From: Kaistella polysaccharea
GTDB taxonomy: Bacteria; Bacteroidota; Bacteroidia; Flavobacteriales; Weeksellaceae
DNA length: 64,000 nucleotides
Direction: 5' to 3'
Assembly (NCBI RefSeq): GCF_020410745.1
Contig: NZ_CP084528.1
Location: forward strand, 2,480,001-2,544,000
Below are positions 1 to 64,000 of this stretch, piece after piece. How positions within the stretch are numbered: position 1 is the stretch's first letter; each line of letters begins with the position of its first letter. The position numbers were made by a program, and so were the translations under genes. The notes beneath the pieces are model-generated. The model worked only from the letters and a program-made list of their open reading frames with translations, had not been told where the DNA came from and did not search any database.

Positions 1-452
1 TTTTTCTGCTGCTCCTTTTCTTTTTCTTTCAACATCGCAATTTCGTAGTTTTTACGAATTGATTCGTTATAAGGATCTTGTTTAAGGGATTGTTTATAAA
101 GTTCTGCAGCTTTTTTTGAATCTTGCTGCTGCATGTAAGCGTTTCCTAAATTATAAAGGGCGGCACTTTTGTCGGGTAAGGTTGAGGCAATCTTCTCTGC
201 TTTTTCAAATTCTGCTTTTGCTTCGTCATACATCTCTCTTTTGTAAAGTGCATTCCCAAGATTATAGTGCGCAGTGAACTCTTTCTCATTCAACTTTGCT
301 GCTTCCATGTATTTTGAGGAGGCAGATTCATAGTTTTTTTGATCGAATTCCTGATTGCCTTTGAATACGAGCGTTTTATAATTTTCCTGTGCTGATAAAA
401 ATGCAGCACCGAAAGTTATCATTAATGTTGAAAAAAGTAAATTTAGATTCAT
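1..452 (-). CDS. BatC-like tetratricopeptide protein (partial, C-terminus beyond window)
   Basis: The frame is open from an ATG at 452 to the window edge, so only the first 150 residues are visible. It begins with a signal peptide (hydrophobic residues 3-20, then SAQ), followed by TPR-like helices: the pair AHYNLGNALYKREMYDEAKA and a second unit with LYNLGNAYMQQQDSKKAAEL. It lies directly downstream of batB on the same strand, the position of BatC in Bacteroidota aerotolerance operons. TPR proteins of this operon are thought to scaffold the Bat VWA proteins in the periplasm; that role is inferred from position. BatC versus BatE cannot be settled without the missing C-terminus. Confidence 0.85.
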   Translation of the reverse strand, partial: MNLNLLFSTLMITFGAAFLSAQENYKTLVFKGNQEFDQKNYESASSKYMEAAKLNEKEFTAHYNLGNALYKREMYDEAKAEFEKAEKIASTLPDKSAALYNLGNAYMQQQDSKKAAELYKQSLKQDPYNESIRKNYEIAMLKEKEKEQQK

Positions 453-540
453 CACTGCAAAAATATTCCTTTATATGTTAAAGTCTATGGAGTGAATTGT
501 TAAAGTTGGGTTAAAATATGACAAATCAGGGTGTTTCGTC

Positions 541-1548
541 CTACATATTGAATTCTCGGCGGGGATTTAATAGGAAAATCAGGAGAAAAAAGAATATAGA
601 AATTGCCAGAAAATATTGATAATAGTGAATTGCATTATTTGATTTTACGACACTTTCTGAGGACGATGCTGCCATTTTCAAACCATCAATAATTTGCGAG
701 GTTGAACTCTCCAGATTATTTCCGTCTACATAAGAGCCGCCAGTTTCATTTGCGATGTTTTTCAGGGCTAAAGTTTGACGTTTCGAAATTACCGTTTGGC
801 CGTTGCTATCGGTTTTATATCCCATCAGTTGACCGAAAACGTATTCTGGTATTGGTGCTCCTTCCTCGGATCCAATTCCGACAGTAATTACTGAAATTCC
901 TTCTTTTTTAGCCAATTTAACCGCAGATTTCTCATTGCCTTCATTATCTTCTCCATCGCTCAAAAGAATTACTTTTCGGGCACCTGGCGGAATATTTTTA
1001 AATTTCTCTACTACCGTTTGCATTCCTTTTAAAAAGTCGGTTCCCTGCGTTTTCACAATACTGGTTTCCACACCTCCGAGGTAAGTTTCAACCGCCGTAA
1101 AATCTGTAGTTAAAGGCATGATTGAGGTTGCATCGCCTGCGAAAACAACAATGCCGACTTTATCGTTGGTCATTTTACTCATGGTGTTGATGATGATATT
1201 TTTCGCTTCGTCTAAACGGTTTGGCGCAATATCCTGCGCATTCATAGAATTAGAAACATCCAGCATGAAAATAACATTATTCATTTTCTGCTTGCTTTTC
1301 ACTTCTTCGGAACCGCTGAGAATATCAACAATCGAGAGAATCAGAAAGAGCGTACCCAACAAATACAAGATAGGTAAAAACTTCGAAAATGATGATTTTT
1401 TGGTAAATAAATCGTCTTGAAATCTTATTTCTGCGAAGATTGATTTTCTGCTATTTTTCCATTTTACATATTGAAACATTATCATTCCGAGCAACGGCAA
1501 AAGCAGTAGCAAAAGTAAATACCAGTTATTTCCTAAAGACCAATTCAT
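541..1548 (-). CDS. batB: BatB-like VWA-domain membrane protein
   Basis: A 335-residue protein with membrane segments near residues 10-27, 58-78 and 310-328 enclosing a von Willebrand factor A domain. The MIDAS metal site DxSxS is present as DVSNS at residues 97-101. This layout (two N-terminal helices, extracytoplasmic VWA, one C-terminal helix) is that of BatA/BatB proteins, which were linked to aerotolerance in Bacteroides; their biochemical function is not settled. It is the second VWA gene after batA, 221 bp downstream of it, and the gap between them carries a dispersed hairpin element (1651-1718). Confidence 0.88.
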   Translation of the reverse strand: MNWSLGNNWYLLLLLLLPLLGMIMFQYVKWKNSRKSIFAEIRFQDDLFTKKSSFSKFLPILYLLGTLFLILSIVDILSGSEEVKSKQKMNNVIFMLDVSNSMNAQDIAPNRLDEAKNIIINTMSKMTNDKVGIVVFAGDATSIMPLTTDFTAVETYLGGVETSIVKTQGTDFLKGMQTVVEKFKNIPPGARKVILLSDGEDNEGNEKSAVKLAKKEGISVITVGIGSEEGAPIPEYVFGQLMGYKTDSNGQTVISKRQTLALKNIANETGGSYVDGNNLESSTSQIIDGLKMAASSSESVVKSNNAIHYYQYFLAISIFFFLLIFLLNPRREFNM

Positions 1549-1650
1549 TTTTTTTATTTTAAGAATTATTGCAATTCCTAAAGTTTTTTCCCATTTATTT
1601 CAATTAAAATCTAAATCTCATTTCTGCGGGAAACAAAATTTCTTTTATTT

Positions 1651-1718
1651 TAGCCCCGATTGCAGCGGCATCCCCCGCACCCGATTTTTCGGGAAGGGGA
1701 TAAAGCGGAAAGCGGGAC
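1651..1718 (+). repeat. Dispersed hairpin element, copy A
   Basis: The head TAGCCCCGATTG and tail GGAAAGCGGGAC match copy F at 47024-47094. The centre forms its own stem: ATCCCC pairs with GGGGAT and CCCGA pairs with TCGGG across a T-rich loop. It lies between batA and batB in opposite orientation to the operon. No coding frame crosses it. Confidence 0.8.
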
Positions 1719-1769
1719 GGCCTTCCGAAGAAGTCAAGATGATATTGCTCCTAAAATTGATCATTTTTT

Positions 1770-2774
1770 TTAACTTAAAAATTTGTAAAAAACCCATCGC
1801 ATCAGGGCGTCTAATAGTAACGTTACCAAAGCAATCCAGAGGAAAACCCGGAAATATTCCTGATAATTATAGAGTTTCGTCATCTTCAAATCAGATTTTT
1901 CAAGCTGATTAATTTCATTGTACACTTCTTCTAAGCTTTCATTGGAAGTCGCTCGGAAGTATTTTCCGCCTGTTGTTTGTGCAATTTCCCGCAAAACGGG
2001 TTCATCGATTTTCACTTCAGCTTCTGTAAAAACAAGATCGCCAAAGGGATCAGTTCCAGTCGGCATTAGAGCGTAACCGTTGGTCCCAATTCCTATGGAA
2101 TACACTTTTATATCATTGCTTCTCGCCAGCTCCGACCCAACTTGCGTTGGCATCGCATTTTCGATGGTATTTACGCCATCTGTCATTAAAATGATAATTT
2201 TCGATTTTGCTTTGCTGTTTTTTAAATGCGTTACTGCTACAGAAAGTCCTTCGCCAATCGCAGTTCCTGGTTGAAGTTCGAGCGGATTGAGTTGATCTAA
2301 TTCCTCCAAAACCACTGCGTGATCGGAAGTTACGGGAACTTTCGTAAAAGCTTCGCCGGAATAAATAACCAAGCCAATTCCGTCGCCGGGGCGTTGATTA
2401 ACAAACTTTTTAGCAATTGTTTTCAGCGCAGTTAGGCGGTCAGGTTCTAAATCTTTGGCAAGCATACTTAAAGAAACATCGACGGATAACATAATATCGA
2501 TTCCCTGATTTTCGTCTTGATTTTGGGAAATCGTGAAGGAGCGTGGGCGCGCCATGGCAATAATAAGCGCTGAAAGAATAATGTATTTTGAAATTATAAG
2601 AAGAAATAAAACAAAAACGATCCCTTTGTTTTCCTGCATGTTTTGCGTGGATGGAACGGTAATTCCTGTTGGCGCTTTTTTGCGCCAATCTTTGATGAAG
2701 AGTGGGATAAAAACTGCAAAAAGCAGCAAAAACCACGGACTGTAAAATTCAAAATTTAAAAAATCAAAAGTCAT
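1770..2774 (-). CDS. batA: BatA-like VWA-domain membrane protein
   Basis: A 334-residue VWA protein with membrane helices near 13-27 and 52-74 and one at about 310-330. The MIDAS motif DVSLS lies at residues 99-103, and IIILMTDGVNT is typical of the VWA core. It shares the architecture of the next gene, the usual batA-batB tandem. It starts 10 bp after the BatD-like gene, so it is part of the same operon headed by moxR. A role in envelope stress or oxygen tolerance is known only loosely for the family. Confidence 0.88.
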   Translation of the reverse strand: MTFDFLNFEFYSPWFLLLFAVFIPLFIKDWRKKAPTGITVPSTQNMQENKGIVFVLFLLIISKYIILSALIIAMARPRSFTISQNQDENQGIDIMLSVDVSLSMLAKDLEPDRLTALKTIAKKFVNQRPGDGIGLVIYSGEAFTKVPVTSDHAVVLEELDQLNPLELQPGTAIGEGLSVAVTHLKNSKAKSKIIILMTDGVNTIENAMPTQVGSELARSNDIKVYSIGIGTNGYALMPTGTDPFGDLVFTEAEVKIDEPVLREIAQTTGGKYFRATSNESLEEVYNEINQLEKSDLKMTKLYNYQEYFRVFLWIALVTLLLDALMRWVFYKFLS

Positions 2775-2784
2775 ATTCTTCTTT

Positions 2785-3681
2785 TTACACGCCGTTTCTT
2801 AAATTCTCGGCTTCCAAATCTTTGGAAGATGTTTTTACAAAACTTTTTAAACGGTCAAAATCCTGTGTCATATTTTGCTGGTCAGGGAAAATTTTTGCAA
2901 ATTTCACCAAATCACCGCGGGAGAAAATATCTTCTATTATTTTTTCATTTTCAGGAGATATTGCATTGTTTATTTTAAGTACATCGATTAAATCATCGGT
3001 TAAAAGTACATCTGCGGGAATTTGATATTGTTTGGTGATAAAGTTTCTTGAAATATCCAGAAGTTCTACATAAAAAAGTCTGTAGTTGCCGGTTTCTATA
3101 TAATTTTTTTTCTTCAGTTGTTCAAGTTGTTTCAAAGTTTGATTGGTCATGACCACCGGCGATGATTTTTTACGTTTCGCATACTTTATCAATTGATAAA
3201 TTACGAATAATAACGCGATCAGAATCAGCGCTCCCAGAATATACCATTTATACAATTGCCAGTAGTCGCGAACATCTAGAGTAACTTCTTTGTTTTTCAT
3301 GATGTCGTTAATAACATCGCCTTTCTGCGCGGTGTTAATCACTTCGATATCATAAGGAATGGTGTGGTAAAGCTTTCCACCAATTTTAAAATCAAGTGCG
3401 GGAATTGTAAATTTACCTTCTTCAAAAACTGCAAATTCTATGATTCTTTCGTAAGAATCAACTTTCTTATCAATACTGTCATTGATTTCCTCAAAATGGA
3501 AAGGCAGAAGTTCATTTTGTGCTGCGGCCTGCACATCTTTTGCTTGCAGATTAGTAATTTGTATGCGCAAAGTGCCTGGTTCGCCCAAAGCCAAAGTTTC
3601 TTTGTCAAGCTTTGAACTGAGGGTTTGTGAAAAGGCAAATACGCTGCTCAGTAAAAACAGGATGATTTGTAATTTTTTCAA
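2785..3681 (-). CDS. BatD-like membrane-anchored protein
   Basis: A 298-residue protein with a signal peptide (residues 1-19, ending AFSQ), a periplasmic region of about 120 residues with the immunoglobulin-like look of BatD N-terminal domains (LGEPGTLRIQITN, then FEEGKFTIPAL), one membrane helix at about 144-166, and a cytoplasmic tail of about 130 residues. It is much shorter than full BatD, which has repeated Ig-like modules. It sits between the DUF58 gene (3 bp away) and batA (10 bp away), so it is almost certainly translated with them. I call it BatD-like from architecture and position only. Confidence 0.7.
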   Translation of the reverse strand: MKKLQIILFLLSSVFAFSQTLSSKLDKETLALGEPGTLRIQITNLQAKDVQAAAQNELLPFHFEEINDSIDKKVDSYERIIEFAVFEEGKFTIPALDFKIGGKLYHTIPYDIEVINTAQKGDVINDIMKNKEVTLDVRDYWQLYKWYILGALILIALLFVIYQLIKYAKRKKSSPVVMTNQTLKQLEQLKKKNYIETGNYRLFYVELLDISRNFITKQYQIPADVLLTDDLIDVLKINNAISPENEKIIEDIFSRGDLVKFAKIFPDQQNMTQDFDRLKSFVKTSSKDLEAENLRNGV

Positions 3682-3684
3682 AAT

Positions 3685-4548
3685 CTATCTTTTTCTAAAA
3701 TATTTGTACAGTGATTGTGCATAATCATCTCCTGTATTAATATTTATTAAACCAGCCGAAGAACTTTCGAAATCTTCGGTCAATTGTTTTAATTTTTGTT
3801 TTTTATTTTCGGCAAATTCGTAGCGCCATCTCGCACTGGCAGTATTTGCCCAAATTTGTTTCCCCGTTTCAGCATCTTTAAAAAGAGCATAACCAACATC
3901 GGGAATTTCATTGTCTTTTGAATCGAAAACCCGTAATCCCAACATTTGATGTTTTCTGGAAGCGACGCGCAACATTTTTAAATCATATTCATCTTCAAAA
4001 TCGGAAAATAAAAAGATAAGTGATTTTCTCTTGAAAATAGTCATCATGTAGGTAAGCGCAGTTTCAATTTTAGCCACGGCTGGAACATAATCCACGGTGA
4101 GTAGCGTACTTATAATTGCTAAAATATGTTTTCGTCCTTTCTGGGGTGGAATTACTTTATACACCTTATCTGCGAACAAAATCAATCCAACTTTATCATT
4201 GTTTCCTGCTGCTGAAAAACCCAGACTAGCAGCGATTTCAGCGACGAATTCTCTTTTCAGCTGCGTTTGAGTTCCGTAATCCATCGATGCAGAAATATCA
4301 ACCAAAAGCATCATTGTTAATTCCCGTTCTTCTTCCATTACTTTTACAAATGGTTCCCGGAAACGCGCGGTTTTATTCCAGTCGATTCTGCGGATTTCAT
4401 CGCCAAACTGGTAAGGACGAACTTCTGAGAAAGTCATTCCCTGACCTTTGAACGCGCTGTGATATTGACCCATCAAAGTTGCTTCGGACTTTTTCTTAGT
4501 CCGAATTTCAATCTGTTTTACTTTTTTGATGATGTCTTTGATCTGCAT
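3685..4548 (-). CDS. DUF58 domain-containing protein of the Bat operon
   Basis: A 287-residue soluble protein. The DUF58 hallmark is seen at about residues 44-66: VRPYQFGDEIRRIDWNKTAR, followed by REPFVKV. A VWA-like strand with DISAS lies at 84-88. DUF58 genes directly follow moxR in MoxR-type AAA operons across bacteria, and the proteins are thought to act with the ATPase as adaptors. It ends 3 bp before the BatD-like gene and starts 17 bp after the moxR stop. Confidence 0.88.
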   Translation of the reverse strand: MQIKDIIKKVKQIEIRTKKKSEATLMGQYHSAFKGQGMTFSEVRPYQFGDEIRRIDWNKTARFREPFVKVMEEERELTMMLLVDISASMDYGTQTQLKREFVAEIAASLGFSAAGNNDKVGLILFADKVYKVIPPQKGRKHILAIISTLLTVDYVPAVAKIETALTYMMTIFKRKSLIFLFSDFEDEYDLKMLRVASRKHQMLGLRVFDSKDNEIPDVGYALFKDAETGKQIWANTASARWRYEFAENKKQKLKQLTEDFESSSAGLININTGDDYAQSLYKYFRKR

Positions 4549-4565
4549 TACCAGAATTTAATAGT

Positions 4566-5570
4566 TTAAGGCGCCTGAATTTTACCCAGTATTTTTTCAA
4601 TAATATCATCAGAGGTTATTTCTTCAGCTTCCGCTTCGAAACTTAAACCGATACGATGACGCAAAACATCTTTTGCAATTTCTTTTACATCTTCAGGGAT
4701 TACGAAAGCTCGGTTTTTCAAAAATGCCATTGCTCTCGCTGCAATTGATAAGTTGATCGAAGCACGAGGCGACGCCCCAAAACTGATGTAATTTTTTAAT
4801 TCTGATAAACCATATTTATCTGGAAAACGCGTTGCGAAAACCATATCAAGAATATATTTTTCTATTTTTTCATCCAGGTAAATTTGGTTGATAAGTTTTT
4901 TCGCTTCGGTTATATTTTCTAAAGAAATGACAGGTTTTATTTCAGGTTGATGGGAACTTGCCACCATTTTCATGATTTGTCTTTCTGCTTCAAAATCAGG
5001 GTAGGTGATGGTACATTTCAGCATGAACCGGTCACTTTGTGCTTCCGGAAGCATATAAGTTCCTTCCTGATCAATCGGGTTTTGGGTGGCTAATACGAGA
5101 AAGGGTTTTGGCAGATTCATTGTTTCATCGCCAATCGTTACCTGTTTTTCCTGCATCGCTTCTAACAGCGCAGACTGTACTTTTGAAGGTGCCCGGTTGA
5201 TCTCATCAGCCAGAACAAAATTAGCGAAAATAGGTCCTCTTTTTATAGAGAAATCATTGTCTTTAATGCTGTAAATCTGTGTTCCGACGACATCAGCGGG
5301 TAATAAATCAGGTGTGAATTGTATTCTGGAAAAATGACCTTGCACCGCGTCGGCTAAAGTTTTAATTGCCAAGGTTTTTGCCAAGCCCGGAACTCCTTCC
5401 AGCAAGACGTGACCATTTCCCAGTAAACCTATTAATAAACGGTCTACCATATATTCCTGTCCGATAATTGCTTTGTTGATTTCTTGTCTTAAAAGGGAAA
5501 AAAAGTAATTCTGTTCTCTTACTTTTTCTGTTAGTTGTCTTATATCTTCTGCTTGATTGATTTCTGACAT
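4566..5570 (-). CDS. MoxR-family AAA+ ATPase
   Basis: AAA+ ATPase with Walker A GVPGLAKT at residues 59-66 and Walker B LADEINRAP near 120-128 (334-residue form), followed by sensor sequence LATQNPIDQEGTY. MoxR proteins act as chaperone-like ATPases with VWA partners. The frame is open to 5603, but I chose the ATG at 5570 (MSEINQAED) because family members begin about there and the extension looks like translated leader. It heads the minus-strand Bat operon; a -7-like TAACTTTG on the minus strand at 5648-5641 lies about 70 bp upstream. Confidence 0.92.
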   Translation of the reverse strand: MSEINQAEDIRQLTEKVREQNYFFSLLRQEINKAIIGQEYMVDRLLIGLLGNGHVLLEGVPGLAKTLAIKTLADAVQGHFSRIQFTPDLLPADVVGTQIYSIKDNDFSIKRGPIFANFVLADEINRAPSKVQSALLEAMQEKQVTIGDETMNLPKPFLVLATQNPIDQEGTYMLPEAQSDRFMLKCTITYPDFEAERQIMKMVASSHQPEIKPVISLENITEAKKLINQIYLDEKIEKYILDMVFATRFPDKYGLSELKNYISFGASPRASINLSIAARAMAFLKNRAFVIPEDVKEIAKDVLRHRIGLSFEAEAEEITSDDIIEKILGKIQAP

Positions 5571-5640
5571 AGGTTTGTAGAATTTTAAAGTGTAAATTTC
5601 CAATAAATACGCACACCAATCAACACAATTAATGCCAATG

Positions 5641-5648
5641 CAAAGTTA
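5641..5648 (-). promoter_or_regulatory. Candidate -7 element for the moxR/Bat operon
   Basis: On the minus strand this reads TAACTTTG, matching the Bacteroidota TAnnTTTG element, about 70 bp before the moxR ATG. I see no clear -33 TTG at the right spacing. Confidence 0.45.
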
Positions 5649-5805
5649 AAGTTTGTTAATGTTCCCTGATAATGAGTACTTCGATGAGTTGGCCAAAAAA
5701 AAATCATCAATATTTTTAAAGATTTACAAAAAGGTTTTCATTAAAAAATTTAAGATTTTTCCATTAAAAGTTGAGGAGGTGAAATATGATAAATAATTGA
5801 AAAGC

Positions 5806-5836
5806 TTGTCATTTTCAGTTAATTACTCTAATTTTG
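5806..5836 (+). promoter_or_regulatory. Bacteroidota-type promoter for the DinB-like gene
   Basis: TTG at 5806-5808, a 20-bp spacer, then TAATTTTG at 5829-5836. This fits the flavobacterial TTG-N(about 20)-TAnnTTTG consensus and lies 22 bp before the ATG at 5859. Confidence 0.6.
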
Positions 5837-5858
5837 AGAACCTAAAACAACTGCACAA

Positions 5859-6329
5859 ATGAATTACCACTTTCAGGCACACCGGCAAGTTCGTTTGAAT
5901 CTGCTGGAGATTTTACGGGAAACCTCGCAACGTGACCTCGTTTTAATTCCTGATGGCTTTAATAATAATATGTACTGGAATATTGCACACGTTGTTGCGA
6001 CGCAACAGCTGCTCTGCTATTACCTGAGTGGAAACCCTTTCCGCATTGATAAATATTGGATTGAAACTTATAAAAAAGGAACATTACCCAACCTTAATGT
6101 TCAACAGTCTGAAGTCGATGATTTGGCATATCTATTAACTGAAACCTCTAAAATTTTAATTAAGGATTACGATGCTGATTTCTTTTCAGATTATACGCCG
6201 TACACCACAAGTTTTGGATTGGATTTGAAAAACATTCAGGATGCCATCATCTTTAATAATATGCACGAAACCCAGCATTTAGGATATGTAATGGCGCAAA
6301 AAAGGGCGATTTTGGGAGAGCAGTTTTAG
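5859..6329 (+). CDS. DinB-superfamily putative metal-dependent protein
   Basis: A 156-residue protein predicted as a four-helix bundle. Histidines in NIAHVVATQQ (about residue 46) and in NNMHETQHLGYV (two near the C-terminus) are spaced like the metal-binding triad of DinB/YfiT-type proteins. Family members include thiol transferases and uncharacterised damage-induced proteins, so no reaction can be assigned. It stands alone behind its own promoter, and rlmB follows after 63 bp with a separate -7 element. Confidence 0.75.
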   Translation: MNYHFQAHRQVRLNLLEILRETSQRDLVLIPDGFNNNMYWNIAHVVATQQLLCYYLSGNPFRIDKYWIETYKKGTLPNLNVQQSEVDDLAYLLTETSKILIKDYDADFFSDYTPYTTSFGLDLKNIQDAIIFNNMHETQHLGYVMAQKRAILGEQF

Positions 6330-6334
6330 AATTG

Positions 6335-6342
6335 TAAATTTG
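6335..6342 (+). promoter_or_regulatory. Candidate -7 element for rlmB
   Basis: TAAATTTG, 50 bp before the chosen rlmB ATG, fits TAnnTTTG. It lies just after the stop of the DinB-like gene. Confidence 0.45.
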
Positions 6343-6392
6343 CCGAAAATTAGGGACAAATAAATGTGGCCCTTCCACCAACAATTAAATTA

Positions 6393-7136
6393 ATGAAAGA
6401 AGATTTTATATTTGGGTTAAGACCTGTAATAGAAGCCCTGGAAGCAGGGAAAACAGTAGATAAGGTATTTCTGCAAAATGCTTTGCAAGGACCGATTTAT
6501 GCAGAACTGAAAGCGTTATTGAGTGAGCATAAAATTCGTCCTAATTTTGTGCCGATTGAAAAATTAAATCGCTTTACCCGAAAGAATCATCAAGGTGTGG
6601 TTGCCTTCATATCGGATGTTCCTTTTCATAAAATAGAGAATGTGTTACCTGAAATTTTTGAAACAGGTAGAACACCCTTTCTCTTAATTTTAGATCGCTT
6701 AACTGATGTTAGGAATTTTGGTGCAATTTGCCGAACCGCAGAATGTGTGGGTGTAGATGCTGTCATAATTCCAGAAAAAGGTGGTGCGCCGTTAAACTCT
6801 GATGCGATCAAAACTTCTGCAGGAGCCATTTATAATCTTAAAATTTGTAAGGAAAAAAATCTTGCACATGCAGTAGATTTTCTTCAGCAATCTGGCGTTC
6901 AGGTTTTTTCTGCGACAGAAAAAGCACAGAAATTGGTTTATGATTTAGATTATACACAACCTTGCGCAATCGTTATGGGTAATGAAGAAACTGGAATTTC
7001 AAAAGATGTTCTTCATCATTCAGATGAAAAAATAAAACTACCGATTGCGGGAAAAACACAGTCACTGAATGTCTCAGTTGCTTGTGGTGCTATTCTGTAC
7101 GAAGCGATGCGACAAAGAATGATTCCTGTAATTTAG
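6393..7136 (+). CDS. rlmB: 23S rRNA (guanosine-2'-O-)-methyltransferase RlmB (TrmH family)
   Basis: A 247-residue SpoU/TrmH-family protein. The N-terminal substrate-binding domain begins with FIFGLRPVIEAL and contains RKNHQGVVAF. The SPOUT knot motifs are all present: motif 1 LDRLTDVRNFGAICRTAE, motif 2 VMGNEETGIS, and motif 3 LNVSVACGAILYEAMRQR. It would methylate a 23S rRNA guanosine with SAM. A GTG at 6366 would add nine residues, but ATG 6393 (MKEDFIFG) matches the usual family start. RlmB versus a related TrmH paralogue is a family-level choice. Confidence 0.9.
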   Translation: MKEDFIFGLRPVIEALEAGKTVDKVFLQNALQGPIYAELKALLSEHKIRPNFVPIEKLNRFTRKNHQGVVAFISDVPFHKIENVLPEIFETGRTPFLLILDRLTDVRNFGAICRTAECVGVDAVIIPEKGGAPLNSDAIKTSAGAIYNLKICKEKNLAHAVDFLQQSGVQVFSATEKAQKLVYDLDYTQPCAIVMGNEETGISKDVLHHSDEKIKLPIAGKTQSLNVSVACGAILYEAMRQRMIPVI

Positions 7137-7164
7137 AAATAACCCGCTTTATTTTTTTAGGTCT

Positions 7165-7172
7165 TAAATTTG
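7165..7172 (+). promoter_or_regulatory. Candidate -7 element for the GreA/B-like gene
   Basis: TAAATTTG, 54 bp before the ATG at 7226, in the rlmB to GreA/B-like spacer. Confidence 0.4.
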
Positions 7173-7225
7173 TAGACAGCTCTATTTCAAAAGAATTTTT
7201 ATCTTTAATTAAAATATGAAGCGGT

Positions 7226-7675
7226 ATGCAGAAAAGTACCATTGTAAAAAGCGATGTTCGCAGTCACATTAGAAATTTAATTGTTCAGAAAATTGAAAAG
7301 CTAGAACGCTTTATGGAGTTTACTTTAGAGGCAAGCCGCGAGGTTAAAAAAACGCCAAAATATGATTCTATAAGAGAAGAAATACAGGAGGAAATTTACC
7401 ATCTTCAAAAACAGATGGTGGCGCTAAAACTTCTGCTCCGAAATTTGGGAAAAGTTTTAAATAGTCCTACGGAAAGAGTACAGGTTGGTTCAATTGTTTT
7501 CACCAATAAAGCACGGTTTTATATTTCAGTTTCATTAGGCGAATTCTTTTTTGAAGGCGATCGTTTTTATGCTATTTCTGAAGAAAGTCCCATGGCAAAA
7601 ACCATGTTTGGTAAAAAGCCAGGTGATGAATTTATTCTCAATAATATCAGCCAAGTTATTGAACAGATTTGGTAA
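7226..7675 (+). CDS. GreA/GreB-like elongation-factor family protein
   Basis: A 149-residue protein. Residues 1-75 are helical and charged (coiled-coil-like). The C-terminal half resembles the FKBP-like domain of GreA/GreB: VQVGSIVFT, then SPMAKTMFGKKPGDEF, which matches the SPLGkALlGkkvGD pattern of that domain. True GreA factors rescue backtracked RNA polymerase through acidic residues at the coiled-coil tip; I cannot identify that tip with confidence, so it may be a Gre-like regulator. It ends 22 bp before the nitroreductase gene, likely co-transcribed. Confidence 0.72.
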   Translation: MQKSTIVKSDVRSHIRNLIVQKIEKLERFMEFTLEASREVKKTPKYDSIREEIQEEIYHLQKQMVALKLLLRNLGKVLNSPTERVQVGSIVFTNKARFYISVSLGEFFFEGDRFYAISEESPMAKTMFGKKPGDEFILNNISQVIEQIW

Positions 7676-7697
7676 AGTATTTATTTTAAAATTTTAA

Positions 7698-8216
7698 ATG
7701 AAAGATTCGCAGGTTTTAAGAACCATTATTGAAAGTAGGAAAAGTACTTTTCCGAAATCCTATAATCAAGGTCCGATTGATAAAGATGTTCTAGAAGAAA
7801 TCCTAACTTCCGCGAAGTTTGCGCCCAATCATAAACGAACAAAGCCGTGGCGTTTTAGAGTTTTTGAAGGGAAAGAAAAAGCTGAACTTGGGGAAAAATT
7901 AGCAGAGATTTATAAGGAAATTACGCCCGCCTCCAATTTTTTAGAAAAAAAGTATCTGGATATTACGCATAAAATTGAGCTTGCCAGTGCGGTTGTAACG
8001 CTGAACGTAAACTTCAGCATACTGGTACCGGAATGGGAAGAGGTCGCCGCTGCAGCAATGGGAGTGCAGAATATGTACTTGACCGCAACTGCTCTGGATA
8101 TCGGATGTTACTGGAGTACACCAAATATGATTCACCATCTCGCCGACTATCTTGGTCTGGAAGAAAATCAAAAATGTTTGGGACTTTTTTACTTAGGGAA
8201 TATTCAACACAATTAG
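7698..8216 (+). CDS. Nitroreductase-family FMN oxidoreductase
   Basis: A 172-residue nitroreductase fold: IIESRKSTFPKSY at the N-terminus is the FMN phosphate-binding arginine motif, KFAPNHKRTKPWRF is the conserved FxPNHxxTxPWRF motif of the YdjA-like subgroup, and AAAAMGVQNMYLTATALDIG follows. Such proteins use NAD(P)H to reduce nitro or quinone compounds; the natural substrate is unknown. It lies 22 bp after the Gre-like gene and ends before a strong bidirectional terminator shared with hemB. Confidence 0.88.
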   Translation: MKDSQVLRTIIESRKSTFPKSYNQGPIDKDVLEEILTSAKFAPNHKRTKPWRFRVFEGKEKAELGEKLAEIYKEITPASNFLEKKYLDITHKIELASAVVTLNVNFSILVPEWEEVAAAAMGVQNMYLTATALDIGCYWSTPNMIHHLADYLGLEENQKCLGLFYLGNIQHN

Positions 8217-8247
8217 CTGAAGGTCAGTGGTACAGTTTAAAATTATT

Positions 8248-8292
8248 AAAAATGTAAAGAGCTTCTAGTTACAGAAGCTCTTTACATTTTTT
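8248..8292. terminator. Bidirectional intrinsic terminator
   Basis: A 19-bp perfect stem (8248-8266 with 8273-8291) around a 6-nt loop, with A-run and T-run flanks. It sits between the convergent nitroreductase and hemB genes and can serve both. Confidence 0.9.
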
Positions 8293-8300
8293 AACGAAAC

Positions 8301-9293
8301 CTAATTATTTAGAAGGATTGCAGCTTCTTTTGCAGCGTACGTAAATATCATATCTGCGCCCGCGCGTTTGATGCACGTTAAGCTTTCGATAATTGCTTTA
8401 TCATTATCTAACCAACCGTTTTGTGCGGCGGCTTTTAGCATGGCGTATTCGCCGCTCACATTGTAAACCGCAATTGGTAAATCAATCATATCTCGCACTT
8501 TCGAAACGATATCCAAATAGGGCATTCCGGGTTTTATCATGATAATGTCTGCTCCTTCAGCAACATCTTTTAAAACTTCATCCAAAGCTTCGCGGGAATT
8601 GTGAAAATCCATTTGATAGGTTTTTTTATCTTTCGGAATTTCAGCATCGTCTTTCGGCGCGGAATCCAGAGCAGTTCGGAAAGGTCCGTAAAATGAACTT
8701 GCGTACTTTGCAGCATAGCTTAGAATTCCTACATCGGTGAATCCATTTTCCTCTAATCCTTTACGGATTGCGCCGACACGGCCGTCCATCATGTCGCTTG
8801 GTGCCATAATATCTGCTCCCGCTTCTGCAAGAGAGATTGACATTTTTACCAATGCATCATTGGTCGCATCATTATCTATTTTTCCTTTTGTGATAATACC
8901 GTCGTGTCCGTACATGGAGTAAGGATCTAAGGCGATATCTGGCATAATTACCATCTCTGGAACGGCATCTTTTATGGCTTTAATGGTATTTTGCATTAAT
9001 CCGTTCTGATTCCAGGATTCTTTGCCGGTATTATCCTTCAAATTTTCCGAAACCTTCATGTATAAATTAACTCCCTTTACTCCTAAAGAAAATAATTCTT
9101 CGCATTCTTTTACAGTGAGATCAATCGACCGCCTGAAAATCCCGGGCATTGCCGAAATTGCTTCTTTATTCTGCGATCCTTCCATTACAAAAATGGGCAT
9201 CACCAAGTCGTTGGTTGTAAGTACAGTTTCCTGAACAAGAGCTCTTAAAGCAGGTGTTGTTCGTAGGCGTCTATTTCTTGAGTAGATAATCAT
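8301..9293 (-). CDS. hemB: Porphobilinogen synthase (delta-aminolevulinate dehydratase)
   Basis: A 330-residue enzyme that condenses two 5-aminolevulinates into porphobilinogen in heme synthesis. Seen: RRLRTTPALRALVQET near the start, the substrate-binding lysine region SFYGPFRTALDS (about 200-210), and the Schiff-base segment IIMIKPGMPYLDIV near residue 250. Length is normal for the family. The metal-site stretch DIALDPYSMYGHDGI lacks the cysteine cluster of zinc-dependent enzymes (DVCLCxYTxHGHCG), so a magnesium-type site is likely. It stands alone, divergent from the T9SS gene. Confidence 0.96.
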   Translation of the reverse strand: MIIYSRNRRLRTTPALRALVQETVLTTNDLVMPIFVMEGSQNKEAISAMPGIFRRSIDLTVKECEELFSLGVKGVNLYMKVSENLKDNTGKESWNQNGLMQNTIKAIKDAVPEMVIMPDIALDPYSMYGHDGIITKGKIDNDATNDALVKMSISLAEAGADIMAPSDMMDGRVGAIRKGLEENGFTDVGILSYAAKYASSFYGPFRTALDSAPKDDAEIPKDKKTYQMDFHNSREALDEVLKDVAEGADIIMIKPGMPYLDIVSKVRDMIDLPIAVYNVSGEYAMLKAAAQNGWLDNDKAIIESLTCIKRAGADMIFTYAAKEAAILLNN

Positions 9294-9324
9294 GTTGTTG
9301 GAATAATATTTGATTTATCGAGTG

Positions 9325-9332
9325 CAAATTTA
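9325..9332 (-). promoter_or_regulatory. Candidate -7 element for hemB
   Basis: On the minus strand this reads TAAATTTG, about 32 bp before the hemB ATG at 9293. No obvious -33 element. Confidence 0.4.
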
Positions 9333-9354
9333 ACTATACTTTAATGAAAAACTA

Positions 9355-9384
9355 TTGAATTATAACTTGAATTTCATACTTTTG
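9355..9384 (+). promoter_or_regulatory. Promoter of the small T9SS protein
   Basis: TTG at 9355-9357, a 19-bp spacer, then TACTTTTG at 9377-9384: a clean match to the flavobacterial consensus, 32 bp before the GTG start. Confidence 0.65.
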
Positions 9385-9415
9385 TATAATAAATAGATCA
9401 AAAAAAAATTTATAA

Positions 9416-9769
9416 GTGAAAAAATTTTTATCTTTTATAATGTTTATAGGCTTTTTAACAGTGGGTACAAATACAGTTTGTGCGCAATCTGCTGAACGAA
9501 GCTTTGCAACTCATCAGAAAATCGATGAAGGGATGTTGGTTGTTTATCCAAATCCTGCCCGCGATTTTATGATGCTTAAATCTAAAGATTCATCTTTAAG
9601 AATAAAATCAGTAACCTTTTATTCTATTTTAGGAATGCAGGTTGCCGAATTTCAAATTAATAAGACTTCCGAGGAGATTAGACTGGACCGTTTGCGACCT
9701 GGAAAGTATCTCATGAGATATGTACTGAGTGATAATACACAGAAAGTAATGCAAATCGTGAAACAATAA
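9416..9769 (+). CDS. Small secreted protein with T9SS type A sorting domain
   Basis: A 117-residue protein starting at GTG. It has a signal peptide (about residues 1-24, ending VCAQ) and then almost nothing except a T9SS C-terminal domain: VVYPNPARDFMML (the YPNP motif), the FYSILGMQV strand, and LRPGKYLMRYV, ending MQIVKQ. Such domains direct outer-membrane export by type IX secretion. With only about 18 residues between signal and sorting domain there is no room for an enzyme, so its job is unknown. It may be an accessory or a remnant of a larger protein. Confidence 0.82.
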   Translation: MKKFLSFIMFIGFLTVGTNTVCAQSAERSFATHQKIDEGMLVVYPNPARDFMMLKSKDSSLRIKSVTFYSILGMQVAEFQINKTSEEIRLDRLRPGKYLMRYVLSDNTQKVMQIVKQ

Positions 9770-9773
9770 AATT

Positions 9774-9808
9774 AAATCCTTGGAAAATATTTCAAGGATT
9801 TTTTTTTC
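9774..9808 (+). terminator. Intrinsic terminator after the T9SS gene
   Basis: AAATCCTTG (9774-9782) pairs with CAAGGATTT (9793-9801), followed by a T-run. Confidence 0.85.
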
Positions 9809-9854
9809 TTTTCAGTTTAGTTATTTAGAATTAATATAGATTGTAAAAAATTCG

Positions 9855-9862
9855 TATTTTTG
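9855..9862 (+). promoter_or_regulatory. -7 element immediately before the NDH-2 gene
   Basis: TATTTTTG ends only 5 bp before the ATG at 9868, so transcription would start at or very near the start codon. Confidence 0.5.
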
Positions 9863-9867
9863 TAAGT

Positions 9868-11130
9868 ATGGAAGCAAGAGAAAAAATAGTAATTGTGGGC
9901 GGTGGTTTTGCGGGACTACAATTGGCAAAAGCTCTTAATAATAAGAGAAAAAAAGTGATGGTCATCGATAAGGTAAACCATCACATGTTTCAGCCTCTTT
10001 TCTATCAGGTTGCGTGCGGACGAATTGAACCCAGCAACATCTCCTTTCCTTTCCGGAAAATATTTCAACGCTCACACAACATACAGTTCCGACTTACCGA
10101 TGTGCAGAAAATCCTTCCCGAACAGAATAAAATCATTACCACTGAATCTGAATTTACCTATGATAAATTGGTGATTGCAACAGGTTGTAAAACAAATTTT
10201 TTCGGAAATGAAAAAATGGAAAGTTTAACTTACGGGATGAAAACCACACAAGAAGCAATTTCAATTCGTAATAATGTGCTTCTTACTTTTGAAAAATTAA
10301 TTAGTGAACGCCGGCGAACCGACGATGGAAACTGGAATATTGTTATTGTAGGAAGCGGACCAACCGGAGTTGAACTCGCTGGAGCATTTGCAGAAATGAA
10401 AAAAGATATTCTGCCGCGCGATTATCCGCATATGAATTTCAATGATTTAAAAATTATTCTGATCAGTTCTACCGAAACTCCTTTACAAACAATGAGTGAA
10501 GAAGCACAGGCAAAATCTGATCAATATCTTCACGAGTTGGGAGTAGAGTTTTTGAGAGGGGAAATGGTAACGGATTATAACGGTGACATTGTCTCGATGC
10601 AGAGTGGAAAGACTATTCCAACGAACAATGTGATCTGGGCTGCTGGAGTTACCGGAAATATTATTGACGGATTGAATCCTAAAAATATTATCAGAAACCG
10701 TTTTGTGACAGACCGTTATAACCGTGTAAAGGGATACGAAAATATTTTTGCGATTGGCGATATTGCCCACATGGAAACTCCAAATTATCCGACGGGGCAT
10801 CCGCAGGTTGCGAATGTTGCTATTAATCAGGGTAAAAATTTAGGAAGTAATATTCTTAAGAAATTATTAAAAGATTGGAAAGAATATGAATACGTGGATC
10901 GTGGCAGTATGGCGACCATCGGTAAACATCGTGCAGTGGTAGATCTTCCAAATCTTAAATTTCAGGGTTTAATTGCCTGGTATTTCTGGATGTTTTTACA
11001 TTTAATGCTCATTCTGAGTGTGCGAAATAAAATAGCAATTTTCTTCAACTGGATGTGGAGTTACATTAATAAAGATTCCTCGCTACGTTTGATTATTATT
11101 CCTACTAAAAAGAACAATACCGAGCAATGA
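9868..11130 (+). CDS. Type II NADH dehydrogenase-like FAD oxidoreductase
   Basis: A 420-residue flavoprotein with two Rossmann motifs: [15 protein letters not shown] for FAD at about residues 9-23 and [15 protein letters not shown] for NAD at about 166-180. The second FAD motif [13 protein letters not shown] lies near 290. A C-terminal hydrophobic segment ([17 protein letters not shown]) would attach it to the inner face of the membrane. NDH-2 enzymes pass electrons from NADH to quinone without pumping protons. It overlaps trmD by 4 bp, so the two are co-translated. Confidence 0.9.
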
Positions 11131-11807
11131 GAATAGATATTGTAAGTGTATTGCCGGAGCTGATGCAGAGTCCGTTCGAAACTTCTATACTTAAAAGAGC
11201 AGTTGATAAAGGTTTGGTTGAAATTCATTTCCATCATATACGAGAATGGGGGATTGGAAAACACCGACAGATCGACGATGAGCCATATGGTGGCGGTGCT
11301 GGAATGGTCATGTTAATTGAACCTTTGGATAAATGTTTGTCTGAATTGAAATCGCAACGCATTTACGATGAAGTTATTTATTTAACGCCGGACGGGGATA
11401 CGCTTACACAACGAATTTCGAATACTTTATCCATTCAAAAAAATCTTATCTTTCTTTGTGGACATTATAAAGGAATTGATCAGCGCGTGCGCGATCTTCA
11501 TATCACCAAAGAGATTTCTATTGGTGATTACGTTCTTACTGGTGGTGAACTGGCAGCTTGCGTCTTAGCGGATTCTGTAATTAGATTACTGCCCGGTGTT
11601 CTGAACGATGAGCAATCTGCACTGACAGACAGTTTTCAAGATGATTTATTATCTCCACCTATTTATACCAGACCAGCAGAATATAAAGGATTAAAAGTCC
11701 CAGATATATTACTGAGTGGAAATTCGAAAAAAATCGAAGAATGGCATTATGAAGAAGCTTTGCGTATAACCCGAGAAAAACGACCTGATCTTCTGGGTGA
11801 GCAGTAA
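11127..11807 (+). CDS. trmD: tRNA (guanine-37-N1)-methyltransferase
   Basis: A 226-residue SPOUT enzyme. Typical TrmD features: start [22 protein letters not shown], the knot segments [12 protein letters not shown] and [13 protein letters not shown], and the C-terminal linker with [15 protein letters not shown], then P[13 protein letters not shown]. It methylates G37 of tRNAs and prevents frameshifting. In many bacteria trmD sits with rpsP and rimM; here those two are 16 kb away and trmD overlaps the NDH-2 gene (ATGA junction). Confidence 0.96.
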
Positions 11808-11854
11808 TTACTCCTCAGTTACTGCTGTACTTCCCAACACACAATACGAAACAA

Positions 11855-12814
11855 ATGACGTCGAATAAAATGAATAGAGAGATTATCTCCTTCTATAATG
11901 TGGAAAATTTGTTTACGCCCGATCCACCACCCAAACATAAACTTGATCCTACTGAGTCTGGACTTCAGAATTGGGATGAAAGAAAATATCAAAATAAAAT
12001 TTTTAAAATTGCCAGTGTTTTTCATTTAATTGAAGAGCGCGAAGGCATATTGCCGATGATGATTGGCTTGTCGGAAATTCAGGGCCGGAAACCCTTGGAA
12101 GATTTGATAGCGCTTGAACCCTTTAATTCAAATTACGGAATTGTTCACTACAACTCAATGGACGAACGGGGCGTAGATGTGGCGCTTATTTACGACAAAG
12201 AAAAAATTGAAGTCATTTCCTCCGAACCATTATCTTATTTTTTCACGGTAGAGAAATCTGATTATGAATATTACGATACCACGAGAGACGTTTTGTTTTG
12301 TAGAGTGAAGTTTCAAAATACGATTATTAATGTTTTCGTGCTTCACCTACCGTCAAAAAGAGAGAAAGACGTTAATAAATCAAAAAGAGAATATATTCTG
12401 AGCGATCTAAAAGTAAAAATAGATGAAATTATTAAAGAATCTTCCGAACCAGTTCTCATCTTTGGCGATTTTAATGAAAACCCAGATGAGGAAATGATCT
12501 CTAATTTTATTTATGATAAAGATTTCAACAAAATATTAATAAATCCATTTGCTGAATTATTTCAAAACGAAAAATTTTCTACATATCATTACAAAAGTGG
12601 CTTACTTTTTGACCAAATGATGCTGACCCATGATTTTATAGATGAAAACTTCCCTTTAACAATAAATGAAGCAAAAGTTTTTAACCACGAAAAATTACAG
12701 AATTGGGATCAGAAATTTTCGGGTAGACCATTTAGAACGTTTGCAGGTACAAGATATTTAGGAGGATATAGTGATCACTTTCCGATTTTAATTATCTTTA
12801 ACACGAAAATGTAA
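11855..12814 (+). CDS. Endonuclease/exonuclease/phosphatase-family protein
   Basis: A 319-residue EEP-fold protein without a signal peptide. Metal and catalytic signatures are seen: ISFYNVENLF (the Asn), GLSEIQGRKPLEDL (metal-binding Glu), VFVLHLPSKR (catalytic His), IFGDFNENPDEE (Asp/Asn pair), and GGYSDHFPILI (Asp-His at the end). The family includes nucleases and lipid or sugar phosphatases, so the substrate is open. A second ATG at 11870 (MNREIISFYN) is equally plausible. It follows trmD by 47 bp. Confidence 0.85.
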   Translation: MTSNKMNREIISFYNVENLFTPDPPPKHKLDPTESGLQNWDERKYQNKIFKIASVFHLIEEREGILPMMIGLSEIQGRKPLEDLIALEPFNSNYGIVHYNSMDERGVDVALIYDKEKIEVISSEPLSYFFTVEKSDYEYYDTTRDVLFCRVKFQNTIINVFVLHLPSKREKDVNKSKREYILSDLKVKIDEIIKESSEPVLIFGDFNENPDEEMISNFIYDKDFNKILINPFAELFQNEKFSTYHYKSGLLFDQMMLTHDFIDENFPLTINEAKVFNHEKLQNWDQKFSGRPFRTFAGTRYLGGYSDHFPILIIFNTKM

Positions 12815-12853
12815 TGAGTAGAAATTTTCAATTATGAAGCAAAAATTTAAAAA

Positions 12854-13324
12854 ATGAAGAACGCAGTTAGCACCCAATATCATTTAGACAACATTGACAA
12901 AGAAATCATCTATATGTTGATGGACAATGCGAAAACTTCTCTTGCGCATATTTCTAAAAATGTAGGAATTTCTACGACTGCGGTTCACCAGCGTATCAAA
13001 AAACTGGAGCAGGCGGGCGTTATAGAGAATTCTATTTCTTTTTTAAATCCTCGCAAAATAGGGTTTAATGTAGTTTCTTACATTGGTGTTTTTCTAGAAC
13101 AACCCAGTCATTATCACGATGCAGTAAAAGCGTTGCAGGACGTGAACGAAGTTGTAGAGGCACATTACACCACAGGAAATTACACCATTTTTCTTAAAGT
13201 GCTTTGTCGCGATAATGATCATTTGATGCAGATTTTAAATAAACTTCAAAAACTGAAAGGCGTAACCCGAACAGAGACCTTTATCTCTCTGGAACAGAGT
13301 ATCAGCCGGCAATTAAGAGTTTAA
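12854..13324 (+). CDS. Lrp/AsnC-family transcriptional regulator
   Basis: A 156-residue regulator. An N-terminal winged HTH (about residues 12-60) has LDNIDKEIIYMLMDNAKTSL and HISKNVGISTTAVHQRIKKL; the C-terminal part is a RAM/AsnC ligand-binding domain with YIGVFLEQPSHYHDAVKAL and VEAHYTTGNYTIFLKVLC. Such proteins form octamers and bind amino acids. It could control nearby genes such as deoC downstream, but nothing in the sequence proves a target. A terminator follows. Confidence 0.93.
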   Translation: MKNAVSTQYHLDNIDKEIIYMLMDNAKTSLAHISKNVGISTTAVHQRIKKLEQAGVIENSISFLNPRKIGFNVVSYIGVFLEQPSHYHDAVKALQDVNEVVEAHYTTGNYTIFLKVLCRDNDHLMQILNKLQKLKGVTRTETFISLEQSISRQLRV

Positions 13325-13344
13325 AAAACAATAATTCTAATTTT

Positions 13345-13375
13345 AAAGTATGCTTTTTCAGAGGCATACTTTTTT
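13345..13375 (+). terminator. Intrinsic terminator after the Lrp gene
   Basis: AAAGTATGC (13345-13353) pairs with GCATACTTT, followed by T residues to 13375. Confidence 0.85.
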
Positions 13376-13411
13376 GATTAAAAGACTTCAATTCAATTAA
13401 AGATAAATGGT

Positions 13412-13419
13412 TAATTTTG
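13412..13419 (+). promoter_or_regulatory. Candidate -7 element for deoC
   Basis: TAATTTTG, 47 bp before the deoC ATG and behind a terminator, so a new transcript likely begins here. Confidence 0.45.
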
Positions 13420-13465
13420 CCATATATAATCACCTAAATATATTTTCTAATCAAATCTAAATTTC

Positions 13466-14464
13466 ATGCAAAAGACATTAGAAAAAAATCATATCAATAC
13501 GATGCAGATGAGCACGCTGAAAAGGAATGAAGGATTGCCTTTTAATACCAAATATTTCGACGCAATAAATATTAACCGAAGTGCAATCGACCGCCGTGTT
13601 TCTACATTAGGTGGAAGACGCAGTGTGAAGAAAGAATTTCAGGCCGCCTGGCTTTTGAAAGCGATTTCTATGATCGACCTTACGACTTTGGCGGGAGACG
13701 ATACGCGAGGTAATGTTTTGCGTTTGTGCGAGAAAGCCAAGAATCCTGTTCGTCAGGATATTTTGCGAGTTTTAGAAATGCAAGATGCGAACCTTACGAC
13801 CGGTGCAGTATGCGTTTATCACAATCTAATTCCATACGCTAAAGAAGCTTTGAAAGGAACTTCGATTCCTATTGCTGCAGTTTCTACGGGTTTTCCCGCT
13901 GGTAAAATTTCGCTTGAAGATAAAATTACAGAGATTAAAAAATCGGTTGCAGCCGGCGCTTCCGAAATAGATATCGTTATCTCCCGTGACTTGGTTTTAG
14001 AATCAAAATGGCAGGAATTATATAACGAAATTAGACTGTGTCGCGAAGCTTGTGGCGATGCGCACATGAAAACTATTTTGGCGACGGGCGAAATTCCCAC
14101 ATATACCAAAGTAGCAAAAGCTTCTTGGGTGGCCATGATGGCGGGTTCAGATTTCATCAAAACATCAACTGGGAAAGAGTCGGTTAACGCAACTTTATCG
14201 GTGAGTTTGGTCATGATTCGTTGCATTCGCGATTATTACGAATTAACCGGAATAAAAATCGGATATAAGCCTGCAGGCGGAATTCAAAAAGCAAAACAAG
14301 CCTTGGATTATTTAATTTTAATCAAAGAAGAATTAGGAACCGACTGGTTAACGCCCGAACTATTTCGTTTTGGCGCCAGTTCACTTTTGGGCGATATCGA
14401 ACGGCAGTTGGAGCATTTTGTAACAGGACGATACAGCGCAGGATTCAGACATCCGATGGCATAA
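13466..14464 (+). CDS. deoC: Deoxyribose-phosphate aldolase
   Basis: A 332-residue TIM-barrel aldolase that splits 2-deoxyribose 5-phosphate into acetaldehyde and glyceraldehyde 3-phosphate. The Schiff-base lysine is in DFIKTSTGK (K232) and the activating lysine in GYKPAGGI (K268). IDLTTLAGDDT and VSTGFPAGK are also typical. It is about 70 residues longer than the short E. coli-type enzyme because of an N-terminal extension, as in the longer animal-like class. The next gene is a double aldehyde dehydrogenase that could use the acetaldehyde; 365 bp of repeats separate them. Confidence 0.95.
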   Translation: MQKTLEKNHINTMQMSTLKRNEGLPFNTKYFDAININRSAIDRRVSTLGGRRSVKKEFQAAWLLKAISMIDLTTLAGDDTRGNVLRLCEKAKNPVRQDILRVLEMQDANLTTGAVCVYHNLIPYAKEALKGTSIPIAAVSTGFPAGKISLEDKITEIKKSVAAGASEIDIVISRDLVLESKWQELYNEIRLCREACGDAHMKTILATGEIPTYTKVAKASWVAMMAGSDFIKTSTGKESVNATLSVSLVMIRCIRDYYELTGIKIGYKPAGGIQKAKQALDYLILIKEELGTDWLTPELFRFGASSLLGDIERQLEHFVTGRYSAGFRHPMA

Positions 14465-14473
14465 TTTTGTGCT

Positions 14474-14582
14474 AAGTCTATCGAAGTGCGATTACTGAGC
14501 CTGTCGAAATACGGTTACTGAGCTTGTCGAAGTACGGTTACTGAGCTTGTCGAAGTACGGTTACAGAGCTTGTCGAAGTAGG
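14474..14582. repeat. 23-bp tandem repeat array, about five units
   Basis: Units start at about 14474, 14497, 14520, 14543 and 14566, each built around GAGCTTGTCGAAGTA. The third and fourth are almost identical, the first is the most diverged and the last is cut short. The complementary reading (CTTCGACAAGCTCAG) resembles a short motif I recall as frequent in intergenic DNA of many bacteria. It begins just after deoC and runs straight into hairpin element copy B. There are no unique spacers, so it is not a CRISPR. Confidence 0.9.
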
Positions 14583-14660
14583 GCGCACATTTCCGTCTTC
14601 CACTCCCGCTTTTTTGTTCCACTTCGTTACACAAAAAGAGCTCCGTTCAAGCCGGGGCGC
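14581..14660 (-). repeat. Dispersed hairpin element, copy B (minus orientation)
   Basis: Read on the minus strand it starts GCGCCCCGGCTTGAACGGAG and ends GTGGAAGACGGAA then TGTGCGCC. The centre pairs CTTTTTGT with ACAAAAAAG. It matches copy E at 46836-46900 in its outer parts. It lies in the deoC to aldehyde dehydrogenase spacer. Confidence 0.75.
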
Positions 14661-14829
14661 AGGTAAAACAAAAAATAAGACAGTATTATAAAAAGAAAAA
14701 GTTAGATTTTTAACAGAGCAAAATAACTTCTCTTTTTTGCTTTTTTGAAAAACTTAAAAAATAAAAACTTTTGTGACTTTTGTGGTTCATTAACATATCA
14801 CGAAATCATCACATCAACACCTCATCAAA
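14661..14829. other. AT-rich remainder of the deoC-aldehyde dehydrogenase spacer
   Basis: With the tandem array and hairpin copy B this completes a 365-bp gene-free stretch. It contains a 22-bp dispersed repeat at 14766-14787. I see no ORF and no clear promoter with both elements. Confidence 0.6.
14766..14787 (+). repeat. 22-bp dispersed repeat (first copy)
   Basis: The core CTTTTGTGACTTTTGTGGTT recurs at 60161-60182 with one change in 22 positions. It contains an internal near-duplication of GTGACTTTTGTG type and TTTTG blocks like promoter -7 elements. It lies about 43 bp before the aldehyde dehydrogenase ATG. Confidence 0.7.
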
Positions 14830-17223
14830 ATGGAAATCAAAGAAATATACGACACCATGGTTTACGGTCCCGCTCCGGAAAGCGCAGCTTCTGCTGTGGA
14901 ATTTTTAGAAAATCATAACAGAAATTTCGACTTGTTCATTGGCGGAGAATGGGTAAAACCGCATTCAAAAAAATATATGGATTCAAATAATCCATCAAAT
15001 AAAGAGTTTTTAGCAAAAATTGCGGAAGCTGATGAAACTGATGTTGACAAAGCCGTTATGGCTGCAAATAGCGCACTATCCGAATGGGTTGCGATTGGTG
15101 GATTCGAACGCGCGAAATATTTATATGCTATTGCAAGACAAATTCAGAAACATTCTAGATTGTTTGCTGTTTTGGAAACTTTAGACAATGGAAAGCCAAT
15201 TCGCGAAACCAGAGATATCGATATTCCGATCGTTGCCAGACATTTTTATCACCATGCGGGTTGGGCGAAATTAATGGATAGCGAATTCAGAGATTACCAG
15301 GAAGTTGGGGTTGTCGGACAAATCATTCCGTGGAACTTTCCCTTAATGATGCTTTCCTGGAAAGTCGCTCCAGCTTTAGCAATGGGAAATACCATTGTTT
15401 TAAAACCAGCTGAATACACTTCTTTAACCGCTTTGCTTTTTGCAGAGATTTGTGAAAAAGTTGGGCTTCCAAAAGGAGTTGTAAATATCGTAACAGGTCG
15501 TGGAACGGTTGCCGGAAATGCTTTGGTAAATCATAAAGACATTCAGAAAGTGGCGTTCACAGGTTCTACGAAAGTGGGCAAAACCTTACGAACAAATATT
15601 GCGGGAACAGGAAAGAAAATTTCCTTAGAATTGGGCGGAAAATCTCCATTCATCGTTTTCGAAGATGCTGATTTAGATTCTGCTGTTGAAGGAATTGTTG
15701 ATGCGATCTGGTTCAATCAAGGACAGGTTTGTTGTGCAGGTTCAAGACTTTTAATTCAGGAATCAGTTTCAGAGGTTTTCTACAAAAAACTTCGCGCAAG
15801 AATGGAAACTTTGCGCATCGGCGATCCCATGGACAAAGCAGTAGATATGGGTTCCATTGTTGATCCAATTCAATTGAAAACAATTAAAGAAATGGTGCAA
15901 ATCGGCATCGACGAAGGTTGTACGATTTACCAACCGAAAAACGGACTTCCAGAAAATGGCTGGTTTTATCCACCCACATTATTTACCGATGTTCCGACAA
16001 GCGCAGTAATTGCACAGGAAGAAATCTTCGGACCGGTTTTAGTGGCAATGACTTTCCGTTCACATTCTGAAGCGGTGGCTTTGGCAAACAATACAAGATA
16101 CGGTTTAGCTTCAAGTGTCTGGACCGAAAATATTAATCTAGCTTTAGATATTGCACCGAAAATTAAAGCCGGAAGTGTTTGGGTAAACTGTACGAATCAA
16201 TTTGATGCAGCTGCAGGATTTGGTGGTTACAGAGAATCTGGTTTTGGTAGAGAAGGTGGAAAAGAAGGTTTGTATGAATACATGAAACCGAAGGTAGAGG
16301 CAGAATTTACTTCAAAACCAATTTTACCCAAAACTGAGAAACCGAAAGAGGATAAAAAACCAAAAAATAGTTTAGCAGAAATCGACCGTACTACAAAAAT
16401 GTATATCGGTGGAAAACAAGCTCGTCCAGATGGAGGTTACAGTATGGAAATTAAAAATGCTTTTGGGGAATATATCGGTGAAGTTTCAGAAGGGAACAGA
16501 AAAGATATTCGAAATGCCGTTGAAGCAGCACACGCAGAAAAATCTTGGGGCGGAATGACCGGTCATTCCAGAGCGCAAGTTTTATATTATATAGCTGAAA
16601 ATTTAGCAATCCGTTCTGAAGAATTTGCTGAAAGGATTGTCGAAATGACCAATCAATCTTTAGAATCTGCACAGGATGAGGTTGAAAAATCAATCGAAAG
16701 AATTTACACTTACGCCGCTTACGCTGATAAATATGATGGCGCAGCACATTCTACCGTTCAGCGCATGATTACTTTAGCAATGCCTGAGGCAATCGGAGTT
16801 ATGGCAATTATTTGTCCGGATGAAAATCCTCTTTTAGGTTTTATCTCTACTGTAATTCCGGCAATTGCGATGGGAAATAGAGTAGTGGTTATTCCATCTG
16901 AAAAACATCCGTTCTCTGCGACCGATTTCTATCAAATTTTGGAAACGTCAGATGTTCCTGCGGGAACCGTAAATATAGTAACCGGATCAAAAGAAGAATT
17001 AGCCAGTGAACTCGCGAAACATTATAATGTCGAAGGAATTTGGTATTTCGGAACTGCGGAAGGAAGTAAAAATATCGAACTATTATCCACCGATTCTATG
17101 AAGCGTTCTTGGGTAAATTTCGGTAAATACAGAAACTGGTTGAATTCAGCGCACGGAGAAGGTCAGGAATTCTTAAGACACGCCACAGAAATTAAAAACA
17201 TCTGGATTCCGTACGGAGCTTAA
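14830..17223 (+). CDS. Two-domain aldehyde dehydrogenase (ALDH16-like)
   Basis: A 797-residue fusion of two ALDH domains. Domain 1 (about 30-490) is complete: IIPWNFPLMM, FTGSTKVGK, general-base Glu in LELGGKS (E267), catalytic Cys in GQVCCAGSR (C301), and EEIFGPV. Domain 2 (about 522-797) matches again (MYIGGKQARPDGG, PDENPLLGF, IVTGSKEELA) but has no catalytic-Cys motif and no Glu motif, so it is probably structural. ALDH16 proteins have this active-plus-pseudoenzyme layout. Next to deoC, oxidation of acetaldehyde is a sensible but unproven role. Confidence 0.9.
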   Translation: MEIKEIYDTMVYGPAPESAASAVEFLENHNRNFDLFIGGEWVKPHSKKYMDSNNPSNKEFLAKIAEADETDVDKAVMAANSALSEWVAIGGFERAKYLYAIARQIQKHSRLFAVLETLDNGKPIRETRDIDIPIVARHFYHHAGWAKLMDSEFRDYQEVGVVGQIIPWNFPLMMLSWKVAPALAMGNTIVLKPAEYTSLTALLFAEICEKVGLPKGVVNIVTGRGTVAGNALVNHKDIQKVAFTGSTKVGKTLRTNIAGTGKKISLELGGKSPFIVFEDADLDSAVEGIVDAIWFNQGQVCCAGSRLLIQESVSEVFYKKLRARMETLRIGDPMDKAVDMGSIVDPIQLKTIKEMVQIGIDEGCTIYQPKNGLPENGWFYPPTLFTDVPTSAVIAQEEIFGPVLVAMTFRSHSEAVALANNTRYGLASSVWTENINLALDIAPKIKAGSVWVNCTNQFDAAAGFGGYRESGFGREGGKEGLYEYMKPKVEAEFTSKPILPKTEKPKEDKKPKNSLAEIDRTTKMYIGGKQARPDGGYSMEIKNAFGEYIGEVSEGNRKDIRNAVEAAHAEKSWGGMTGHSRAQVLYYIAENLAIRSEEFAERIVEMTNQSLESAQDEVEKSIERIYTYAAYADKYDGAAHSTVQRMITLAMPEAIGVMAIICPDENPLLGFISTVIPAIAMGNRVVVIPSEKHPFSATDFYQILETSDVPAGTVNIVTGSKEELASELAKHYNVEGIWYFGTAEGSKNIELLSTDSMKRSWVNFGKYRNWLNSAHGEGQEFLRHATEIKNIWIPYGA

Positions 17224-17242
17224 TTTTTTAAGACAAAAAATG

Positions 17243-17271
17243 AAAAACCATGCATTTTGCATGGTTTTTTT
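17243..17271 (+). terminator. Intrinsic terminator after the aldehyde dehydrogenase gene
   Basis: AAAAACCATGCA pairs with TGCATGGTTTTT around a short TTT loop, then more T. It could also act on the converging gene ending at 17289. Confidence 0.88.
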
Positions 17272-17288
17272 GTTAAACGGATGTAAAG

Positions 17289-17618
17289 CTATTTCGTTTC
17301 TTTTTTGACATAATCTTTAGTGTCTTCAAAACCTTCCTTCACTGCTTTTCCACCTTTTTTAGCGGTTTTACCAGTCCACTTTGTTGCTCTTTTTACGCCT
17401 TTCTTAGTTGCCTTCGCACCTTTTTTTGCCGTTTTACTCGTCCATTTAACTCCATCTTTCGCTGTTTCACCACTCCATTTTGCGCCATCTTCAACCGCAT
17501 TTCCTACCGCCTTTGTATCTTTTTTAAACTCTTGTTTTACAGTAGGTTTTGTTTTTTGCGCCGAAACCGTCACTGCAAATAAAACGATGGGTACTAAAAA
17601 TAATAACTTCGCTTTCAT
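17289..17618 (-). CDS. Secreted Lys/Ala-rich repeat protein, function unknown
   Basis: A 109-residue protein with a signal peptide (residues 1-20, ending VSAQ) and a mature part made of loose 10- to 15-residue repeats around K-W-[TS]-G/S-K/E-T-A-K-K-G (for example VKWTSKTAKKGAKATKKG and TKWTGKTAKKGGKAVKEG). It is strongly basic with periodic Trp. Low-complexity helical repeats of this kind occur in LEA-like and histone-H1-like proteins, but I cannot assign it to either. Coding bias and signal peptide support a real gene; the opposite-strand frame at 17320-17703 is its shadow. Confidence 0.72.
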   Translation of the reverse strand: MKAKLLFLVPIVLFAVTVSAQKTKPTVKQEFKKDTKAVGNAVEDGAKWSGETAKDGVKWTSKTAKKGAKATKKGVKRATKWTGKTAKKGGKAVKEGFEDTKDYVKKETK

Positions 17619-17723
17619 CTTGATTCATTTAATTGTTAAGTTATTTAAAATTCTCATATATCAAGCCAATGACCATTTAAATATATTTTTAACTAGAAAT
17701 TAACGCGTTCGATTTTAAAAGAA

Positions 17724-17731
17724 TATTTTTG
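17724..17731 (+). promoter_or_regulatory. -7 element just before the GH25 gene
   Basis: TATTTTTG ending 7 bp before the ATG at 17739, giving a very short or absent leader. Confidence 0.45.
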
Positions 17732-17738
17732 CAAATCC

Positions 17739-18602
17739 ATGGCGAAGAGAACTATCAAAAGAAAAACAACCCGAAAAATTCATAAAAATCGTAAAAGACA
17801 TTTTCTTTTGCGACGGGAAATTCTATTGTTATTTTTATCGCTGGCTTTATTCGGAACTGGCTTTTATTTGAAGGAAAAAATCTCTTTTTATTACGCCATG
17901 TATTTCAATAAGTTTGAGCATAAAAAACTTTCAAACTCCGAAAAAGAAGAAAATAGGATCAATCGTATTATTGGTGATTATGCTGATAAAACTTTCGGGT
18001 TGGATGTTTCTCATTACCAACGGAAAGAAGATATAAAATGGGATAGTTTAAGCATTGGAAACCGCTCCATCCCAATTAAATTTGTTGTATTGCGCGCGAC
18101 TATGGGAAATAGATCAGCGGACAAACATTTCGATGAGTTCTGGCAACTTTCGAAAAAACACGAACTCATACGTGGTGCTTATCATTTTTACAGAGCCGAC
18201 GAAGATCCAGTTTTGCAGGCAAATAATTTCCTTGAAAATGTAAAATTAGAGTCGGGAGATTTACCGCCGATTCTAGATATTGAGAAAATTCCCAGGCGAA
18301 AATCTACTAAAAAATTAATTGAAGATTTAAAAATTTGGTGCCGGATTGTAGAAGAAGCTTACGGCGTAAAACCAATTATTTATTCGTATTACCACTATCA
18401 CAAAGATTTTCTAAAAGGCGAGTTTGATGATTATCCGCTTTGGTTGGCAAACTACAATGATGTACCGCAACCTACGCCCGACAGCGATTGGGAAATTTGG
18501 CAGTTTACCGAAAACGGAATCGTTTACGGGATCAACACCAAAGTTGATCTAAATGTCTTCAATGGAAATATGTGGTCTCTAAAAAGACTCACTTTAGATT
18601 AA
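17739..18602 (+). CDS. Membrane-anchored GH25 muramidase (lysozyme)
   Basis: A 287-residue protein with a very basic N-terminus (residues 1-27), one membrane helix (about 28-45), then a glycoside hydrolase family 25 barrel. Catalytic acids are seen in FGLDVSHYQ (about residue 90) and in LPPILDIEK (about 180). Other family traits are RGAYHFYRA and the late DWEIWQFTENG. GH25 enzymes cut peptidoglycan between MurNAc and GlcNAc. The orientation suggests a periplasmic domain tethered to the inner membrane, so a role in wall remodelling is likely. Confidence 0.93.
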   Translation: MAKRTIKRKTTRKIHKNRKRHFLLRREILLLFLSLALFGTGFYLKEKISFYYAMYFNKFEHKKLSNSEKEENRINRIIGDYADKTFGLDVSHYQRKEDIKWDSLSIGNRSIPIKFVVLRATMGNRSADKHFDEFWQLSKKHELIRGAYHFYRADEDPVLQANNFLENVKLESGDLPPILDIEKIPRRKSTKKLIEDLKIWCRIVEEAYGVKPIIYSYYHYHKDFLKGEFDDYPLWLANYNDVPQPTPDSDWEIWQFTENGIVYGINTKVDLNVFNGNMWSLKRLTLD

Positions 18603-18603
18603 C

Positions 18604-18638
18604 AAAAAAAGGATGCTGTTGAGCATCCTTTTTTATAT
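18604..18638. terminator. Bidirectional intrinsic terminator
   Basis: AAAAAAGGATGCT pairs with AGCATCCTTTTTT around a TGTTG loop, between the converging GH25 and thioredoxin-family genes. Confidence 0.88.
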
Positions 18639-18652
18639 ATTTCGTTTTGAAT

Positions 18653-19831
18653 TTATTTAACCTTATCCAGTAAAGCCTGCGTTTCCGCAAATTCTTCACC
18701 TTCCTTTTTTGCCAATTCAACTGCTTTCGTTGCCCAGATTTTGGTGTTCGCCTTATCTCCTAATTTAAAATAAAGGTTAGCAACGGTATCTGTATTTGCA
18801 TATCCTTCTTTCAGTTTTACCGATTGTTTTGCCCATAGCAACGCTTTTTCCAAAGCTGATTTATCGGTAGCATTTTCAAAAAAGTTCCAGGAAATAGAAT
18901 TAAGCTCATCCGAGGAAAATCCAGGTGCTGTTCCATCTTTGTAATATTCCATTGACAATTTTTGGTACTGATCTTTGTCTTTGTTAAGGGATGCAACTCT
19001 AATCTTTGATTTTAGGAGTAATGGTTTCACTTCTGCCTCAGACATTGTTTTTCTGGCTTCTGTAACATACTTTTTCTCATCAAGAATTTTTGTTGTTTTA
19101 TCGTAAGAATTATTGAACAAAGCATTTAACTGAAAATTCTTCAATGTTTTATTGTAATTATCTTCCGGCATCACTTTTACCATTTCGTCTTTGCGGTTAA
19201 CAAATACTGGATAAAGCGGAGAATTACTGTCTTTTGTTAATGAAAAAAGAATTGAAAAATCTTCTGGAGTCAAAGGTTCCGCTTTTTTTCCTGCAAAGTA
19301 AGTTGCAGCAGCTTTCACCGCCAAGTCGGGATCGGCAAAAGAAAATACTTTAATAAAACTTTTCAGAAATTCCGGGTCTTTATCGCCAGCTTCAAATTTT
19401 TTCTTAAGTGCTCCCATTTGCTTCGCAGGATCAACGGCGTCTTTTCCAACTTCGATGAATTCTGGCGCATCATAATAAGAAGTTACGCGGTGAATTAACT
19501 CACCATCGCCGTTGATGAATAGATAGGTAGGATAGGCTCTAACATTATACTTTTTTGCCAAGTCGATGCCTTCGCCTTTTTCCATATCAATTTTGGAGTT
19601 GATGAAATTAGCGTTATAAAACTCACCTACTTTCGGTTGGGGAAACACGTTTTTCGCCATCATTTTACAGGGTCCACACCAAGTCGTATAAGCGTCGACA
19701 AAAAGTAATTTATTCTCTTTCTTAGCAATAGCCAGAAGATCGTTGAAGGTTTTATTTTCCTCAAATTTCATTCCCTGTGCAAAGGTGATGATGCTGAAAA
19801 GCATTAATAATAGCAATGATATTTTTTTCAT
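18653..19831 (-). CDS. Secreted thioredoxin-fold protein with helical C-terminal domain
   Basis: A 392-residue protein with a signal peptide (residues 1-19), then a thioredoxin domain (about 20-150) with active site TWCGPCKMM (C52, C55) and the cis-proline region VRAYPTYLFI. The remaining 240 residues are helical, with a TPR-like end (ALLWAKQSVKLKEGYANTDT). It probably acts as a periplasmic disulfide reductase or isomerase; the partner is unknown. It stands alone between two terminator-bounded units. Confidence 0.88.
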   Translation of the reverse strand: MKKISLLLLMLFSIITFAQGMKFEENKTFNDLLAIAKKENKLLFVDAYTTWCGPCKMMAKNVFPQPKVGEFYNANFINSKIDMEKGEGIDLAKKYNVRAYPTYLFINGDGELIHRVTSYYDAPEFIEVGKDAVDPAKQMGALKKKFEAGDKDPEFLKSFIKVFSFADPDLAVKAAATYFAGKKAEPLTPEDFSILFSLTKDSNSPLYPVFVNRKDEMVKVMPEDNYNKTLKNFQLNALFNNSYDKTTKILDEKKYVTEARKTMSEAEVKPLLLKSKIRVASLNKDKDQYQKLSMEYYKDGTAPGFSSDELNSISWNFFENATDKSALEKALLWAKQSVKLKEGYANTDTVANLYFKLGDKANTKIWATKAVELAKKEGEEFAETQALLDKVK

Positions 19832-20017
19832 TTATTAAATTTTATTTGGTTCACAAAACTAATCAATTCTGTTAGAAGATAATTGAATTTTTACAGATAG
19901 CAAAGTTTCTTCGGTAACGGATTAGTATTGTTTCATAGATTAGTAGTATCAAGTAATTCGTCAAAATAAAAGTCGCTTCCGTGTGAAGAAGCGACCTTAC
20001 CATTGCATTTGCTATTA

Positions 20018-20461
20018 TTAAGAAGAAAAATCTTCCATTGATTTAAGTGACATCAGTGCTTTATCTACTGATTCTTTCTGTTTTCTGACCATGTCTTTTA
20101 CATCTTGCGGTATAACTGTATCGTTGAGTACTTCGCCGTATTCTTCAGAAAATGCTTTCTCACCTCTAATACATTCATCATAAATTGCCTGATCGCCAGT
20201 TGCAAAAGCATCTCTAATTGCAATCCAGGTTCGGTGCAAATCGCCGACGATGCTCGTTCCTTTGTCAGGTTCTCCACCATATTTTGAAATCAGTGCTTTT
20301 ATTTCGTGGCCGAAATCGTAACGATTCTGAGCTTGATTTTCGAAATACGATTTTAAAGCGGTATGTTCAATTTTCTCTGCCGCTTCCTTATATCCTTTTT
20401 CCGCATCGTAATTTTTAGTTAATAAATCATTCAATACACTTACTACTTTGTCGTTTTCCAT
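20018..20461 (-). CDS. PA2169-family (DUF2383) four-helix-bundle protein
   Basis: A 147-residue protein. NDLLTKNYDAEKGYKEAAEK at the start, YFENQAQNRYDFGHEIKALI in the middle and GEKAFSEEYGEVLNDTVIPQ further on match the DUF2383 family, which has a ferritin-like four-helix bundle. Members are often stress induced and found with general stress genes; no enzymatic activity is established. It is a single-gene unit. Confidence 0.9.
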   Translation of the reverse strand: MENDKVVSVLNDLLTKNYDAEKGYKEAAEKIEHTALKSYFENQAQNRYDFGHEIKALISKYGGEPDKGTSIVGDLHRTWIAIRDAFATGDQAIYDECIRGEKAFSEEYGEVLNDTVIPQDVKDMVRKQKESVDKALMSLKSMEDFSS

Positions 20462-20647
20462 TGTAAATATTTTTTAATGTTAATGGTTATGTAGTAACAG
20501 AAAACATTCCAATAATTAGAAAATGGTAAGATTTAACACAGTTTAACTTTAAAAATTTTTTACAAAAATAAAATAGCTGCTTTTTTATTCTGCCAAATTT
20601 TGAAATGTCTTTTAAATCTTCTTCATAAATCTCTCATCAATTTTCAG

Positions 20648-20655
20648 TACTTTTG
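20648..20655 (+). promoter_or_regulatory. -7 element that fixes the ABC-F start
   Basis: TACTTTTG overlaps an in-frame upstream TTG at 20653. A start there would lie inside the promoter, so the ATG at 20686 is the real start. Confidence 0.5.
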
Positions 20656-20685
20656 CACCTTCAAAAATCACTCTTTCAATATATA

Positions 20686-22563
20686 ATGAATTACATTTCA
20701 GCCGAAAACCTTACGAAATCTTACGGAGTTAAAACCCTTTTCAAAGACATCACTTTCCATATCAATGAAGGTGATAAAATTGCGATTGTTGCAAAAAATG
20801 GCTCCGGAAAATCAACTTTGCTAAAAATATTAATGGGTAAAGAAATTGCCGATTCAGGCACGGTTGTCATTAATAAAGATATTCAAGTCGTTTTATTTGA
20901 TCAGGAAATTGATTTTGAAGGTGAGCTGAATGTGGAAGAATTTATGATGACTTTAGATTCTGCGCCCATTATGGCGTTGAAAAATTATCACCATGCACTC
21001 TTGTCTGAAGATCCTGATGATATGGATAAGGCGCTAAATGAAATGGAAATTCACGAAGCCTGGGATTTGGAAAACGAAATGAGTCAGATTTTATCTCAAC
21101 TAAAAATCACCGATCTGACTTCTAAAATGAAAACGCTTTCCGGCGGTCAGATTAAAAGAGTTGCGCTTGCAAAACTATTGGTAGAAACGCGCGCCCAGCA
21201 TCGTCATACTTTGTTGATTATGGATGAGCCAACCAATCACCTCGATGTTGATATGGTAGAGTGGCTGGAAAATTATCTTTCTAAAGCAATGGTGACTTTG
21301 CTTCTTGTAACGCACGACCGGTATTTTCTGGATGCGGTTTGCGATATCATCTGGGAGATTGAAGATTATACTTTATATGTTCATAACGGAAGTTATGGCA
21401 CTTATCTGGAAAATAAAATCATTCGGGAAGACAATATGAATTCTACGATTGATAAAGCGCAAAACCTTTACCGCAAGGAATTGGAATGGATGCGCCGTCA
21501 ACCCAAAGCGCGTACGACGAAATCGAAATCACGACAGGATGATTTTTATGAAACTGAAAAAGTAGCAAAAACTGATACCAGAAAAGAGAAACTTGAACTG
21601 GATTTTGAGATGAAACGGTTGGGTCAAAAAATTCTTGAACTTCATCACATCAGCAAAAGTTTCGGTGATAATTTATTACTTAAAGATTTTTCATATCAGT
21701 TTCAGCGTGGTGAAAAGGTCGGAATTGTCGGAAAAAATGGAGCCGGAAAATCAACACTTTTAAACATAATTCAAGGTTTAGAACCTTATGATAAAGGTGA
21801 GATCGAAACTGGAGAAACCATTAAATTCGGTTACTTTTCTCAAAAAGGATTAAAATATAAAGAAGATCAGCGGGTAATTGACTTTATCAAAGATATTTCA
21901 GAAAATTTCCCTTTGGCCAACGGAAGAACAATTTCTGCTTCACAGTTTTTACGATTGTTCTTGTTTGATGACCAAACGCAATATGCACCGATTTCAAAAC
22001 TTTCTGGTGGTGAGAAACGTCGTCTTCATTTAATGCACGTATTGTATCAGAATCCCAATTTCTTAATTTTCGATGAGCCGACCAATGATTTGGATTTACC
22101 AACTTTAACGGTTCTAGAAAATTTCCTTTTGCAGTTTCAGGGAAGTTTAATTATTGTTTCTCACGATAGATATTTCATGGATCGTATTGTAGATCACGTT
22201 CTGGCTTTTGAAGGCGATGGCGTGATTAAAGATTTTGTAGGTAATTTCTCCGAATACCGTGAAAAGAAATCTCAGGATCAAAGTAAAAAGGTCGCAGCTC
22301 CAATAGTCGAAGCTCCGAAAAAAGTTGCAGCTGGGAAAACGGTAGACGTTGCTCCTGCAAAAAAACTTTCTTTTAAAGAGCAACAAGAATTAAAGGAGAT
22401 TGATAAAGAAATGCCGAAACTGGAAAAAAACCGCGCGGAAATTTTGGAAAAGCTGAATAATGAAACTGATTACGAAAAAATTGCCGAGTTTTCTAAAAAT
22501 TTAGAAACAATTGCGGATCAACTGCAGAATTTAGAAATGCGTTGGTTAGAACTTCAGGACTAA
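20686..22563 (+). CDS. ABC-F family ATPase (Uup-like)
   Basis: A 625-residue soluble protein with two ABC domains and no membrane helices. Walker A motifs are AKNGSGKST and GKNGAGKST, the signatures are LSGGQIKRVALAK and LSGGEKRRLHLMH, and each domain has a Walker B (LLIMDEPTNHLD, FLIFDEPTNDLD). A linker rich in basic residues (RRQPKARTTKSKSRQ) follows domain 1 and a coiled coil ends the protein (LEKNRAEILEKL). ABC-F factors act on ribosomes, and the C-terminal coiled coil points to the Uup type. The permease gene starts 16 bp downstream. Confidence 0.93.
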   Translation: MNYISAENLTKSYGVKTLFKDITFHINEGDKIAIVAKNGSGKSTLLKILMGKEIADSGTVVINKDIQVVLFDQEIDFEGELNVEEFMMTLDSAPIMALKNYHHALLSEDPDDMDKALNEMEIHEAWDLENEMSQILSQLKITDLTSKMKTLSGGQIKRVALAKLLVETRAQHRHTLLIMDEPTNHLDVDMVEWLENYLSKAMVTLLLVTHDRYFLDAVCDIIWEIEDYTLYVHNGSYGTYLENKIIREDNMNSTIDKAQNLYRKELEWMRRQPKARTTKSKSRQDDFYETEKVAKTDTRKEKLELDFEMKRLGQKILELHHISKSFGDNLLLKDFSYQFQRGEKVGIVGKNGAGKSTLLNIIQGLEPYDKGEIETGETIKFGYFSQKGLKYKEDQRVIDFIKDISENFPLANGRTISASQFLRLFLFDDQTQYAPISKLSGGEKRRLHLMHVLYQNPNFLIFDEPTNDLDLPTLTVLENFLLQFQGSLIIVSHDRYFMDRIVDHVLAFEGDGVIKDFVGNFSEYREKKSQDQSKKVAAPIVEAPKKVAAGKTVDVAPAKKLSFKEQQELKEIDKEMPKLEKNRAEILEKLNNETDYEKIAEFSKNLETIADQLQNLEMRWLELQD

Positions 22564-22579
22564 ATATTTTTCTGTAAAA

Positions 22580-23956
22580 ATGAGCAACGATCAGAAATTA
22601 GAAGCCAAGTACGGATTATTTACAGCCATTTCTATGGTGATCGGCCAAGTGATTGGTTCCGGTATTTTCTTTAAAGTTGATGACGTGCTTCTTGCGACAC
22701 AGGGAAATATATTGGCCGGACTTTTAGGTTTTATCATTGTTGGGATCAGTGTGGTCTTTGCAGGAATTTCAATGGCCAATTATGCGGAAATATTACCAAA
22801 AGAGGGCGGAATTCTAAGTTACGTAAATTATAGATTCGGTGATACAGCAGCTTATTTTGTAGGCTGGATGTACATGAGTTTATTTTATCCCGCACTAACT
22901 GCCGTATTATTTACAGTTTCCGGAATTTATATCGCGCACTTATTGGCTGAGTTTATGAATTTTTCGCCTACAGCTTTACACTTTGGTCTCATCGGTTTTG
23001 TGAATTTAGTAATCTTTTTCTTTGTTAATATTTTACGGCCCAGAAGCAGTGGAATTTTTCAGCAGATGACAACGGTGCTTAAAGTTTTGCCTTTAATTTT
23101 CATCGCTTCTTTAGGTATTTTAAGTTTAATTAAAGGCGATGTAAGTGAAGTAAACACTTTCTCCCAAGTTGGTAGCGGAATGCAGAATCAATCTTTTATC
23201 CTTTTGGTTGCCGCGAGTTTTATACCGATTTCATTTGCCTTTGATGGTTGGTATATTGCCACCCAGATTTCTGGTGAGATTAAAAATTCCAGTAAAAACC
23301 TACCGAAAGCATTAATTATAGGGACAATTTCCGTGATGGTGATTTACATTTCTTATTATTTAGGAATTGTTTTTCGCATGAGCGGCGAAGAAATCATTCA
23401 ACTGAAAGATACCTACATCACCGAATTTGCGAGAAAAATTGCGTCAAATTCGGGCGCATTACTCATGCAGTTATTTATTATTATCTCTGTTTTAGGTACG
23501 TCGAATGGTTTACTTCTAGCGACGATACGGGTTCCGTATCAATTTTCAAATCTAGAAAAATCAAAGAAATTTCTTAATCTCCATAAAGTGAATGAAAAAA
23601 CCAAAATGCCTGTTAACAGTGCAATATTTGGTACAGTTATTATCATTTTTTATCTCATCATTTATTACTTTACGAATTCAATTTCATTTTTTACAGAGAG
23701 GAATTTTGACATTTCTGCAATTCCTATTATTTTTATTTATCTGGTTAATGGTGCTTTGTTCCTGGGTCTATTTCAGCTTTTTCGAAAAAAAATATTTTCC
23801 CGCAATTCATTTCTAAAAAAAGTGATGGCCATCATTGCGGTGTTAGGAATAGTCATCGTTTTGTTTGGGACTGCGAGTACGCCAAATGGAATTGCTTATT
23901 TTCTAATCAATATTATTTTCCTCCTTACGGGCTTTCTGCTCATGAAAAAAAAGTGA
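22580..23956 (+). CDS. APC-superfamily amino acid permease
   Basis: A 458-residue membrane protein with about 12 helices. MVIGQVIGSGIFFKVDDVL near residues 16-35 is the APC consensus for helix 1 (GSGIF), and FAFDGWYIATQISGEIKNSS matches the helix 6 region with the conserved FxxFDG/E pattern. It is likely a proton-coupled amino acid symporter of the LAT-like group; the substrate cannot be named. It is close behind the ABC-F gene, perhaps co-transcribed. Confidence 0.88.
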   Translation: MSNDQKLEAKYGLFTAISMVIGQVIGSGIFFKVDDVLLATQGNILAGLLGFIIVGISVVFAGISMANYAEILPKEGGILSYVNYRFGDTAAYFVGWMYMSLFYPALTAVLFTVSGIYIAHLLAEFMNFSPTALHFGLIGFVNLVIFFFVNILRPRSSGIFQQMTTVLKVLPLIFIASLGILSLIKGDVSEVNTFSQVGSGMQNQSFILLVAASFIPISFAFDGWYIATQISGEIKNSSKNLPKALIIGTISVMVIYISYYLGIVFRMSGEEIIQLKDTYITEFARKIASNSGALLMQLFIIISVLGTSNGLLLATIRVPYQFSNLEKSKKFLNLHKVNEKTKMPVNSAIFGTVIIIFYLIIYYFTNSISFFTERNFDISAIPIIFIYLVNGALFLGLFQLFRKKIFSRNSFLKKVMAIIAVLGIVIVLFGTASTPNGIAYFLINIIFLLTGFLLMKKK

Positions 23957-24012
23957 TAAATATCACCTCTTTCAAATTTACTTCATTCTCAGTGAATTAA
24001 ACCCTTGTTTTT

Positions 24013-24031
24013 ATTTAGAATAGTTCAAAAT
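24013..24031 (+). promoter_or_regulatory. Candidate Fur-like operator at the TonB receptor promoter
   Basis: An imperfect palindrome ATTTAGAA-TAG-TTCAAAAT (7 of 8 positions symmetric) directly upstream of the -33 TTTG. AT-rich palindromes of this form are common iron-box candidates; no Fur footprint is visible from sequence alone. Confidence 0.4.
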
Positions 24032-24033
24032 AA

Positions 24034-24065
24034 TTTGTTCACCTTGTTGATAATATTTATTTTTG
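24034..24065 (+). promoter_or_regulatory. Promoter of the TonB receptor gene
   Basis: TTTG at 24034-24037, a 20-bp spacer, then TATTTTTG at 24058-24065; leader of about 35 nt to the ATG at 24103. Confidence 0.6.
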
Positions 24066-24102
24066 CACCGTTATTTTAATTCAGTCTAAATAAAAACGTC
24101 CC

Positions 24103-26340
24103 ATGAAAAAACAGAAAATTTCTCTTGGTGTTTTAATGATTGCTGCGTCTATGAACGCGCAGATGAAATTTGAGCCCGAGACTGACACTATCAGAATTCA
24201 ACAAATTGAAGATATTAATCTTCACAAAACAGGTAATCCAAATAAGGCACGTTTGCTGTCTTCCAAATCGAATTTAACGATTATGGAAAATCCGCAACCT
24301 GTAGCCATCGTAACGCACGAAATTATCGAGCAGCAACAAGCGAAACAATTGAGTGACGTCTTGCAAAATGTAAACGGTCTTTATATTACCTCTTCCCGAG
24401 GAAATTCTCAGGACACCTTTGGTGGTCGTGGATTTATTTTCGGAAATGATAATATTTTCAAAAATGGTTCCCGCGTAAATAGCGGTGTTTTCCCCGAAGT
24501 TTCTGGCTTGGAAAGAGTAGAAGTTCTGAAAGGTGGAAATGCTATGCTCTATGGAAATGTAGGAGCAGGTGGCGTAGTTAATTTAATTACGAAAAAGCCT
24601 AAATTCGAGGCTGGCGGAACGGTAGGTTTTAGCGCAGGAAGCTGGAACAGTTATAAACCTACAGTTGATTTTTACGGACCTTTGTCGGAGAATATTGCTT
24701 TTAGAGTTAACGGCGCTTACGAAACAGCGCAGAGTTTCCGAGATGTTGTAGAATCCCAGAAATACTATTTTAATCCGTCTTTTGTCTTTAATATTGGAGA
24801 TAATTCCCAGCTTTTAGTGGAGGCTGATTATCTGAAAAATGATTTTACGCCAGATTTTGGTATTGGCTCTATTACGAATAAAGATGGCTCTTACGCTCTG
24901 AATAATTTATTGTCCAGAAATGCCTTCGTAGGAACTGACTGGCAATATCAAAATGTTGAACAGGCGACAACAGGAATTACTTTTAACCATCAGTTTAACG
25001 ATTTTTGGACCGTAAATGCAATTGCCTCTTATCAGAATTACACCAAAGACTATTTTTCTACCGAAAGAGTGCAGTGGGAATACGATGACGCAAACAGGAT
25101 TAAATGGGACAGACCTATGGGTAAAAGTTACGCGGAACAAAATTATACAGCCTTGCAGATTAACCTGAACGGAGAACTTAATACCGGAGCTGTAAAACAT
25201 AAAATTTTGGTAGGAACTGATGGTGATTATGGCACCAACGATTCTTACACGTTTTTGGATAAAGCAACTGGAAAACAATTTAACCGAACTGCCTATCATG
25301 GGACGAATGGAGATCCGAAAGGAACTTTATATTTAGATGATCCCTCAACTTGGGCGTCGGGAGTCATGCCGGAAACTGAAAAATATGACCGTAACCGAAT
25401 TCCTACTCAAAGATTTGGAATTTACGCGCAGGATTTTATCGAGCTTTCAGATAAGTTTAAAGTATTGGCAGGTTTAAGATGGTCTTATATTGAAAATAAA
25501 GATTCGGAGAAAAAAACGTTTGCGACGAATAAAATTTCTACCGCTGAAGGAACTGTAGATCGCGCTTTTTCCCCGAAAGCAGGTTTGGTTTATATGCCAA
25601 ATGATCATTTGTCCCTATTTGCGACGTATACCAATTCCTTCTCTGCAAATACAGGACGTGATATTAACGATAATTCCCTTAAACCTTCATTAATTGACCA
25701 GTTTGAAGTTGGAATGAAACATAATTTCTGGAATAATGCAGTTGCATTAAACTTGTCCGTTTATCAAATTGAAAATAAAAACTATTATCAGACTGCAGAA
25801 TTCAAAGCAGATGGAAGTTTAAATTCTGATTCCAGCATTAAAGATTTTGCTGGAAAAATGCGCAGTCGTGGAGTAGAACTTGATATAACTGGAAATCCTT
25901 ATCCGAATCTTTCTATTATTGCAGGTGCTTCTTACAATCACTCCGTTTATTTAGATACACCAGCAGATTTTGGGTATGTTGAAAATCAAAGATTGGTTCG
26001 CACGCCGGCTACAACAGCGAATGCGTCGGTTTTCTATACCTTTAACCAGTATGTTAAAGGATTGAAAGTTGGAGCCAGCGCTTATTTTGTAGGCGATAGA
26101 ATCGCAGGATGGAATGATACAAAAGAAACATTGGAAGATCGAAGTGGAGCTTCCCGATTATTAAATGTTGATGATTATGTAACTGCAGCTTTGTCAATTG
26201 GCTATGACTGGGAGAGATTTTCTATCCTCGGAAAAGTGGGTAACCTCTTCGATACTGTAAACTATAATTACCATGAAAATTACTCGGTTAATCCAATTAT
26301 GCCGAGGAATTATTACCTGACTTTAACCTATAAACTGTAA
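24103..26340 (+). CDS. TonB-dependent siderophore receptor
   Basis: A 745-residue outer-membrane receptor. It has a signal peptide (residues 1-20, ending MNAQ), a plug domain (about 55-180) with AIVTHEIIEQQQAKQLSDVL, the RGF element in TFGGRGFIF, VSGLERVEVLKGGNAMLYG and GAGGVVNLITKKP, and then a 22-strand-type barrel with the late IDQFEVGMKHNFW. There is no SusC-type carboxypeptidase-like domain, so it is of the FhuA/FcuA class for ferric siderophores. The following gene is a PepSY-type membrane protein, a common partner for siderophore-iron reduction. Confidence 0.93.
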   Translation: MKKQKISLGVLMIAASMNAQMKFEPETDTIRIQQIEDINLHKTGNPNKARLLSSKSNLTIMENPQPVAIVTHEIIEQQQAKQLSDVLQNVNGLYITSSRGNSQDTFGGRGFIFGNDNIFKNGSRVNSGVFPEVSGLERVEVLKGGNAMLYGNVGAGGVVNLITKKPKFEAGGTVGFSAGSWNSYKPTVDFYGPLSENIAFRVNGAYETAQSFRDVVESQKYYFNPSFVFNIGDNSQLLVEADYLKNDFTPDFGIGSITNKDGSYALNNLLSRNAFVGTDWQYQNVEQATTGITFNHQFNDFWTVNAIASYQNYTKDYFSTERVQWEYDDANRIKWDRPMGKSYAEQNYTALQINLNGELNTGAVKHKILVGTDGDYGTNDSYTFLDKATGKQFNRTAYHGTNGDPKGTLYLDDPSTWASGVMPETEKYDRNRIPTQRFGIYAQDFIELSDKFKVLAGLRWSYIENKDSEKKTFATNKISTAEGTVDRAFSPKAGLVYMPNDHLSLFATYTNSFSANTGRDINDNSLKPSLIDQFEVGMKHNFWNNAVALNLSVYQIENKNYYQTAEFKADGSLNSDSSIKDFAGKMRSRGVELDITGNPYPNLSIIAGASYNHSVYLDTPADFGYVENQRLVRTPATTANASVFYTFNQYVKGLKVGASAYFVGDRIAGWNDTKETLEDRSGASRLLNVDDYVTAALSIGYDWERFSILGKVGNLFDTVNYNYHENYSVNPIMPRNYYLTLTYKL

Positions 26341-26373
26341 TCATCTTCTAGGAGATTACACCTTAAAATAATT

Positions 26374-26401
26374 AACAGTGGAGACGAAAGTTTCCACTGT
26401 T
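26374..26401 (+). repeat. Hairpin between the TonB receptor and the PepSY-like gene
   Basis: AACAGTGGA pairs with the TCCACTGTT half around an 8-nt loop, with no T-run after it, so it is more likely an mRNA stability or attenuation structure than a terminator. Confidence 0.5.
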
Positions 26402-26436
26402 GTGATTAGAAGAAAAACAGAAAAAGAACAGAATTT

Positions 26437-26955
26437 ATGGCAGCAATTAAAGATACCAAATCATTTATGCGGATTATGCACCGTTACCTGGGATATTTCG
26501 CGGCGGGAATTATGGCGGTTTATGCCCTTAGTGGGGTACTGCTCATTTATAGAGATACCAATTTTCTGAAAAAAGAAAATAAAACGGAAATCGTTCTAAA
26601 ACCGAACATGACGGAAAAAGAACTGGCGAAAGAAATCAAAATGAAAAATATTGAATTTAAACCCAATGAAGGCGATTTAAAAATATTCGAACAGGGCACT
26701 TATAATTCGAAAACCGGGGAAGCAAAATACACGAAAATGCAATTGCCTTTTGTTTTGGAGAAATTTAATCAGCTGCATAAATCTACGTCTACACATCGTT
26801 ATGCTTCTTTAAATACGGTCTTCGGTTTTGTTTTGTTTTTCTTTGTTATTTCTTCTTTTTGGATGTTTAATTTTAAATCGAAAGCGTTTCGTCGCGGCAT
26901 GATTTACGCGGGAATTGGATTTGTTTTGGCATTGATCATGGTTTTCTTCCAGTAG
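26437..26955 (+). CDS. PepSY-associated membrane protein
   Basis: A 172-residue protein with a helix at about 17-38, a soluble middle part, and two C-terminal helices (about 120-142 and 150-171). IMHRYLGYFAAGIMAVYALSG and the later FNQLHKSTSTHRYASLNTV are typical of PepSY-TM proteins, whose conserved histidines may bind heme or ferric reductase cofactors. It lies behind the siderophore receptor, so reduction of imported iron is a fair inference. It is shorter than full PepSY-TM proteins. Confidence 0.75.
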   Translation: MAAIKDTKSFMRIMHRYLGYFAAGIMAVYALSGVLLIYRDTNFLKKENKTEIVLKPNMTEKELAKEIKMKNIEFKPNEGDLKIFEQGTYNSKTGEAKYTKMQLPFVLEKFNQLHKSTSTHRYASLNTVFGFVLFFFVISSFWMFNFKSKAFRRGMIYAGIGFVLALIMVFFQ

Positions 26956-27035
26956 TTATTGTAGAGAATGATGGTTTTTGAATAAATTTAAAATCTAGAA
27001 TTTAAAATCTATTGTTGTAAGAAAAAAGGATTCTC

Positions 27036-27115
27036 TAGCCCTGATTGAACGGCGTGTTTGAGCTCTCCCTCGCGAGGGAAAAGGGAAGGCGGGAAGCGAG
27101 TAGTGAAAGCAGGTT
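27036..27115 (+). repeat. Dispersed hairpin element, copy C
   Basis: Head TAGCCCTGATTGAACGGC and tail TAGTGAAAGCAGGTTC match copies A and F. The centre has a perfect palindrome TCCCTCGCGAGGGA, unlike the centres of the other copies. It lies between the PepSY-like gene and rpsP. Confidence 0.78.
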
Positions 27116-27167
27116 CCCGGCTCCTGAAAAAGATTGATAAGAACCACCAAATAATTATATTACCTGA

Positions 27168-27197
27168 TTGTTGAATTCATAAATTTGATTATCTTTG
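27168..27197 (+). promoter_or_regulatory. Promoter of rpsP
   Basis: TTG at 27168-27170, a 19-bp spacer, then TATCTTTG at 27190-27197; leader of about 40 nt before rpsP. Confidence 0.65.
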
Positions 27198-27243
27198 CAC
27201 CCTTATAATTAATCGGGACGAGTTCCCACAAATTCAAACATTT

Positions 27244-28020
27244 ATGTCAGTAAAAATTAGATTACAAAGACACGGTAAAAAAGGAAAACCTTTTTTCCAC
27301 ATCGTAGTTGCCGATGCAAGAGCAAGTAGAGATGGTAAATTCATCGAAAAAATCGGTACTTACAATCCTGTAGTTAACCCAGCTGTTATTGAACTTAACG
27401 TAGATGCTGCTGTAAAATGGTTAAACAACGGAGCGCAACCAACTGATACTGCTCGTGCGATTCTTTCTTACAAAGGAGTGCTTTACAAAAAACACTTACT
27501 GGGTGGAGTAGCGAAAGGTGCTTTCGATCAAGATGAAGCGGATAAAAAATTCGCCACTTGGTTAGAAGGAAAAGAACAACAAGTTCTTGGTAAAAAAGAT
27601 GGTTTGAGCAAAGCGAAAGACGATGCTAAAAAAGCAGCGTTGGAAGCTGAAACAAAAGTAAACCAAGGTAGATTAGATGCTGCTGCGAAAGTAGAAGCAG
27701 ATGCTAAAGCTGAAGCAGATGCTAAATTAGCTGAAGAAAAAGCTGCTGAAGACGCGAAAGCTGCTGAAGCTCAAGAAAAAGAAGATGCTAAAATTGCTGA
27801 AGCAAAAGCTGCTGAAGAAGCTGCAAATGCACCAGCAGAAGAAGTAAAAGAAGAAGAAAAAACAGCAGTAGAAAATGTTGCAGAAACTTTAGGCGGAGCC
27901 GCAGCTGCAGTAGCAGGTGCAGTTGAAAGCGTAAAAGAAACTGTAGCAAACGTTACTGAAAAATTAACTGGAAGCGACGAAGCAGCTACTGAAGAAGGTG
28001 CTGACGAAGCGAAGGCTTAA
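27244..28020 (+). CDS. rpsP: 30S ribosomal protein S16 with long acidic/Ala-rich extension
   Basis: Residues 1-82 are a normal S16: [34 protein letters not shown], and [20 protein letters not shown]. coli S16 has 82 residues; this protein has 258. The extra 170 residues are low complexity (A, K, E, D) with repeated short units such as KAAE and ADAKAEADA, then a segment with [19 protein letters not shown]. Bacteroidota S16 proteins are known to carry variable C-terminal tails. A terminator follows the gene, so rimM is not simply read through. Confidence 0.95.
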
Positions 28021-28044
28021 TAAAATTTCTTTTTGTAAGAATTA

Positions 28045-28078
28045 TAGAGACGTCATTTTTTGACGTCTCTCTTATTTT
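28045..28078 (+). terminator. Intrinsic terminator between rpsP and rimM
   Basis: AGAGACGTCA pairs with TGACGTCTCT around a short T loop, then CTTATTTT. It would uncouple rpsP from rimM. Confidence 0.8.
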
Positions 28079-28087
28079 AAAACCATT

Positions 28088-28095
28088 TATATTTG
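28088..28095 (+). promoter_or_regulatory. -7 element immediately before rimM
   Basis: TATATTTG with only CATC between it and the ATG at 28100, so the transcript probably starts at or near the start codon. Confidence 0.55.
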
Positions 28096-28099
28096 CATC

Positions 28100-28642
28100 A
28101 TGAAAAAAGAAGATTGCTATTTTTTAGGAAAAATTACCCGCCGACACGGATTGCATGGAAATGTATTCCTGAAACTGGATACCGACCAACCTGAAATGTA
28201 TTCTAAATTAGATACGGTATTCGTTGATATCAACGGATTACTGGTGCCTTTTTTCATTGCCAAACAAGCTTGGAGCAAAGGTGAAACGCTCATTGTTTCT
28301 TTCAAAAACTCTACGGAAGCTTTGGTAGATCAAGTGGTGGGAAAAGATGTTTATCTGCCCCTTTCTGGCTTACCAAAATTAACAGGAAATAAATTCTATT
28401 ATCACGAAGTTGTAGGTTTTGAAATCCGCGAAGAAGATGGGAAATCATGTGGCGTAATTGAATCGATTAATGATCAAACCGGTCAGCATTATTTCCTTCT
28501 TAATTTAGCGGGGAAACAAATTGTAATTCCAATTATCAGAGATTGGATTCTGGAATTAAACCGCGAAGAAAAATATTTGAAAATGTCTTTACCGGAAGGT
28601 TTGATGGATGTTTTCTTAGTGCCATCGAAGAAGGACGAGTAA
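28100..28642 (+). CDS. rimM: Ribosome maturation factor RimM
   Basis: A 180-residue protein needed for 30S head assembly, binding S19. The N-terminal RimM domain has YFLGKITRRHGLHGNVFLKL, and the C-terminal PRC-barrel part has NKFYYHEVVGFEI and VIPIIRDWILELN, which is the usual IPxI pattern. Length is normal. It has its own -7 element behind the rpsP terminator. There is no trmD or rplS after it, unlike the common operon order. Confidence 0.95.
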   Translation: MKKEDCYFLGKITRRHGLHGNVFLKLDTDQPEMYSKLDTVFVDINGLLVPFFIAKQAWSKGETLIVSFKNSTEALVDQVVGKDVYLPLSGLPKLTGNKFYYHEVVGFEIREEDGKSCGVIESINDQTGQHYFLLNLAGKQIVIPIIRDWILELNREEKYLKMSLPEGLMDVFLVPSKKDE

Positions 28643-28700
28643 TTTATAATATCTTTTTGAGCGACTTCATCTGCCTGATTTTATCCTGCGTTTATTAAAG

Positions 28701-28750
28701 GTATTCCCGCTTTTTTATTGCACTATTTTCTATAAAAATAGCTCCACTAA
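28701..28750 (-). repeat. Dispersed hairpin element, degenerate copy D (minus orientation)
   Basis: On the minus strand the segment reads GTGGAGCTATTTTTAT, later ATAAAAAAGCGGGAATAC, parallel to copy B (GGAGCTCTTTTTGTG and AAAAAAGCGGGAGTGG). The outer ends are worn, so this is the least certain copy. Confidence 0.5.
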
Positions 28751-28837
28751 AGTAATTTCTCTGCTGCGATTTTACATTAATTTCGTTATTAAATTGTAAA
28801 AATACTGGCATAGAAGGTATTCGGTGGGTTTTTATTG

Positions 28838-28952
28838 TTTTTTAGTCTGCATTATTCTACGGAAAGAAAAACGTAAAAAAGTGTAGATGTCAAAGGCCGG
28901 AACAGGTCCAAGAATTGAATCAAAATCGCTTGATAAAAAGCGATTTTTTTTG
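28838..28952 (+). ncRNA. Possible small RNA with intrinsic terminator
   Basis: A gene-free stretch that ends in a textbook terminator: AAAATCGCTT (28922-28931) pairs with AAGCGATTTT (28938-28947) before a T-run. Upstream, CAT/CTAC (28850-28860) can pair with GTAG/ATG (28883-28889), and GGCC at 28895 with GGTC at 28905. No protein gene precedes the terminator after rimM ended 200 bp earlier. The RNA has no recognised identity. Confidence 0.3.
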
Positions 28953-28995
28953 TGATAATTTCCGCCTAAGAGCAAATTTTACGCCAATTTTTTAG

Positions 28996-29003
28996 TAAGT
29001 TTG
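28996..29003 (+). promoter_or_regulatory. Candidate -7 element for asnS
   Basis: TAAGTTTG overlaps an in-frame upstream TTG at 29001, so the asnS start must be further in, at ATG 29073. Confidence 0.5.
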
Positions 29004-29072
29004 CAAGTATTCATTATTCCTACGGCGACGCGCAAAGCAAGAGTAGAACAACTAAAAAATGACTTTCAGCAA

Positions 29073-30518
29073 ATGAGAACGACTATCAAAGAATTATTAG
29101 GAAATTATAAAAAACAACTTCATCACGATATCACGATCCAAGGTTGGGTTCGCGCATTTCGTTCCAATCGGTTCATTGCTTTAAATGACGGATCTACGAT
29201 CAACAATCTTCAGATTGTGGTCGACTTTGAAAATTTTGATGAAAATATTCTTAAAAATATTACCAATGCTGCGTCTCTAAAGATTGTCGGCGAAGTAGTG
29301 GAAAGTCAGGGAGCTGGACAAAGCATTGAAATTATCGCGAAAAAAATTATCATCTTAGGAGATAATTTTACTGAAGAAAGAGATAAAACCATCCTTCAAC
29401 CGAAGAAACATTCGCTAGAAATTTTGCGTGAGCAAGCGCATTTGCGTTTCCGGACGAATCTTTTCAGTGCAGTTTTCAGAGTGAGAAGTTCGGTGAGTTT
29501 TGCGATTCATCAGTTCTTTAATCAAAACCAGTTTTTCTACATGAATACGCCGATTATTACGGGCGCAGATGCAGAAGGAGCTGGTGAAATGTTTAGTGTA
29601 ACTAATTTTGATTTGAATGAAATTCCGCGAACTGAAAACGGTGATATCGATTTTGAACAGGATTTTTTCGGCAAGAAAACGAACCTTACCGTTTCCGGTC
29701 AGCTTAGTGTAGAAACTGCGATGATGGGATTGGGAAGAGTTTATACTTTCGGCCCCACCTTTCGTGCGGAAAACTCAAATACAACACGTCATCTCGCGGA
29801 ATTCTGGATGGTGGAACCTGAAGTTGCGTTTAATAATTTAGAAGATAATATTGATCTTGCAGAAGATTTCTTAAAATATGTCATCAATTATGTTTTAGAA
29901 AACTGTAAAGATGATTTGGAGTTTTTAGATAAACGATTTGCAGATGAACAAAAGCAGAAACCTGAAAAAGACAGAGCATCAGAAGGTTTAATTGAGAAAT
30001 TACAAAACGTAATTCAGAAAAGATTCAAGAGAGTTTCTTATACAGAAGCGATTGATATTCTGAAAAATTCCAAAGAAAATAAAAAAGGAAAATTCCAGTT
30101 TCCTATTGAAGAATGGGGTGCAGATCTACAAAGTGAGCACGAGCGTTTTCTTGTAGAAAAGCATTTCGAATGTCCGGTTGTACTTTTTGATTATCCGAAA
30201 GACATCAAGGCTTTCTATATGAAACTGAATGAAGATGGTAAAACCGTGGCCGCAATGGATGTTTTATTCCCAGGAATCGGGGAAATTATCGGTGGATCGC
30301 AGCGTGAAGACCAGCTTAGCATTCTTCAAAATAAGATGAAAGATATGAATGTGGATGAAGAAGAATTGTGGTGGTATTTAGATACGAGAAAATTCGGATC
30401 GGTGCCGCATGCAGGTTTTGGTTTGGGTCTGGAAAGATTGGTTCTTTTCGTAACCGGAATGACCAACATCAGAGATGTAATTCCTTTCCCGAGAACACCG
30501 AACAATGCGGAGTTTTAA
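29073..30518 (+). CDS. asnS: Asparaginyl-tRNA synthetase
   Basis: A 481-residue class II synthetase that charges tRNA-Asn. It has an N-terminal OB-fold anticodon domain ([20 protein letters not shown]), class II motif 2 ([20 protein letters not shown]) and motif 3 ([16 protein letters not shown]), and the end [16 protein letters not shown] typical of AsnRS. The frame is open to a TTG at 29001, but that lies in the promoter element, so ATG 29073 (MRTTIKELL) is chosen; length then agrees with the family. rpoN follows after 68 bp. Confidence 0.96.
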
Positions 30519-30586
30519 TAAAAATTCAGTAAGTTTAAAGTCCGATTACAAAAAACACAAAAAAATAGAGAAAATAGCATCTTAAT

Positions 30587-32062
30587 ATGTTAAAGCAAAA
30601 TCTTCAAATGCGACTTGGCCAGAAATTGGCCCCCCAACAAATTCAGTTAATGAAGCTTATTCAGCTTCATACATTGGAGTTTGAGGAAGAACTTGAGCGC
30701 GAGCTGGAAGAAAATCCAGCTTTGGAAAAAGTACAGGAAGAAAATAAAGAAGAAGAATTTTCACCTGAGGAAAGTTTTGAAGAAGAGGGAACCGAAACTA
30801 TCGATACAGATTTCGATGTAAATGATTATATTTTCGACGACGAACCGGCCTATAAAACGACGGCAAGCAACTACTCGGCAGACGACGAAGAGTTTGATAA
30901 TCAATCGTTACTTACCGAAGGTCAGTCTTTGTACGATTATCTTTTAGAACAGATTCGATTATCAAGTATTGAAAATCAAGATCTTCAAATCGCGGAATAT
31001 ATCATTGGCAATTTAGATAATGATGGCTATCTTCGTCGTGAAATCAAGCAATTAGTAGATGATTTGGCATTTTCCCAGGGAATTTTTACCACGGTAGAAA
31101 ATGTTCAGGAAATTCTGGAAAATTATGTACAGAAATTAGATCCGCCAGGAGTTGGAGCGAGAAGTTTGCAGGAATGTTTATTACTTCAAATTGAGAAAAA
31201 AATAAGCGCTGATAAAGCGGTAAGCTTGGCTGGAAATATATTGCGTAATCAATTTGATGCTTTGACGAATAAGCATTACAACAAGATTATTCAGAAATAT
31301 GATATTGAAGAGGAAGATCTTAAAGATGCGTTGGAAGTCATATCTAAACTTTCGCCAAAAGTGGGCGGAAATTTCGATACACAGACTATTACCATTAATA
31401 ATGAAATTATCCCCGATTTCCTGATCACCGTTAAAGATAATGGTGCAAAAGGAGTGGAAGTAATTCCTTCGCTAAATAGTAAAAATGCGCCTTCACTGCG
31501 TGTATCAGATGAATACAAGGATATTTTAACGACTTATTCGCACGATAAAAAATCGGCGGAACACAAACAGGCTGCGCTTTTTATTAAGCAAAAATTAGAT
31601 GCTGCGAAATGGTATATTGATGCGATTAATCAAAGACAAAATACTTTGCTACAAACAATTTCCGCGATCGTGAAATTGCAGAAAGAATATTTCATTACGG
31701 CTGATGATAAATCGTTGAAACCGATGATTTTAAAAGATGTTGCCGATATTACAGGATTCGACATTTCTACGATTTCGCGTGTTGTAAAAAGTAAATACGC
31801 TGATACGCCGAATGGAATTGTGTATTTGAAAAGTCTGTTTTCCGATTCCTTGACGAACGACGACGGCGAAGAAGTTTCCACAAAAGAAATTAAAACGCAC
31901 CTTATGGATGTCATCGACGCTGAAAATAAAAGAAAACCACTTACCGATGATGCTTTGGTAGGACTTTTAAAAGAAAAGGGCTATAATATTGCGCGTCGTA
32001 CGATTGCGAAATACCGTGAGCAGCTGAGTATTCCGGTAGCGCGCTTAAGAAAAGAATTGTAA
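30587..32062 (+). CDS. rpoN: RNA polymerase sigma-54 factor
   Basis: A 491-residue sigma-54. Region I is Gln/Leu rich (QMRLGQKLAPQQIQLMKLIQ), region II is acidic (about 45-90), region III has the core-binding and HTH parts (FDISTISRVVKSKYADTPNG), and the RpoN box ARRTIAKYRE lies near the C-terminus. It recognises -24/-12 promoters and needs AAA+ activators, none of which lies in this window. A hairpin with the converging gene follows. Confidence 0.97.
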   Translation: MLKQNLQMRLGQKLAPQQIQLMKLIQLHTLEFEEELERELEENPALEKVQEENKEEEFSPEESFEEEGTETIDTDFDVNDYIFDDEPAYKTTASNYSADDEEFDNQSLLTEGQSLYDYLLEQIRLSSIENQDLQIAEYIIGNLDNDGYLRREIKQLVDDLAFSQGIFTTVENVQEILENYVQKLDPPGVGARSLQECLLLQIEKKISADKAVSLAGNILRNQFDALTNKHYNKIIQKYDIEEEDLKDALEVISKLSPKVGGNFDTQTITINNEIIPDFLITVKDNGAKGVEVIPSLNSKNAPSLRVSDEYKDILTTYSHDKKSAEHKQAALFIKQKLDAAKWYIDAINQRQNTLLQTISAIVKLQKEYFITADDKSLKPMILKDVADITGFDISTISRVVKSKYADTPNGIVYLKSLFSDSLTNDDGEEVSTKEIKTHLMDVIDAENKRKPLTDDALVGLLKEKGYNIARRTIAKYREQLSIPVARLRKEL

Positions 32063-32077
32063 AAATTACTTTGAGAA

Positions 32078-32122
32078 ATATAGAAGAAGAGGGGAGTTTT
32101 AATTAATTTCCCTCTTCTATAT
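32078..32122. terminator. Hairpin between converging rpoN and the membrane protein gene
   Basis: ATATAGAAG then AGGG on the left pairs with the CCCTCTTCTATAT side on the right, with a 3-nt bulge. The right arm overlaps the last codons of the minus-strand gene. Confidence 0.6.
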
Positions 32123-32774
32123 TTTGGAGTTGTTCCAGATTTTTCCCCAATCTTTTTAAGATAAACCCGTATACAATTCGGTAATATAACCAAATCAAGA
32201 CAACGCTAATTCCCATTGTTAAAAGTAATCCAGTGATAAATCCAATTAAAGTTGGGTTGGTTAATTCGATGTTTTGTTGAGCTAAAACCGAGAAAGTAAA
32301 TATTCCTAAAATCAGCGTAAATAGAATGACCAAAGAGATATTTGCCAATATAAAAAGTTGAACTGTTTTTTTGAATTTAATAATTTGCAGAATTAGTTTT
32401 TTGAGATTAGATTCTACATTAATTTTCCGGTAATTTTCATAAAACAAGTAAACAAAAATGGCCGTAAGTCCCAAGCTCACCATTTTTAAGACGAGATAAA
32501 GACTATCAATTGTGTTTTCAAATTGGTTTGAATTATCGATACCCAGCTTGCCCAAAACACTCATTAAATCGGTAGTGTCTTCCCCAAAAAACGTATAATA
32601 TACATTGGCGGCAAGAATCAAAATAAATTCAATAAGACTGATCCACAAAATATACTTCACATAATTACGTGAAGATTTATTCAGCATCAATTCTATTTCG
32701 CTGGTGTCGTATTTTGGCTGAGCAGGCTCTTGCTGCCAGCTTTTTTTGAAATCGTCTAAATCAAATTCAGGCAT
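32103..32774 (-). CDS. Membrane protein paired with an ECF sigma factor
   Basis: A 223-residue protein with a soluble N-terminus (FDLDDFKKSWQQEPAQPKYD) and about four membrane helices (around 38-58, 85-110, 134-158, 178-205). Its start overlaps the end of the sigma gene by 8 bp, so the two are translationally coupled. Small membrane proteins with a cytoplasmic N-terminus in this position often act as anti-sigma factors in Bacteroidota. No classical zinc-finger anti-sigma motif (HxxxCxxC) is present, so the function is inferred from position. Confidence 0.72.
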   Translation of the reverse strand: MPEFDLDDFKKSWQQEPAQPKYDTSEIELMLNKSSRNYVKYILWISLIEFILILAANVYYTFFGEDTTDLMSVLGKLGIDNSNQFENTIDSLYLVLKMVSLGLTAIFVYLFYENYRKINVESNLKKLILQIIKFKKTVQLFILANISLVILFTLILGIFTFSVLAQQNIELTNPTLIGFITGLLLTMGISVVLIWLYYRIVYGFILKRLGKNLEQLQNIEEGN

Positions 32775-33261
32775 GCTTTTCCATTAGTTGTTTTAAAGTT
32801 TTCTTTAATCTGTTCATTTTTACCCGCGCATTAACCTCTGTGATCCCTAAATTTTCCGCAATGTCACGATAGGGCAAATCATCCAGATACATGGTGACAA
32901 TCGCACGTTCTACATTGGGTAGCATTTTTATGACTTTATAAAGCGTAGTAATATGTTGGTGTTTTTCATCGTCAATTTCCACAAAATCACTGTGATGATA
33001 ATCCATCAGTTCATCGGTCTGGGGAGATTTTGTTTTCTTTCTGAATAGCGTAATAGCAGTATTTAAGGCGACTCGATACATCCAGGTAGAGATTTTCGAT
33101 TGTCCTTTGAATGAGTCGTAGGAACGCCAAAGTTGTAACACAATTTCCTGAAAAAGATCTTGTTCGTCCTCCAAAGTATTGGTGTAAAGCCGGGAAACCT
33201 TTATAATCAAGCCCTGATTATCTTTAATAAGTTTCGCGAATTCTTTCTCTTTAAGGCTCAA
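32767..33261 (-). CDS. ECF-type RNA polymerase sigma factor
   Basis: A 164-residue sigma-70 family protein. Region 2 shows DEQDLFQEIVLQLWRSYDSF and STWMYRVALNTAI; region 4 shows DLPYRDIAENLGITEVNAR followed by VKMNRLKKTLKQL. This is the ECF layout without regions 1 and 3. The overlapping downstream gene is a candidate anti-sigma factor. It is divergent from lptB, 138 bp apart. Confidence 0.93.
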   Translation of the reverse strand: MSLKEKEFAKLIKDNQGLIIKVSRLYTNTLEDEQDLFQEIVLQLWRSYDSFKGQSKISTWMYRVALNTAITLFRKKTKSPQTDELMDYHHSDFVEIDDEKHQHITTLYKVIKMLPNVERAIVTMYLDDLPYRDIAENLGITEVNARVKMNRLKKTLKQLMEKHA

Positions 33262-33387
33262 GGTCTTTCAATTTAGGAAAGAGCGAAGTTAATTTTTTTT
33301 CGTTGAAAAGTAAAGTAATTAAGCACTTATCATTCTTTTAATTAAAAGCCTAGCGAAGCATTTATCCCAATCTTACATCTAATTTAT

Positions 33388-33395
33388 TATATTTG
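33388..33395 (+). promoter_or_regulatory. -7 element immediately before lptB
   Basis: TATATTTG with CTGC before the ATG at 33400, exactly the spacing seen at rimM. Confidence 0.55.
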
Positions 33396-33399
33396 CTGC

Positions 33400-34461
33400 A
33401 TGATTCTACGCGGAGAAAATTTAATTAAAGAGTATGGTCCCAAAAAAGTTGTAAAAGGCGTTTCAGTGGAAGTTGCACAAGGCGAAATCGTAGGATTACT
33501 CGGTCCAAACGGTGCCGGAAAAACCACAAGTTTCTACATGATTGTGGGACTTGTAAAACCAACTTCGGGTAAGATTTTCTTGAACGATAAAGAAATTACA
33601 AACGATGCCATGTACCGTCGTGCGCAGAAAGGAATCGGCTATTTAGCACAGGAAGCATCGGTATTCCGCAAACTTTCCGTAGAAGATAATATTCTGGGCG
33701 TATTGCAATTAACAAATCTTTCGCGGCGAGAACAGCAGATGAAATGTGATGAATTGATTGAAGAATTTTCCCTGCAGCACGTGCGTAAAAACCGTGGAGA
33801 CTTATTGTCAGGTGGAGAAAGAAGAAGAACTGAAATCGCACGTTGTTTGGCGACAAGTCCAAATTTTATTTTGCTTGATGAACCTTTCGCCGGCGTTGAT
33901 CCAATTGCGGTAGAAGATATCCAGAAAATTGTTCGCAGTTTGGTTGATAAAAATATCGGAATATTAATCACCGATCACAATGTACAGCAGACTCTAGCGA
34001 TTACCCATAAAACCTACATTATGTTTGAAGGTAGGATTTTAAAAGAAGGTCTTCCGCATGATTTGGCTAATGATCCGCAAGTTCGCGAGGCTTATCTGGG
34101 AGAAAATTTTGTGTATCAGGATATTTTAAATAAACCGAAAAAAAGAGCCTTTGTTTATAATATCTGGGCCGGAAATTTTGATTCGAAAAACCAGTTCCAG
34201 AGTTTTGTAGATGAAAAATTCGCAAATGAAGAAAATCTGCGTTTAATGTACGGCTTTGAAGACATCAGTTTTGCATCGCTTGCAAACTCAGAAATCGAAC
34301 ATATATTTACTGAAGTGGTTGATAAGACAGCGAACAATTCTTACCTTTTTCAGAAGAAAGAAATTACATCTATGTATCCTTTTGAACAGGCTGAATCTGA
34401 CTCTAAAGTAAGCAGCACATCAGAATTACATTATCTCACGAGCTTTCTCTTCCAGTCTTAA
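33400..34461 (+). CDS. lptB: LPS export ATPase LptB with additional C-terminal domain
   Basis: Residues 1-242 are LptB: Walker A GPNGAGKT (36-43), signature LSGGERRRTEIARCL, and Walker B FILLDEPFAGVDP, ending REAYLGENF. LptB drives LPS transport with LptFG. The usual length is about 240 residues; this one is 353. The last 110 residues begin AFVYNIWAGNFDSKNQFQSF and are not part of LptB. The WxGxF start resembles the Imm22/DUF4284 family, a tentative likeness. Membrane partners are not in the window. A short leader is expected (element 4 bp upstream). Confidence 0.9.
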   Translation: MILRGENLIKEYGPKKVVKGVSVEVAQGEIVGLLGPNGAGKTTSFYMIVGLVKPTSGKIFLNDKEITNDAMYRRAQKGIGYLAQEASVFRKLSVEDNILGVLQLTNLSRREQQMKCDELIEEFSLQHVRKNRGDLLSGGERRRTEIARCLATSPNFILLDEPFAGVDPIAVEDIQKIVRSLVDKNIGILITDHNVQQTLAITHKTYIMFEGRILKEGLPHDLANDPQVREAYLGENFVYQDILNKPKKRAFVYNIWAGNFDSKNQFQSFVDEKFANEENLRLMYGFEDISFASLANSEIEHIFTEVVDKTANNSYLFQKKEITSMYPFEQAESDSKVSSTSELHYLTSFLFQS

Positions 34462-34557
34462 TTTTTCAGCTAAATATTTTAAGGTCAGAATATTTATTTC
34501 CACAAAAGGTGATCAGATTTTTGTTTCCTAAGAGTTTTGTGAATTTTTCTTTTTATT

Positions 34558-36366
34558 ATGCCGAAACCTTTTAACAGAACCATTACCCTTTATCATATTT
34601 ATCAGCAATTATTGCCGTTCATCAAACCTTATCGGGTGATGATGTATGGTACGCTTTTTCTCACATTTATTGGCGCATTGTTGGCGCAGGTAAATCCGCT
34701 TGTTTTAAAATACACGGTTGATGAAGTTACTTCATTAACACAACTGCCCGATCCGATGTCCGAAGGCGTTCATGTTTTGGTCATCATTTCAGCGATTTTA
34801 TTGGGTAAAGAACTTTTAAACATCTTTATTCAATTTGGCCAAAAATTTTATGGCGAGAAAATCAGAATCAGCACCAGTTCAGTTTTAGCGCAAACTGCGA
34901 TTGATAAGATTCTAACATACAGCGTTGGTTTCTACACCAATGAAAATCACGAAACCGGAAAGCTTCAACAAAGAATTGATCGGGGAATTGAAAGTTTAAC
35001 GAAGCTGGTTCAGAATTTTTTTATTGATATTTTACCGCTCTTCTCTAATGCGATTATAGCTTTGATAATCATGTATATGCAGAACGTTTACGTTGGTCTG
35101 GTTTCTACCATCGTTGTTCCTATTTACTTTACCATCAGTTCTTTACAAGCAAAAAAATTATCTGGTGTTCGTCGCCAGTTAAGAAATCAAAGGGAAAAGA
35201 AAACGTCCGGACTTTTGAATCTTATTAATTCGATCATGGTAATTAAAAGTTTCGTTCGGGAAAAATTTGAAGGCAAAAAACAATACGATTTGCAGATGCA
35301 ATTGATGGAAAGCCAGTTGTTTACCCGAAGAACGAACTTTATTTATGATGGATTAAAAACTTTTATTGAGCAATTTGGCGTTGTTTTAATAATCCTTCTA
35401 ACAGTTTATCTCGTTTTAGATGAACAGATGACGATTGGTGCAATTATGTTGCATATTCTTCTCTTTAATAATGTTTCTGCGCCTATTCGTCAGCTTCACC
35501 GTATTTATGATGACATGAATGACGCCATGATTTATGCTGAAGGTTATTTCGATATCTTGAACGCCGACGATCAAACAGAACCGACCGGAACTTATATTGA
35601 AGAAAACATCAAAGGTAAATTTGATTTGCAAAATATAGATTTTACTTATCCGAACGGGACGAAAGCACTTCACAATGTTTCGCTGACCATAGAAAACGGA
35701 AAAACCACGGCGCTCGTCGGATTAAGTGGCGCGGGAAAATCTACGGTCATTAATCTTCTTTGCAAATTCTATCTACCAGATTCTGGAAATATATTGTTGG
35801 ATGATGTTAATTTAAACGATTTCGATAATACTGCTTTACGAAATGATATTGGTTTGGTGCTTCAAAAAAATCATATATTCCAGGGAAGTATTGAAGATAA
35901 TATTCGGTATGGAAATATGAACGCGACCTTTGAAGAAATAGAAACTGCCGCAAAAAAAGCCTATCTCCACGATCAGATTATCGAGCTTCCTCAAAAATAC
36001 GAGCACGATGCGACGCTACTTTCGGGCGGTCAACAACAGCGAATTGCAATTGCACGATTGTTTTTAAAAGATCCGCCAATCATCTTTTTAGACGAGCCAA
36101 CCGCAAGTTTAGATGCGATCGCAACGGAACAAATTAAAAACTCCTTAGACGCCATAAAAGAAGGCCGAACTGTGGTTATTATTTCCCATTCGTTGTCGCA
36201 GATTTTAGATTCAGATAAAATTTATGTCATGAAAAAGGGCGCTGTTGTAGAAAGTGGAACACATGACGAATTGGTAAGTTTGCACGGCACTTATCGCGAA
36301 ATATTTGATGCCTCGGCGCGAAGTCTAAATCTAGATAAACTCATGAGTTCTTTTAGTGAAAATTAA
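34558..36366 (+). CDS. ABC exporter, fused membrane and ATPase domains (MsbA-like)
   Basis: A 602-residue half-transporter. The N-terminal domain has about six membrane helices (first ones near 28-48 and 75-95) with the coupling-helix region typical of type IV exporters. The ATPase has Walker A GLSGAGKST, signature LSGGQQQRIAIARLF and Walker B IIFLDEPTASLDA. It could be a lipid A flippase or a multidrug exporter; it follows lptB by 96 bp, which favours an envelope role, but the substrate is unproven. Confidence 0.9.
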   Translation: MPKPFNRTITLYHIYQQLLPFIKPYRVMMYGTLFLTFIGALLAQVNPLVLKYTVDEVTSLTQLPDPMSEGVHVLVIISAILLGKELLNIFIQFGQKFYGEKIRISTSSVLAQTAIDKILTYSVGFYTNENHETGKLQQRIDRGIESLTKLVQNFFIDILPLFSNAIIALIIMYMQNVYVGLVSTIVVPIYFTISSLQAKKLSGVRRQLRNQREKKTSGLLNLINSIMVIKSFVREKFEGKKQYDLQMQLMESQLFTRRTNFIYDGLKTFIEQFGVVLIILLTVYLVLDEQMTIGAIMLHILLFNNVSAPIRQLHRIYDDMNDAMIYAEGYFDILNADDQTEPTGTYIEENIKGKFDLQNIDFTYPNGTKALHNVSLTIENGKTTALVGLSGAGKSTVINLLCKFYLPDSGNILLDDVNLNDFDNTALRNDIGLVLQKNHIFQGSIEDNIRYGNMNATFEEIETAAKKAYLHDQIIELPQKYEHDATLLSGGQQQRIAIARLFLKDPPIIFLDEPTASLDAIATEQIKNSLDAIKEGRTVVIISHSLSQILDSDKIYVMKKGAVVESGTHDELVSLHGTYREIFDASARSLNLDKLMSSFSEN

Positions 36367-36383
36367 AATATAAAAATAAGTCA

Positions 36384-36968
36384 ATGAAAAAATACCTGCT
36401 CCTTGCCCTAAGTACCGCCTTCATCATTTCATGTACAAAAGTTGAAGAGAAAATCAGTCAGGAAATAACGAAAACAAGCGATCATATTAATGAAACTGCA
36501 CAAAATGCAGTGAAAGAAACGTTGCACGAAACCTTGAACAATTCAATTTCATCACTTGCAAATGCCGAAAACGCAGAATTCAAAGAAGTGTTTCCTACTG
36601 GCGATCCAACCATGATTTCTGAATTTAAAGGTAAGAAATTTACCTTTCCAAATGGCTCACCGGCTTTTCTGTTTAAATATAAAGCGGAAAAAGAAACTCT
36701 GCTTCCTTTTTTAGAAAGTCAGGAAACTTCAGATATTGGAAAATCTGATGAAACTGCCCGAAAAATTGATGGTCAGAGTTTTATTGATAAACTGAGTTTT
36801 GTGGAAAAATTTCTGCCGGAAAACACGATTGATATGTCTTTTTTACAAGACATTAAAAATGACAAGAGCATTGAATATTATAAATTAAAAAGATATCCGA
36901 ATAAAAGTACCCTGATTTATAATCCAAAGACGCAGCAGGTTTATCAGTTTGTAGAAGTCTCAAAATAA
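36384..36968 (+). CDS. Putative lipoprotein of unknown function
   Basis: A 194-residue protein with a lipoprotein signal ending FIISC (Cys17). The mature start is a helical stretch (EEKISQEITKTSDHINETAQ) and the rest is mixed fold. I recognise no family. It follows the ABC exporter by 17 bp and precedes the HD hydrolase by 6 bp, so the three are likely one transcript. Confidence 0.75.
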   Translation: MKKYLLLALSTAFIISCTKVEEKISQEITKTSDHINETAQNAVKETLHETLNNSISSLANAENAEFKEVFPTGDPTMISEFKGKKFTFPNGSPAFLFKYKAEKETLLPFLESQETSDIGKSDETARKIDGQSFIDKLSFVEKFLPENTIDMSFLQDIKNDKSIEYYKLKRYPNKSTLIYNPKTQQVYQFVEVSK

Positions 36969-36974
36969 GTCCAA

Positions 36975-37622
36975 ATGTCAGAAAATCTAATTCAAAAAAC
37001 CGTAGAATTTGTCAAAGATAAATTGCACGGTGCCGAAGCTGGTCATGATTGGTTTCATATTGAGAGAGTCTGGAAACTTTCCAAAAAAATTGCACAAACT
37101 GAGAATTGTAATGCAGTAGTTGTAGAGCTTGGTGCTTTATTGCATGATATTGCTGACCCGAAATTTCATGATGGTGATGAAGAATTGGCTCTAAATATTT
37201 CCCGCCAGTTTCTGGAAAATGAAAATGTTTCTGAAGAAATAATAGCGCAGGTTTTACTGATTATTAAAAATATATCCTTCAAAAACCGAAGTGAAGTTTC
37301 AGAAATTCCATCGATTGAATTACAAATTGTACAGGATGCAGATCGCCTTGATGCTATTGGCGCCATTGGTATTGCAAGGACTTTTAATTTTGGCGGCTTT
37401 AAAAATAACCTCATGTATCATCCCGATATTCCACCCGTACTCGACCAAAGTAAAGAAGAATATAAAAAATCCACTGGCACCACTATCAACCATTTTTATG
37501 AAAAGTTGTTGCTTCTAAAAGAGTTAATGAATACAGAAACCGGGCGAAAAATGGCTGAAGAACGCCATCTTTTTATGCTTTCTTTTCTGGAGCAGTTTTA
37601 TAAAGAGTGGAATGCAGTGTAA
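36975..37622 (+). CDS. HD-domain phosphohydrolase (YedJ-like)
   Basis: A 215-residue HD protein. The metal motif H...HD...D is seen: GHDWFHIERV (about residue 23), LGALLHDIADPKFHDGDEE (about 56) and VQDADRLDAIGAIGIAR (about 120). FNFGGF and the NHFYEKLLLLK C-terminal part fit the YedJ/YpgQ group. Such enzymes hydrolyse nucleotides or related phosphates; the substrate is not known. Confidence 0.9.
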   Translation: MSENLIQKTVEFVKDKLHGAEAGHDWFHIERVWKLSKKIAQTENCNAVVVELGALLHDIADPKFHDGDEELALNISRQFLENENVSEEIIAQVLLIIKNISFKNRSEVSEIPSIELQIVQDADRLDAIGAIGIARTFNFGGFKNNLMYHPDIPPVLDQSKEEYKKSTGTTINHFYEKLLLLKELMNTETGRKMAEERHLFMLSFLEQFYKEWNAV

Positions 37623-37666
37623 TTCTCTGACAAACTAAATTTTACAAGCGTAATCCTAATTTTATT

Positions 37667-37674
37667 TATCTTTG
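37667..37674 (+). promoter_or_regulatory. -7 element immediately before the 37679 gene
   Basis: TATCTTTG followed by CGCC and ATG, the same 4-nt spacing as rimM and lptB. Confidence 0.5.
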
Positions 37675-37678
37675 CGCC

Positions 37679-38308
37679 ATGTTTTATCTCTTTGTTCTTT
37701 TGGCGATATTGCTTTCTGTAGCGTTGCTGTTTTCCCTCATCAAATCGGGACCTTTCAGTTCTTGGGCAAAAGCTTTTAGAATTGTTATGGTTGCAATAGG
37801 AACAGGAATTTTCACTTATCTTTTTATTCATAAAAGTCTGGATCAGTTTCGGGAGAATTCCCTTACGGTGCAACTTGTGAATAAATTGCCTTTTCCTTTG
37901 GATTTTTATATCATTAAAATTAATGATACGCCAGACGAAGAATTAAAATACGAAACAAATCACCTTGGTAAAATCAGAAATAATTTTTACCGGATCGAAT
38001 ATTTACAGATGGAAAAGTCAAATGAATTTTGGATCGGCGGATATATGGGAAAAAAGAATCTGGTTTATTTTTCCCAACATTCGGTGCCGAACAAAAATGA
38101 AGATCAGATTATTGAAGTGCGCAATTACATTGTTCAAAGTTCAAAACTCGCAGAAATTGCGAAGAGTAGAATAGATGACCTGAAATTCGAAAACATAAAA
38201 ACTGCCATTTGGATGACTTTAAATATGCTCTTGCTGTTTTTAAATTTAGCCCTTCTCCTGCGCAAACCGAAACAAAAAATTCCGACTGCATTAGCCGGAA
38301 TCTCCTGA
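37679..38308 (+). CDS. Membrane protein of unknown function
   Basis: A 209-residue protein with helices near 1-21, 30-50 and 178-198 and a soluble middle part of about 120 residues. No motif is recognised. It ends one base before the minus-strand adaptor gene, and no terminator is seen between them, so the transcripts probably collide or overlap. A short leader is likely from the -7 element. Confidence 0.7.
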   Translation: MFYLFVLLAILLSVALLFSLIKSGPFSSWAKAFRIVMVAIGTGIFTYLFIHKSLDQFRENSLTVQLVNKLPFPLDFYIIKINDTPDEELKYETNHLGKIRNNFYRIEYLQMEKSNEFWIGGYMGKKNLVYFSQHSVPNKNEDQIIEVRNYIVQSSKLAEIAKSRIDDLKFENIKTAIWMTLNMLLLFLNLALLLRKPKQKIPTALAGIS

Positions 38309-38309
38309 T

Positions 38310-39506
38310 TTATTTTGCTTTCTTTTCTTTCAAAGCTTCCTTATCTTTATCGGAAGGATTCCAGACTTTTATTTCGTCATTTTTAGTAATACCAGATAAA
38401 ATCTGAACATTAATGCCATCGCTGGCGCCCAGTTTTACATTTACTTTTTTGAATTTCCCATCGGGTTGTTTTACTTCCACGAAAGAATTATCACGACCAT
38501 TCACCTTTTCATATTGAATCAGGGATTCGTCTAAAAGCAAGGCATTTTTCTGAGAACTTAAAATGATTTCACCGTTTGCGGAAAAACCTGCACGAATGTA
38601 TTCATTGGTTTTATTGAAAACATCACCTTCAATCGGGAATTTGATGGTTCCGGCTTCCTCAGTTCCTTTAGGTGCGATCATGGTAACGCGACCAGGGAAA
38701 GATTTATTCTGCAGAGCGCCAATTACAATATTCATATCCATGCCTTCTTTTAATTTTCCGGCTTGCGCTTCATCAATTGTACCTTCGAAAATTAGAGAAT
38801 TCAAATCGGCGATGGAGCAGATCGTACTTCCAGCGTTAAAGGAGTTGGCTTCAATTACCTGGCTTCCTACTTTTACGGGAACTTCAAGTACGGTACCGTT
38901 GGCTTTCGAACGAATTTGTGTCGTTGCCAATCCGGCCAGTTCAGGAGTTGCTCCAGTTTTTGCGATCTGTAGGTTTTTTTGTGCCGTTTGTCTTTGCTGC
39001 TGAGCATTGCGAAGAACCTGTTGCGTAGACTGCAATTGCTGTTGGGCGGCAATATATTCCTGTTTAGAAATTACACCTTGCGAATACAACTGCTGTTGCA
39101 TTGCAAATTGTTTTTGCTGTTGCGACACGTTAATTTGTGCATTGCTGATCTGCAAATTTGCATTGTTGATTTCCTGTGTAGCCGCGTTTACATTTTGAAT
39201 GCTCGGTACAATTCGGATGGTTGCTACCAATTGCCCCGCGGTAACTTTGTCACCTTCGGTAACAAGAATTTTATCAATGATTCCCGAAATATTGGGCTTG
39301 ATTTCAATTTCCTCCCGCGGCACAATTTTTCCGGTCGCCAAAACCTTATCATCCATATTTTGAACGAAAGCTTTTTTGGTAAGAAACTGTTCACTTTTTT
39401 CTGAATTCGAATTAACGAGGTAGCCGATTCCTTTCGCAAGTGCAAATAAAAATACCAATCCGAGAACGATGTAAATTATTTTTTTTGCTGTGAATTTCTT
39501 CTTCAT
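38310..39506 (-). CDS. MacA/HlyD-type periplasmic adaptor
   Basis: A 398-residue protein with one N-terminal membrane anchor (about 10-30). A biotinyl-lipoyl-like half (IKPNISGIIDKILVTEGDKV) is followed by a long coiled coil rich in Gln (residues about 105-185) and the return half GTVLEVPVKVGSQV. These are the traits of membrane fusion proteins in ABC or RND efflux. It is the last gene of the 42892-38310 operon. No TolC-like gene is visible nearby. Confidence 0.92.
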   Translation of the reverse strand: MKKKFTAKKIIYIVLGLVFLFALAKGIGYLVNSNSEKSEQFLTKKAFVQNMDDKVLATGKIVPREEIEIKPNISGIIDKILVTEGDKVTAGQLVATIRIVPSIQNVNAATQEINNANLQISNAQINVSQQQKQFAMQQQLYSQGVISKQEYIAAQQQLQSTQQVLRNAQQQRQTAQKNLQIAKTGATPELAGLATTQIRSKANGTVLEVPVKVGSQVIEANSFNAGSTICSIADLNSLIFEGTIDEAQAGKLKEGMDMNIVIGALQNKSFPGRVTMIAPKGTEEAGTIKFPIEGDVFNKTNEYIRAGFSANGEIILSSQKNALLLDESLIQYEKVNGRDNSFVEVKQPDGKFKKVNVKLGASDGINVQILSGITKNDEIKVWNPSDKDKEALKEKKAK

Positions 39507-39535
39507 ATGATGAGTTCTATAGGTTTTATTAAATT

Positions 39536-40807
39536 TTATTCTGATCGTAAAGCTTCGATGGGTTTTATTTTTACGGCTCGCTGTGCGGGAATCATACCGA
39601 TGATAAGTCCCAGAAATACCATTACCGCCATGGCTGCGAAAACTTCGCCATAATTTACAGTTGGATTATAGAACGGAAATTCATCTTGACCCTCTGTAAC
39701 TGTATTTAAAATCATGAGTAGAAAAATACCGAATATAAATCCGAGCAATCCCGACGTAATCGTAATGACGACGCTTTCTAATAATATTTGATTTCTAACT
39801 TCGGCTGGTTTTGCGCCTAAAGCCCGCCGAATTCCAATTTCCTTCGTGCGCTCTTTTACGGTAATAAGTAATATATTTGAGATGGCAATTACACCCGCTA
39901 AAATGGTCAATGTTCCCACAACTATGGTCAGCAGCTGCATTCCTGTAAGAAAACCCGTTAATTTTCCGAATAATTTTCCCAGGTTAAAACTGCCGAAAGC
40001 ATTTGTATCATCTGGAGAAACATTATATTTTGCCTTAAGCTCAGTTTTCACGGCTTCTTCCAGCACATTCAAATCAGCGTTATCTTTCCCTACGATGGCA
40101 AAAAAGCCTACTTTGTCACCATTATTATACATTTTGGTAAATGTGGTAAAAGGAATGTAGGCAGAATCGTCGCTTCCCATATTTCCGCCTTGTTGCTGAA
40201 CTCTGAAAACACCAATAACATTAAAAAATAATCCTTTTACGGTAACCGATTTGCCGATAGGATTTTCATTTTTCTTGGCGTCGAAGAAGTTTTTATAAAT
40301 TTCTTCTCCGATTACAATTACATTTTTATTGCCGCTGATATCTGCATCATTAATGTAGCGCCCATAAATTAATTTCTTTTCGGAAATTTTATTACCAACC
40401 GGGAAATCGCCATTTAAAGTGTAGGTTTCATTTTTTCCGTCTTTTGAAAAAAGCTCTCCGGGACTTCCAAAATTTCCGCGGGAACTTTGGGGCGAAATAT
40501 AATCGATTTCGTGTATTCTTTGCTGTAGAACCTCAATATCTGGCAAATGCAAATCCATTTTTCTGCCTTTTGGAAAACCGTCGTAAGGAATAGTTGTATT
40601 CTGTGCCCAAAGAAAAATAGAATTGGTGGCGAAACCTGCGAATGCTTTGTCAAAACCGTTTTCCATTCCTTTAGCAGCTCCCAAAAGTGCTACGAAAAGG
40701 AACATGCCCCAGCCGACACCGATCATGGTGAGAAAAGTTCGAAGTTTATTATTCCGTAAAGAATGATAAATTTCTTGCCAGGTGTCTAATTTAAATATGA
40801 TGTTCAT
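39536..40807 (-). CDS. MacB-type ABC permease (second of two)
   Basis: A 423-residue FtsX/MacB-fold permease with helix 1 near 20-40, a large periplasmic domain (about 50-280), and three C-terminal helices with the conserved KERTKEIGIRRALGAKPAEV loop and the end PAQRAVKIKPIEALRSE. It is a paralogue of the next upstream gene. In MacB the ATPase is fused; here it is a separate gene. Two different permeases suggest a heterodimeric transporter. Confidence 0.93.
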   Translation of the reverse strand: MNIIFKLDTWQEIYHSLRNNKLRTFLTMIGVGWGMFLFVALLGAAKGMENGFDKAFAGFATNSIFLWAQNTTIPYDGFPKGRKMDLHLPDIEVLQQRIHEIDYISPQSSRGNFGSPGELFSKDGKNETYTLNGDFPVGNKISEKKLIYGRYINDADISGNKNVIVIGEEIYKNFFDAKKNENPIGKSVTVKGLFFNVIGVFRVQQQGGNMGSDDSAYIPFTTFTKMYNNGDKVGFFAIVGKDNADLNVLEEAVKTELKAKYNVSPDDTNAFGSFNLGKLFGKLTGFLTGMQLLTIVVGTLTILAGVIAISNILLITVKERTKEIGIRRALGAKPAEVRNQILLESVVITITSGLLGFIFGIFLLMILNTVTEGQDEFPFYNPTVNYGEVFAAMAVMVFLGLIIGMIPAQRAVKIKPIEALRSE

Positions 40808-40919
40808 ATTCGGTTTTTAGGTAATGGTTTTTTGATTACTATTTTAAAAATTGGGTTTACGATTTTCAATTTTTAGAAATAGATTGTTCCGTAACAAATT
40901 ATTAATTCCATTTAAATTT

Positions 40920-42149
40920 CTATTCCGATCTCAACGCTTCTATCGGTTTTATTCTACTTGCTTTAAAGGCGGGAACAAATCCTGAAATTAAACCAGCGAT
41001 GATCAAACAAACAAAAGCGACTATAATCAAACCCCAACCAACGCTAGGATCTTTGATGAAGTATTTTTCTAAACGATCTCCAATTAAGGTTAATGTTAAG
41101 ATGCCCATACCAACTCCTATAATTCCTGAGATTACTGTAATAACAACACTTTCCTGAATAATTAGAGCTACAATTGCTTTGGGTTTTGCACCGATTGCTT
41201 TTCGAACGCCGATTTCTTTGGTACGTTCTTTTACGATATAGACCATGATATTGCTAATGCCAATAATTCCTGCCAATAAAGTTCCTAAACCGATAAAACC
41301 AACAATTAAGGTAATGATTAATAAAAATTGAAAGGTTTTTTCCAGATTTTTAGCATTGTTATTTACGCGCAGTGCATTTTCATCGTCGGGTGATATTTTC
41401 AGATCTTTTTTGAGTTGTTTCTCTAAATTATCACTGTAAGCAACTGCATCTTTTGGGGACATTGTGGGATCGTAGGTAATGAATATCCGGCTTAAAGTAT
41501 CTGATCCTTTTTTTAATTGCTGCAACGTTGAAAGTGGAATGCTTATCATTCTTTCGTCCATATCGCCGCCGTCATCAGAAAAAACGCCGATCACCTTAAA
41601 CATGGTTCCATTTAGATTTAAATCTTGTCCAACCGGTGAACCATTTTTAATTAAATCCCGCTGTACCATCCGGCCAATTACAGCCACCTTCTGCTTTAAT
41701 GCTACGTCGCGTGAATTGATGAATCTTCCGTCTAAAACACTTCGATTTTCGATAAAAGGTTCTGCAGGATCTGAGCCGTTCACTTGATACGAACCGCTTT
41801 CCCTGCCATATTTCACCAACATATTTGTGGTATATCTGGCAGAAGCATGCTCTATTTTTTTAGGATCTTCAGCAGTAATATCGTCATAGTTCTGATTTTG
41901 CAGAACGACTTTTCTGTTGGTTTGTAAACCATCAAATGCGATGGTTGTTTTTCCGGTGGAGATTGAAATTAAATTGGTGGCATCACGTGCAAAACCTTCT
42001 GTAAAGGCATTTTTTAAACCATTTCCAATACCAAATAATACAATGAAAATATATAATCCCAACGCTACCGTAAAGCCAGATAGTACCGTACGCAGAACAT
42101 TACTGCGAATCGATTCAAATATTTCTCTCCAACGGTCAAGGTCAAACAT
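40920..42149 (-). CDS. MacB-type ABC permease (first of two)
   Basis: A 409-residue permease with the same layout as its neighbour: a periplasmic domain and KERTKEIGVRKAIGAKPKAIV, ending FKASRIKPIEALRSE. It lies 50 bp after the ATPase gene. Its pair gene starts 112 bp downstream. The two permeases share the same end motif, so they probably arose by duplication. Confidence 0.93.
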   Translation of the reverse strand: MFDLDRWREIFESIRSNVLRTVLSGFTVALGLYIFIVLFGIGNGLKNAFTEGFARDATNLISISTGKTTIAFDGLQTNRKVVLQNQNYDDITAEDPKKIEHASARYTTNMLVKYGRESGSYQVNGSDPAEPFIENRSVLDGRFINSRDVALKQKVAVIGRMVQRDLIKNGSPVGQDLNLNGTMFKVIGVFSDDGGDMDERMISIPLSTLQQLKKGSDTLSRIFITYDPTMSPKDAVAYSDNLEKQLKKDLKISPDDENALRVNNNAKNLEKTFQFLLIITLIVGFIGLGTLLAGIIGISNIMVYIVKERTKEIGVRKAIGAKPKAIVALIIQESVVITVISGIIGVGMGILTLTLIGDRLEKYFIKDPSVGWGLIIVAFVCLIIAGLISGFVPAFKASRIKPIEALRSE

Positions 42150-42199
42150 ATTTTTTTACTGTAATTTTAAATATTTATTTTAATAAAAAGCAAATTCTT

Positions 42200-42892
42200 T
42201 TAGGCTAAAACTCTTTGGGTGATGAATTCGTCACTTTCAATAATTCCGTCTTTCAGAATTACATTTCTTTTGGTTTCCGCTGCCACATCAGGTTCATGAG
42301 TTACTACGATTACTGTTTTTCCTCCGCGGTTAATTTCCTGCAAAAGTTTCATAATATCGTAGGTGGTTTTAGAATCTAATGCACCCGTGGGTTCATCGGC
42401 AAGAATTATTTTGGGGTCGGTAATTAAAGCTCTCGCAATAGCAACACGCTGTTTTTGTCCCCCAGAAAGCTCGTTCGGTAAATGGGTAGCCCAATCGGCT
42501 AATCCTACCTTATCTAAATATTCCATGGCGCGCTGGTTTCTTTCTTTTCTGGCAACATTTTGATAGTATAGCGGAAGCGCCACATTCTCTAAGGCGTTTT
42601 TATAACCGATAAGATTGAAGGACTGAAAGATAAAGCCTAAAAATCGGCTGCGGTAATCTGCGGCTTTTACTTCCGAAAGATGCTCAATCGGTATACCGTC
42701 TAACTCATAAGTGCCCGAATCTTTCTCATCTAATATCCCGATGATATTTAATAAAGTTGATTTTCCGGAGCCCGAACTTCCCATGATCGATACAAATTCA
42801 CCTTCATCAATGCTCAGGTTAATACCTTTGAGTACGTGTAATTTACTTTTACCGGTGTCGTATGATTTATTGAGATCCTTTATTACTAACAT
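42200..42892 (-). CDS. ABC transporter ATPase (LolD/MacB-like)
   Basis: A 230-residue ATPase: Walker [10 protein letters not shown], signature [15 protein letters not shown], and Walker [14 protein letters not shown], which places it in the MacB/LolD group. The substrate is not visible. It heads the operon with two permeases and an adaptor, giving a complete MacAB-like efflux system except for the outer-membrane channel. Confidence 0.95.
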
Positions 42893-43521
42893 TAAGTGGG
42901 CGGGATTTTATTAATATAATGAGTATCGAGTTTCTTTTTTTTGTTACAGCTGAAGGGAGCATTATTTTTGGCAGCTCTATATTTAATGTTTGTGTAATTT
43001 AAATTATGATATAACCATTTGAAAAATGAAAATGATCTTTCCACTAAACGGGCAGCAAGTCTAAAGCAATGTCCTCGTCAATTCTACCGAGGATGAGTGA
43101 ATGCAAAATGTAGCTAACCTATTCAACATGTTCACCTTCAAATGATTATTATGTTTTCATAATAATAGATTTTTACAACTTTCCTAATGCGTAAATCTTG
43201 AATATAAAGGAAAAAGCATCTAAAAATTTTTATAACTAATGGAGATGTATAAGAATATATTTATTTTGTTTTAAGTCAATGGTTTAAAATATACATGTAA
43301 TAAGATGGTTTGTAGATATTTCTGATTTTTTGTTTAAACTATTTATTTACTTCTAATTTAGCATGTTAATTAATTTTGGCAGAAAAAACACCCATTCTGA
43401 TTTTTTTTGTTTCACAATATATATTATATTTACCGCGTCAAACTATATTTCAGATAGAATGACGACTTACATACAAATGATGAAATCAAAAAATTAACTT
43501 CTAATTTAAAAACACACACTT
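42893..43521. other. 629-bp AT-rich stretch, no gene seen
   Basis: I see no ORF with coding character. It contains a short hairpin TCCTCG/CGAGGA (43072-43093) and a perfect palindrome ATTATTATG-TTT-CATAATAAT (about 43145-43166). A TATATTTA near 43425 could be a -7-like element for the 43522 gene, with about 90 nt of leader. Confidence 0.5.
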
Positions 43522-44853
43522 ATGAAATTTAGATTTTTATTCTTTCTAATTTTAGCGATGGTCGGCTTTGGTTATGCCCAGTCCGTTGCTCCAGCGCCAC
43601 AAATTGGCGATTTTAGATCCATAGCCAGTGGCGAGTGGACGAATCCTTCAACTTGGCAGATTTTTAACGGATCAAGCTGGGATAATGCGACTACAGAGTA
43701 TCCCGGAAAAGATACTACGTCTTCGTCACAAGCAACTTACAGAGTTTTTGTAGAACCAGGTACTGATGTTTCTGTGTCTACCGAACAAGTATATTATTTT
43801 GGTAACCTCTATATTTTGGCCGATCCAATTCCTACGCCTTTAAATGCGCTTACTGTTTCTTATGGGAAAGTAACTCTATTGAAAAATGGATCTGATAGGG
43901 GGCATTTGAGTTTATTGGGAAATAATCAGGATGTGGTTATTTTGGGTGGTATTTTAAATTTCGATGGCGAAATGACGGAATTAAAACTCAAATTGGGCGC
44001 AAGACTTGTTCTAAAATATTACAACGGTGCTGTTTGTGATACTGGAACAAATTTATTACAGCCCGAAAGAGCCGGAGCTACTGGGAACAAATTGATCAAA
44101 TTTGTAGATGGCACAACTGAATACAATTACGCCGTTAGTGGTGGAGCTGGCAGTGCAGAATATACTTTTGCAGAGTTAAACTGCAAAGGTGGTTCACTTG
44201 GCGTAGTTCCAACTGCGACTCTTAATCCTGTTTGTTCAGGGAAAACAACTATTCTTAGTGCTACTCTCGCAGGGTTTGTCTCTGTAGCAGATACAGCAAT
44301 TCCAAAACTTTTTGTTTGGAGTTTAATAAGTGGTCCAACCGGATACACCTTTCCAGACACAACTGCTAGTACATTAGCGGATTTGAGTCTCACCCTTACA
44401 ACACCAGGAACGTACGTTTTCAATGTTAAAGTAGCATATCTCTCAGTTTTAGGGTACACAATTTCCGCGAATCAGACCATTACTATTGAAGTTTTGGCAG
44501 CTGATAATCCGCTATGTGGCGGAGGATGTTTCAAAGATCCTGTTCTCGATACTGTTAAGCATCCGTCAAATCACGGAATTACCTCTCTGAAAAGAGCAGG
44601 TGCAGATAATCCAGACAACTGGCCAATGGTTAGAGAGAGTGCTTATACCGTGCTTGAATCCAATACCAAAGGATTTGTTATTAATAGATTATCGACTACT
44701 CAACTTAATGCTATTGCTACCGCTGGAAACGGTGTTGATGGAATGATGGCATATGACACTACGGTAAAATGTCTTAAAATTTACGTAGTAGATGCTGATC
44801 CTGCTAAAACTGGCTGGTTCTGTTTCACAACTCCTGCATGTCCAACTTTATAG
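43522..44853 (+). CDS. Large secreted surface protein with shared C-terminal module
   Basis: A 443-residue protein with a signal peptide (1-19, ending GYAQ). The N-terminal half starts FRSIASGEWTNPSTWQIF, the pattern of G8-like beta-helix domains (SGxWxxPxTW). A PKD-like middle part has FVWSLISGPTGYTF and a late TITIEV strand. The end contains GVDGMMAYDTTVKCLKIYVV and then WFCFTTPACP. I find no T9SS sorting domain of the usual type. Its neighbour ends in the same GMMAYDT module, so the two are probably functionally linked. Adhesin-like or surface-layer use is only a guess. Confidence 0.8.
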   Translation: MKFRFLFFLILAMVGFGYAQSVAPAPQIGDFRSIASGEWTNPSTWQIFNGSSWDNATTEYPGKDTTSSSQATYRVFVEPGTDVSVSTEQVYYFGNLYILADPIPTPLNALTVSYGKVTLLKNGSDRGHLSLLGNNQDVVILGGILNFDGEMTELKLKLGARLVLKYYNGAVCDTGTNLLQPERAGATGNKLIKFVDGTTEYNYAVSGGAGSAEYTFAELNCKGGSLGVVPTATLNPVCSGKTTILSATLAGFVSVADTAIPKLFVWSLISGPTGYTFPDTTASTLADLSLTLTTPGTYVFNVKVAYLSVLGYTISANQTITIEVLAADNPLCGGGCFKDPVLDTVKHPSNHGITSLKRAGADNPDNWPMVRESAYTVLESNTKGFVINRLSTTQLNAIATAGNGVDGMMAYDTTVKCLKIYVVDADPAKTGWFCFTTPACPTL

Positions 44854-44877
44854 CAACTAACTTTAAACACAATCATT

Positions 44878-45429
44878 ATGAATAAATTATTCACATCAAT
44901 TTTGATGACCGCCATACCAGTTCTCGTCTTTTCTCAGGTCGTAATTGCGCCGAGACCAGGTCAGACTGCTCCAACAAATTCTTCGGTTTCCCTTGAATTT
45001 GGAAATGATCAAATGAAAGGAATTGTAGTTCCCTATGTAAAAGCTTCTTCTGCACAAACACCTGTACCAGACGGTACTTTCATTATGGATCCTTCAGATA
45101 ACATTCTTAAATTCCGCCAAAATGAAATGTGGAGAGATCTTACAGGTCCGGCAACGAAAACAAATGCTGTAGATACTTCGATACAAAACGGCAAAATGGG
45201 AAATGTAAGAGCAAAAACTGTTATTGGCGTAAATAATCAAACCGATATTACACCAGGAATTTTAATTCTTTCAGATACTGATAAAGCTATGATCCTACCG
45301 AAAGTTGCTCTTCCGCATTTGATGATCAAAAATCCAGCTGCCGGAATGATGGCGTACGATACCGTAAATAAACAATTGGCTGTATTTAACGGAACTCAGT
45401 GGAGTTTCTGGAAAGCTACACGTCCATAA
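44878..45429 (+). CDS. Small secreted protein with GMMAYDT module
   Basis: A 183-residue protein with a signal peptide (1-20, ending VFSQ). The rest has short strands and ends NPAAGMMAYDTVNKQLAVFN, then WSFWKATRP. The same GMMAYDT...K.L...W block ends the previous gene, 24 bp upstream, so the genes form a pair. I do not recognise a known family beyond this module, which also occurs in Bacteroidota secreted proteins as far as I recall. Confidence 0.75.
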   Translation: MNKLFTSILMTAIPVLVFSQVVIAPRPGQTAPTNSSVSLEFGNDQMKGIVVPYVKASSAQTPVPDGTFIMDPSDNILKFRQNEMWRDLTGPATKTNAVDTSIQNGKMGNVRAKTVIGVNNQTDITPGILILSDTDKAMILPKVALPHLMIKNPAAGMMAYDTVNKQLAVFNGTQWSFWKATRP

Positions 45430-45490
45430 AAACATCAATATTTCTTCGGTTAGTTTTTTATAATTGACTCAGAAGAAACATCATATTTAG

Positions 45491-45519
45491 AATCCCAATC
45501 TTTGATTGGGATTTTTTTA
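45491..45519 (+). terminator. Intrinsic terminator after the secreted-protein pair
   Basis: AATCCCAATC pairs with GATTGGGATT around a TTT loop, then a T-run. Confidence 0.88.
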
Positions 45520-45723
45520 TTAAGAGCTTGTTTAGCTCTTAAAGCTTATTTAGAGGTAGACTTTTTAAAACTGTTTAAATAATAAAGCCGATAATAGGTC
45601 ATCTGTTTTCTGGAAAGTGATAGAATGCTTTGGTAGGGCGCAGTCTGTGTGATTGTGGAAAACTTTTAAGGCTTATACTCAGTTAATTAATCTTTCGGGC
45701 TTTCTATATCAGTTTTCATTTTC

Positions 45724-45731
45724 TATTTTTG
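45724..45731 (+). promoter_or_regulatory. Candidate -7 element for nrdB
   Basis: TATTTTTG about 121 bp before the nrdB ATG. The long leader contains a hairpin (45815-45833). Confidence 0.35.
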
Positions 45732-45852
45732 TAAAGATCACAGGGTTCATCTGGCGAAACACTTTTTTGCCGCGTTTCTGTATTAAATCATTATCAATCA
45801 CGAATTTACAGCCACCGTTTTTAAAAGAAACGGAAATAAAAAAAACGATATT

Positions 45853-46827
45853 ATGGGAATTTTTGACAAGAGAGTAGGATATAAGCCATTTGAGTATCCA
45901 GAGATTCTACAATTTGTAGAAGCGATTAATAAATCCTTCTGGGTTCATTCTGAAGTAGATTTCACAGCAGACGTTCAGGATTTCCAATCTCAACTGGAGC
46001 CTCACGAAAAAAATGCGATTAAGAACGCTCTTTTGGCCATCGCTCAAATCGAAGTTTCTGTAAAAACGTTTTGGGGAAATCTCTACAATCACATGCCGAA
46101 ACCGGAATTGAATGGATTGGGCGCTACCTTTGCAGAATGTGAGTTTCGTCATTCCGAGGCGTATTCCCGTTTATTAGAAGTCTTGGGTTACAACGATTCT
46201 TTCAGTCAAGTGGTGGAAATTCCAGCGATCAAAAAGAGAATCGATTTTCTATCTAATGTTTTGAAACACGCCAATTCTACAACTCCGAAAGAATATGTTT
46301 CTTCGCTTTTGTTGTTCAGTATTCTGATAGAGAATGTTTCGCTCTTCTCTCAGTTTGCGATTATCTTGTCTTTTACCCGTTTTAAAGGCTATATGAAGAA
46401 CGTTTCGAACATTATCGCATGGACTTCAGTTGATGAGCAGATTCACGCCAACGCGGGTATTTATTTGATCAATAAAATCCGCCAGGAACAGCCCGATTTA
46501 TTAACCGATTCAGATATTGAAGATATTTATACTTTGGTCGACCATTCCATCGATGTGGAAGAAGAAATCTTGGACTGGATTTTCGAAATGGGTGAAATCG
46601 ATAATGTGAGCAAAGAGAATTTGTTGAACTTCATGAAATTCCGTGTGGATGACAGTTTGAAGAAAATCAATATGAAAACCCGTTACAACATTTCGCCGGA
46701 ACAATACCGTCCGATGGTTTGGTTTGAGGAAGAAGTTTTCGCCAATTCAATGGATGATTTCTTCGCCAAAAGACCGGTGGATTATACCAAACACGACAAG
46801 AGTATTACTTCGAACGATTTGTTCTAG
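45853..46827 (+). CDS. nrdB: Class I ribonucleotide reductase small subunit
   Basis: A 324-residue diiron protein. Metal and radical residues are seen: E67 in AIAQIEVSV, E97 and H100 in CEFRHSEAY, the radical tyrosine Y104 (same spacing as E. coli E115-H118-Y122), a Glu in LLFSILIENVSLF, and Glu/His in TSVDEQIHANAG. There is no N-terminal ATP-cone. nrdA follows, separated by 357 bp that carries two hairpin elements in opposite orientation. Confidence 0.95.
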   Translation: MGIFDKRVGYKPFEYPEILQFVEAINKSFWVHSEVDFTADVQDFQSQLEPHEKNAIKNALLAIAQIEVSVKTFWGNLYNHMPKPELNGLGATFAECEFRHSEAYSRLLEVLGYNDSFSQVVEIPAIKKRIDFLSNVLKHANSTTPKEYVSSLLLFSILIENVSLFSQFAIILSFTRFKGYMKNVSNIIAWTSVDEQIHANAGIYLINKIRQEQPDLLTDSDIEDIYTLVDHSIDVEEEILDWIFEMGEIDNVSKENLLNFMKFRVDDSLKKINMKTRYNISPEQYRPMVWFEEEVFANSMDDFFAKRPVDYTKHDKSITSNDLF

Positions 46828-46835
46828 TTTTATTT

Positions 46836-46900
46836 GGGCGCCTTTTTCCGCCTTCTACTCCCTCCCGATTTTAGATCGGGATTCACTCAAGTCGGGGCGT
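46836..46900 (-). repeat. Dispersed hairpin element, copy E (minus orientation)
   Basis: Begins 9 bp after the nrdB stop. On the minus strand it reads ACGCCCCGACTTGAGTGAAT, then a stem CCCGAT/ATCGGG, then GAGTAGAAGGCGGAAA. The same outer blocks occur in copy B. It could double as the nrdB transcript terminator or 3' end structure. Confidence 0.75.
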
Positions 46901-47184
46901 AGGTGGGAGTGTAGAATATAATTGGGATTTTAAACGAAAGAATTTACAGAAGTAGCAAAATTAACCTTGACAAGGTTTTAAACCGAATTAGAAAATCTTC
47001 GAAAGAAAAAAGGCAGAAATTAATAGCCCCGATTGAAACGACATCCTTTTTATTTTTTTTCAGAAAAATAAAAAGATAGAGTGGAAAGCGGGACAGAAAT
47101 ATAAAAGAAGCGAACAATTCAAGCTTCTAAAAAAACTAAAACCAATTGTACGATGTACAATAAAATGATTACCGAAAAAAAATT
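46901..47184. other. Spacer between nrdB and nrdA
   Basis: With copy E this makes a 357-bp gene-free stretch. It contains copy F (47024-47094) and otherwise AT-rich DNA with no ORF. A clear nrdA promoter is not seen. Confidence 0.5.
47024..47094 (+). repeat. Dispersed hairpin element, copy F
   Basis: Head TAGCCCCGATTGAAACGAC and tail GATAGAGTGGAAAGCGGGAC. The centre has a perfect stem TTTTTATTTTT with AAAAATAAAAA. It is the clearest copy and defines the type 1 form shared with copies A and C. It lies 124 bp after copy E, in the opposite orientation. Confidence 0.82.
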
Positions 47185-48840
47185 ATGGAAGAACAATCAA
47201 AAATCTGGTGGCTGAACGAAGAGTCTGAGCAAATGCTGAACCGCGGTTATTTGCTAAAAGGCGAAACCGTAGAAGGTGCGATCCAAAGAATTACGACTGC
47301 TGCTGCGAAAAGATTATATAAACCCGAATTACAGCCTGCTTTTGAGGAAATGATTACCAAAGGCTGGATCAGTTTTTCCTCACCCGTTTGGGCGAATATG
47401 GGAACAGAAAGAGGTTTGCCGATTTCTTGTTTCAATGTTCATGTTCCGGATAATATTGAAGGAATTACGCACAAATTAGGGGAAGTAATTATGCAGACTA
47501 AGATTGGGGGCGGAACTTCCGGGTATTTTGGAGAGCTGAGAAATAGGGGAACAGCGGTTACGGATAACGGAAAATCTTCGGGCGCAGTTTCGTTTATGAA
47601 ATTGTATGATACTGCAATGGATGTGGTTTCGCAAGGTGGCGTTCGTCGTGGTGCTTTTGCCGCGTATTTAGATGTTGACCACGGAGATATCGAAGAGTTT
47701 TTATCCATTAAAGATATTGGAAGTCCGATTCAGAATTTGTTTACCGGAATCTGTGTACCCGATTATTGGATGCAAGACATGATCGATGGCGATATGGACA
47801 AACGTAAAATTTGGGCAAGAGTTTTAGAAAGCCGTGCACAAAAAGGTTTGCCTTATATTTTCTTCACCGATAATGTGAACCGTAATAAACCACAAGTTTA
47901 CAAAGATTTAGGAATGACCGTAAATGCAAGTAACTTGTGTTCGGAAATTATGTTGCCTTCCAGCGCCGAAGAATCCTTTATTTGCTGTCTTTCTTCAATG
48001 AACTTAGAGTTATATGACGAGTGGAAAGATACGGACGCTGTGAAGTTGGCGATTTATTTCTTGGACGCAGTTTTATCTGAATTTATTGAAAAAACAGAAG
48101 GGAATTATTACCTGACCGGCGCGCGCAATTTTGCTTTGCGTCACAGAGCTTTAGGTTTGGGCGTTCTTGGTTATCATTCTTACCTTCAGAAAAACATGAT
48201 TCCATTTGAAAGTTTTGAGGCTACACAATTCAACGCAAAAGCTTTCCGCCAAATTAAAGAACAGTCAGTTATTGCGTCTCAGGAACTGGCAAATATTTAT
48301 GGCGAACCCGAATTGTTAAAAGGATATGGCTTGCGAAATACAACGACTATGGCAATCGCGCCGACTACTTCTAGTTCTGCGATTCTTGGACAAACTTCGC
48401 CAGGAATTGAGCCATTTGCATCGAATTATTATAAAGCAGGTTTGGCGAAAGGGAACTTTATGCGTAAAAATAAATACTTGGCGATCTTATTAAAAGAAAA
48501 AGGAATCGACAATGAAGATACGTGGAGAACTATTATGTTGAATCATGGTTCTGTTCAGAATATTCCAGAATTATCTGAAGAAGAAAAAGCAGTTTTTAAA
48601 ACATTTAGAGAGATTTCTCCCATGGAAATTATTTCTCAAGCTGCACAAAGACAACAATATATTGATCAGGCACAATCACTAAACTTGCAAATTCCATCGA
48701 CAATGCCGGTGAAAGATGTGAATTACCTTTATATTGAGGCTTGGAAAAAAGGCGTGAAATCTTTGTATTATCAAAGAAGTTCGTCTGTTTCTAAGGAATT
48801 GATGGTGAACTTTGTGACGTGTTCAAGTTGTGAAGCGTAA
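47185..48840 (+). CDS. nrdA: Class I ribonucleotide reductase large subunit, short form without ATP-cone
   Basis: A 551-residue catalytic subunit. All key residues are visible: C82 in ISCFNV, the N-x-C-x-E active site NLCSE (N250, C252, E254), the partner Cys in FICCLSSMNL (C267/C268), the radical tyrosine pair in SLYYQRSSSV and the C-terminal CSSC tail (C546, C549). It has no N-terminal ATP-cone and is about 200 residues shorter than E. coli NrdA, so the usual ATP/dATP on-off site is absent. Its partner NrdB also lacks one. Not a truncated gene, as both ends are intact. Confidence 0.95.
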   Translation: MEEQSKIWWLNEESEQMLNRGYLLKGETVEGAIQRITTAAAKRLYKPELQPAFEEMITKGWISFSSPVWANMGTERGLPISCFNVHVPDNIEGITHKLGEVIMQTKIGGGTSGYFGELRNRGTAVTDNGKSSGAVSFMKLYDTAMDVVSQGGVRRGAFAAYLDVDHGDIEEFLSIKDIGSPIQNLFTGICVPDYWMQDMIDGDMDKRKIWARVLESRAQKGLPYIFFTDNVNRNKPQVYKDLGMTVNASNLCSEIMLPSSAEESFICCLSSMNLELYDEWKDTDAVKLAIYFLDAVLSEFIEKTEGNYYLTGARNFALRHRALGLGVLGYHSYLQKNMIPFESFEATQFNAKAFRQIKEQSVIASQELANIYGEPELLKGYGLRNTTTMAIAPTTSSSAILGQTSPGIEPFASNYYKAGLAKGNFMRKNKYLAILLKEKGIDNEDTWRTIMLNHGSVQNIPELSEEEKAVFKTFREISPMEIISQAAQRQQYIDQAQSLNLQIPSTMPVKDVNYLYIEAWKKGVKSLYYQRSSSVSKELMVNFVTCSSCEA

Positions 48841-48879
48841 GAATCAGAGAAAAGAATAAAGAACACAGACATTAGTGCA

Positions 48880-48906
48880 AACCGCAGAATTTTTCTGCGG
48901 TTTTTT
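48880..48906 (+). terminator. Intrinsic terminator after nrdA
   Basis: AACCGCAGAA pairs with the TTCTGCGGTT half around a short T loop, then T-run. Confidence 0.88.
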
Positions 48907-48973
48907 ATTATAAAAAGTTTAATCTTTAGGTAAAATCAAAATTTCCTAACTTTATAAGTCAAATCACCCTCTT

Positions 48974-49840
48974 ATGAAATTCGGAAAAGTTGAAGATCCG
49001 TCGCAGATCGATTTTAAATTGCCAAAAGATCACCCAAAAACCGAGAAAGTTTTAAAGAAGAATAAGTCGAAAGAATTTAATGTTTTTATTGGTTCCGCAA
49101 ATTGGAATAAAAAAGATTTGAAAGGATTTTATCCACGCGGGACGAAAGATGAGTTGTCCTATTATTCAACCCAGTTTAATTCCATTGAGTTGAATGCAAC
49201 GTTCTACAAAATGCCTTCACCTGAACAGATTCTCACCTGGAAAGAAAAAACACCCGCAGATTTTAAATTTTTCCCAAAGGTTCCAAGTACGGTTTCTCAT
49301 TACCGAAGATTACTCAACATCACTGAGGCAGTGACCAAATTTGCGACTGCGGTCTTAAATTTCGACGAACAATTAGGAATGGCTTTTCTACAACTTCGCG
49401 ACAGTTTTAAACCTAAAGATTTCGAAAGATTAGAAAAGTTCGTACAGGATTGGCCGCAAGAAGTTCCACTTGCGATCGAGCTTAGAAATGCCGAGTGGTT
49501 TGAGGATCAAGATATCTTTAAAAAAACAACGGAGCTTTTTGAAAAATATCACATTACCAATATTATTGTAGATACCGCGGGCCGTCGGGATATGCTTCAT
49601 ATGAGATTGACTACTTCTACAGCTTTCATCCGTTATGTAGGCGCTAATGCTGCGAGCGATTATACAAGATTAGACGATTGGTTGGTTCGAATAAAAAGCT
49701 GGAAGAAACAAGGTTTAAAAAACGTTTATTTTTTCGTTCATCAAAATATAGAAAAAGCATCTCCGCTCTTGTCTGCTTACTTTATTGAAGCCGTAAATAA
49801 AGAATTCAAACTGAAAATTCATGTTCCTGTGATGGCCTGA
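48974..49840 (+). CDS. DUF72-family protein
   Basis: A 288-residue protein with a TIM-barrel-like DUF72 pattern: GSANWNKKDLKGFYPRGTKD, YSTQFNSIELNATFYKMPSP, and DFKFFPKVPSTVSHYRRL, all typical blocks (NxxEINxTFY, FxFxxKxPxxxTH). The family has no assigned biochemical role. It stands alone between nrdA and the rrf2 gene. Confidence 0.92.
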   Translation: MKFGKVEDPSQIDFKLPKDHPKTEKVLKKNKSKEFNVFIGSANWNKKDLKGFYPRGTKDELSYYSTQFNSIELNATFYKMPSPEQILTWKEKTPADFKFFPKVPSTVSHYRRLLNITEAVTKFATAVLNFDEQLGMAFLQLRDSFKPKDFERLEKFVQDWPQEVPLAIELRNAEWFEDQDIFKKTTELFEKYHITNIIVDTAGRRDMLHMRLTTSTAFIRYVGANAASDYTRLDDWLVRIKSWKKQGLKNVYFFVHQNIEKASPLLSAYFIEAVNKEFKLKIHVPVMA

Positions 49841-49877
49841 GCGATCCTATTTTCTTTTAATTATTTTTAAAAAATAG

Positions 49878-49899
49878 TAAAGGACTGTATTGTCTTTTA
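49878..49899. promoter_or_regulatory. Operator-like palindrome before the Rrf2 gene
   Basis: TAAAGGAC-N6-GTCTTTTA, a 22-bp imperfect palindrome overlapping the -33 TTG (49890-49892). The same 22-bp pattern recurs at 50388-50409 before the cbb3 oxidase gene, so it is a candidate binding site of the Rrf2 protein. Confidence 0.65.
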
Positions 49900-49920
49900 T
49901 TATATTTTTATTTACATTTG
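49890..49920 (+). promoter_or_regulatory. Promoter of the Rrf2 gene
   Basis: TTG at 49890-49892, a 20-bp spacer, then TACATTTG at 49913-49920. The operator palindrome covers the -33 element, as expected for a repressed promoter. Confidence 0.6.
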
Positions 49921-49937
49921 TTCTTAGGAAAAGGAAT

Positions 49938-50372
49938 ATGTTTTCAAAATCATGTGAGTACGGGATTCGAGCGTCTATTTACGTCGCAAAAAATTCCCTT
50001 AAAAATCGGAAAGTAAGCTTGAAAGAAGTTGCGAAACACACCGATTCACCACCTGCATTTATGGCAAAAATATTACAGAAATTAACCAGGACCGAAATTT
50101 TATCTTCCTTCAAAGGTCCAACCGGTGGTTTTTCGGTAGCCTTAGATAATTTAGAAAAAATATCACTTTTGAGTATCGTTTTGGCAATGGATGGAAATGG
50201 AATTTTTGAAGACTGCACTTTAGGTCTTAGAAAATGTGATGTTGAAAAACCCTGTCCTTTGCATTTTAAATTTATACAAATTCGGGATGAAATGCGGGAA
50301 ACCTTAGAATCTACATCATTACGATCTTTGGCTGAACAGGTTTCAGATGGAGTAACCTTTTTAAAACGTTAG
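49938..50372 (+). CDS. Rrf2-family transcriptional regulator, likely Fe-S sensing
   Basis: A 144-residue regulator. The winged HTH has MFSKSCEYGIRASIYVAKNS and a recognition part with SPPAFMAKILQKLTR; GPTGGFSVALD is the wing. Three cysteines lie as C-x6-C-x5-C (EDCTLGLRKC, then DVEKPC), like the cluster ligands of NsrR and IscR, so an iron-sulfur cluster sensing NO or redox state is probable. The frame extends upstream to 49890, but ATG 49938 gives the standard start and fits the promoter. It is followed by the cbb3 operon with a matching operator. Confidence 0.9.
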   Translation: MFSKSCEYGIRASIYVAKNSLKNRKVSLKEVAKHTDSPPAFMAKILQKLTRTEILSSFKGPTGGFSVALDNLEKISLLSIVLAMDGNGIFEDCTLGLRKCDVEKPCPLHFKFIQIRDEMRETLESTSLRSLAEQVSDGVTFLKR

Positions 50373-50387
50373 TTTTTTTTACAATAA

Positions 50388-50409
50388 TAAAGGACAATTT
50401 TATCTTTTA
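50388..50409. promoter_or_regulatory. Operator-like palindrome before ccoN
   Basis: TAAAGGAC-N6-ATCTTTTA, the same arrangement as at 49878. A -7-like TATCTTTT (50401-50408) lies inside it, 11 bp before the ATG. Confidence 0.6.
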
Positions 50410-50419
50410 ATAATTCTAT

Positions 50420-52171
50420 ATGAATAATTCAATTTTTGGTGAATCGGGGATTCAGATTACACTAGTGCTTATTTTGCTTCCGGTCTTGGTGGGTCTGCTG
50501 ATTGCCATCGTTAAGACCTACGGAACGTATAAGGATTTAAAAGCACGCCGTAAACTGGGCGAATTTCAAAAGAAAATTCAGAGCATGTCTCCGGATGAAC
50601 TGCAGATTTACGAACGCCAGGAAAAGGCACAATCCTACCAAGTTCCGGATAACGAATTATCTGGGACCCAACCGCCTTCTGATGAAAAAGGAATTATTTA
50701 TAATGTAAACAGAGTTGAAGAACTGCGTGTAATTCCTTCCAAAAAAAGTTTTGTTCCCCAAAAATACATCTCACCACAACTTGCCAATTTAATTTTGTAT
50801 TTTATTGGATTTTCCATCTTCTGGCTATTATTCGGAACCACCGTGGGCGAATATTTGGGAATTAAATTTGTAGCGCCTGATGCCGATCATGTAAGTTGGC
50901 TGAGTTTCGGGCGGCTTCGTCCTGTTCATACCAATATGGTTTTTTGGGGTTGGGCCTCATTTGCAATGGTTGGACTGGCTTATTATGTAATCCCGCGTGT
51001 AAGCAATGTAGGAATACACAATCTGAAAATTGGGTACTATTCATTAATATTAATGAATTCTGCAGTGCTGTTGGGAACAATTTCCCTTATGGCTGGGATT
51101 AATAATGGCGGAGGTGAATACAGAGAATATATCTGGCCGATCATGGCACTTTTTGCTGTTGGTATTGTGCTGTCACTCTACAATTTTTTAATGACTGTTG
51201 CAAAACGAGCGACAAAAGAAATTTATGTTTCGAACTGGTATATTATTTCTGCGATGATGTATGTAGTGGTGATTTTAGTTGTCGCTTACATTCCTTTCTG
51301 GCAAGATGGTCTTGCGGAAACAATCATTCAGGGATACTACATGCACCAAGGAGTTGGGATGTGGTTTATGTTCCTTTGTCTGGGTTTGATGTATTATTTC
51401 CTGCCGCAACAATTAAACAAACCAATTTATTCCTACAGTTTAGGAATCTTAGCTTTTTGGACTCAAATTTTATTTTATACTTTAATCGGTAGTCATCACT
51501 TTATTTTTAGCGCCATTCCTTGGTGGATGCAAACTGTTGCGATCGTTGCCAGTGTTGGGATGGTAATTCCTGTTGTTGCTGGTACGGCAAATTTCCTTTT
51601 AACATTTAATGGTGCCTGGTATCAGCTGAAAACAAGTTATACTTTACCGTTTTATCTCATCTCTATTATTTTCTATTTCACGGGCTCAATGCAGGGCACG
51701 GTAGAAGCATTTCGATTTACCAATTTAATTTGGCACTTCACCGATTTTACCGTTGCGCATTCCCACTTAACCATGTATGGAATTATCACCTTCATGTTGT
51801 GGGCCTTTATTTATACGTTGGTTCCAAGAATCACAGGAAAAGAACCACCAAAACTTTCCGTCGGAATTCATTTCTGGATGGCTTTAATTGGATTGATCTT
51901 CTATACTTTCTCCTTGATGATTGGTTCTACACAACGCGGTTTGATGTGGATGGACAGTAAACCATTTATAGAAAGTGTGAAAATGATGGCGCCTTTCTGG
52001 CTTTGGAGAGCGATCGGTGGTACAATGATGTGGATTTCTCATTTTGTTTTTGCCTATAACTTCTACAAAATGATTAACAAGAGGAAAGAAGTGTTTATTC
52101 CTACAACGCCTGCCGAAATTTTAGAAGCAAAACGACAACTTAAAAACACGGAATATATTCCTACAAAATAA
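50420..52171 (+). CDS. ccoN: cbb3-type oxidase catalytic subunit (CcoN-like)
   Basis: A 583-residue heme-copper oxidase subunit with about 13 helices. H170 (VHTNM) is a heme ligand, H309 (YMHQGVGMW) and H359/H360 (IGSHH) are CuB ligands, and AHSHLTMYG holds further heme ligands. The cbb3 catalytic tyrosine is kept: Y353 lies 44 residues after H309, the spacing of the cross-linked H207/Y251 pair in the Pseudomonas enzyme, so this is an oxygen reductase and not a nitric oxide reductase. It has an extra N-terminal helix and soluble stretch (residues 1-115). It heads a four-gene operon behind the Rrf2 operator. Confidence 0.9.
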   Translation: MNNSIFGESGIQITLVLILLPVLVGLLIAIVKTYGTYKDLKARRKLGEFQKKIQSMSPDELQIYERQEKAQSYQVPDNELSGTQPPSDEKGIIYNVNRVEELRVIPSKKSFVPQKYISPQLANLILYFIGFSIFWLLFGTTVGEYLGIKFVAPDADHVSWLSFGRLRPVHTNMVFWGWASFAMVGLAYYVIPRVSNVGIHNLKIGYYSLILMNSAVLLGTISLMAGINNGGGEYREYIWPIMALFAVGIVLSLYNFLMTVAKRATKEIYVSNWYIISAMMYVVVILVVAYIPFWQDGLAETIIQGYYMHQGVGMWFMFLCLGLMYYFLPQQLNKPIYSYSLGILAFWTQILFYTLIGSHHFIFSAIPWWMQTVAIVASVGMVIPVVAGTANFLLTFNGAWYQLKTSYTLPFYLISIIFYFTGSMQGTVEAFRFTNLIWHFTDFTVAHSHLTMYGIITFMLWAFIYTLVPRITGKEPPKLSVGIHFWMALIGLIFYTFSLMIGSTQRGLMWMDSKPFIESVKMMAPFWLWRAIGGTMMWISHFVFAYNFYKMINKRKEVFIPTTPAEILEAKRQLKNTEYIPTK

Positions 52172-52180
52172 ATTAGAATA

Positions 52181-53173
52181 ATGGAATTTTATAACAATCA
52201 TAAAGTCCTCTTCTGGACCGCCTTAGTTTTCTTTCTGTTTCTTACTTTACAGATTGCGATACTGCCGGCGTTTACCAATCAAACCGTGTATAAACCTTTG
52301 CCAGATGCGAAGCCACTTACCAAAGATGAGGCTGCAGGAAAAGCAATTTATGTAGAAAATGGGTGTATCGCCTGCCACACGCAACAGGTTCGTGAGGTAG
52401 AGATGGATAAAGTTTTCGGGTCACGGCCGAGTATTCCTGCGGATTATGCTCAAAATCATCGGATGGATGTTTGGCGTAACACTGCAAACCTATTGGGTTC
52501 CGAAAGAACTGGTCCAGATTTAACAGCGATTGGGGAAAGACAACCGAGTTCTGATTGGCATTTACTGCATTTGTATCAGCCGCGTGCTGTAGTAAAAGAA
52601 TCTATAATGCCGTCTTATTCATTTCTTTTTGAAGAAAAAGATTACTTACAAAAAGGGGATATTGAAGTAAAAGTTCCACCTGAATTTTTAAAAGACAAAT
52701 TCAAAAAAATTGTGCCGACTAGAAAAGCCCTTCAACTCGTGGCTTATTTACAGAGCTTAAAACAAACCAAATTACCTGAAGGCGTAAAACCACCAGATTT
52801 TCTCTATAAAAAAGAAATTAAGAAAACAGCAGGTGGTGGCGGAGCAGCAGATTTACCAGATGGTGGAGAACTCTACACCGCGAATTGCGCCAGCTGCCAC
52901 CAGGCAAGTGGAGAAGGTTTACCAGGAGCATTCCCACCTTTGAAAGGGAGTCCAATTGTGGCGAGTGACGATATTGATGTATATGTGAATATCATCATGG
53001 GAGGTTACACTGGAAGACCTGGTTATGGGCCAATGCCGGCGGTGGGAAAAAATGCAAACTTCACCGCTGAAATTGTAACTGCAATCATGAATCACGAACG
53101 GTCATCTTGGGGAAATAATGCCAAACCAGTCAAACTGGAAGATGTAAAAGCAGTGATGGATAAAATTAAATAA
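52181..53173 (+). CDS. CcoO-like diheme cytochrome c with CcoP-like second domain
   Basis: A 330-residue protein with one N-terminal helix (about 9-29). The first cytochrome has CIACH (C62 to H66), then GSERTGPDLTAIGER and the Met ligand in SIMPSYSFLF, which are CcoO marks. The second has CASCH (C236 to H240) with the Met of YGPMPAVG near 284, a CcoP-like monoheme domain. Thus CcoO and a cytochrome c are fused. It lies 10 bp after ccoN and would shuttle electrons to it from the periplasm. Confidence 0.88.
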   Translation: MEFYNNHKVLFWTALVFFLFLTLQIAILPAFTNQTVYKPLPDAKPLTKDEAAGKAIYVENGCIACHTQQVREVEMDKVFGSRPSIPADYAQNHRMDVWRNTANLLGSERTGPDLTAIGERQPSSDWHLLHLYQPRAVVKESIMPSYSFLFEEKDYLQKGDIEVKVPPEFLKDKFKKIVPTRKALQLVAYLQSLKQTKLPEGVKPPDFLYKKEIKKTAGGGGAADLPDGGELYTANCASCHQASGEGLPGAFPPLKGSPIVASDDIDVYVNIIMGGYTGRPGYGPMPAVGKNANFTAEIVTAIMNHERSSWGNNAKPVKLEDVKAVMDKIK

Positions 53174-53207
53174 AGAGGTCACCGGACAATTTATAAAATA
53201 TATTGAT

Positions 53208-53468
53208 ATGAAAAATTTTAAAAATACCGCAATTATTTTCTTTCTCTTTGCTATGAATTTTGCCTTCGCTTGTGAGGCCTGCAAATTACAGCAACCTGCT
53301 GTTACGAGAGATTTCACGCATGGCGTTGGTCCTCGTGGGCAATTTGACTGGATAATTGTCGCGGTGATTGCCGTAATCACAGTTTATACATTAATTTATT
53401 CCGTTAAATATTTGGTGAAACCAGGGGAGACGGAAAAAGATCATGTTAAAAATTCTATTTTAAATTAA
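53208..53468 (+). CDS. Small membrane protein of the cbb3 cluster
   Basis: An 86-residue protein with a signal-like N-terminus and a CxxC in CEACK at about residue 23, then a helix at about 45-66. The short size and place suggest a CcoQ-like or assembly role, but CcoQ is not a sequence match that I can show. It has no CxxCH, so it does not hold heme c. It follows the CcoO-like gene by 34 bp. Confidence 0.72.
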   Translation: MKNFKNTAIIFFLFAMNFAFACEACKLQQPAVTRDFTHGVGPRGQFDWIIVAVIAVITVYTLIYSVKYLVKPGETEKDHVKNSILN

Positions 53469-53485
53469 CTTCTAAAAAAGTAAAG

Positions 53486-53905
53486 ATGACTAAAGATAAA
53501 AGTTCTGTTTTTCTCTTCCTTGATGATGAAGTTACGCCTTTGGCAGAGCTTGAAACACCCATTGTTTTTGATTTCGATACATCGAAACTTACTGATGGTG
53601 AGCACATTTTGAAAATAATCAGTAAATCTACACTAGGCAGAGAAGGTATACGGAAAATACAGTTTACTGTAAAAAACGGACCTTCCATAAGTGTGGAAGG
53701 ATTGAAAGAAAATGATATTGTAGATGGCGTTTTACCGTTGATGATTAACGCCTATGACAAAGGCAATCAGAAGAGTTTTGTGATCGAAGGAAGCGAAACT
53801 CCACAGACCATTCCCGTTTGGATCTGGATTATTATCATCTTGTTCGCGGGCTGGGCCGCATATTATGGCATTACTTACTTTTATAAGTTACCTGGAATAA
53901 TGTAA
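53486..53905 (+). CDS. Membrane-anchored protein of the cbb3 cluster, function unknown
   Basis: A 139-residue protein. Residues 1-110 are soluble (VFLFLDDEVTPLAELETPIV, Ig-like or cytochrome-assembly-like strands), with one C-terminal helix at about 112-132. It starts 17 bp after the small CEACK protein and ends just before a terminator, so it closes the operon. I do not recognise the family; an assembly or stabilising role is an inference from position only. Confidence 0.72.
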   Translation: MTKDKSSVFLFLDDEVTPLAELETPIVFDFDTSKLTDGEHILKIISKSTLGREGIRKIQFTVKNGPSISVEGLKENDIVDGVLPLMINAYDKGNQKSFVIEGSETPQTIPVWIWIIIILFAGWAAYYGITYFYKLPGIM

Positions 53906-53922
53906 TATTTAGGGTCTTAAAT

Positions 53923-53957
53923 AAAAAGCGGTTTTAATAATTTGAAACCGCTTTTGT
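53923..53957. terminator. Bidirectional terminator after the cbb3 operon
   Basis: AAAAGCGGTTT pairs with GAAACCGCTTTT across an AT-rich loop; it also lies before the end of the minus-strand gene at 53968. Confidence 0.85.
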
Positions 53958-53967
53958 TATTTTATTT

Positions 53968-54264
53968 CTAGGCAAGAAACTCAATTTCTTTGTCCTTGAA
54001 ATCGCTGTTCTCCACCAATTCCTGCATACTTGCCATAATTTTCTTTCGGAGTTTTGCCAAATTTCTAATGTTATCGTCTTCACTATAATCGAAAATACTG
54101 TCTTCAAAAGAAAACGTATCGCCCTCTTTAAACTCAATTTTATTATCCTTGAATTCTTTAAGGAGCATTAAATTAGTCATCGTTTCCAAAATATCATATT
54201 CTGTTTTGGCTAATTTCTTCAGTGATTTTAAAACCTGTTTTTTATATTTCTTTTTAGTTTTCAT
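53968..54264 (-). CDS. Small charged protein of unknown function
   Basis: A 98-residue basic-acidic protein (starts MKTKKKYKKQVLKSLKKLAK). It is helical with no membrane segment or motif that I recognise. It converges on the cbb3 cluster terminator and is divergent from the sigma gene. Codon use and an ATG with a plausible spacer support it, but it is short and could be wrong. Confidence 0.6.
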   Translation of the reverse strand: MKTKKKYKKQVLKSLKKLAKTEYDILETMTNLMLLKEFKDNKIEFKEGDTFSFEDSIFDYSEDDNIRNLAKLRKKIMASMQELVENSDFKDKEIEFLA

Positions 54265-54356
54265 ATGTTGGGTCTATTATCGTGCAAGGTAAGATTTTAT
54301 AATAAAATTTCAAATCAATTTCAGAACAATTCATCATCAGGATTTTTACAATTTGC

Positions 54357-54364
54357 TATCTTTG
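54357..54364 (+). promoter_or_regulatory. -7 element of the second ECF sigma gene
   Basis: TATCTTTG, 8 bp before the ATG at 54373, so the transcript has a very short leader. It shows that the frame extending upstream to 54265 is not the true start. Confidence 0.5.
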
Positions 54365-54372
54365 TTCTCTGC

Positions 54373-54930
54373 ATGAAAAATAAAGATCTCTTTACACTCA
54401 TTTCTTTCGCGGCCAATAAAAACCAGAAAGCACAAACCCAGTTAATTAATTTATTTTGGGTAGATGTTTTTAGTTTTGTGATGAAAAAAGTTCAGGATGA
54501 GCATGTTGCAGATGAAATTACGGTTTCAGTTTTTTCTAAAGTACTATCAAAACTTGATTTGTACGATCCTAATTTTCAGTTTAAAACCTGGATTTTAACC
54601 ATCGCTCAAAACACAATTATCGACTATTGGCGTAAGAAATTCCGGGAAAACGAAGATTCTACCGATAATTTCGAAGGATTTAAAAATCAACTCGCGTTAT
54701 CACCAGAGGAATTATTAATTTCCGAAGAAGATCAAAAACAGATTTTGGCAACCATCAAAAGTTTAGATGTTAACTATCAGGATATTATACAGCTGCGTTT
54801 CTTTGAAGAAAAAAGCATAAAAGAAATTGCAGAAGAATTAAATATCACGGTGGCCAACACTAAAATTAGAATTATGCGGGCAAAAAAATTGCTGGCTGCG
54901 CTGCTGAAAAATAATTCTTTTGAAGAATAG
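54373..54930 (+). CDS. ECF-type sigma factor
   Basis: A 185-residue sigma factor. Region 2 has ADEITVSVFSKVLSKLDLYD and FKTWILTIAQNTIIDYWRKK; region 4 has EEKSIKEIAEELNITVANTK and IRIMRAKKLLAALL. The in-frame stretch back to 54265 lacks sigma features and crosses the -7 element, so ATG 54373 is chosen. No anti-sigma gene is adjacent. lipA follows by 48 bp with its own -7 element. Confidence 0.92.
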   Translation: MKNKDLFTLISFAANKNQKAQTQLINLFWVDVFSFVMKKVQDEHVADEITVSVFSKVLSKLDLYDPNFQFKTWILTIAQNTIIDYWRKKFRENEDSTDNFEGFKNQLALSPEELLISEEDQKQILATIKSLDVNYQDIIQLRFFEEKSIKEIAEELNITVANTKIRIMRAKKLLAALLKNNSFEE

Positions 54931-54952
54931 AACGAGACAATTTCTTAATTCG

Positions 54953-54960
54953 TAAATTTG
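54953..54960 (+). promoter_or_regulatory. -7 element of lipA
   Basis: TAAATTTG, 18 bp before the ATG at 54979. It overlaps the upstream in-frame TTG at 54958, which rules that start out. Confidence 0.5.
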
Positions 54961-54978
54961 CTTTTTACATTTCTAAAA

Positions 54979-55845
54979 ATGATTGAAACTCCAACAGATA
55001 CTACCACTCAAAAGCCAAAATGGATTCGTGTAAAACTTCCTACGGGAAAAAATTACCGTGAACTCCGAACGTTGGTTGATAAATATAAACTCAACACCAT
55101 TTGCCAAAGCGGGAGTTGCCCAAATATGGGTGAATGCTGGGGTGAAGGAACCGCCACCTTTATGATTCTCGGAAACATCTGTACGAGAAGCTGTGGGTTT
55201 TGTGGCGTAAAAACAGGCAAGCCTTTAGATGTTAATTGGGAAGAACCAGAGAAAGTTGCGCGTTCGATCAAATTAATGAAAATTAAACATGCTGTATTAA
55301 CTTCGGTTGATCGTGATGATTTGAAAGATATGGGCTCAATCCTTTGGGCAGAAACGGTACATGCTGTACGCAGAATCTCTCCTGGAACAACAATGGAAAC
55401 ATTAATCCCAGATTTTCAGGGAATTACAAAACATATTGACCGCTTGATAGAAGTTCATCCAGAAGTGATTTCCCACAATATGGAAACCGTGAAAAGACTG
55501 ACGAGAGAAGTACGTATTCAGGCAAAATATGAAAGAAGTCTGGAAGTTCTTTCCTACTTAAAATCCGCTGGACAAAACCGCACAAAAACCGGATTGATGT
55601 TGGGATTAGGGGAAGAGACTTCGGAAGTTTTTCAAACGATTGAAGATATCAGAAATGCAAACGTAGATGTCATTACAATTGGTCAATATTTACAGCCAAC
55701 CAAAAAGCATTTACCCGTGAAAAAATTTGTTACTCCTGAGGAATTTACCGCATTTGGTGACTTCGCCAGAAGCTTAGGTTTTCGACATGTAGAGAGTTCG
55801 CCTTTGGTGAGAAGCTCTTACCATGCAGAAAAACATATTCATTAA
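54979..55845 (+). CDS. lipA: Lipoyl synthase
   Basis: A 288-residue radical-SAM enzyme that inserts two sulfurs into octanoyl-lipoyl domains. The auxiliary cluster motif CQSGSCPNMGEC (C-x4-C-x5-C) and the radical-SAM motif CTRSCGFC (C-x3-C-x2-C) are both visible, and the C-terminal RSSYHAEKH holds the serine ligand. Length and motifs match the family. It has its own promoter and a terminator. Confidence 0.97.
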   Translation: MIETPTDTTTQKPKWIRVKLPTGKNYRELRTLVDKYKLNTICQSGSCPNMGECWGEGTATFMILGNICTRSCGFCGVKTGKPLDVNWEEPEKVARSIKLMKIKHAVLTSVDRDDLKDMGSILWAETVHAVRRISPGTTMETLIPDFQGITKHIDRLIEVHPEVISHNMETVKRLTREVRIQAKYERSLEVLSYLKSAGQNRTKTGLMLGLGEETSEVFQTIEDIRNANVDVITIGQYLQPTKKHLPVKKFVTPEEFTAFGDFARSLGFRHVESSPLVRSSYHAEKHIH

Positions 55846-55868
55846 ATTAGAAAATGAACATTACAATT

Positions 55869-55897
55869 AAACGCAGCCGTAGGTTGCGTTTTTTTAT
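55869..55897 (+). terminator. Intrinsic terminator after lipA
   Basis: AAACGCA pairs with TGCGTTT around GCCGTAGGT, then T-run. Confidence 0.82.
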
Positions 55898-55946
55898 AAT
55901 CGTTGAAAGAAATTCTTATCTTTAAAAATAATTTAAATTTTACGCC

Positions 55947-56786
55947 ATGAAAATTATCAGTATAGCACTTCTTTCTTGTTCACTTCTTTTTGCTTTTTCC
56001 TGTCAGGAAGAAAAAAAGACAGACGATATCAGCAATTTAAAATCTGTAAAATCAACTTCTGGAAAAATGACAACGGAAGAAGTAAGTTATGATATCGATG
56101 GCAAAAACTTTAAGTCATTTGTTGCTTATACAGGTGCCGCCGATGAAGTAAAACCAGTCGTAATGGTATTGCCAGAATGGTGGGGAGTTACAGATTATGT
56201 GAAAGATCGCGCGAAGAAACTAGCTGAACTGGGATATTTTGCAATGGTTGTTGATTACTATGGTGAGGGAAAAACCGTTGATAACCCCGAACAAGCTACA
56301 AAACTCGCCGAACCCTTCTACAAAATTCCAATTAATGCGAAATTGATGTTCGACAAAGCGAAAGCGCAGCTTCTAAAATTTCCCAATGCCAATTATGAAA
56401 AAATTGCGGCCATTGGGTATTGTTTCGGTGGTGCACAAGCTTTAAATATGGCACGTCAGGAAGATGAATTGAAGGGCGTAGTTTCTTTCCACGGAAACTT
56501 AATGACTGGGATAAAACCAAAAAATAACGATGTTAAAATTTTAGTTTGTAATGGTGAAGCAGACACTTATGTTCCGGCGGAGGAAATTGCAGCCTTTAAA
56601 AAGCAAATGGATTCTGCGAAAATAGATTATAAGTTTATTAATTATTCGAACGCCCTGCATTCTTTTACAAATCCTGCGTCGACGGAAATCGGTAAAAAAT
56701 ATGACATGAAAGTGGCGTACAATAAGGAAGCAGATGAAAAATCATGGAACGAAATGAAGGTTTTTCTTGAAGATATTTTTAAGTAA
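55947..56786 (+). CDS. Lipoprotein dienelactone-hydrolase-family protein
   Basis: A 279-residue alpha/beta hydrolase with a lipoprotein signal ending FAFSC (Cys19). The nucleophile elbow is GYCFGGAQ (a cysteine nucleophile as in dienelactone hydrolase), the acid is in CNGEADTYVP and the His in NALHSFTNP. True dienelactone hydrolases are cytoplasmic; here an envelope-anchored form suggests another ester substrate. It stands between two terminators. Confidence 0.9.
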   Translation: MKIISIALLSCSLLFAFSCQEEKKTDDISNLKSVKSTSGKMTTEEVSYDIDGKNFKSFVAYTGAADEVKPVVMVLPEWWGVTDYVKDRAKKLAELGYFAMVVDYYGEGKTVDNPEQATKLAEPFYKIPINAKLMFDKAKAQLLKFPNANYEKIAAIGYCFGGAQALNMARQEDELKGVVSFHGNLMTGIKPKNNDVKILVCNGEADTYVPAEEIAAFKKQMDSAKIDYKFINYSNALHSFTNPASTEIGKKYDMKVAYNKEADEKSWNEMKVFLEDIFK

Positions 56787-56805
56787 ATCAAAAACTGTTT
56801 TAACA

Positions 56806-56840
56806 AAAAATTCCCTCTCAATATTGAAAGGGAATTTTTG
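56806..56840. terminator. Bidirectional terminator
   Basis: AAAAATTCCCT pairs with AGGGAATTTTT around an AT-rich loop, between the hydrolase gene and the converging Dps gene. Confidence 0.85.
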
Positions 56841-56854
56841 TATTTTGGAATGAA

Positions 56855-57331
56855 TTAATCTTTTAAATATTTTCTAAGTTTCCAGGCCATTTTTTCGTGT
56901 TTCTGCATCAATCCGTTAAGGAAGTCAGAGGTACCTGCATCTTTATAATCTTCTTCACATTTATCTAAATCATCACGCAAAGATTTTACAATTGCTTCAT
57001 GATCGGTAACCAATTCTTTCAACATTCCTTGAGTATCAGGAACTTTACCAGGAGTTTCTTTCAGTTGTGATTCTTTTGCAAATTCACTAGTTGTTCCAAT
57101 TGCAATTCCGCCCAAAGTACTTATTCTTTCCGCCACAGCATCAACTGCTTCTGCAACTGCATCGTATTGATCTTCAAACAACAGATGCAATTCCATAAAA
57201 TTGTCACCTGACAAATTCCAGTGGAATTTTCTCAGTTTGATGTAAAGTACGTTGCCATCGGCTAAGACTTTATTTAAAATTTTGTGAACTTCTGTTAAGT
57301 TTTTTTTCGTAATTCCTAAATCTGGTGTCAT
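56855..57331 (-). CDS. Dps-like ferritin-family DNA protection protein
   Basis: A 158-residue ferritin-like protein with Dps marks: KFHWNLSGDNFMELHLLFED and YDAVAEAVDAVAERISTLGG, which contain the ferroxidase His, Asp and Glu residues at the dimer interface. It would store iron and detoxify peroxide. It follows the PPOX-like gene by 23 bp on the same strand, so the two form a stress operon. Confidence 0.93.
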   Translation of the reverse strand: MTPDLGITKKNLTEVHKILNKVLADGNVLYIKLRKFHWNLSGDNFMELHLLFEDQYDAVAEAVDAVAERISTLGGIAIGTTSEFAKESQLKETPGKVPDTQGMLKELVTDHEAIVKSLRDDLDKCEEDYKDAGTSDFLNGLMQKHEKMAWKLRKYLKD

Positions 57332-57354
57332 TTTTTTAAAATTTTAAATTATTA

Positions 57355-57861
57355 TTAAACGTGTAAATTTCCTTCTCTTCCGTCATCATTATCAGACTTT
57401 GTTCCTGTAATCGCAGCAATTGCGAAATGTAACATCGATACAAATTTTCCTACTTTAGGTTCCCAGTAGTAAGTTTCATCTGGTGTTACTCGAATCACCG
57501 AAACGTCTGGATCTTCTTTACCATCAAACCAGGCATTTGCCATGGGAGTCCATTTATCTTCGATGGTATTTTGGTCTTGGTAGATAAATGCTTTCCCTAA
57601 AATGGAGAGGTATTCAGAATTTTCATTATTCATAAAATAAAGCTGAACGCGGTTGTCTTCCTTAATTTCAAAATTCTTATGACTTTGGTCACTGCTTAAA
57701 AACCATAGATTACCTTCGTCATCGCATTCTTTTAAACTCATCGGCCTTGATGCGTTTGGTATAGAATCTAAATCGGTACAGAACATACATGTTCTTGCAC
57801 TTTCAGAAAGTTTTTTTAGTGTTTCAAGAGCTTCTTTTTGAGTTAAATTTTCTGTAGACAT
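57355..57861 (-). CDS. Pyridoxamine 5'-phosphate oxidase-related general stress protein
   Basis: A 168-residue flavin-split-barrel protein: ARTCMFCTDLDSIPNASRPM near the start, GNLWFLSSDQSHKNFEIKED and VQLYFMNNENSEYLSILGKA match the general-stress GS26-like group. FMN binding is likely, enzymatic activity unknown. It starts the two-gene unit with the Dps-like gene. The 269 bp upstream to 58130 hold no gene. Confidence 0.9.
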   Translation of the reverse strand: MSTENLTQKEALETLKKLSESARTCMFCTDLDSIPNASRPMSLKECDDEGNLWFLSSDQSHKNFEIKEDNRVQLYFMNNENSEYLSILGKAFIYQDQNTIEDKWTPMANAWFDGKEDPDVSVIRVTPDETYYWEPKVGKFVSMLHFAIAAITGTKSDNDDGREGNLHV

Positions 57862-58130
57862 CTATTTATCGTTTTAATGTTAATATTCAATCATCAATTT
57901 AACAATGATTTTTACAGCGTTTGGTATTCAAATATTAAACCATCATACTTATATATTGCGGGACAAAGGTTAAACTTTTCATAAATAGTGATCTTTAGAA
58001 TTCTTAGATTTGAAAGCACTTTAAGTTGTGTCTATCGGCTTAATATTTGTTGCCTATGTTCAATGAAACATAGAAACATAGATTCATTATAAACCAGAAT
58101 TACAGTTGATTAATCATTAAAACAAGTGAT

Positions 58131-58673
58131 ATGAAAAATTTAAAAAAAATAGCAATTCCAGTTGCAGTCACAATTTTAGGAATTGGGTTATTAAGTTCGT
58201 GTTCTGTCGGAATTCCAGAAGGTGCTGCGGCAGTTCAAAACTTTAAAGCAGATAAATATTTAGGTAAATGGTATGAGATTGCGCGTTTTGATTACCGTTT
58301 TGAAAAAAACCTAAAAAACGTAACCGCGACTTATTCCCAAAAGGATAATGGAAATATTAAAGTGGAAAATCGAGGGTATAATTACGTGAAAAATAAGTGG
58401 AGTGAAAGTACGGGAGAAGCAAAATTTGTAGGAAATGAAAATGTTGGGCGTTTGAAAGTTTCTTTTTTTAAACCAATTTGGGCGGGTTACAATGTCATCG
58501 ATATTGATGAGGATTACAAATATGCTTTGGTCGCTGGTAATAATTTAGATTATTTATGGATTATGTCGCGTGAGAAAACAATTCCTGAGTCTTATAAACA
58601 AAGATTTATTGAAAAAGCAAAAAAAATAGGCTTCAATACAGAAAACTTGATTTGGGTAGAACACGATAATTAA
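58131..58673 (+). CDS. Blc-like lipocalin lipoprotein
   Basis: A 180-residue lipocalin with a lipoprotein signal ending LLSSC (Cys25). The conserved GKWYEIARFD (about residue 45-54) and VENRGYNYVKNKW, then the ending lipocalin helix, match the bacterial outer-membrane lipocalin Blc. It may bind fatty acids or lysophospholipids. It is a single gene. Confidence 0.92.
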   Translation: MKNLKKIAIPVAVTILGIGLLSSCSVGIPEGAAAVQNFKADKYLGKWYEIARFDYRFEKNLKNVTATYSQKDNGNIKVENRGYNYVKNKWSESTGEAKFVGNENVGRLKVSFFKPIWAGYNVIDIDEDYKYALVAGNNLDYLWIMSREKTIPESYKQRFIEKAKKIGFNTENLIWVEHDN

Positions 58674-58762
58674 ATTCTTTCTAATTATTTTTTTAAAGAT
58701 CGTACTGGATTTTACGCACGCGTTGCCGTAGAATTCCGTATTTTTATATTTTAAAATCTTGT

Positions 58763-60016
58763 ATGAAAGCAGTACTCATTACCATCGGTGACGAAATTCT
58801 CTCGGGCAATACCGTTGATACCAATTCTAATTTTATAGCGACGGAACTCAAGAAAATTGGAATTCCCGTCGTTCAGATATTTACCATTTCAGATGAAATT
58901 AATTCTATAAAAAAAACTTTAAAATCGGCTTTTGACCTTGCAGATTTGGTGATCACAACGGGTGGTTTAGGTCCTACAAAAGATGATAAAACGAAAACTG
59001 CTTTCAAAGAATTCTTTAACGACGAAATAATTCTAGATCCTGCCACTTTCGACCATCTCCGCAGATTGTTCGAGAAAAGAAATCGCGGTCATCTTTTGGA
59101 ATTGAATAAACCACAGGCAGAAGTTTTAAGAAAAGCGTTCATTTTTCAAAATGAAAATGGAAGTGCCCCTTGTCAGATGATTCAGGAAAATGGAAAAATC
59201 GTCATTTGTCTTCCTGGAGTTCCTTTCGAAGTGAAACCTTTAATCAAAGATAAAATCATTCCCTTCCTTGCAAATAAGTTCGGTTTGAACCATATTGTTA
59301 CGCAAACTATTTCCGTCGTTGGTATTCCAGAAAGTCTGTTATCAGAACAAATTGAATCCTGGGAACTGGCTTTGCCAAAAGATATTTCGTTGTCTTATCT
59401 TCCCGTCGGAAACCGAATTAAGTTGCGTTTGACTGCGCAGGGAAAAAGTAAAGAAGAATTACAAGTCAAAATCGATACTGAAGCTCAAAAACTAAAACCA
59501 CTTATCGGCGAAAATGTTATTTCCTGGAATGGTGACCATATTCAAGAAATTTTAAAAGAAATTCTAGACGACAAAAAACTCACTGTTTCCACGACGGAAA
59601 GTTGCACCGGCGGTGAACTTTCAAGATTACTCACTTCAATATCAGGAAGTTCTACTTATTTTTCAGGAGGAATTATCGCTTATGATTACCACAAGAAAAT
59701 AGAAATATTAGGAGTTTCAGAAAAAACAATTCAAGAGAAAACAGTGGTTTCGGAAGAAGTTGCGCAGGAAATGTCGGCGGGCGCGCAAACGCTTTTTAAA
59801 ACACAGATCGCGCTTTCTACAACAGGTGTCGCCGGTCCAGATTCTGATGAATTTAATAATGAAATAGGAACTGCTTTCTATTCTATTCGTGTTAATAATT
59901 TCGAGAAAACCCGTCGTTTGAATCTTCCACACTTTGAACGGAATGATTTCGCGAATTTTGTTTCACAAAGAGTTTTACAAGACTTAGTGGAAATTTTACT
60001 CCACGAAAACTATTGA
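58763..60016 (+). CDS. cinA: CinA-family protein (nicotinamide-nucleotide amidohydrolase type)
   Basis: A 417-residue protein with both CinA domains. The N-terminal MoCF-like part has VLITIGDEILSGNTVDTNSN and ITTGGLGPTKDD; the C-terminal amidohydrolase part has VSTTESCTGGELSRLLTSIS and STTGVAGPDSDEF. Family members remove ADP-ribose pyrophosphate or deamidate NMN; both activities can coexist. Length is normal. A 174-bp gap to pdeM carries the second 22-bp repeat. Confidence 0.94.
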   Translation: MKAVLITIGDEILSGNTVDTNSNFIATELKKIGIPVVQIFTISDEINSIKKTLKSAFDLADLVITTGGLGPTKDDKTKTAFKEFFNDEIILDPATFDHLRRLFEKRNRGHLLELNKPQAEVLRKAFIFQNENGSAPCQMIQENGKIVICLPGVPFEVKPLIKDKIIPFLANKFGLNHIVTQTISVVGIPESLLSEQIESWELALPKDISLSYLPVGNRIKLRLTAQGKSKEELQVKIDTEAQKLKPLIGENVISWNGDHIQEILKEILDDKKLTVSTTESCTGGELSRLLTSISGSSTYFSGGIIAYDYHKKIEILGVSEKTIQEKTVVSEEVAQEMSAGAQTLFKTQIALSTTGVAGPDSDEFNNEIGTAFYSIRVNNFEKTRRLNLPHFERNDFANFVSQRVLQDLVEILLHENY

Positions 60017-60160
60017 TTTATTAAGCACAAATCGGAGATTCACTTGATTCCTTAAAAAAATAGAAAGGTGAAGTAAAGTCACAAAAAAATTCATTTTTCT
60101 CTCTTCCAAAAGTAATTGAAATTATTTAGCGGGTTAAAAGTTTGATTTTTTTTGAACTTC

Positions 60161-60182
60161 AACTTTTGTGACTTCTGTGGTT
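60161..60182 (+). repeat. 22-bp dispersed repeat (second copy)
   Basis: Core CTTTTGTGACTTCTGTGGTT, one change from the 14766 copy. It ends just before the end of the minus-strand pdeM gene. Confidence 0.7.
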
Positions 60183-60190
60183 TTTCAAAT

Positions 60191-60835
60191 TTAAAGTTCA
60201 AAAATAAGATCATCTGTAAACGCAATACAGTCGAAATCCTGACAAGACTGCGTATCTAATCCTGTGAATTTACTAAACGCCGGCAAAATCAACTGATTTT
60301 CTGAGATGCGGAAGCACGGCAAACGCACCGACTTTCTTTTTTCTAATTTTACAGTTACGCCCGGATGAAGATGGCCGGAAATTGAAAACTGCTTTTCCTT
60401 ATTTTCTGGAATGTGAATGAAGGTGAAAGGTTCGATGATCAGAGAATTTTCCTCAATTGAGATATCCAGATCATGTAAAAAATTTGCTCTATGAACGTCG
60501 TGATTTCCTTTAATTAAAGTAATCTTCAAACTGAGGTTTATAGTTCTCCAGGCTTCAAAAATATTGAAATCTGCATTCTTTCCCGAATGTAAGAAATCAC
60601 CCACAACAATGAGTTTTTTGGCGTCAAAATGTTGAATTAAAAAATCAAGTCTTTCCAAATCATCTTCCAGAATATCCGAGGGAACGGGAATTCCATTTTT
60701 CCGGAAATATGCCGATTTACCTAAATGCAAATCGCTGATAATTAAGGATTTGTTTTCAGTCCAGAATAAGGCACGTTGATTTGTAAAAATGAGGTTTTGG
60801 TCGTGAACTGTTTTTTCTATGGTCTGAAGGGTCAT
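60191..60835 (-). CDS. pdeM: Ligase-associated DNA damage response endonuclease PdeM
   Basis: A 214-residue calcineurin-like phosphoesterase: SDLHLGKSA, VVGDFLHSG, and KGNHD are metal-binding motifs, with SGHLHPG near the end. It overlaps the helicase gene by 4 bp (ATGA type) and closes the cluster with helicase and ligase. In this conserved neighbourhood it is a putative nuclease for DNA repair. Confidence 0.93.
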   Translation of the reverse strand: MTLQTIEKTVHDQNLIFTNQRALFWTENKSLIISDLHLGKSAYFRKNGIPVPSDILEDDLERLDFLIQHFDAKKLIVVGDFLHSGKNADFNIFEAWRTINLSLKITLIKGNHDVHRANFLHDLDISIEENSLIIEPFTFIHIPENKEKQFSISGHLHPGVTVKLEKRKSVRLPCFRISENQLILPAFSKFTGLDTQSCQDFDCIAFTDDLIFEL

Positions 60836-63285
60836 TTTTTCATTTTCTTTTTCATGGCTTCCACTTTCATTCGTAAAATCCGGGCTTTCAAATCTTCACT
60901 GCTTAAACTTTGACGCAGACTGTCCACTTTTATAGGGAAACTTAAGGGCGTAAAGGTATTTGAATTTTTAATAATAATCTCACTTTCATGAATTCGATTG
61001 AAAGCATCAACCAATCTTCCTTCATCAATTTGCTGAAAAAACACTTCAGAATAAGCTTGTTTTAATAATAAGTTTTCCGGATCGTAATCTTCCAGAACAT
61101 TAAATATTAATCCAGATGACGACTGTAAATTTTTATTGTTTTTCTGCTGTCCGGGATAAGTGCGGATCACCATTCCAGAAATTACAGCGATATCCCGAAA
61201 CTTTCGTCTTGCCATTTCTGTGGAGTTCACAGAAGCCATCACATCGCGAATTAAATCTTCTTTTGATAATATTTCGTTGATATTTTCTTCCGTTAAAGGA
61301 ATTTCCAGTTTTGAAAATAGTTCAAAACCATAATCATTCATTGCAATAGAAAAGGATATCGGTGTAATTCTGGAAATACGATAGGCGATTAAGGCGGACA
61401 TCACTTCATGAATCAACCTTCCTTCAAAAGGATACATAAATAAATGATGGCCTTCGCGGGTTTTGATGCGTTCTACCAAAAACTCTTTTTCACTGGGAAT
61501 ATGAGAATTCTCTTGCTGGCTCACCAAAAGCGGATGTAAAAAGCGAAGTTCTTTTTCTGATGATTTTGCGTCTAAAGACTCTGATAATTTCTGTCTTAAA
61601 AATCCACTCAAATAAGACGACAATGGTAATCTTCCGCCCAAATAACTCGGCACAATTCCTTTTCCGCTGGAGTTCCGAACAAAGACTGTCATTTCCTTAA
61701 CATGCGAAACTTCCAGCACTCGTCCAGCCAAAATAAATTTATCGTTCTTCTTTAATTTTGAAATAAAATATTCCTCGATCATTCCAATATAGCCACCACC
61801 GAAAAACTTCACTTTCAACATAGAGTCGCTCACAATCGCACCGATATTCATTCGATGCAACATTGCGATTCTGCGAGAAGTCACTTTATACAGACCATTT
61901 TCGACGACAACTTTATGGTATTCTTCGTAATTTTTTAATTTTCCACCTATGGTAATGAATGTCAAAATCCAGGTCCATTCTTCCGGCGACAAATCTCTAA
62001 ATGCATTAGTCGCAGTAATTTGCTTAAAGGTTTCTTTTTCTTCAAAACCATCGCCGACAGCGAGTGTTATGACGAATTGAAGCAAAACATCATAACATAA
62101 AACTAAAGGTTCCCGCGGTTCGATTTTATTTTGCTTAACAGCTTCCTTTAAAGCTGCCACTTCAATCAGCTCCAAAGAATGCGTCGGGACAAAATATATT
62201 TTTGAGGTCTCAAAAGGGGAATGACCACTTCGGCCTGCACGCTGGAGAAATCGCGCAATTCCTTTACTGGAACCAATTTGAATTACAGTATCAACTGGTT
62301 TAAAATCGACGCCTAAATCTAAAGAAGAGGTTGAAATAACGGCTTTTAAATATCCCGAAGACAGATTATCCTCAATCCAAATTCGAATATCTTTGTCTAC
62401 GGAACTGTGGTGAATGGCGATTTGCCCTGCAAAATCCGGATGCGTGTTCAATAATACCTGATACCACATTTCAGCCTGACTTCTCGTATTGGTGAAAACC
62501 AAAGTAGTTTGACTTTCGAGAATAATTGGAATAATTTTATCCGCGAGTTTCGTTCCCAAATGGCCGGCCCAGGGAAGAACTTCAACATCATCGGGAAAGA
62601 CTGATTTTATTTCAATTTTCTTTTTTTCTTTTGCAACGATTTTTGTTTTCTTGATATCATAAGGAATAAGCACGTCCATGGCTTCGTCGAGGTTTCCGAT
62701 GGTTGCTGTAATTCCCCAGATTCTTAGTTTTTTCTGATAACTAAATATCCTGGAAACTGCCAATTCTGTCATTACGCCGCGTTTCGAGCTGAGCAATTCG
62801 TGCCATTCATCTACAACAATGCATTGCAAATGATTAAAGAATTTTTGATGTTGTTTTTGAGCCAAAAGCAAATGCAGACTTTCCGGCGTGATGATTAAAA
62901 TATCCGGCATTTTCTTCGTCTGCTTCGCGCGAACAGCAGTCGGCGTATCGCCATTCCTCACGGAAACTTCCCAATCCAGTCCAATGTCTTCTAAAGCTTC
63001 GCTCATGGCTTTGGCAATGTCTTTTGCTAGAGCACGAAGTGGCGTGATCCACAGAAGTTTCATGCCGGATTTATAATTATCCGGATGATTCATGTAGTCA
63101 ATAACTACTGCTAAAAATACAGAGAACGTCTTTCCAAAACCTGTGGGTGCGATGACCATTCCCGAGTAATTATTAGAAAATTTAAACCACGTTTCAGACT
63201 GAAAACCAAAGGGTTCCCGATCTTGAGAATCCATCCATTTTTTGATGATTTGGAAACCTGTGGAATTTTTAAATTTCTCGGTCAT
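60832..63285 (-). CDS. Ligase-associated DEXH-box helicase (Lhr-like)
   Basis: An 817-residue superfamily 2 helicase: Walker A IAPTGFGKTF (about 45-54), DEXH box VVDEWHELL, motif III TATIGN, and motif VI QRAGRSGHSP. The Lhr-like C-terminal part is present. It partners with the DNA ligase upstream (35 bp gap) and pdeM downstream. The role is presumed repair of DNA breaks or adducts. Confidence 0.94.
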   Translation of the reverse strand: MTEKFKNSTGFQIIKKWMDSQDREPFGFQSETWFKFSNNYSGMVIAPTGFGKTFSVFLAVVIDYMNHPDNYKSGMKLLWITPLRALAKDIAKAMSEALEDIGLDWEVSVRNGDTPTAVRAKQTKKMPDILIITPESLHLLLAQKQHQKFFNHLQCIVVDEWHELLSSKRGVMTELAVSRIFSYQKKLRIWGITATIGNLDEAMDVLIPYDIKKTKIVAKEKKKIEIKSVFPDDVEVLPWAGHLGTKLADKIIPIILESQTTLVFTNTRSQAEMWYQVLLNTHPDFAGQIAIHHSSVDKDIRIWIEDNLSSGYLKAVISTSSLDLGVDFKPVDTVIQIGSSKGIARFLQRAGRSGHSPFETSKIYFVPTHSLELIEVAALKEAVKQNKIEPREPLVLCYDVLLQFVITLAVGDGFEEKETFKQITATNAFRDLSPEEWTWILTFITIGGKLKNYEEYHKVVVENGLYKVTSRRIAMLHRMNIGAIVSDSMLKVKFFGGGYIGMIEEYFISKLKKNDKFILAGRVLEVSHVKEMTVFVRNSSGKGIVPSYLGGRLPLSSYLSGFLRQKLSESLDAKSSEKELRFLHPLLVSQQENSHIPSEKEFLVERIKTREGHHLFMYPFEGRLIHEVMSALIAYRISRITPISFSIAMNDYGFELFSKLEIPLTEENINEILSKEDLIRDVMASVNSTEMARRKFRDIAVISGMVIRTYPGQQKNNKNLQSSSGLIFNVLEDYDPENLLLKQAYSEVFFQQIDEGRLVDAFNRIHESEIIIKNSNTFTPLSFPIKVDSLRQSLSSEDLKARILRMKVEAMKKKMKK

Positions 63286-63319
63286 TATTTAAATGAAAAT
63301 TTGGTCGTGGCGGATTAGA

Positions 63320-64000
63320 TTAGGTAATTAGTTTTTTAATTTCTTCAAGTTCATCAATTTCATCTACGGTTTTATCGCGACGCCAACGAACAATTCTTGG
63401 AAATCGTAAAGCAATTCCACTCTTATGACGGCTACTAAATCCTATTCCTTCAAAGGCAATTTCAAAAACTAATTCTGGTTTTACAGTACGTACAGGCCCG
63501 AATTTTTCAATCGCATTTTTATTCACGAATTTACTGACTTCCATAATTTCTTTATCCGTCAGTCCCGAATAAGCTTTAGCAATCGTTACCAACTTATCTT
63601 CGTTCTTAACTGCGAATGTATAATCAGTGTAATAACTGCTTCGTCGTCCAGAGCCTTTTTGCGCGTAAATCAAAACCGCATCGATGGTCAAAGGACTCAC
63701 TTTCCATTTCCACCAGTCGCCTTTTTTCCTACCGGCATGATAGTGCGAATTATTTTCTTTCAACATCAAACCCTCGGAATTATTGTCACGGGAATTTTCC
63801 CGGATTTCTGCCAAACCCTCCCAGGAATCTGCATTAACAATTTCTGAAATTCGGATGCGATCGACCGGTGAATTTTGAATCAAACTTTCTAAAAGCAAAC
63901 GTCTTGCGGAGAGTGGTCTTTCCCGCAAATCTTCAAACTCAAGTTCCAAAATATCATAAACATAAATATGAACTGGTAGCTCTTCCAACATTTTCTTCGG
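63320..64000 (-). CDS. ATP-dependent DNA ligase of the damage-response cluster (partial)
   Basis: The frame is open to the window edge without its start, so at least 226 C-terminal residues are seen. Adenylation-domain motif IV is EGLMLK, motif V is WWKWKVSPL (KWK), and an OB-fold with VFEIAFEGI and SGIALRFPRIVRWR follows, giving the usual ATP-ligase order. An ATG at 63991 exists, but it lies inside the domain, so the real start is beyond the window. The catalytic lysine motif (KxDG) is not in the window. This gene heads a chain with the helicase and pdeM; a related exonuclease gene is expected beyond the edge. Confidence 0.92.
   Translation of the reverse strand, partial: PKKMLEELPVHIYVYDILELEFEDLRERPLSARRLLLESLIQNSPVDRIRISEIVNADSWEGLAEIRENSRDNNSEGLMLKENNSHYHAGRKKGDWWKWKVSPLTIDAVLIYAQKGSGRRSSYYTDYTFAVKNEDKLVTIAKAYSGLTDKEIMEVSKFVNKNAIEKFGPVRTVKPELVFEIAFEGIGFSSRHKSGIALRFPRIVRWRRDKTVDEIDELEEIKKLIT

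Follow-up and report, generated by a model that had tools for sequence, protein, structure and literature searches.

Nitric oxide (NO) stops respiration at its final step. In Neisseria the Rrf2 repressor NsrR controls both AniA, a nitrite reductase, and NorB. NsrR is also described as an NO-sensing repressor in Streptomyces coelicolor and in enterobacteria, its marks being a [4Fe-4S] cluster and loss of DNA binding on exposure to NO. In the S. coelicolor protein Asp8 provides the fourth ligand of the cluster (PMC5411485). RsrR of Streptomyces venezuelae is by comparison a [2Fe-2S] redox sensor with a large regulon that has no tie to nitrosative stress genes (PMC5015018). NO sensing in the Bacteroidota is poorly described. 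HcpR is the sole regulator given for this phylum in an NO-regulon paper, and in the open-access literature that we searched we found no link between an Rrf2 or NsrR protein and cbb3 oxidase in Bacteroidota. NO sensing in these organisms would be accounted for by a conserved regulon of the NsrR type whose operator is defined.

The locus described here lies in a window of 64,000 nucleotides, i.e. the whole stretch of DNA that was analysed, and coordinates refer to this window with all features on the forward strand. The gene order is ribonucleotide reductase alpha, DUF72, rrf2 (49938..50372), ccoN2 (50420..52171), a ccoO gene fused to a cytochrome c domain (ccoO/c; 52181..53173, 330 aa), two genes for small membrane-anchored proteins, and then unrelated genes. 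Among named relatives the closest are species of Kaistella, in which the regulator is 94% identical. The arrangement resembles that of Neisseria in that a putative Rrf2 repressor is linked to nitrite reduction and NO removal, but the linked target here is a C-type oxidase and not an NO reductase (NOR). We propose, with a probability of about two in three, that the locus encodes an NsrR-like, self-repressing switch that responds to NO or a related Fe-S or redox signal and controls an accessory oxidase.

A preliminary description of this DNA reported two 22-bp palindromes with the same six-nucleotide spacer, one before rrf2 and one before ccoN, and both are present. Operator 1 (49878..49899) is upstream of rrf2, 38 bp before the ATG at 49938, and has the sequence TAAAGGACTGTATTGTCTTTTA, i.e. 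TAAAGGAC-N6-GTCTTTTA. Operator 2 (50388..50409; TAAAGGACAATTTTATCTTTTA) lies between rrf2 and ccoN2, 10 bp before the ATG of the latter at 50420. The arms are longer than the 22 bp would indicate, extending to about 11-N6-11 bp with pairing of 9/11 and 8/11 positions; those of operator 1 cover approximately 49875-49902.

The genome (2,687,097 bases in one contig) contains exactly two matches to TAAAGGAC-N6-RTCYTTTA, and these are operators 1 and 2; allowing one mismatch gave no further match in the whole genome. For the slightly narrower pattern TAAAGGAC-N6-RTCTTTTA, 0.01 exact matches per genome are expected under a first-order Markov model. The looser TAAARGAY-N6-RTCYTTTA has two other matches in the genome at one mismatch or fewer, both within reading frames. 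The number of one-mismatch palindromes is close to background (4, compared with 5 in a reversed-pattern control), so we give weight only to the exact matches. Looser scans allowing two or three mismatches gave many matches, but no more of them than the reversed-pattern control did, and we did not consider them further.

Both operators are conserved in the genus. Among 36 genomes ccoN2 is present in 20, and rrf2 adjoins it in 19 of these; the two operators, their exact N6 spacing and their flanks are kept while the surrounding sequence diverges. In the genus scan all 14 exact sites among the matches listed are located at rrf2 or ccoN2. The right arm of operator 2 has been lost in two close relatives. 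In G018 (locus L130) rrf2 is a remnant or pseudogene and the spacer of operator 2 is five bases (N5), and in G029 (locus L135) ccoN2 contains stops and the spacer is four bases (N4).

The comparison was extended to 80 Rrf2 loci from the phylum, 24 of which are beside ccoN2 and 56 elsewhere. A palindrome with the core GAY-N6-RTC is found upstream of rrf2 in 61 of the 80 loci, compared with 0.7 in dinucleotide shuffles. Operator 2 recurs across families approximately 4-12 bp from the start of ccoN in most loci where there is a gap between rrf2 and ccoN, and is absent where the two genes overlap. The outer arms depend on lineage, being AAAGGA, TCGGA, AGTGGA or TTCCGA. In 15 loci chosen by hand as divergent and bearing both sites, the resemblance between the arms of operators 1 and 2 is 0.68 within loci compared with 0.44 between loci (p = 5e-5, or 5.5e-4 without the Kaistella/Chryseobacterium type), where shared ancestry is reduced by the choice of loci but, as in the other phylum-wide tests, not fully removed. 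The arms of the two operators thus change together within a locus, so that one factor probably binds both. This covariation is the best computational sign that the linked Rrf2 protein probably reads both operators.

The linkage of the genes points the same way. An independent draw across the class gave 12 ccoN2 loci outside the genome studied here, and in 11 of them rrf2 is the gene directly upstream. It could be argued that the palindromes are bound by some other factor, or that the match at operator 2 arose by chance in AT-rich sequence; the element is indeed AT-rich, its one-mismatch copies are at background level and operator 2 has decayed in the two relatives noted above. However, the restriction of exact copies to two places, the matched change of the arms across families and the linkage to rrf2 make this most improbable.

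We note that operator 1 coincides with a promoter. The -33 TTG of a Bacteroidota-type rrf2 promoter (49890..49892) falls inside operator 1, as originally proposed, and the -7 element TACATTTG (49913..49920) follows 20 bp after the TTG. A recognisable rrf2 promoter is present in 33 of the 80 Rrf2 loci, and in every one of these the -33 TTG occupies one fixed position in the operator, with the -7 element (TAnnTTTG) 18-21 bp beyond it, usually 20. Operator 2 is different. It had been suggested to cover a -7-like element before ccoN, and TATCTTTT is present at 50401-50408, but judged by its sequence this is a poor match and there is no good -33, so that no convincing promoter is seen at operator 2 and a separate ccoN promoter there is a weak candidate. 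It is no less likely that ccoN is transcribed by read-through from the rrf2 promoter, which is probably the source of most of its transcripts.

The regulator is a protein of 144 aa that scores above the cut-offs for the Rrf2 superfamily, with 88.4 bits for PF02082 (cut-off 30) and 83.5 for TIGR00738 (cut-off 73.3). It falls far below the NCBIfam equivalog cut-offs for NsrR (31.8 bits, cut-off 182) and IscR (50.5 bits, cut-off 207.55), and likewise does not reach those for RirA and CymR. From these scores the protein is classed as NsrR-like only, and not as NsrR proper. The cysteine motif C-x6-C-x5-C that had been remarked upon is present as C93-x6-C100-x5-C106. Across 40 Rrf2 homologs C93, C100, C106, C6, E7 and H109 are invariant, whereas residue 39 varies widely. 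The profile match to 5n07 begins at residue 7 of the query and residue 8 of the chain, which aligns Glu7 with Asp8 of S. coelicolor NsrR. The protein therefore has three cysteine residues together with a carboxylate at the position of the Asp8 ligand.

In these respects, and in its Rrf2 fold, probable autoregulation, palindromic operator of ~22-28 bp and small NO-response regulon in its relatives, the system is similar to NsrR of S. coelicolor and the enterobacteria. It differs from NsrR in the C-x6-C-x5-C spacing, in an identity of only ~16-19% to NsrR structures, in the GAY-N6-RTC core of the operator and in having an oxidase as its predicted target. The AlphaFold model of the protein (pLDDT 87.5) finds RsrR first when searched using Foldseek, with CymR, NsrR and IscR structures among the other matches. 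RsrR is also the top sequence-profile match, at 26% identity, and has inverted-repeat operators, but the Rrf2 regulon here looks tiny and relatives of the regulator stand beside NO genes. Since RsrR is as close as NsrR or closer by both profile and fold, structure is no arbiter between NO and redox as the signal.

Genes for RIC, qNOR, truncated globin or hemerythrin adjoin 49 of the 56 Rrf2 relatives that are not beside ccoN2, where the globin label was assigned by us from the sequence, the globin genes having matched no Pfam or NCBIfam model. Several distant ccoN2 operons run on into genes for globin, RIC and hemerythrin. Three congeners that lack ccoN2 have an rrf2-nirK-ric-qnorB cluster, and the operator before it shows a single base change. 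The regulators linked to ccoN2 do not form one group on the tree, the strongly supported branches requiring at least five changes of label. As a group, therefore, these Rrf2 proteins have the neighbours of an NO-metabolism regulon; in the window the oxidase operon is the sole linked target. In some Rrf2 operons a tryptophan 2,3-dioxygenase-like gene recurs beside globin and RIC genes (L068:4297-5202, where it matches PF03301; L201:11563-12465; L204:4344-5258).

The signal was initially given as either NO or redox state. The presence of RIC, qNOR and nirK genes beside relatives of the regulator leads us to favour NO over a redox or Fe-S signal, a preference drawn from gene neighbourhood alone and short of proof. 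With the same repressor and operators, the signal could instead be redox poise, O2 or Fe-S status, as in RsrR or IscR. The oxidase would then function in respiration at high affinity or under stress, and the RIC genes nearby would repair general Fe-S damage. RsrR heads both the profile and the structural matches, general Fe-S stress would suit the RIC and hemerythrin genes, and the cysteine motif, the invariant Glu7 and His109 leave the type of cluster unsettled. Yet dedicated NO genes, qNOR and nirK, share clusters with similar operators, and ccoN2 is confined to congeners bearing nirK (20 of 32, compared with 0 of 4 lacking it; p = 0.03 in a small sample uncorrected for kinship). We regard a redox signal as less likely than NO. 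A test of whether ccoN2 takes the place of qNOR within the genus was not significant (p = 0.30).

The genome itself has three Rrf2 paralogs, a nirK gene scoring above its family cut-off and two RIC-type genes, one of which is a fusion that scores below the RIC cut-off. A second type of operator, TTCGGAY/TTAAGAY-N6-RTCC, lies immediately upstream of nirK, of ric and of the rrf2 belonging to the RIC-fusion gene. The sequence TTCGGATAACTTTGTCCTAT, an operator with the same core, is located 28 bp before nirK (L189:1501-1520, at 1.431 Mb). A search for heme-copper enzymes in this genome found a canonical cbb3 and CcoN2 only, with neither qNOR nor any other NOR.

The target of the putative repressor was described as a cbb3 oxidase operon. 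The subunits are of the C-type, CcoN and CcoO, but the enzyme is a divergent second oxidase and not the canonical cbb3. The canonical operon (ccoNO-ccoP, ccoG, fixH) is elsewhere, at 1.705 Mb of this genome, and a canonical ccoNO (~760 aa) is found in 36 of 36 genomes of the genus; CcoN2 (583 aa) scores 255 bits against the ccoN equivalog cut-off of 583. We therefore rejected identity with canonical cbb3. CcoN2 is nonetheless recognisable as a CcoN-type COX1 protein, retaining the heme and CuB ligands His170, 309, 359, 360, 447 and 449 and the active-site Tyr353, and is followed by a CcoO-type subunit. It differs from the canonical subunit in an N-terminal extension, in the fusion of ccoO to cytochrome c with no separate CcoP, and in three residues. 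In 36 of 36 CcoN2 proteins (that of the window and 35 homologs) Glu323 is replaced by Gln (Gln425 in the window), His243 by Ala and Ser240 by Gly; in the canonical ccoNO of this genome Glu, His and Ser are all retained.

An active-site tyrosine is a mark of O2 reductases. Its retention in CcoN2 favours O2 reduction, and sets the protein apart from the NO reductases NorB, qNOR and cNOR. The solved structures closest to CcoN2 are those of cbb3, and the match to NorB is much weaker. The Glu has been called mandatory in authentic cbb3, and a separate 'unknown group' of heme-copper oxidases (Muntyan et al. 2015) has been mentioned (PMC5492636); the CcoN2 enzymes may be this group.

The enzyme might alternatively consume NO, being an NO reductase derived from cbb3, or a reductase of both NO and O2, that is induced by NO and does not mainly respire O2. 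This genome bears nirK and lacks NOR, the positions of Glu323, His243 and Ser240 are changed in every CcoN2 examined, and cbb3 enzymes can reduce NO weakly, an activity that may become relevant where there is no NOR (PMC8780969). With Tyr353 kept, and no gain of NOR-like residues identified, we regard such a function as unlikely. We also consider it improbable that, as a broader generalization, a phylum-wide, NO-induced C-type branch without the Glu constitutes an NO reductase or NO-proof oxidase that is governed by a dedicated NsrR-like switch and replaces NOR in nirK-bearing Bacteroidota.

The mechanism that we favour remains that of a repressor releasing an accessory oxidase. Autoregulation together with control of a terminal oxidase was the model first put forward, and the conserved, covarying operators, the recurrent linkage of rrf2 to ccoN and the changed spacing of operator 2 in the two congeners with a broken rrf2 or ccoN2 speak for it, save that the oxidase is not canonical cbb3. 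The Rrf2 protein would be a homodimeric Fe-S-cluster repressor of an NsrR-like Bacteroidota group. Bound at operator 1 the dimer would mask the -33 element of the rrf2 promoter, and at operator 2 it could block ccoN2 either as a roadblock or by occluding a second, weak promoter. The bound protein would in this way silence rrf2, ccoN2, ccoO/c and the two small genes downstream. Damage to the cluster by NO, or by closely related Fe-S or redox stress, would release the repressor and allow the accessory C-type oxidase to be made. This would occur in a cell where NO could be generated from nitrite by NirK, where there is no NO reductase and where the main cbb3 may be inhibited by NO or nitrite. An oxidase in the putative regulon that is changed around its active site, and is carried by organisms with nirK and no NOR, bears directly on the release of NO and N2O by partial denitrifiers.

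The two small genes that follow ccoO/c encode a one-helix protein of 86 aa (53208..53468) and a protein of 139 aa with a C-terminal membrane helix (53486..53905). Neither has a match in Pfam or NCBIfam. The former is the next gene in many ccoN2 operons and the latter is conserved in such operons, and in other families both directly follow ccoO/c with 40-68% identity. These membrane-anchored proteins are probable overlooked subunits or assembly factors of the oxidase.

Elsewhere in the same genome, at 2.094 Mb (L115:6200-10500), a second Rrf2 gene, whose operator is GAC-N6-GTC, heads a gene cluster that encodes a fusion of DUF2249 to hemerythrin, a membrane protein of 421 aa that matches nothing in Pfam, and a PaaD-like protein. 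This appears to be a further cluster for NO or Fe-S stress.
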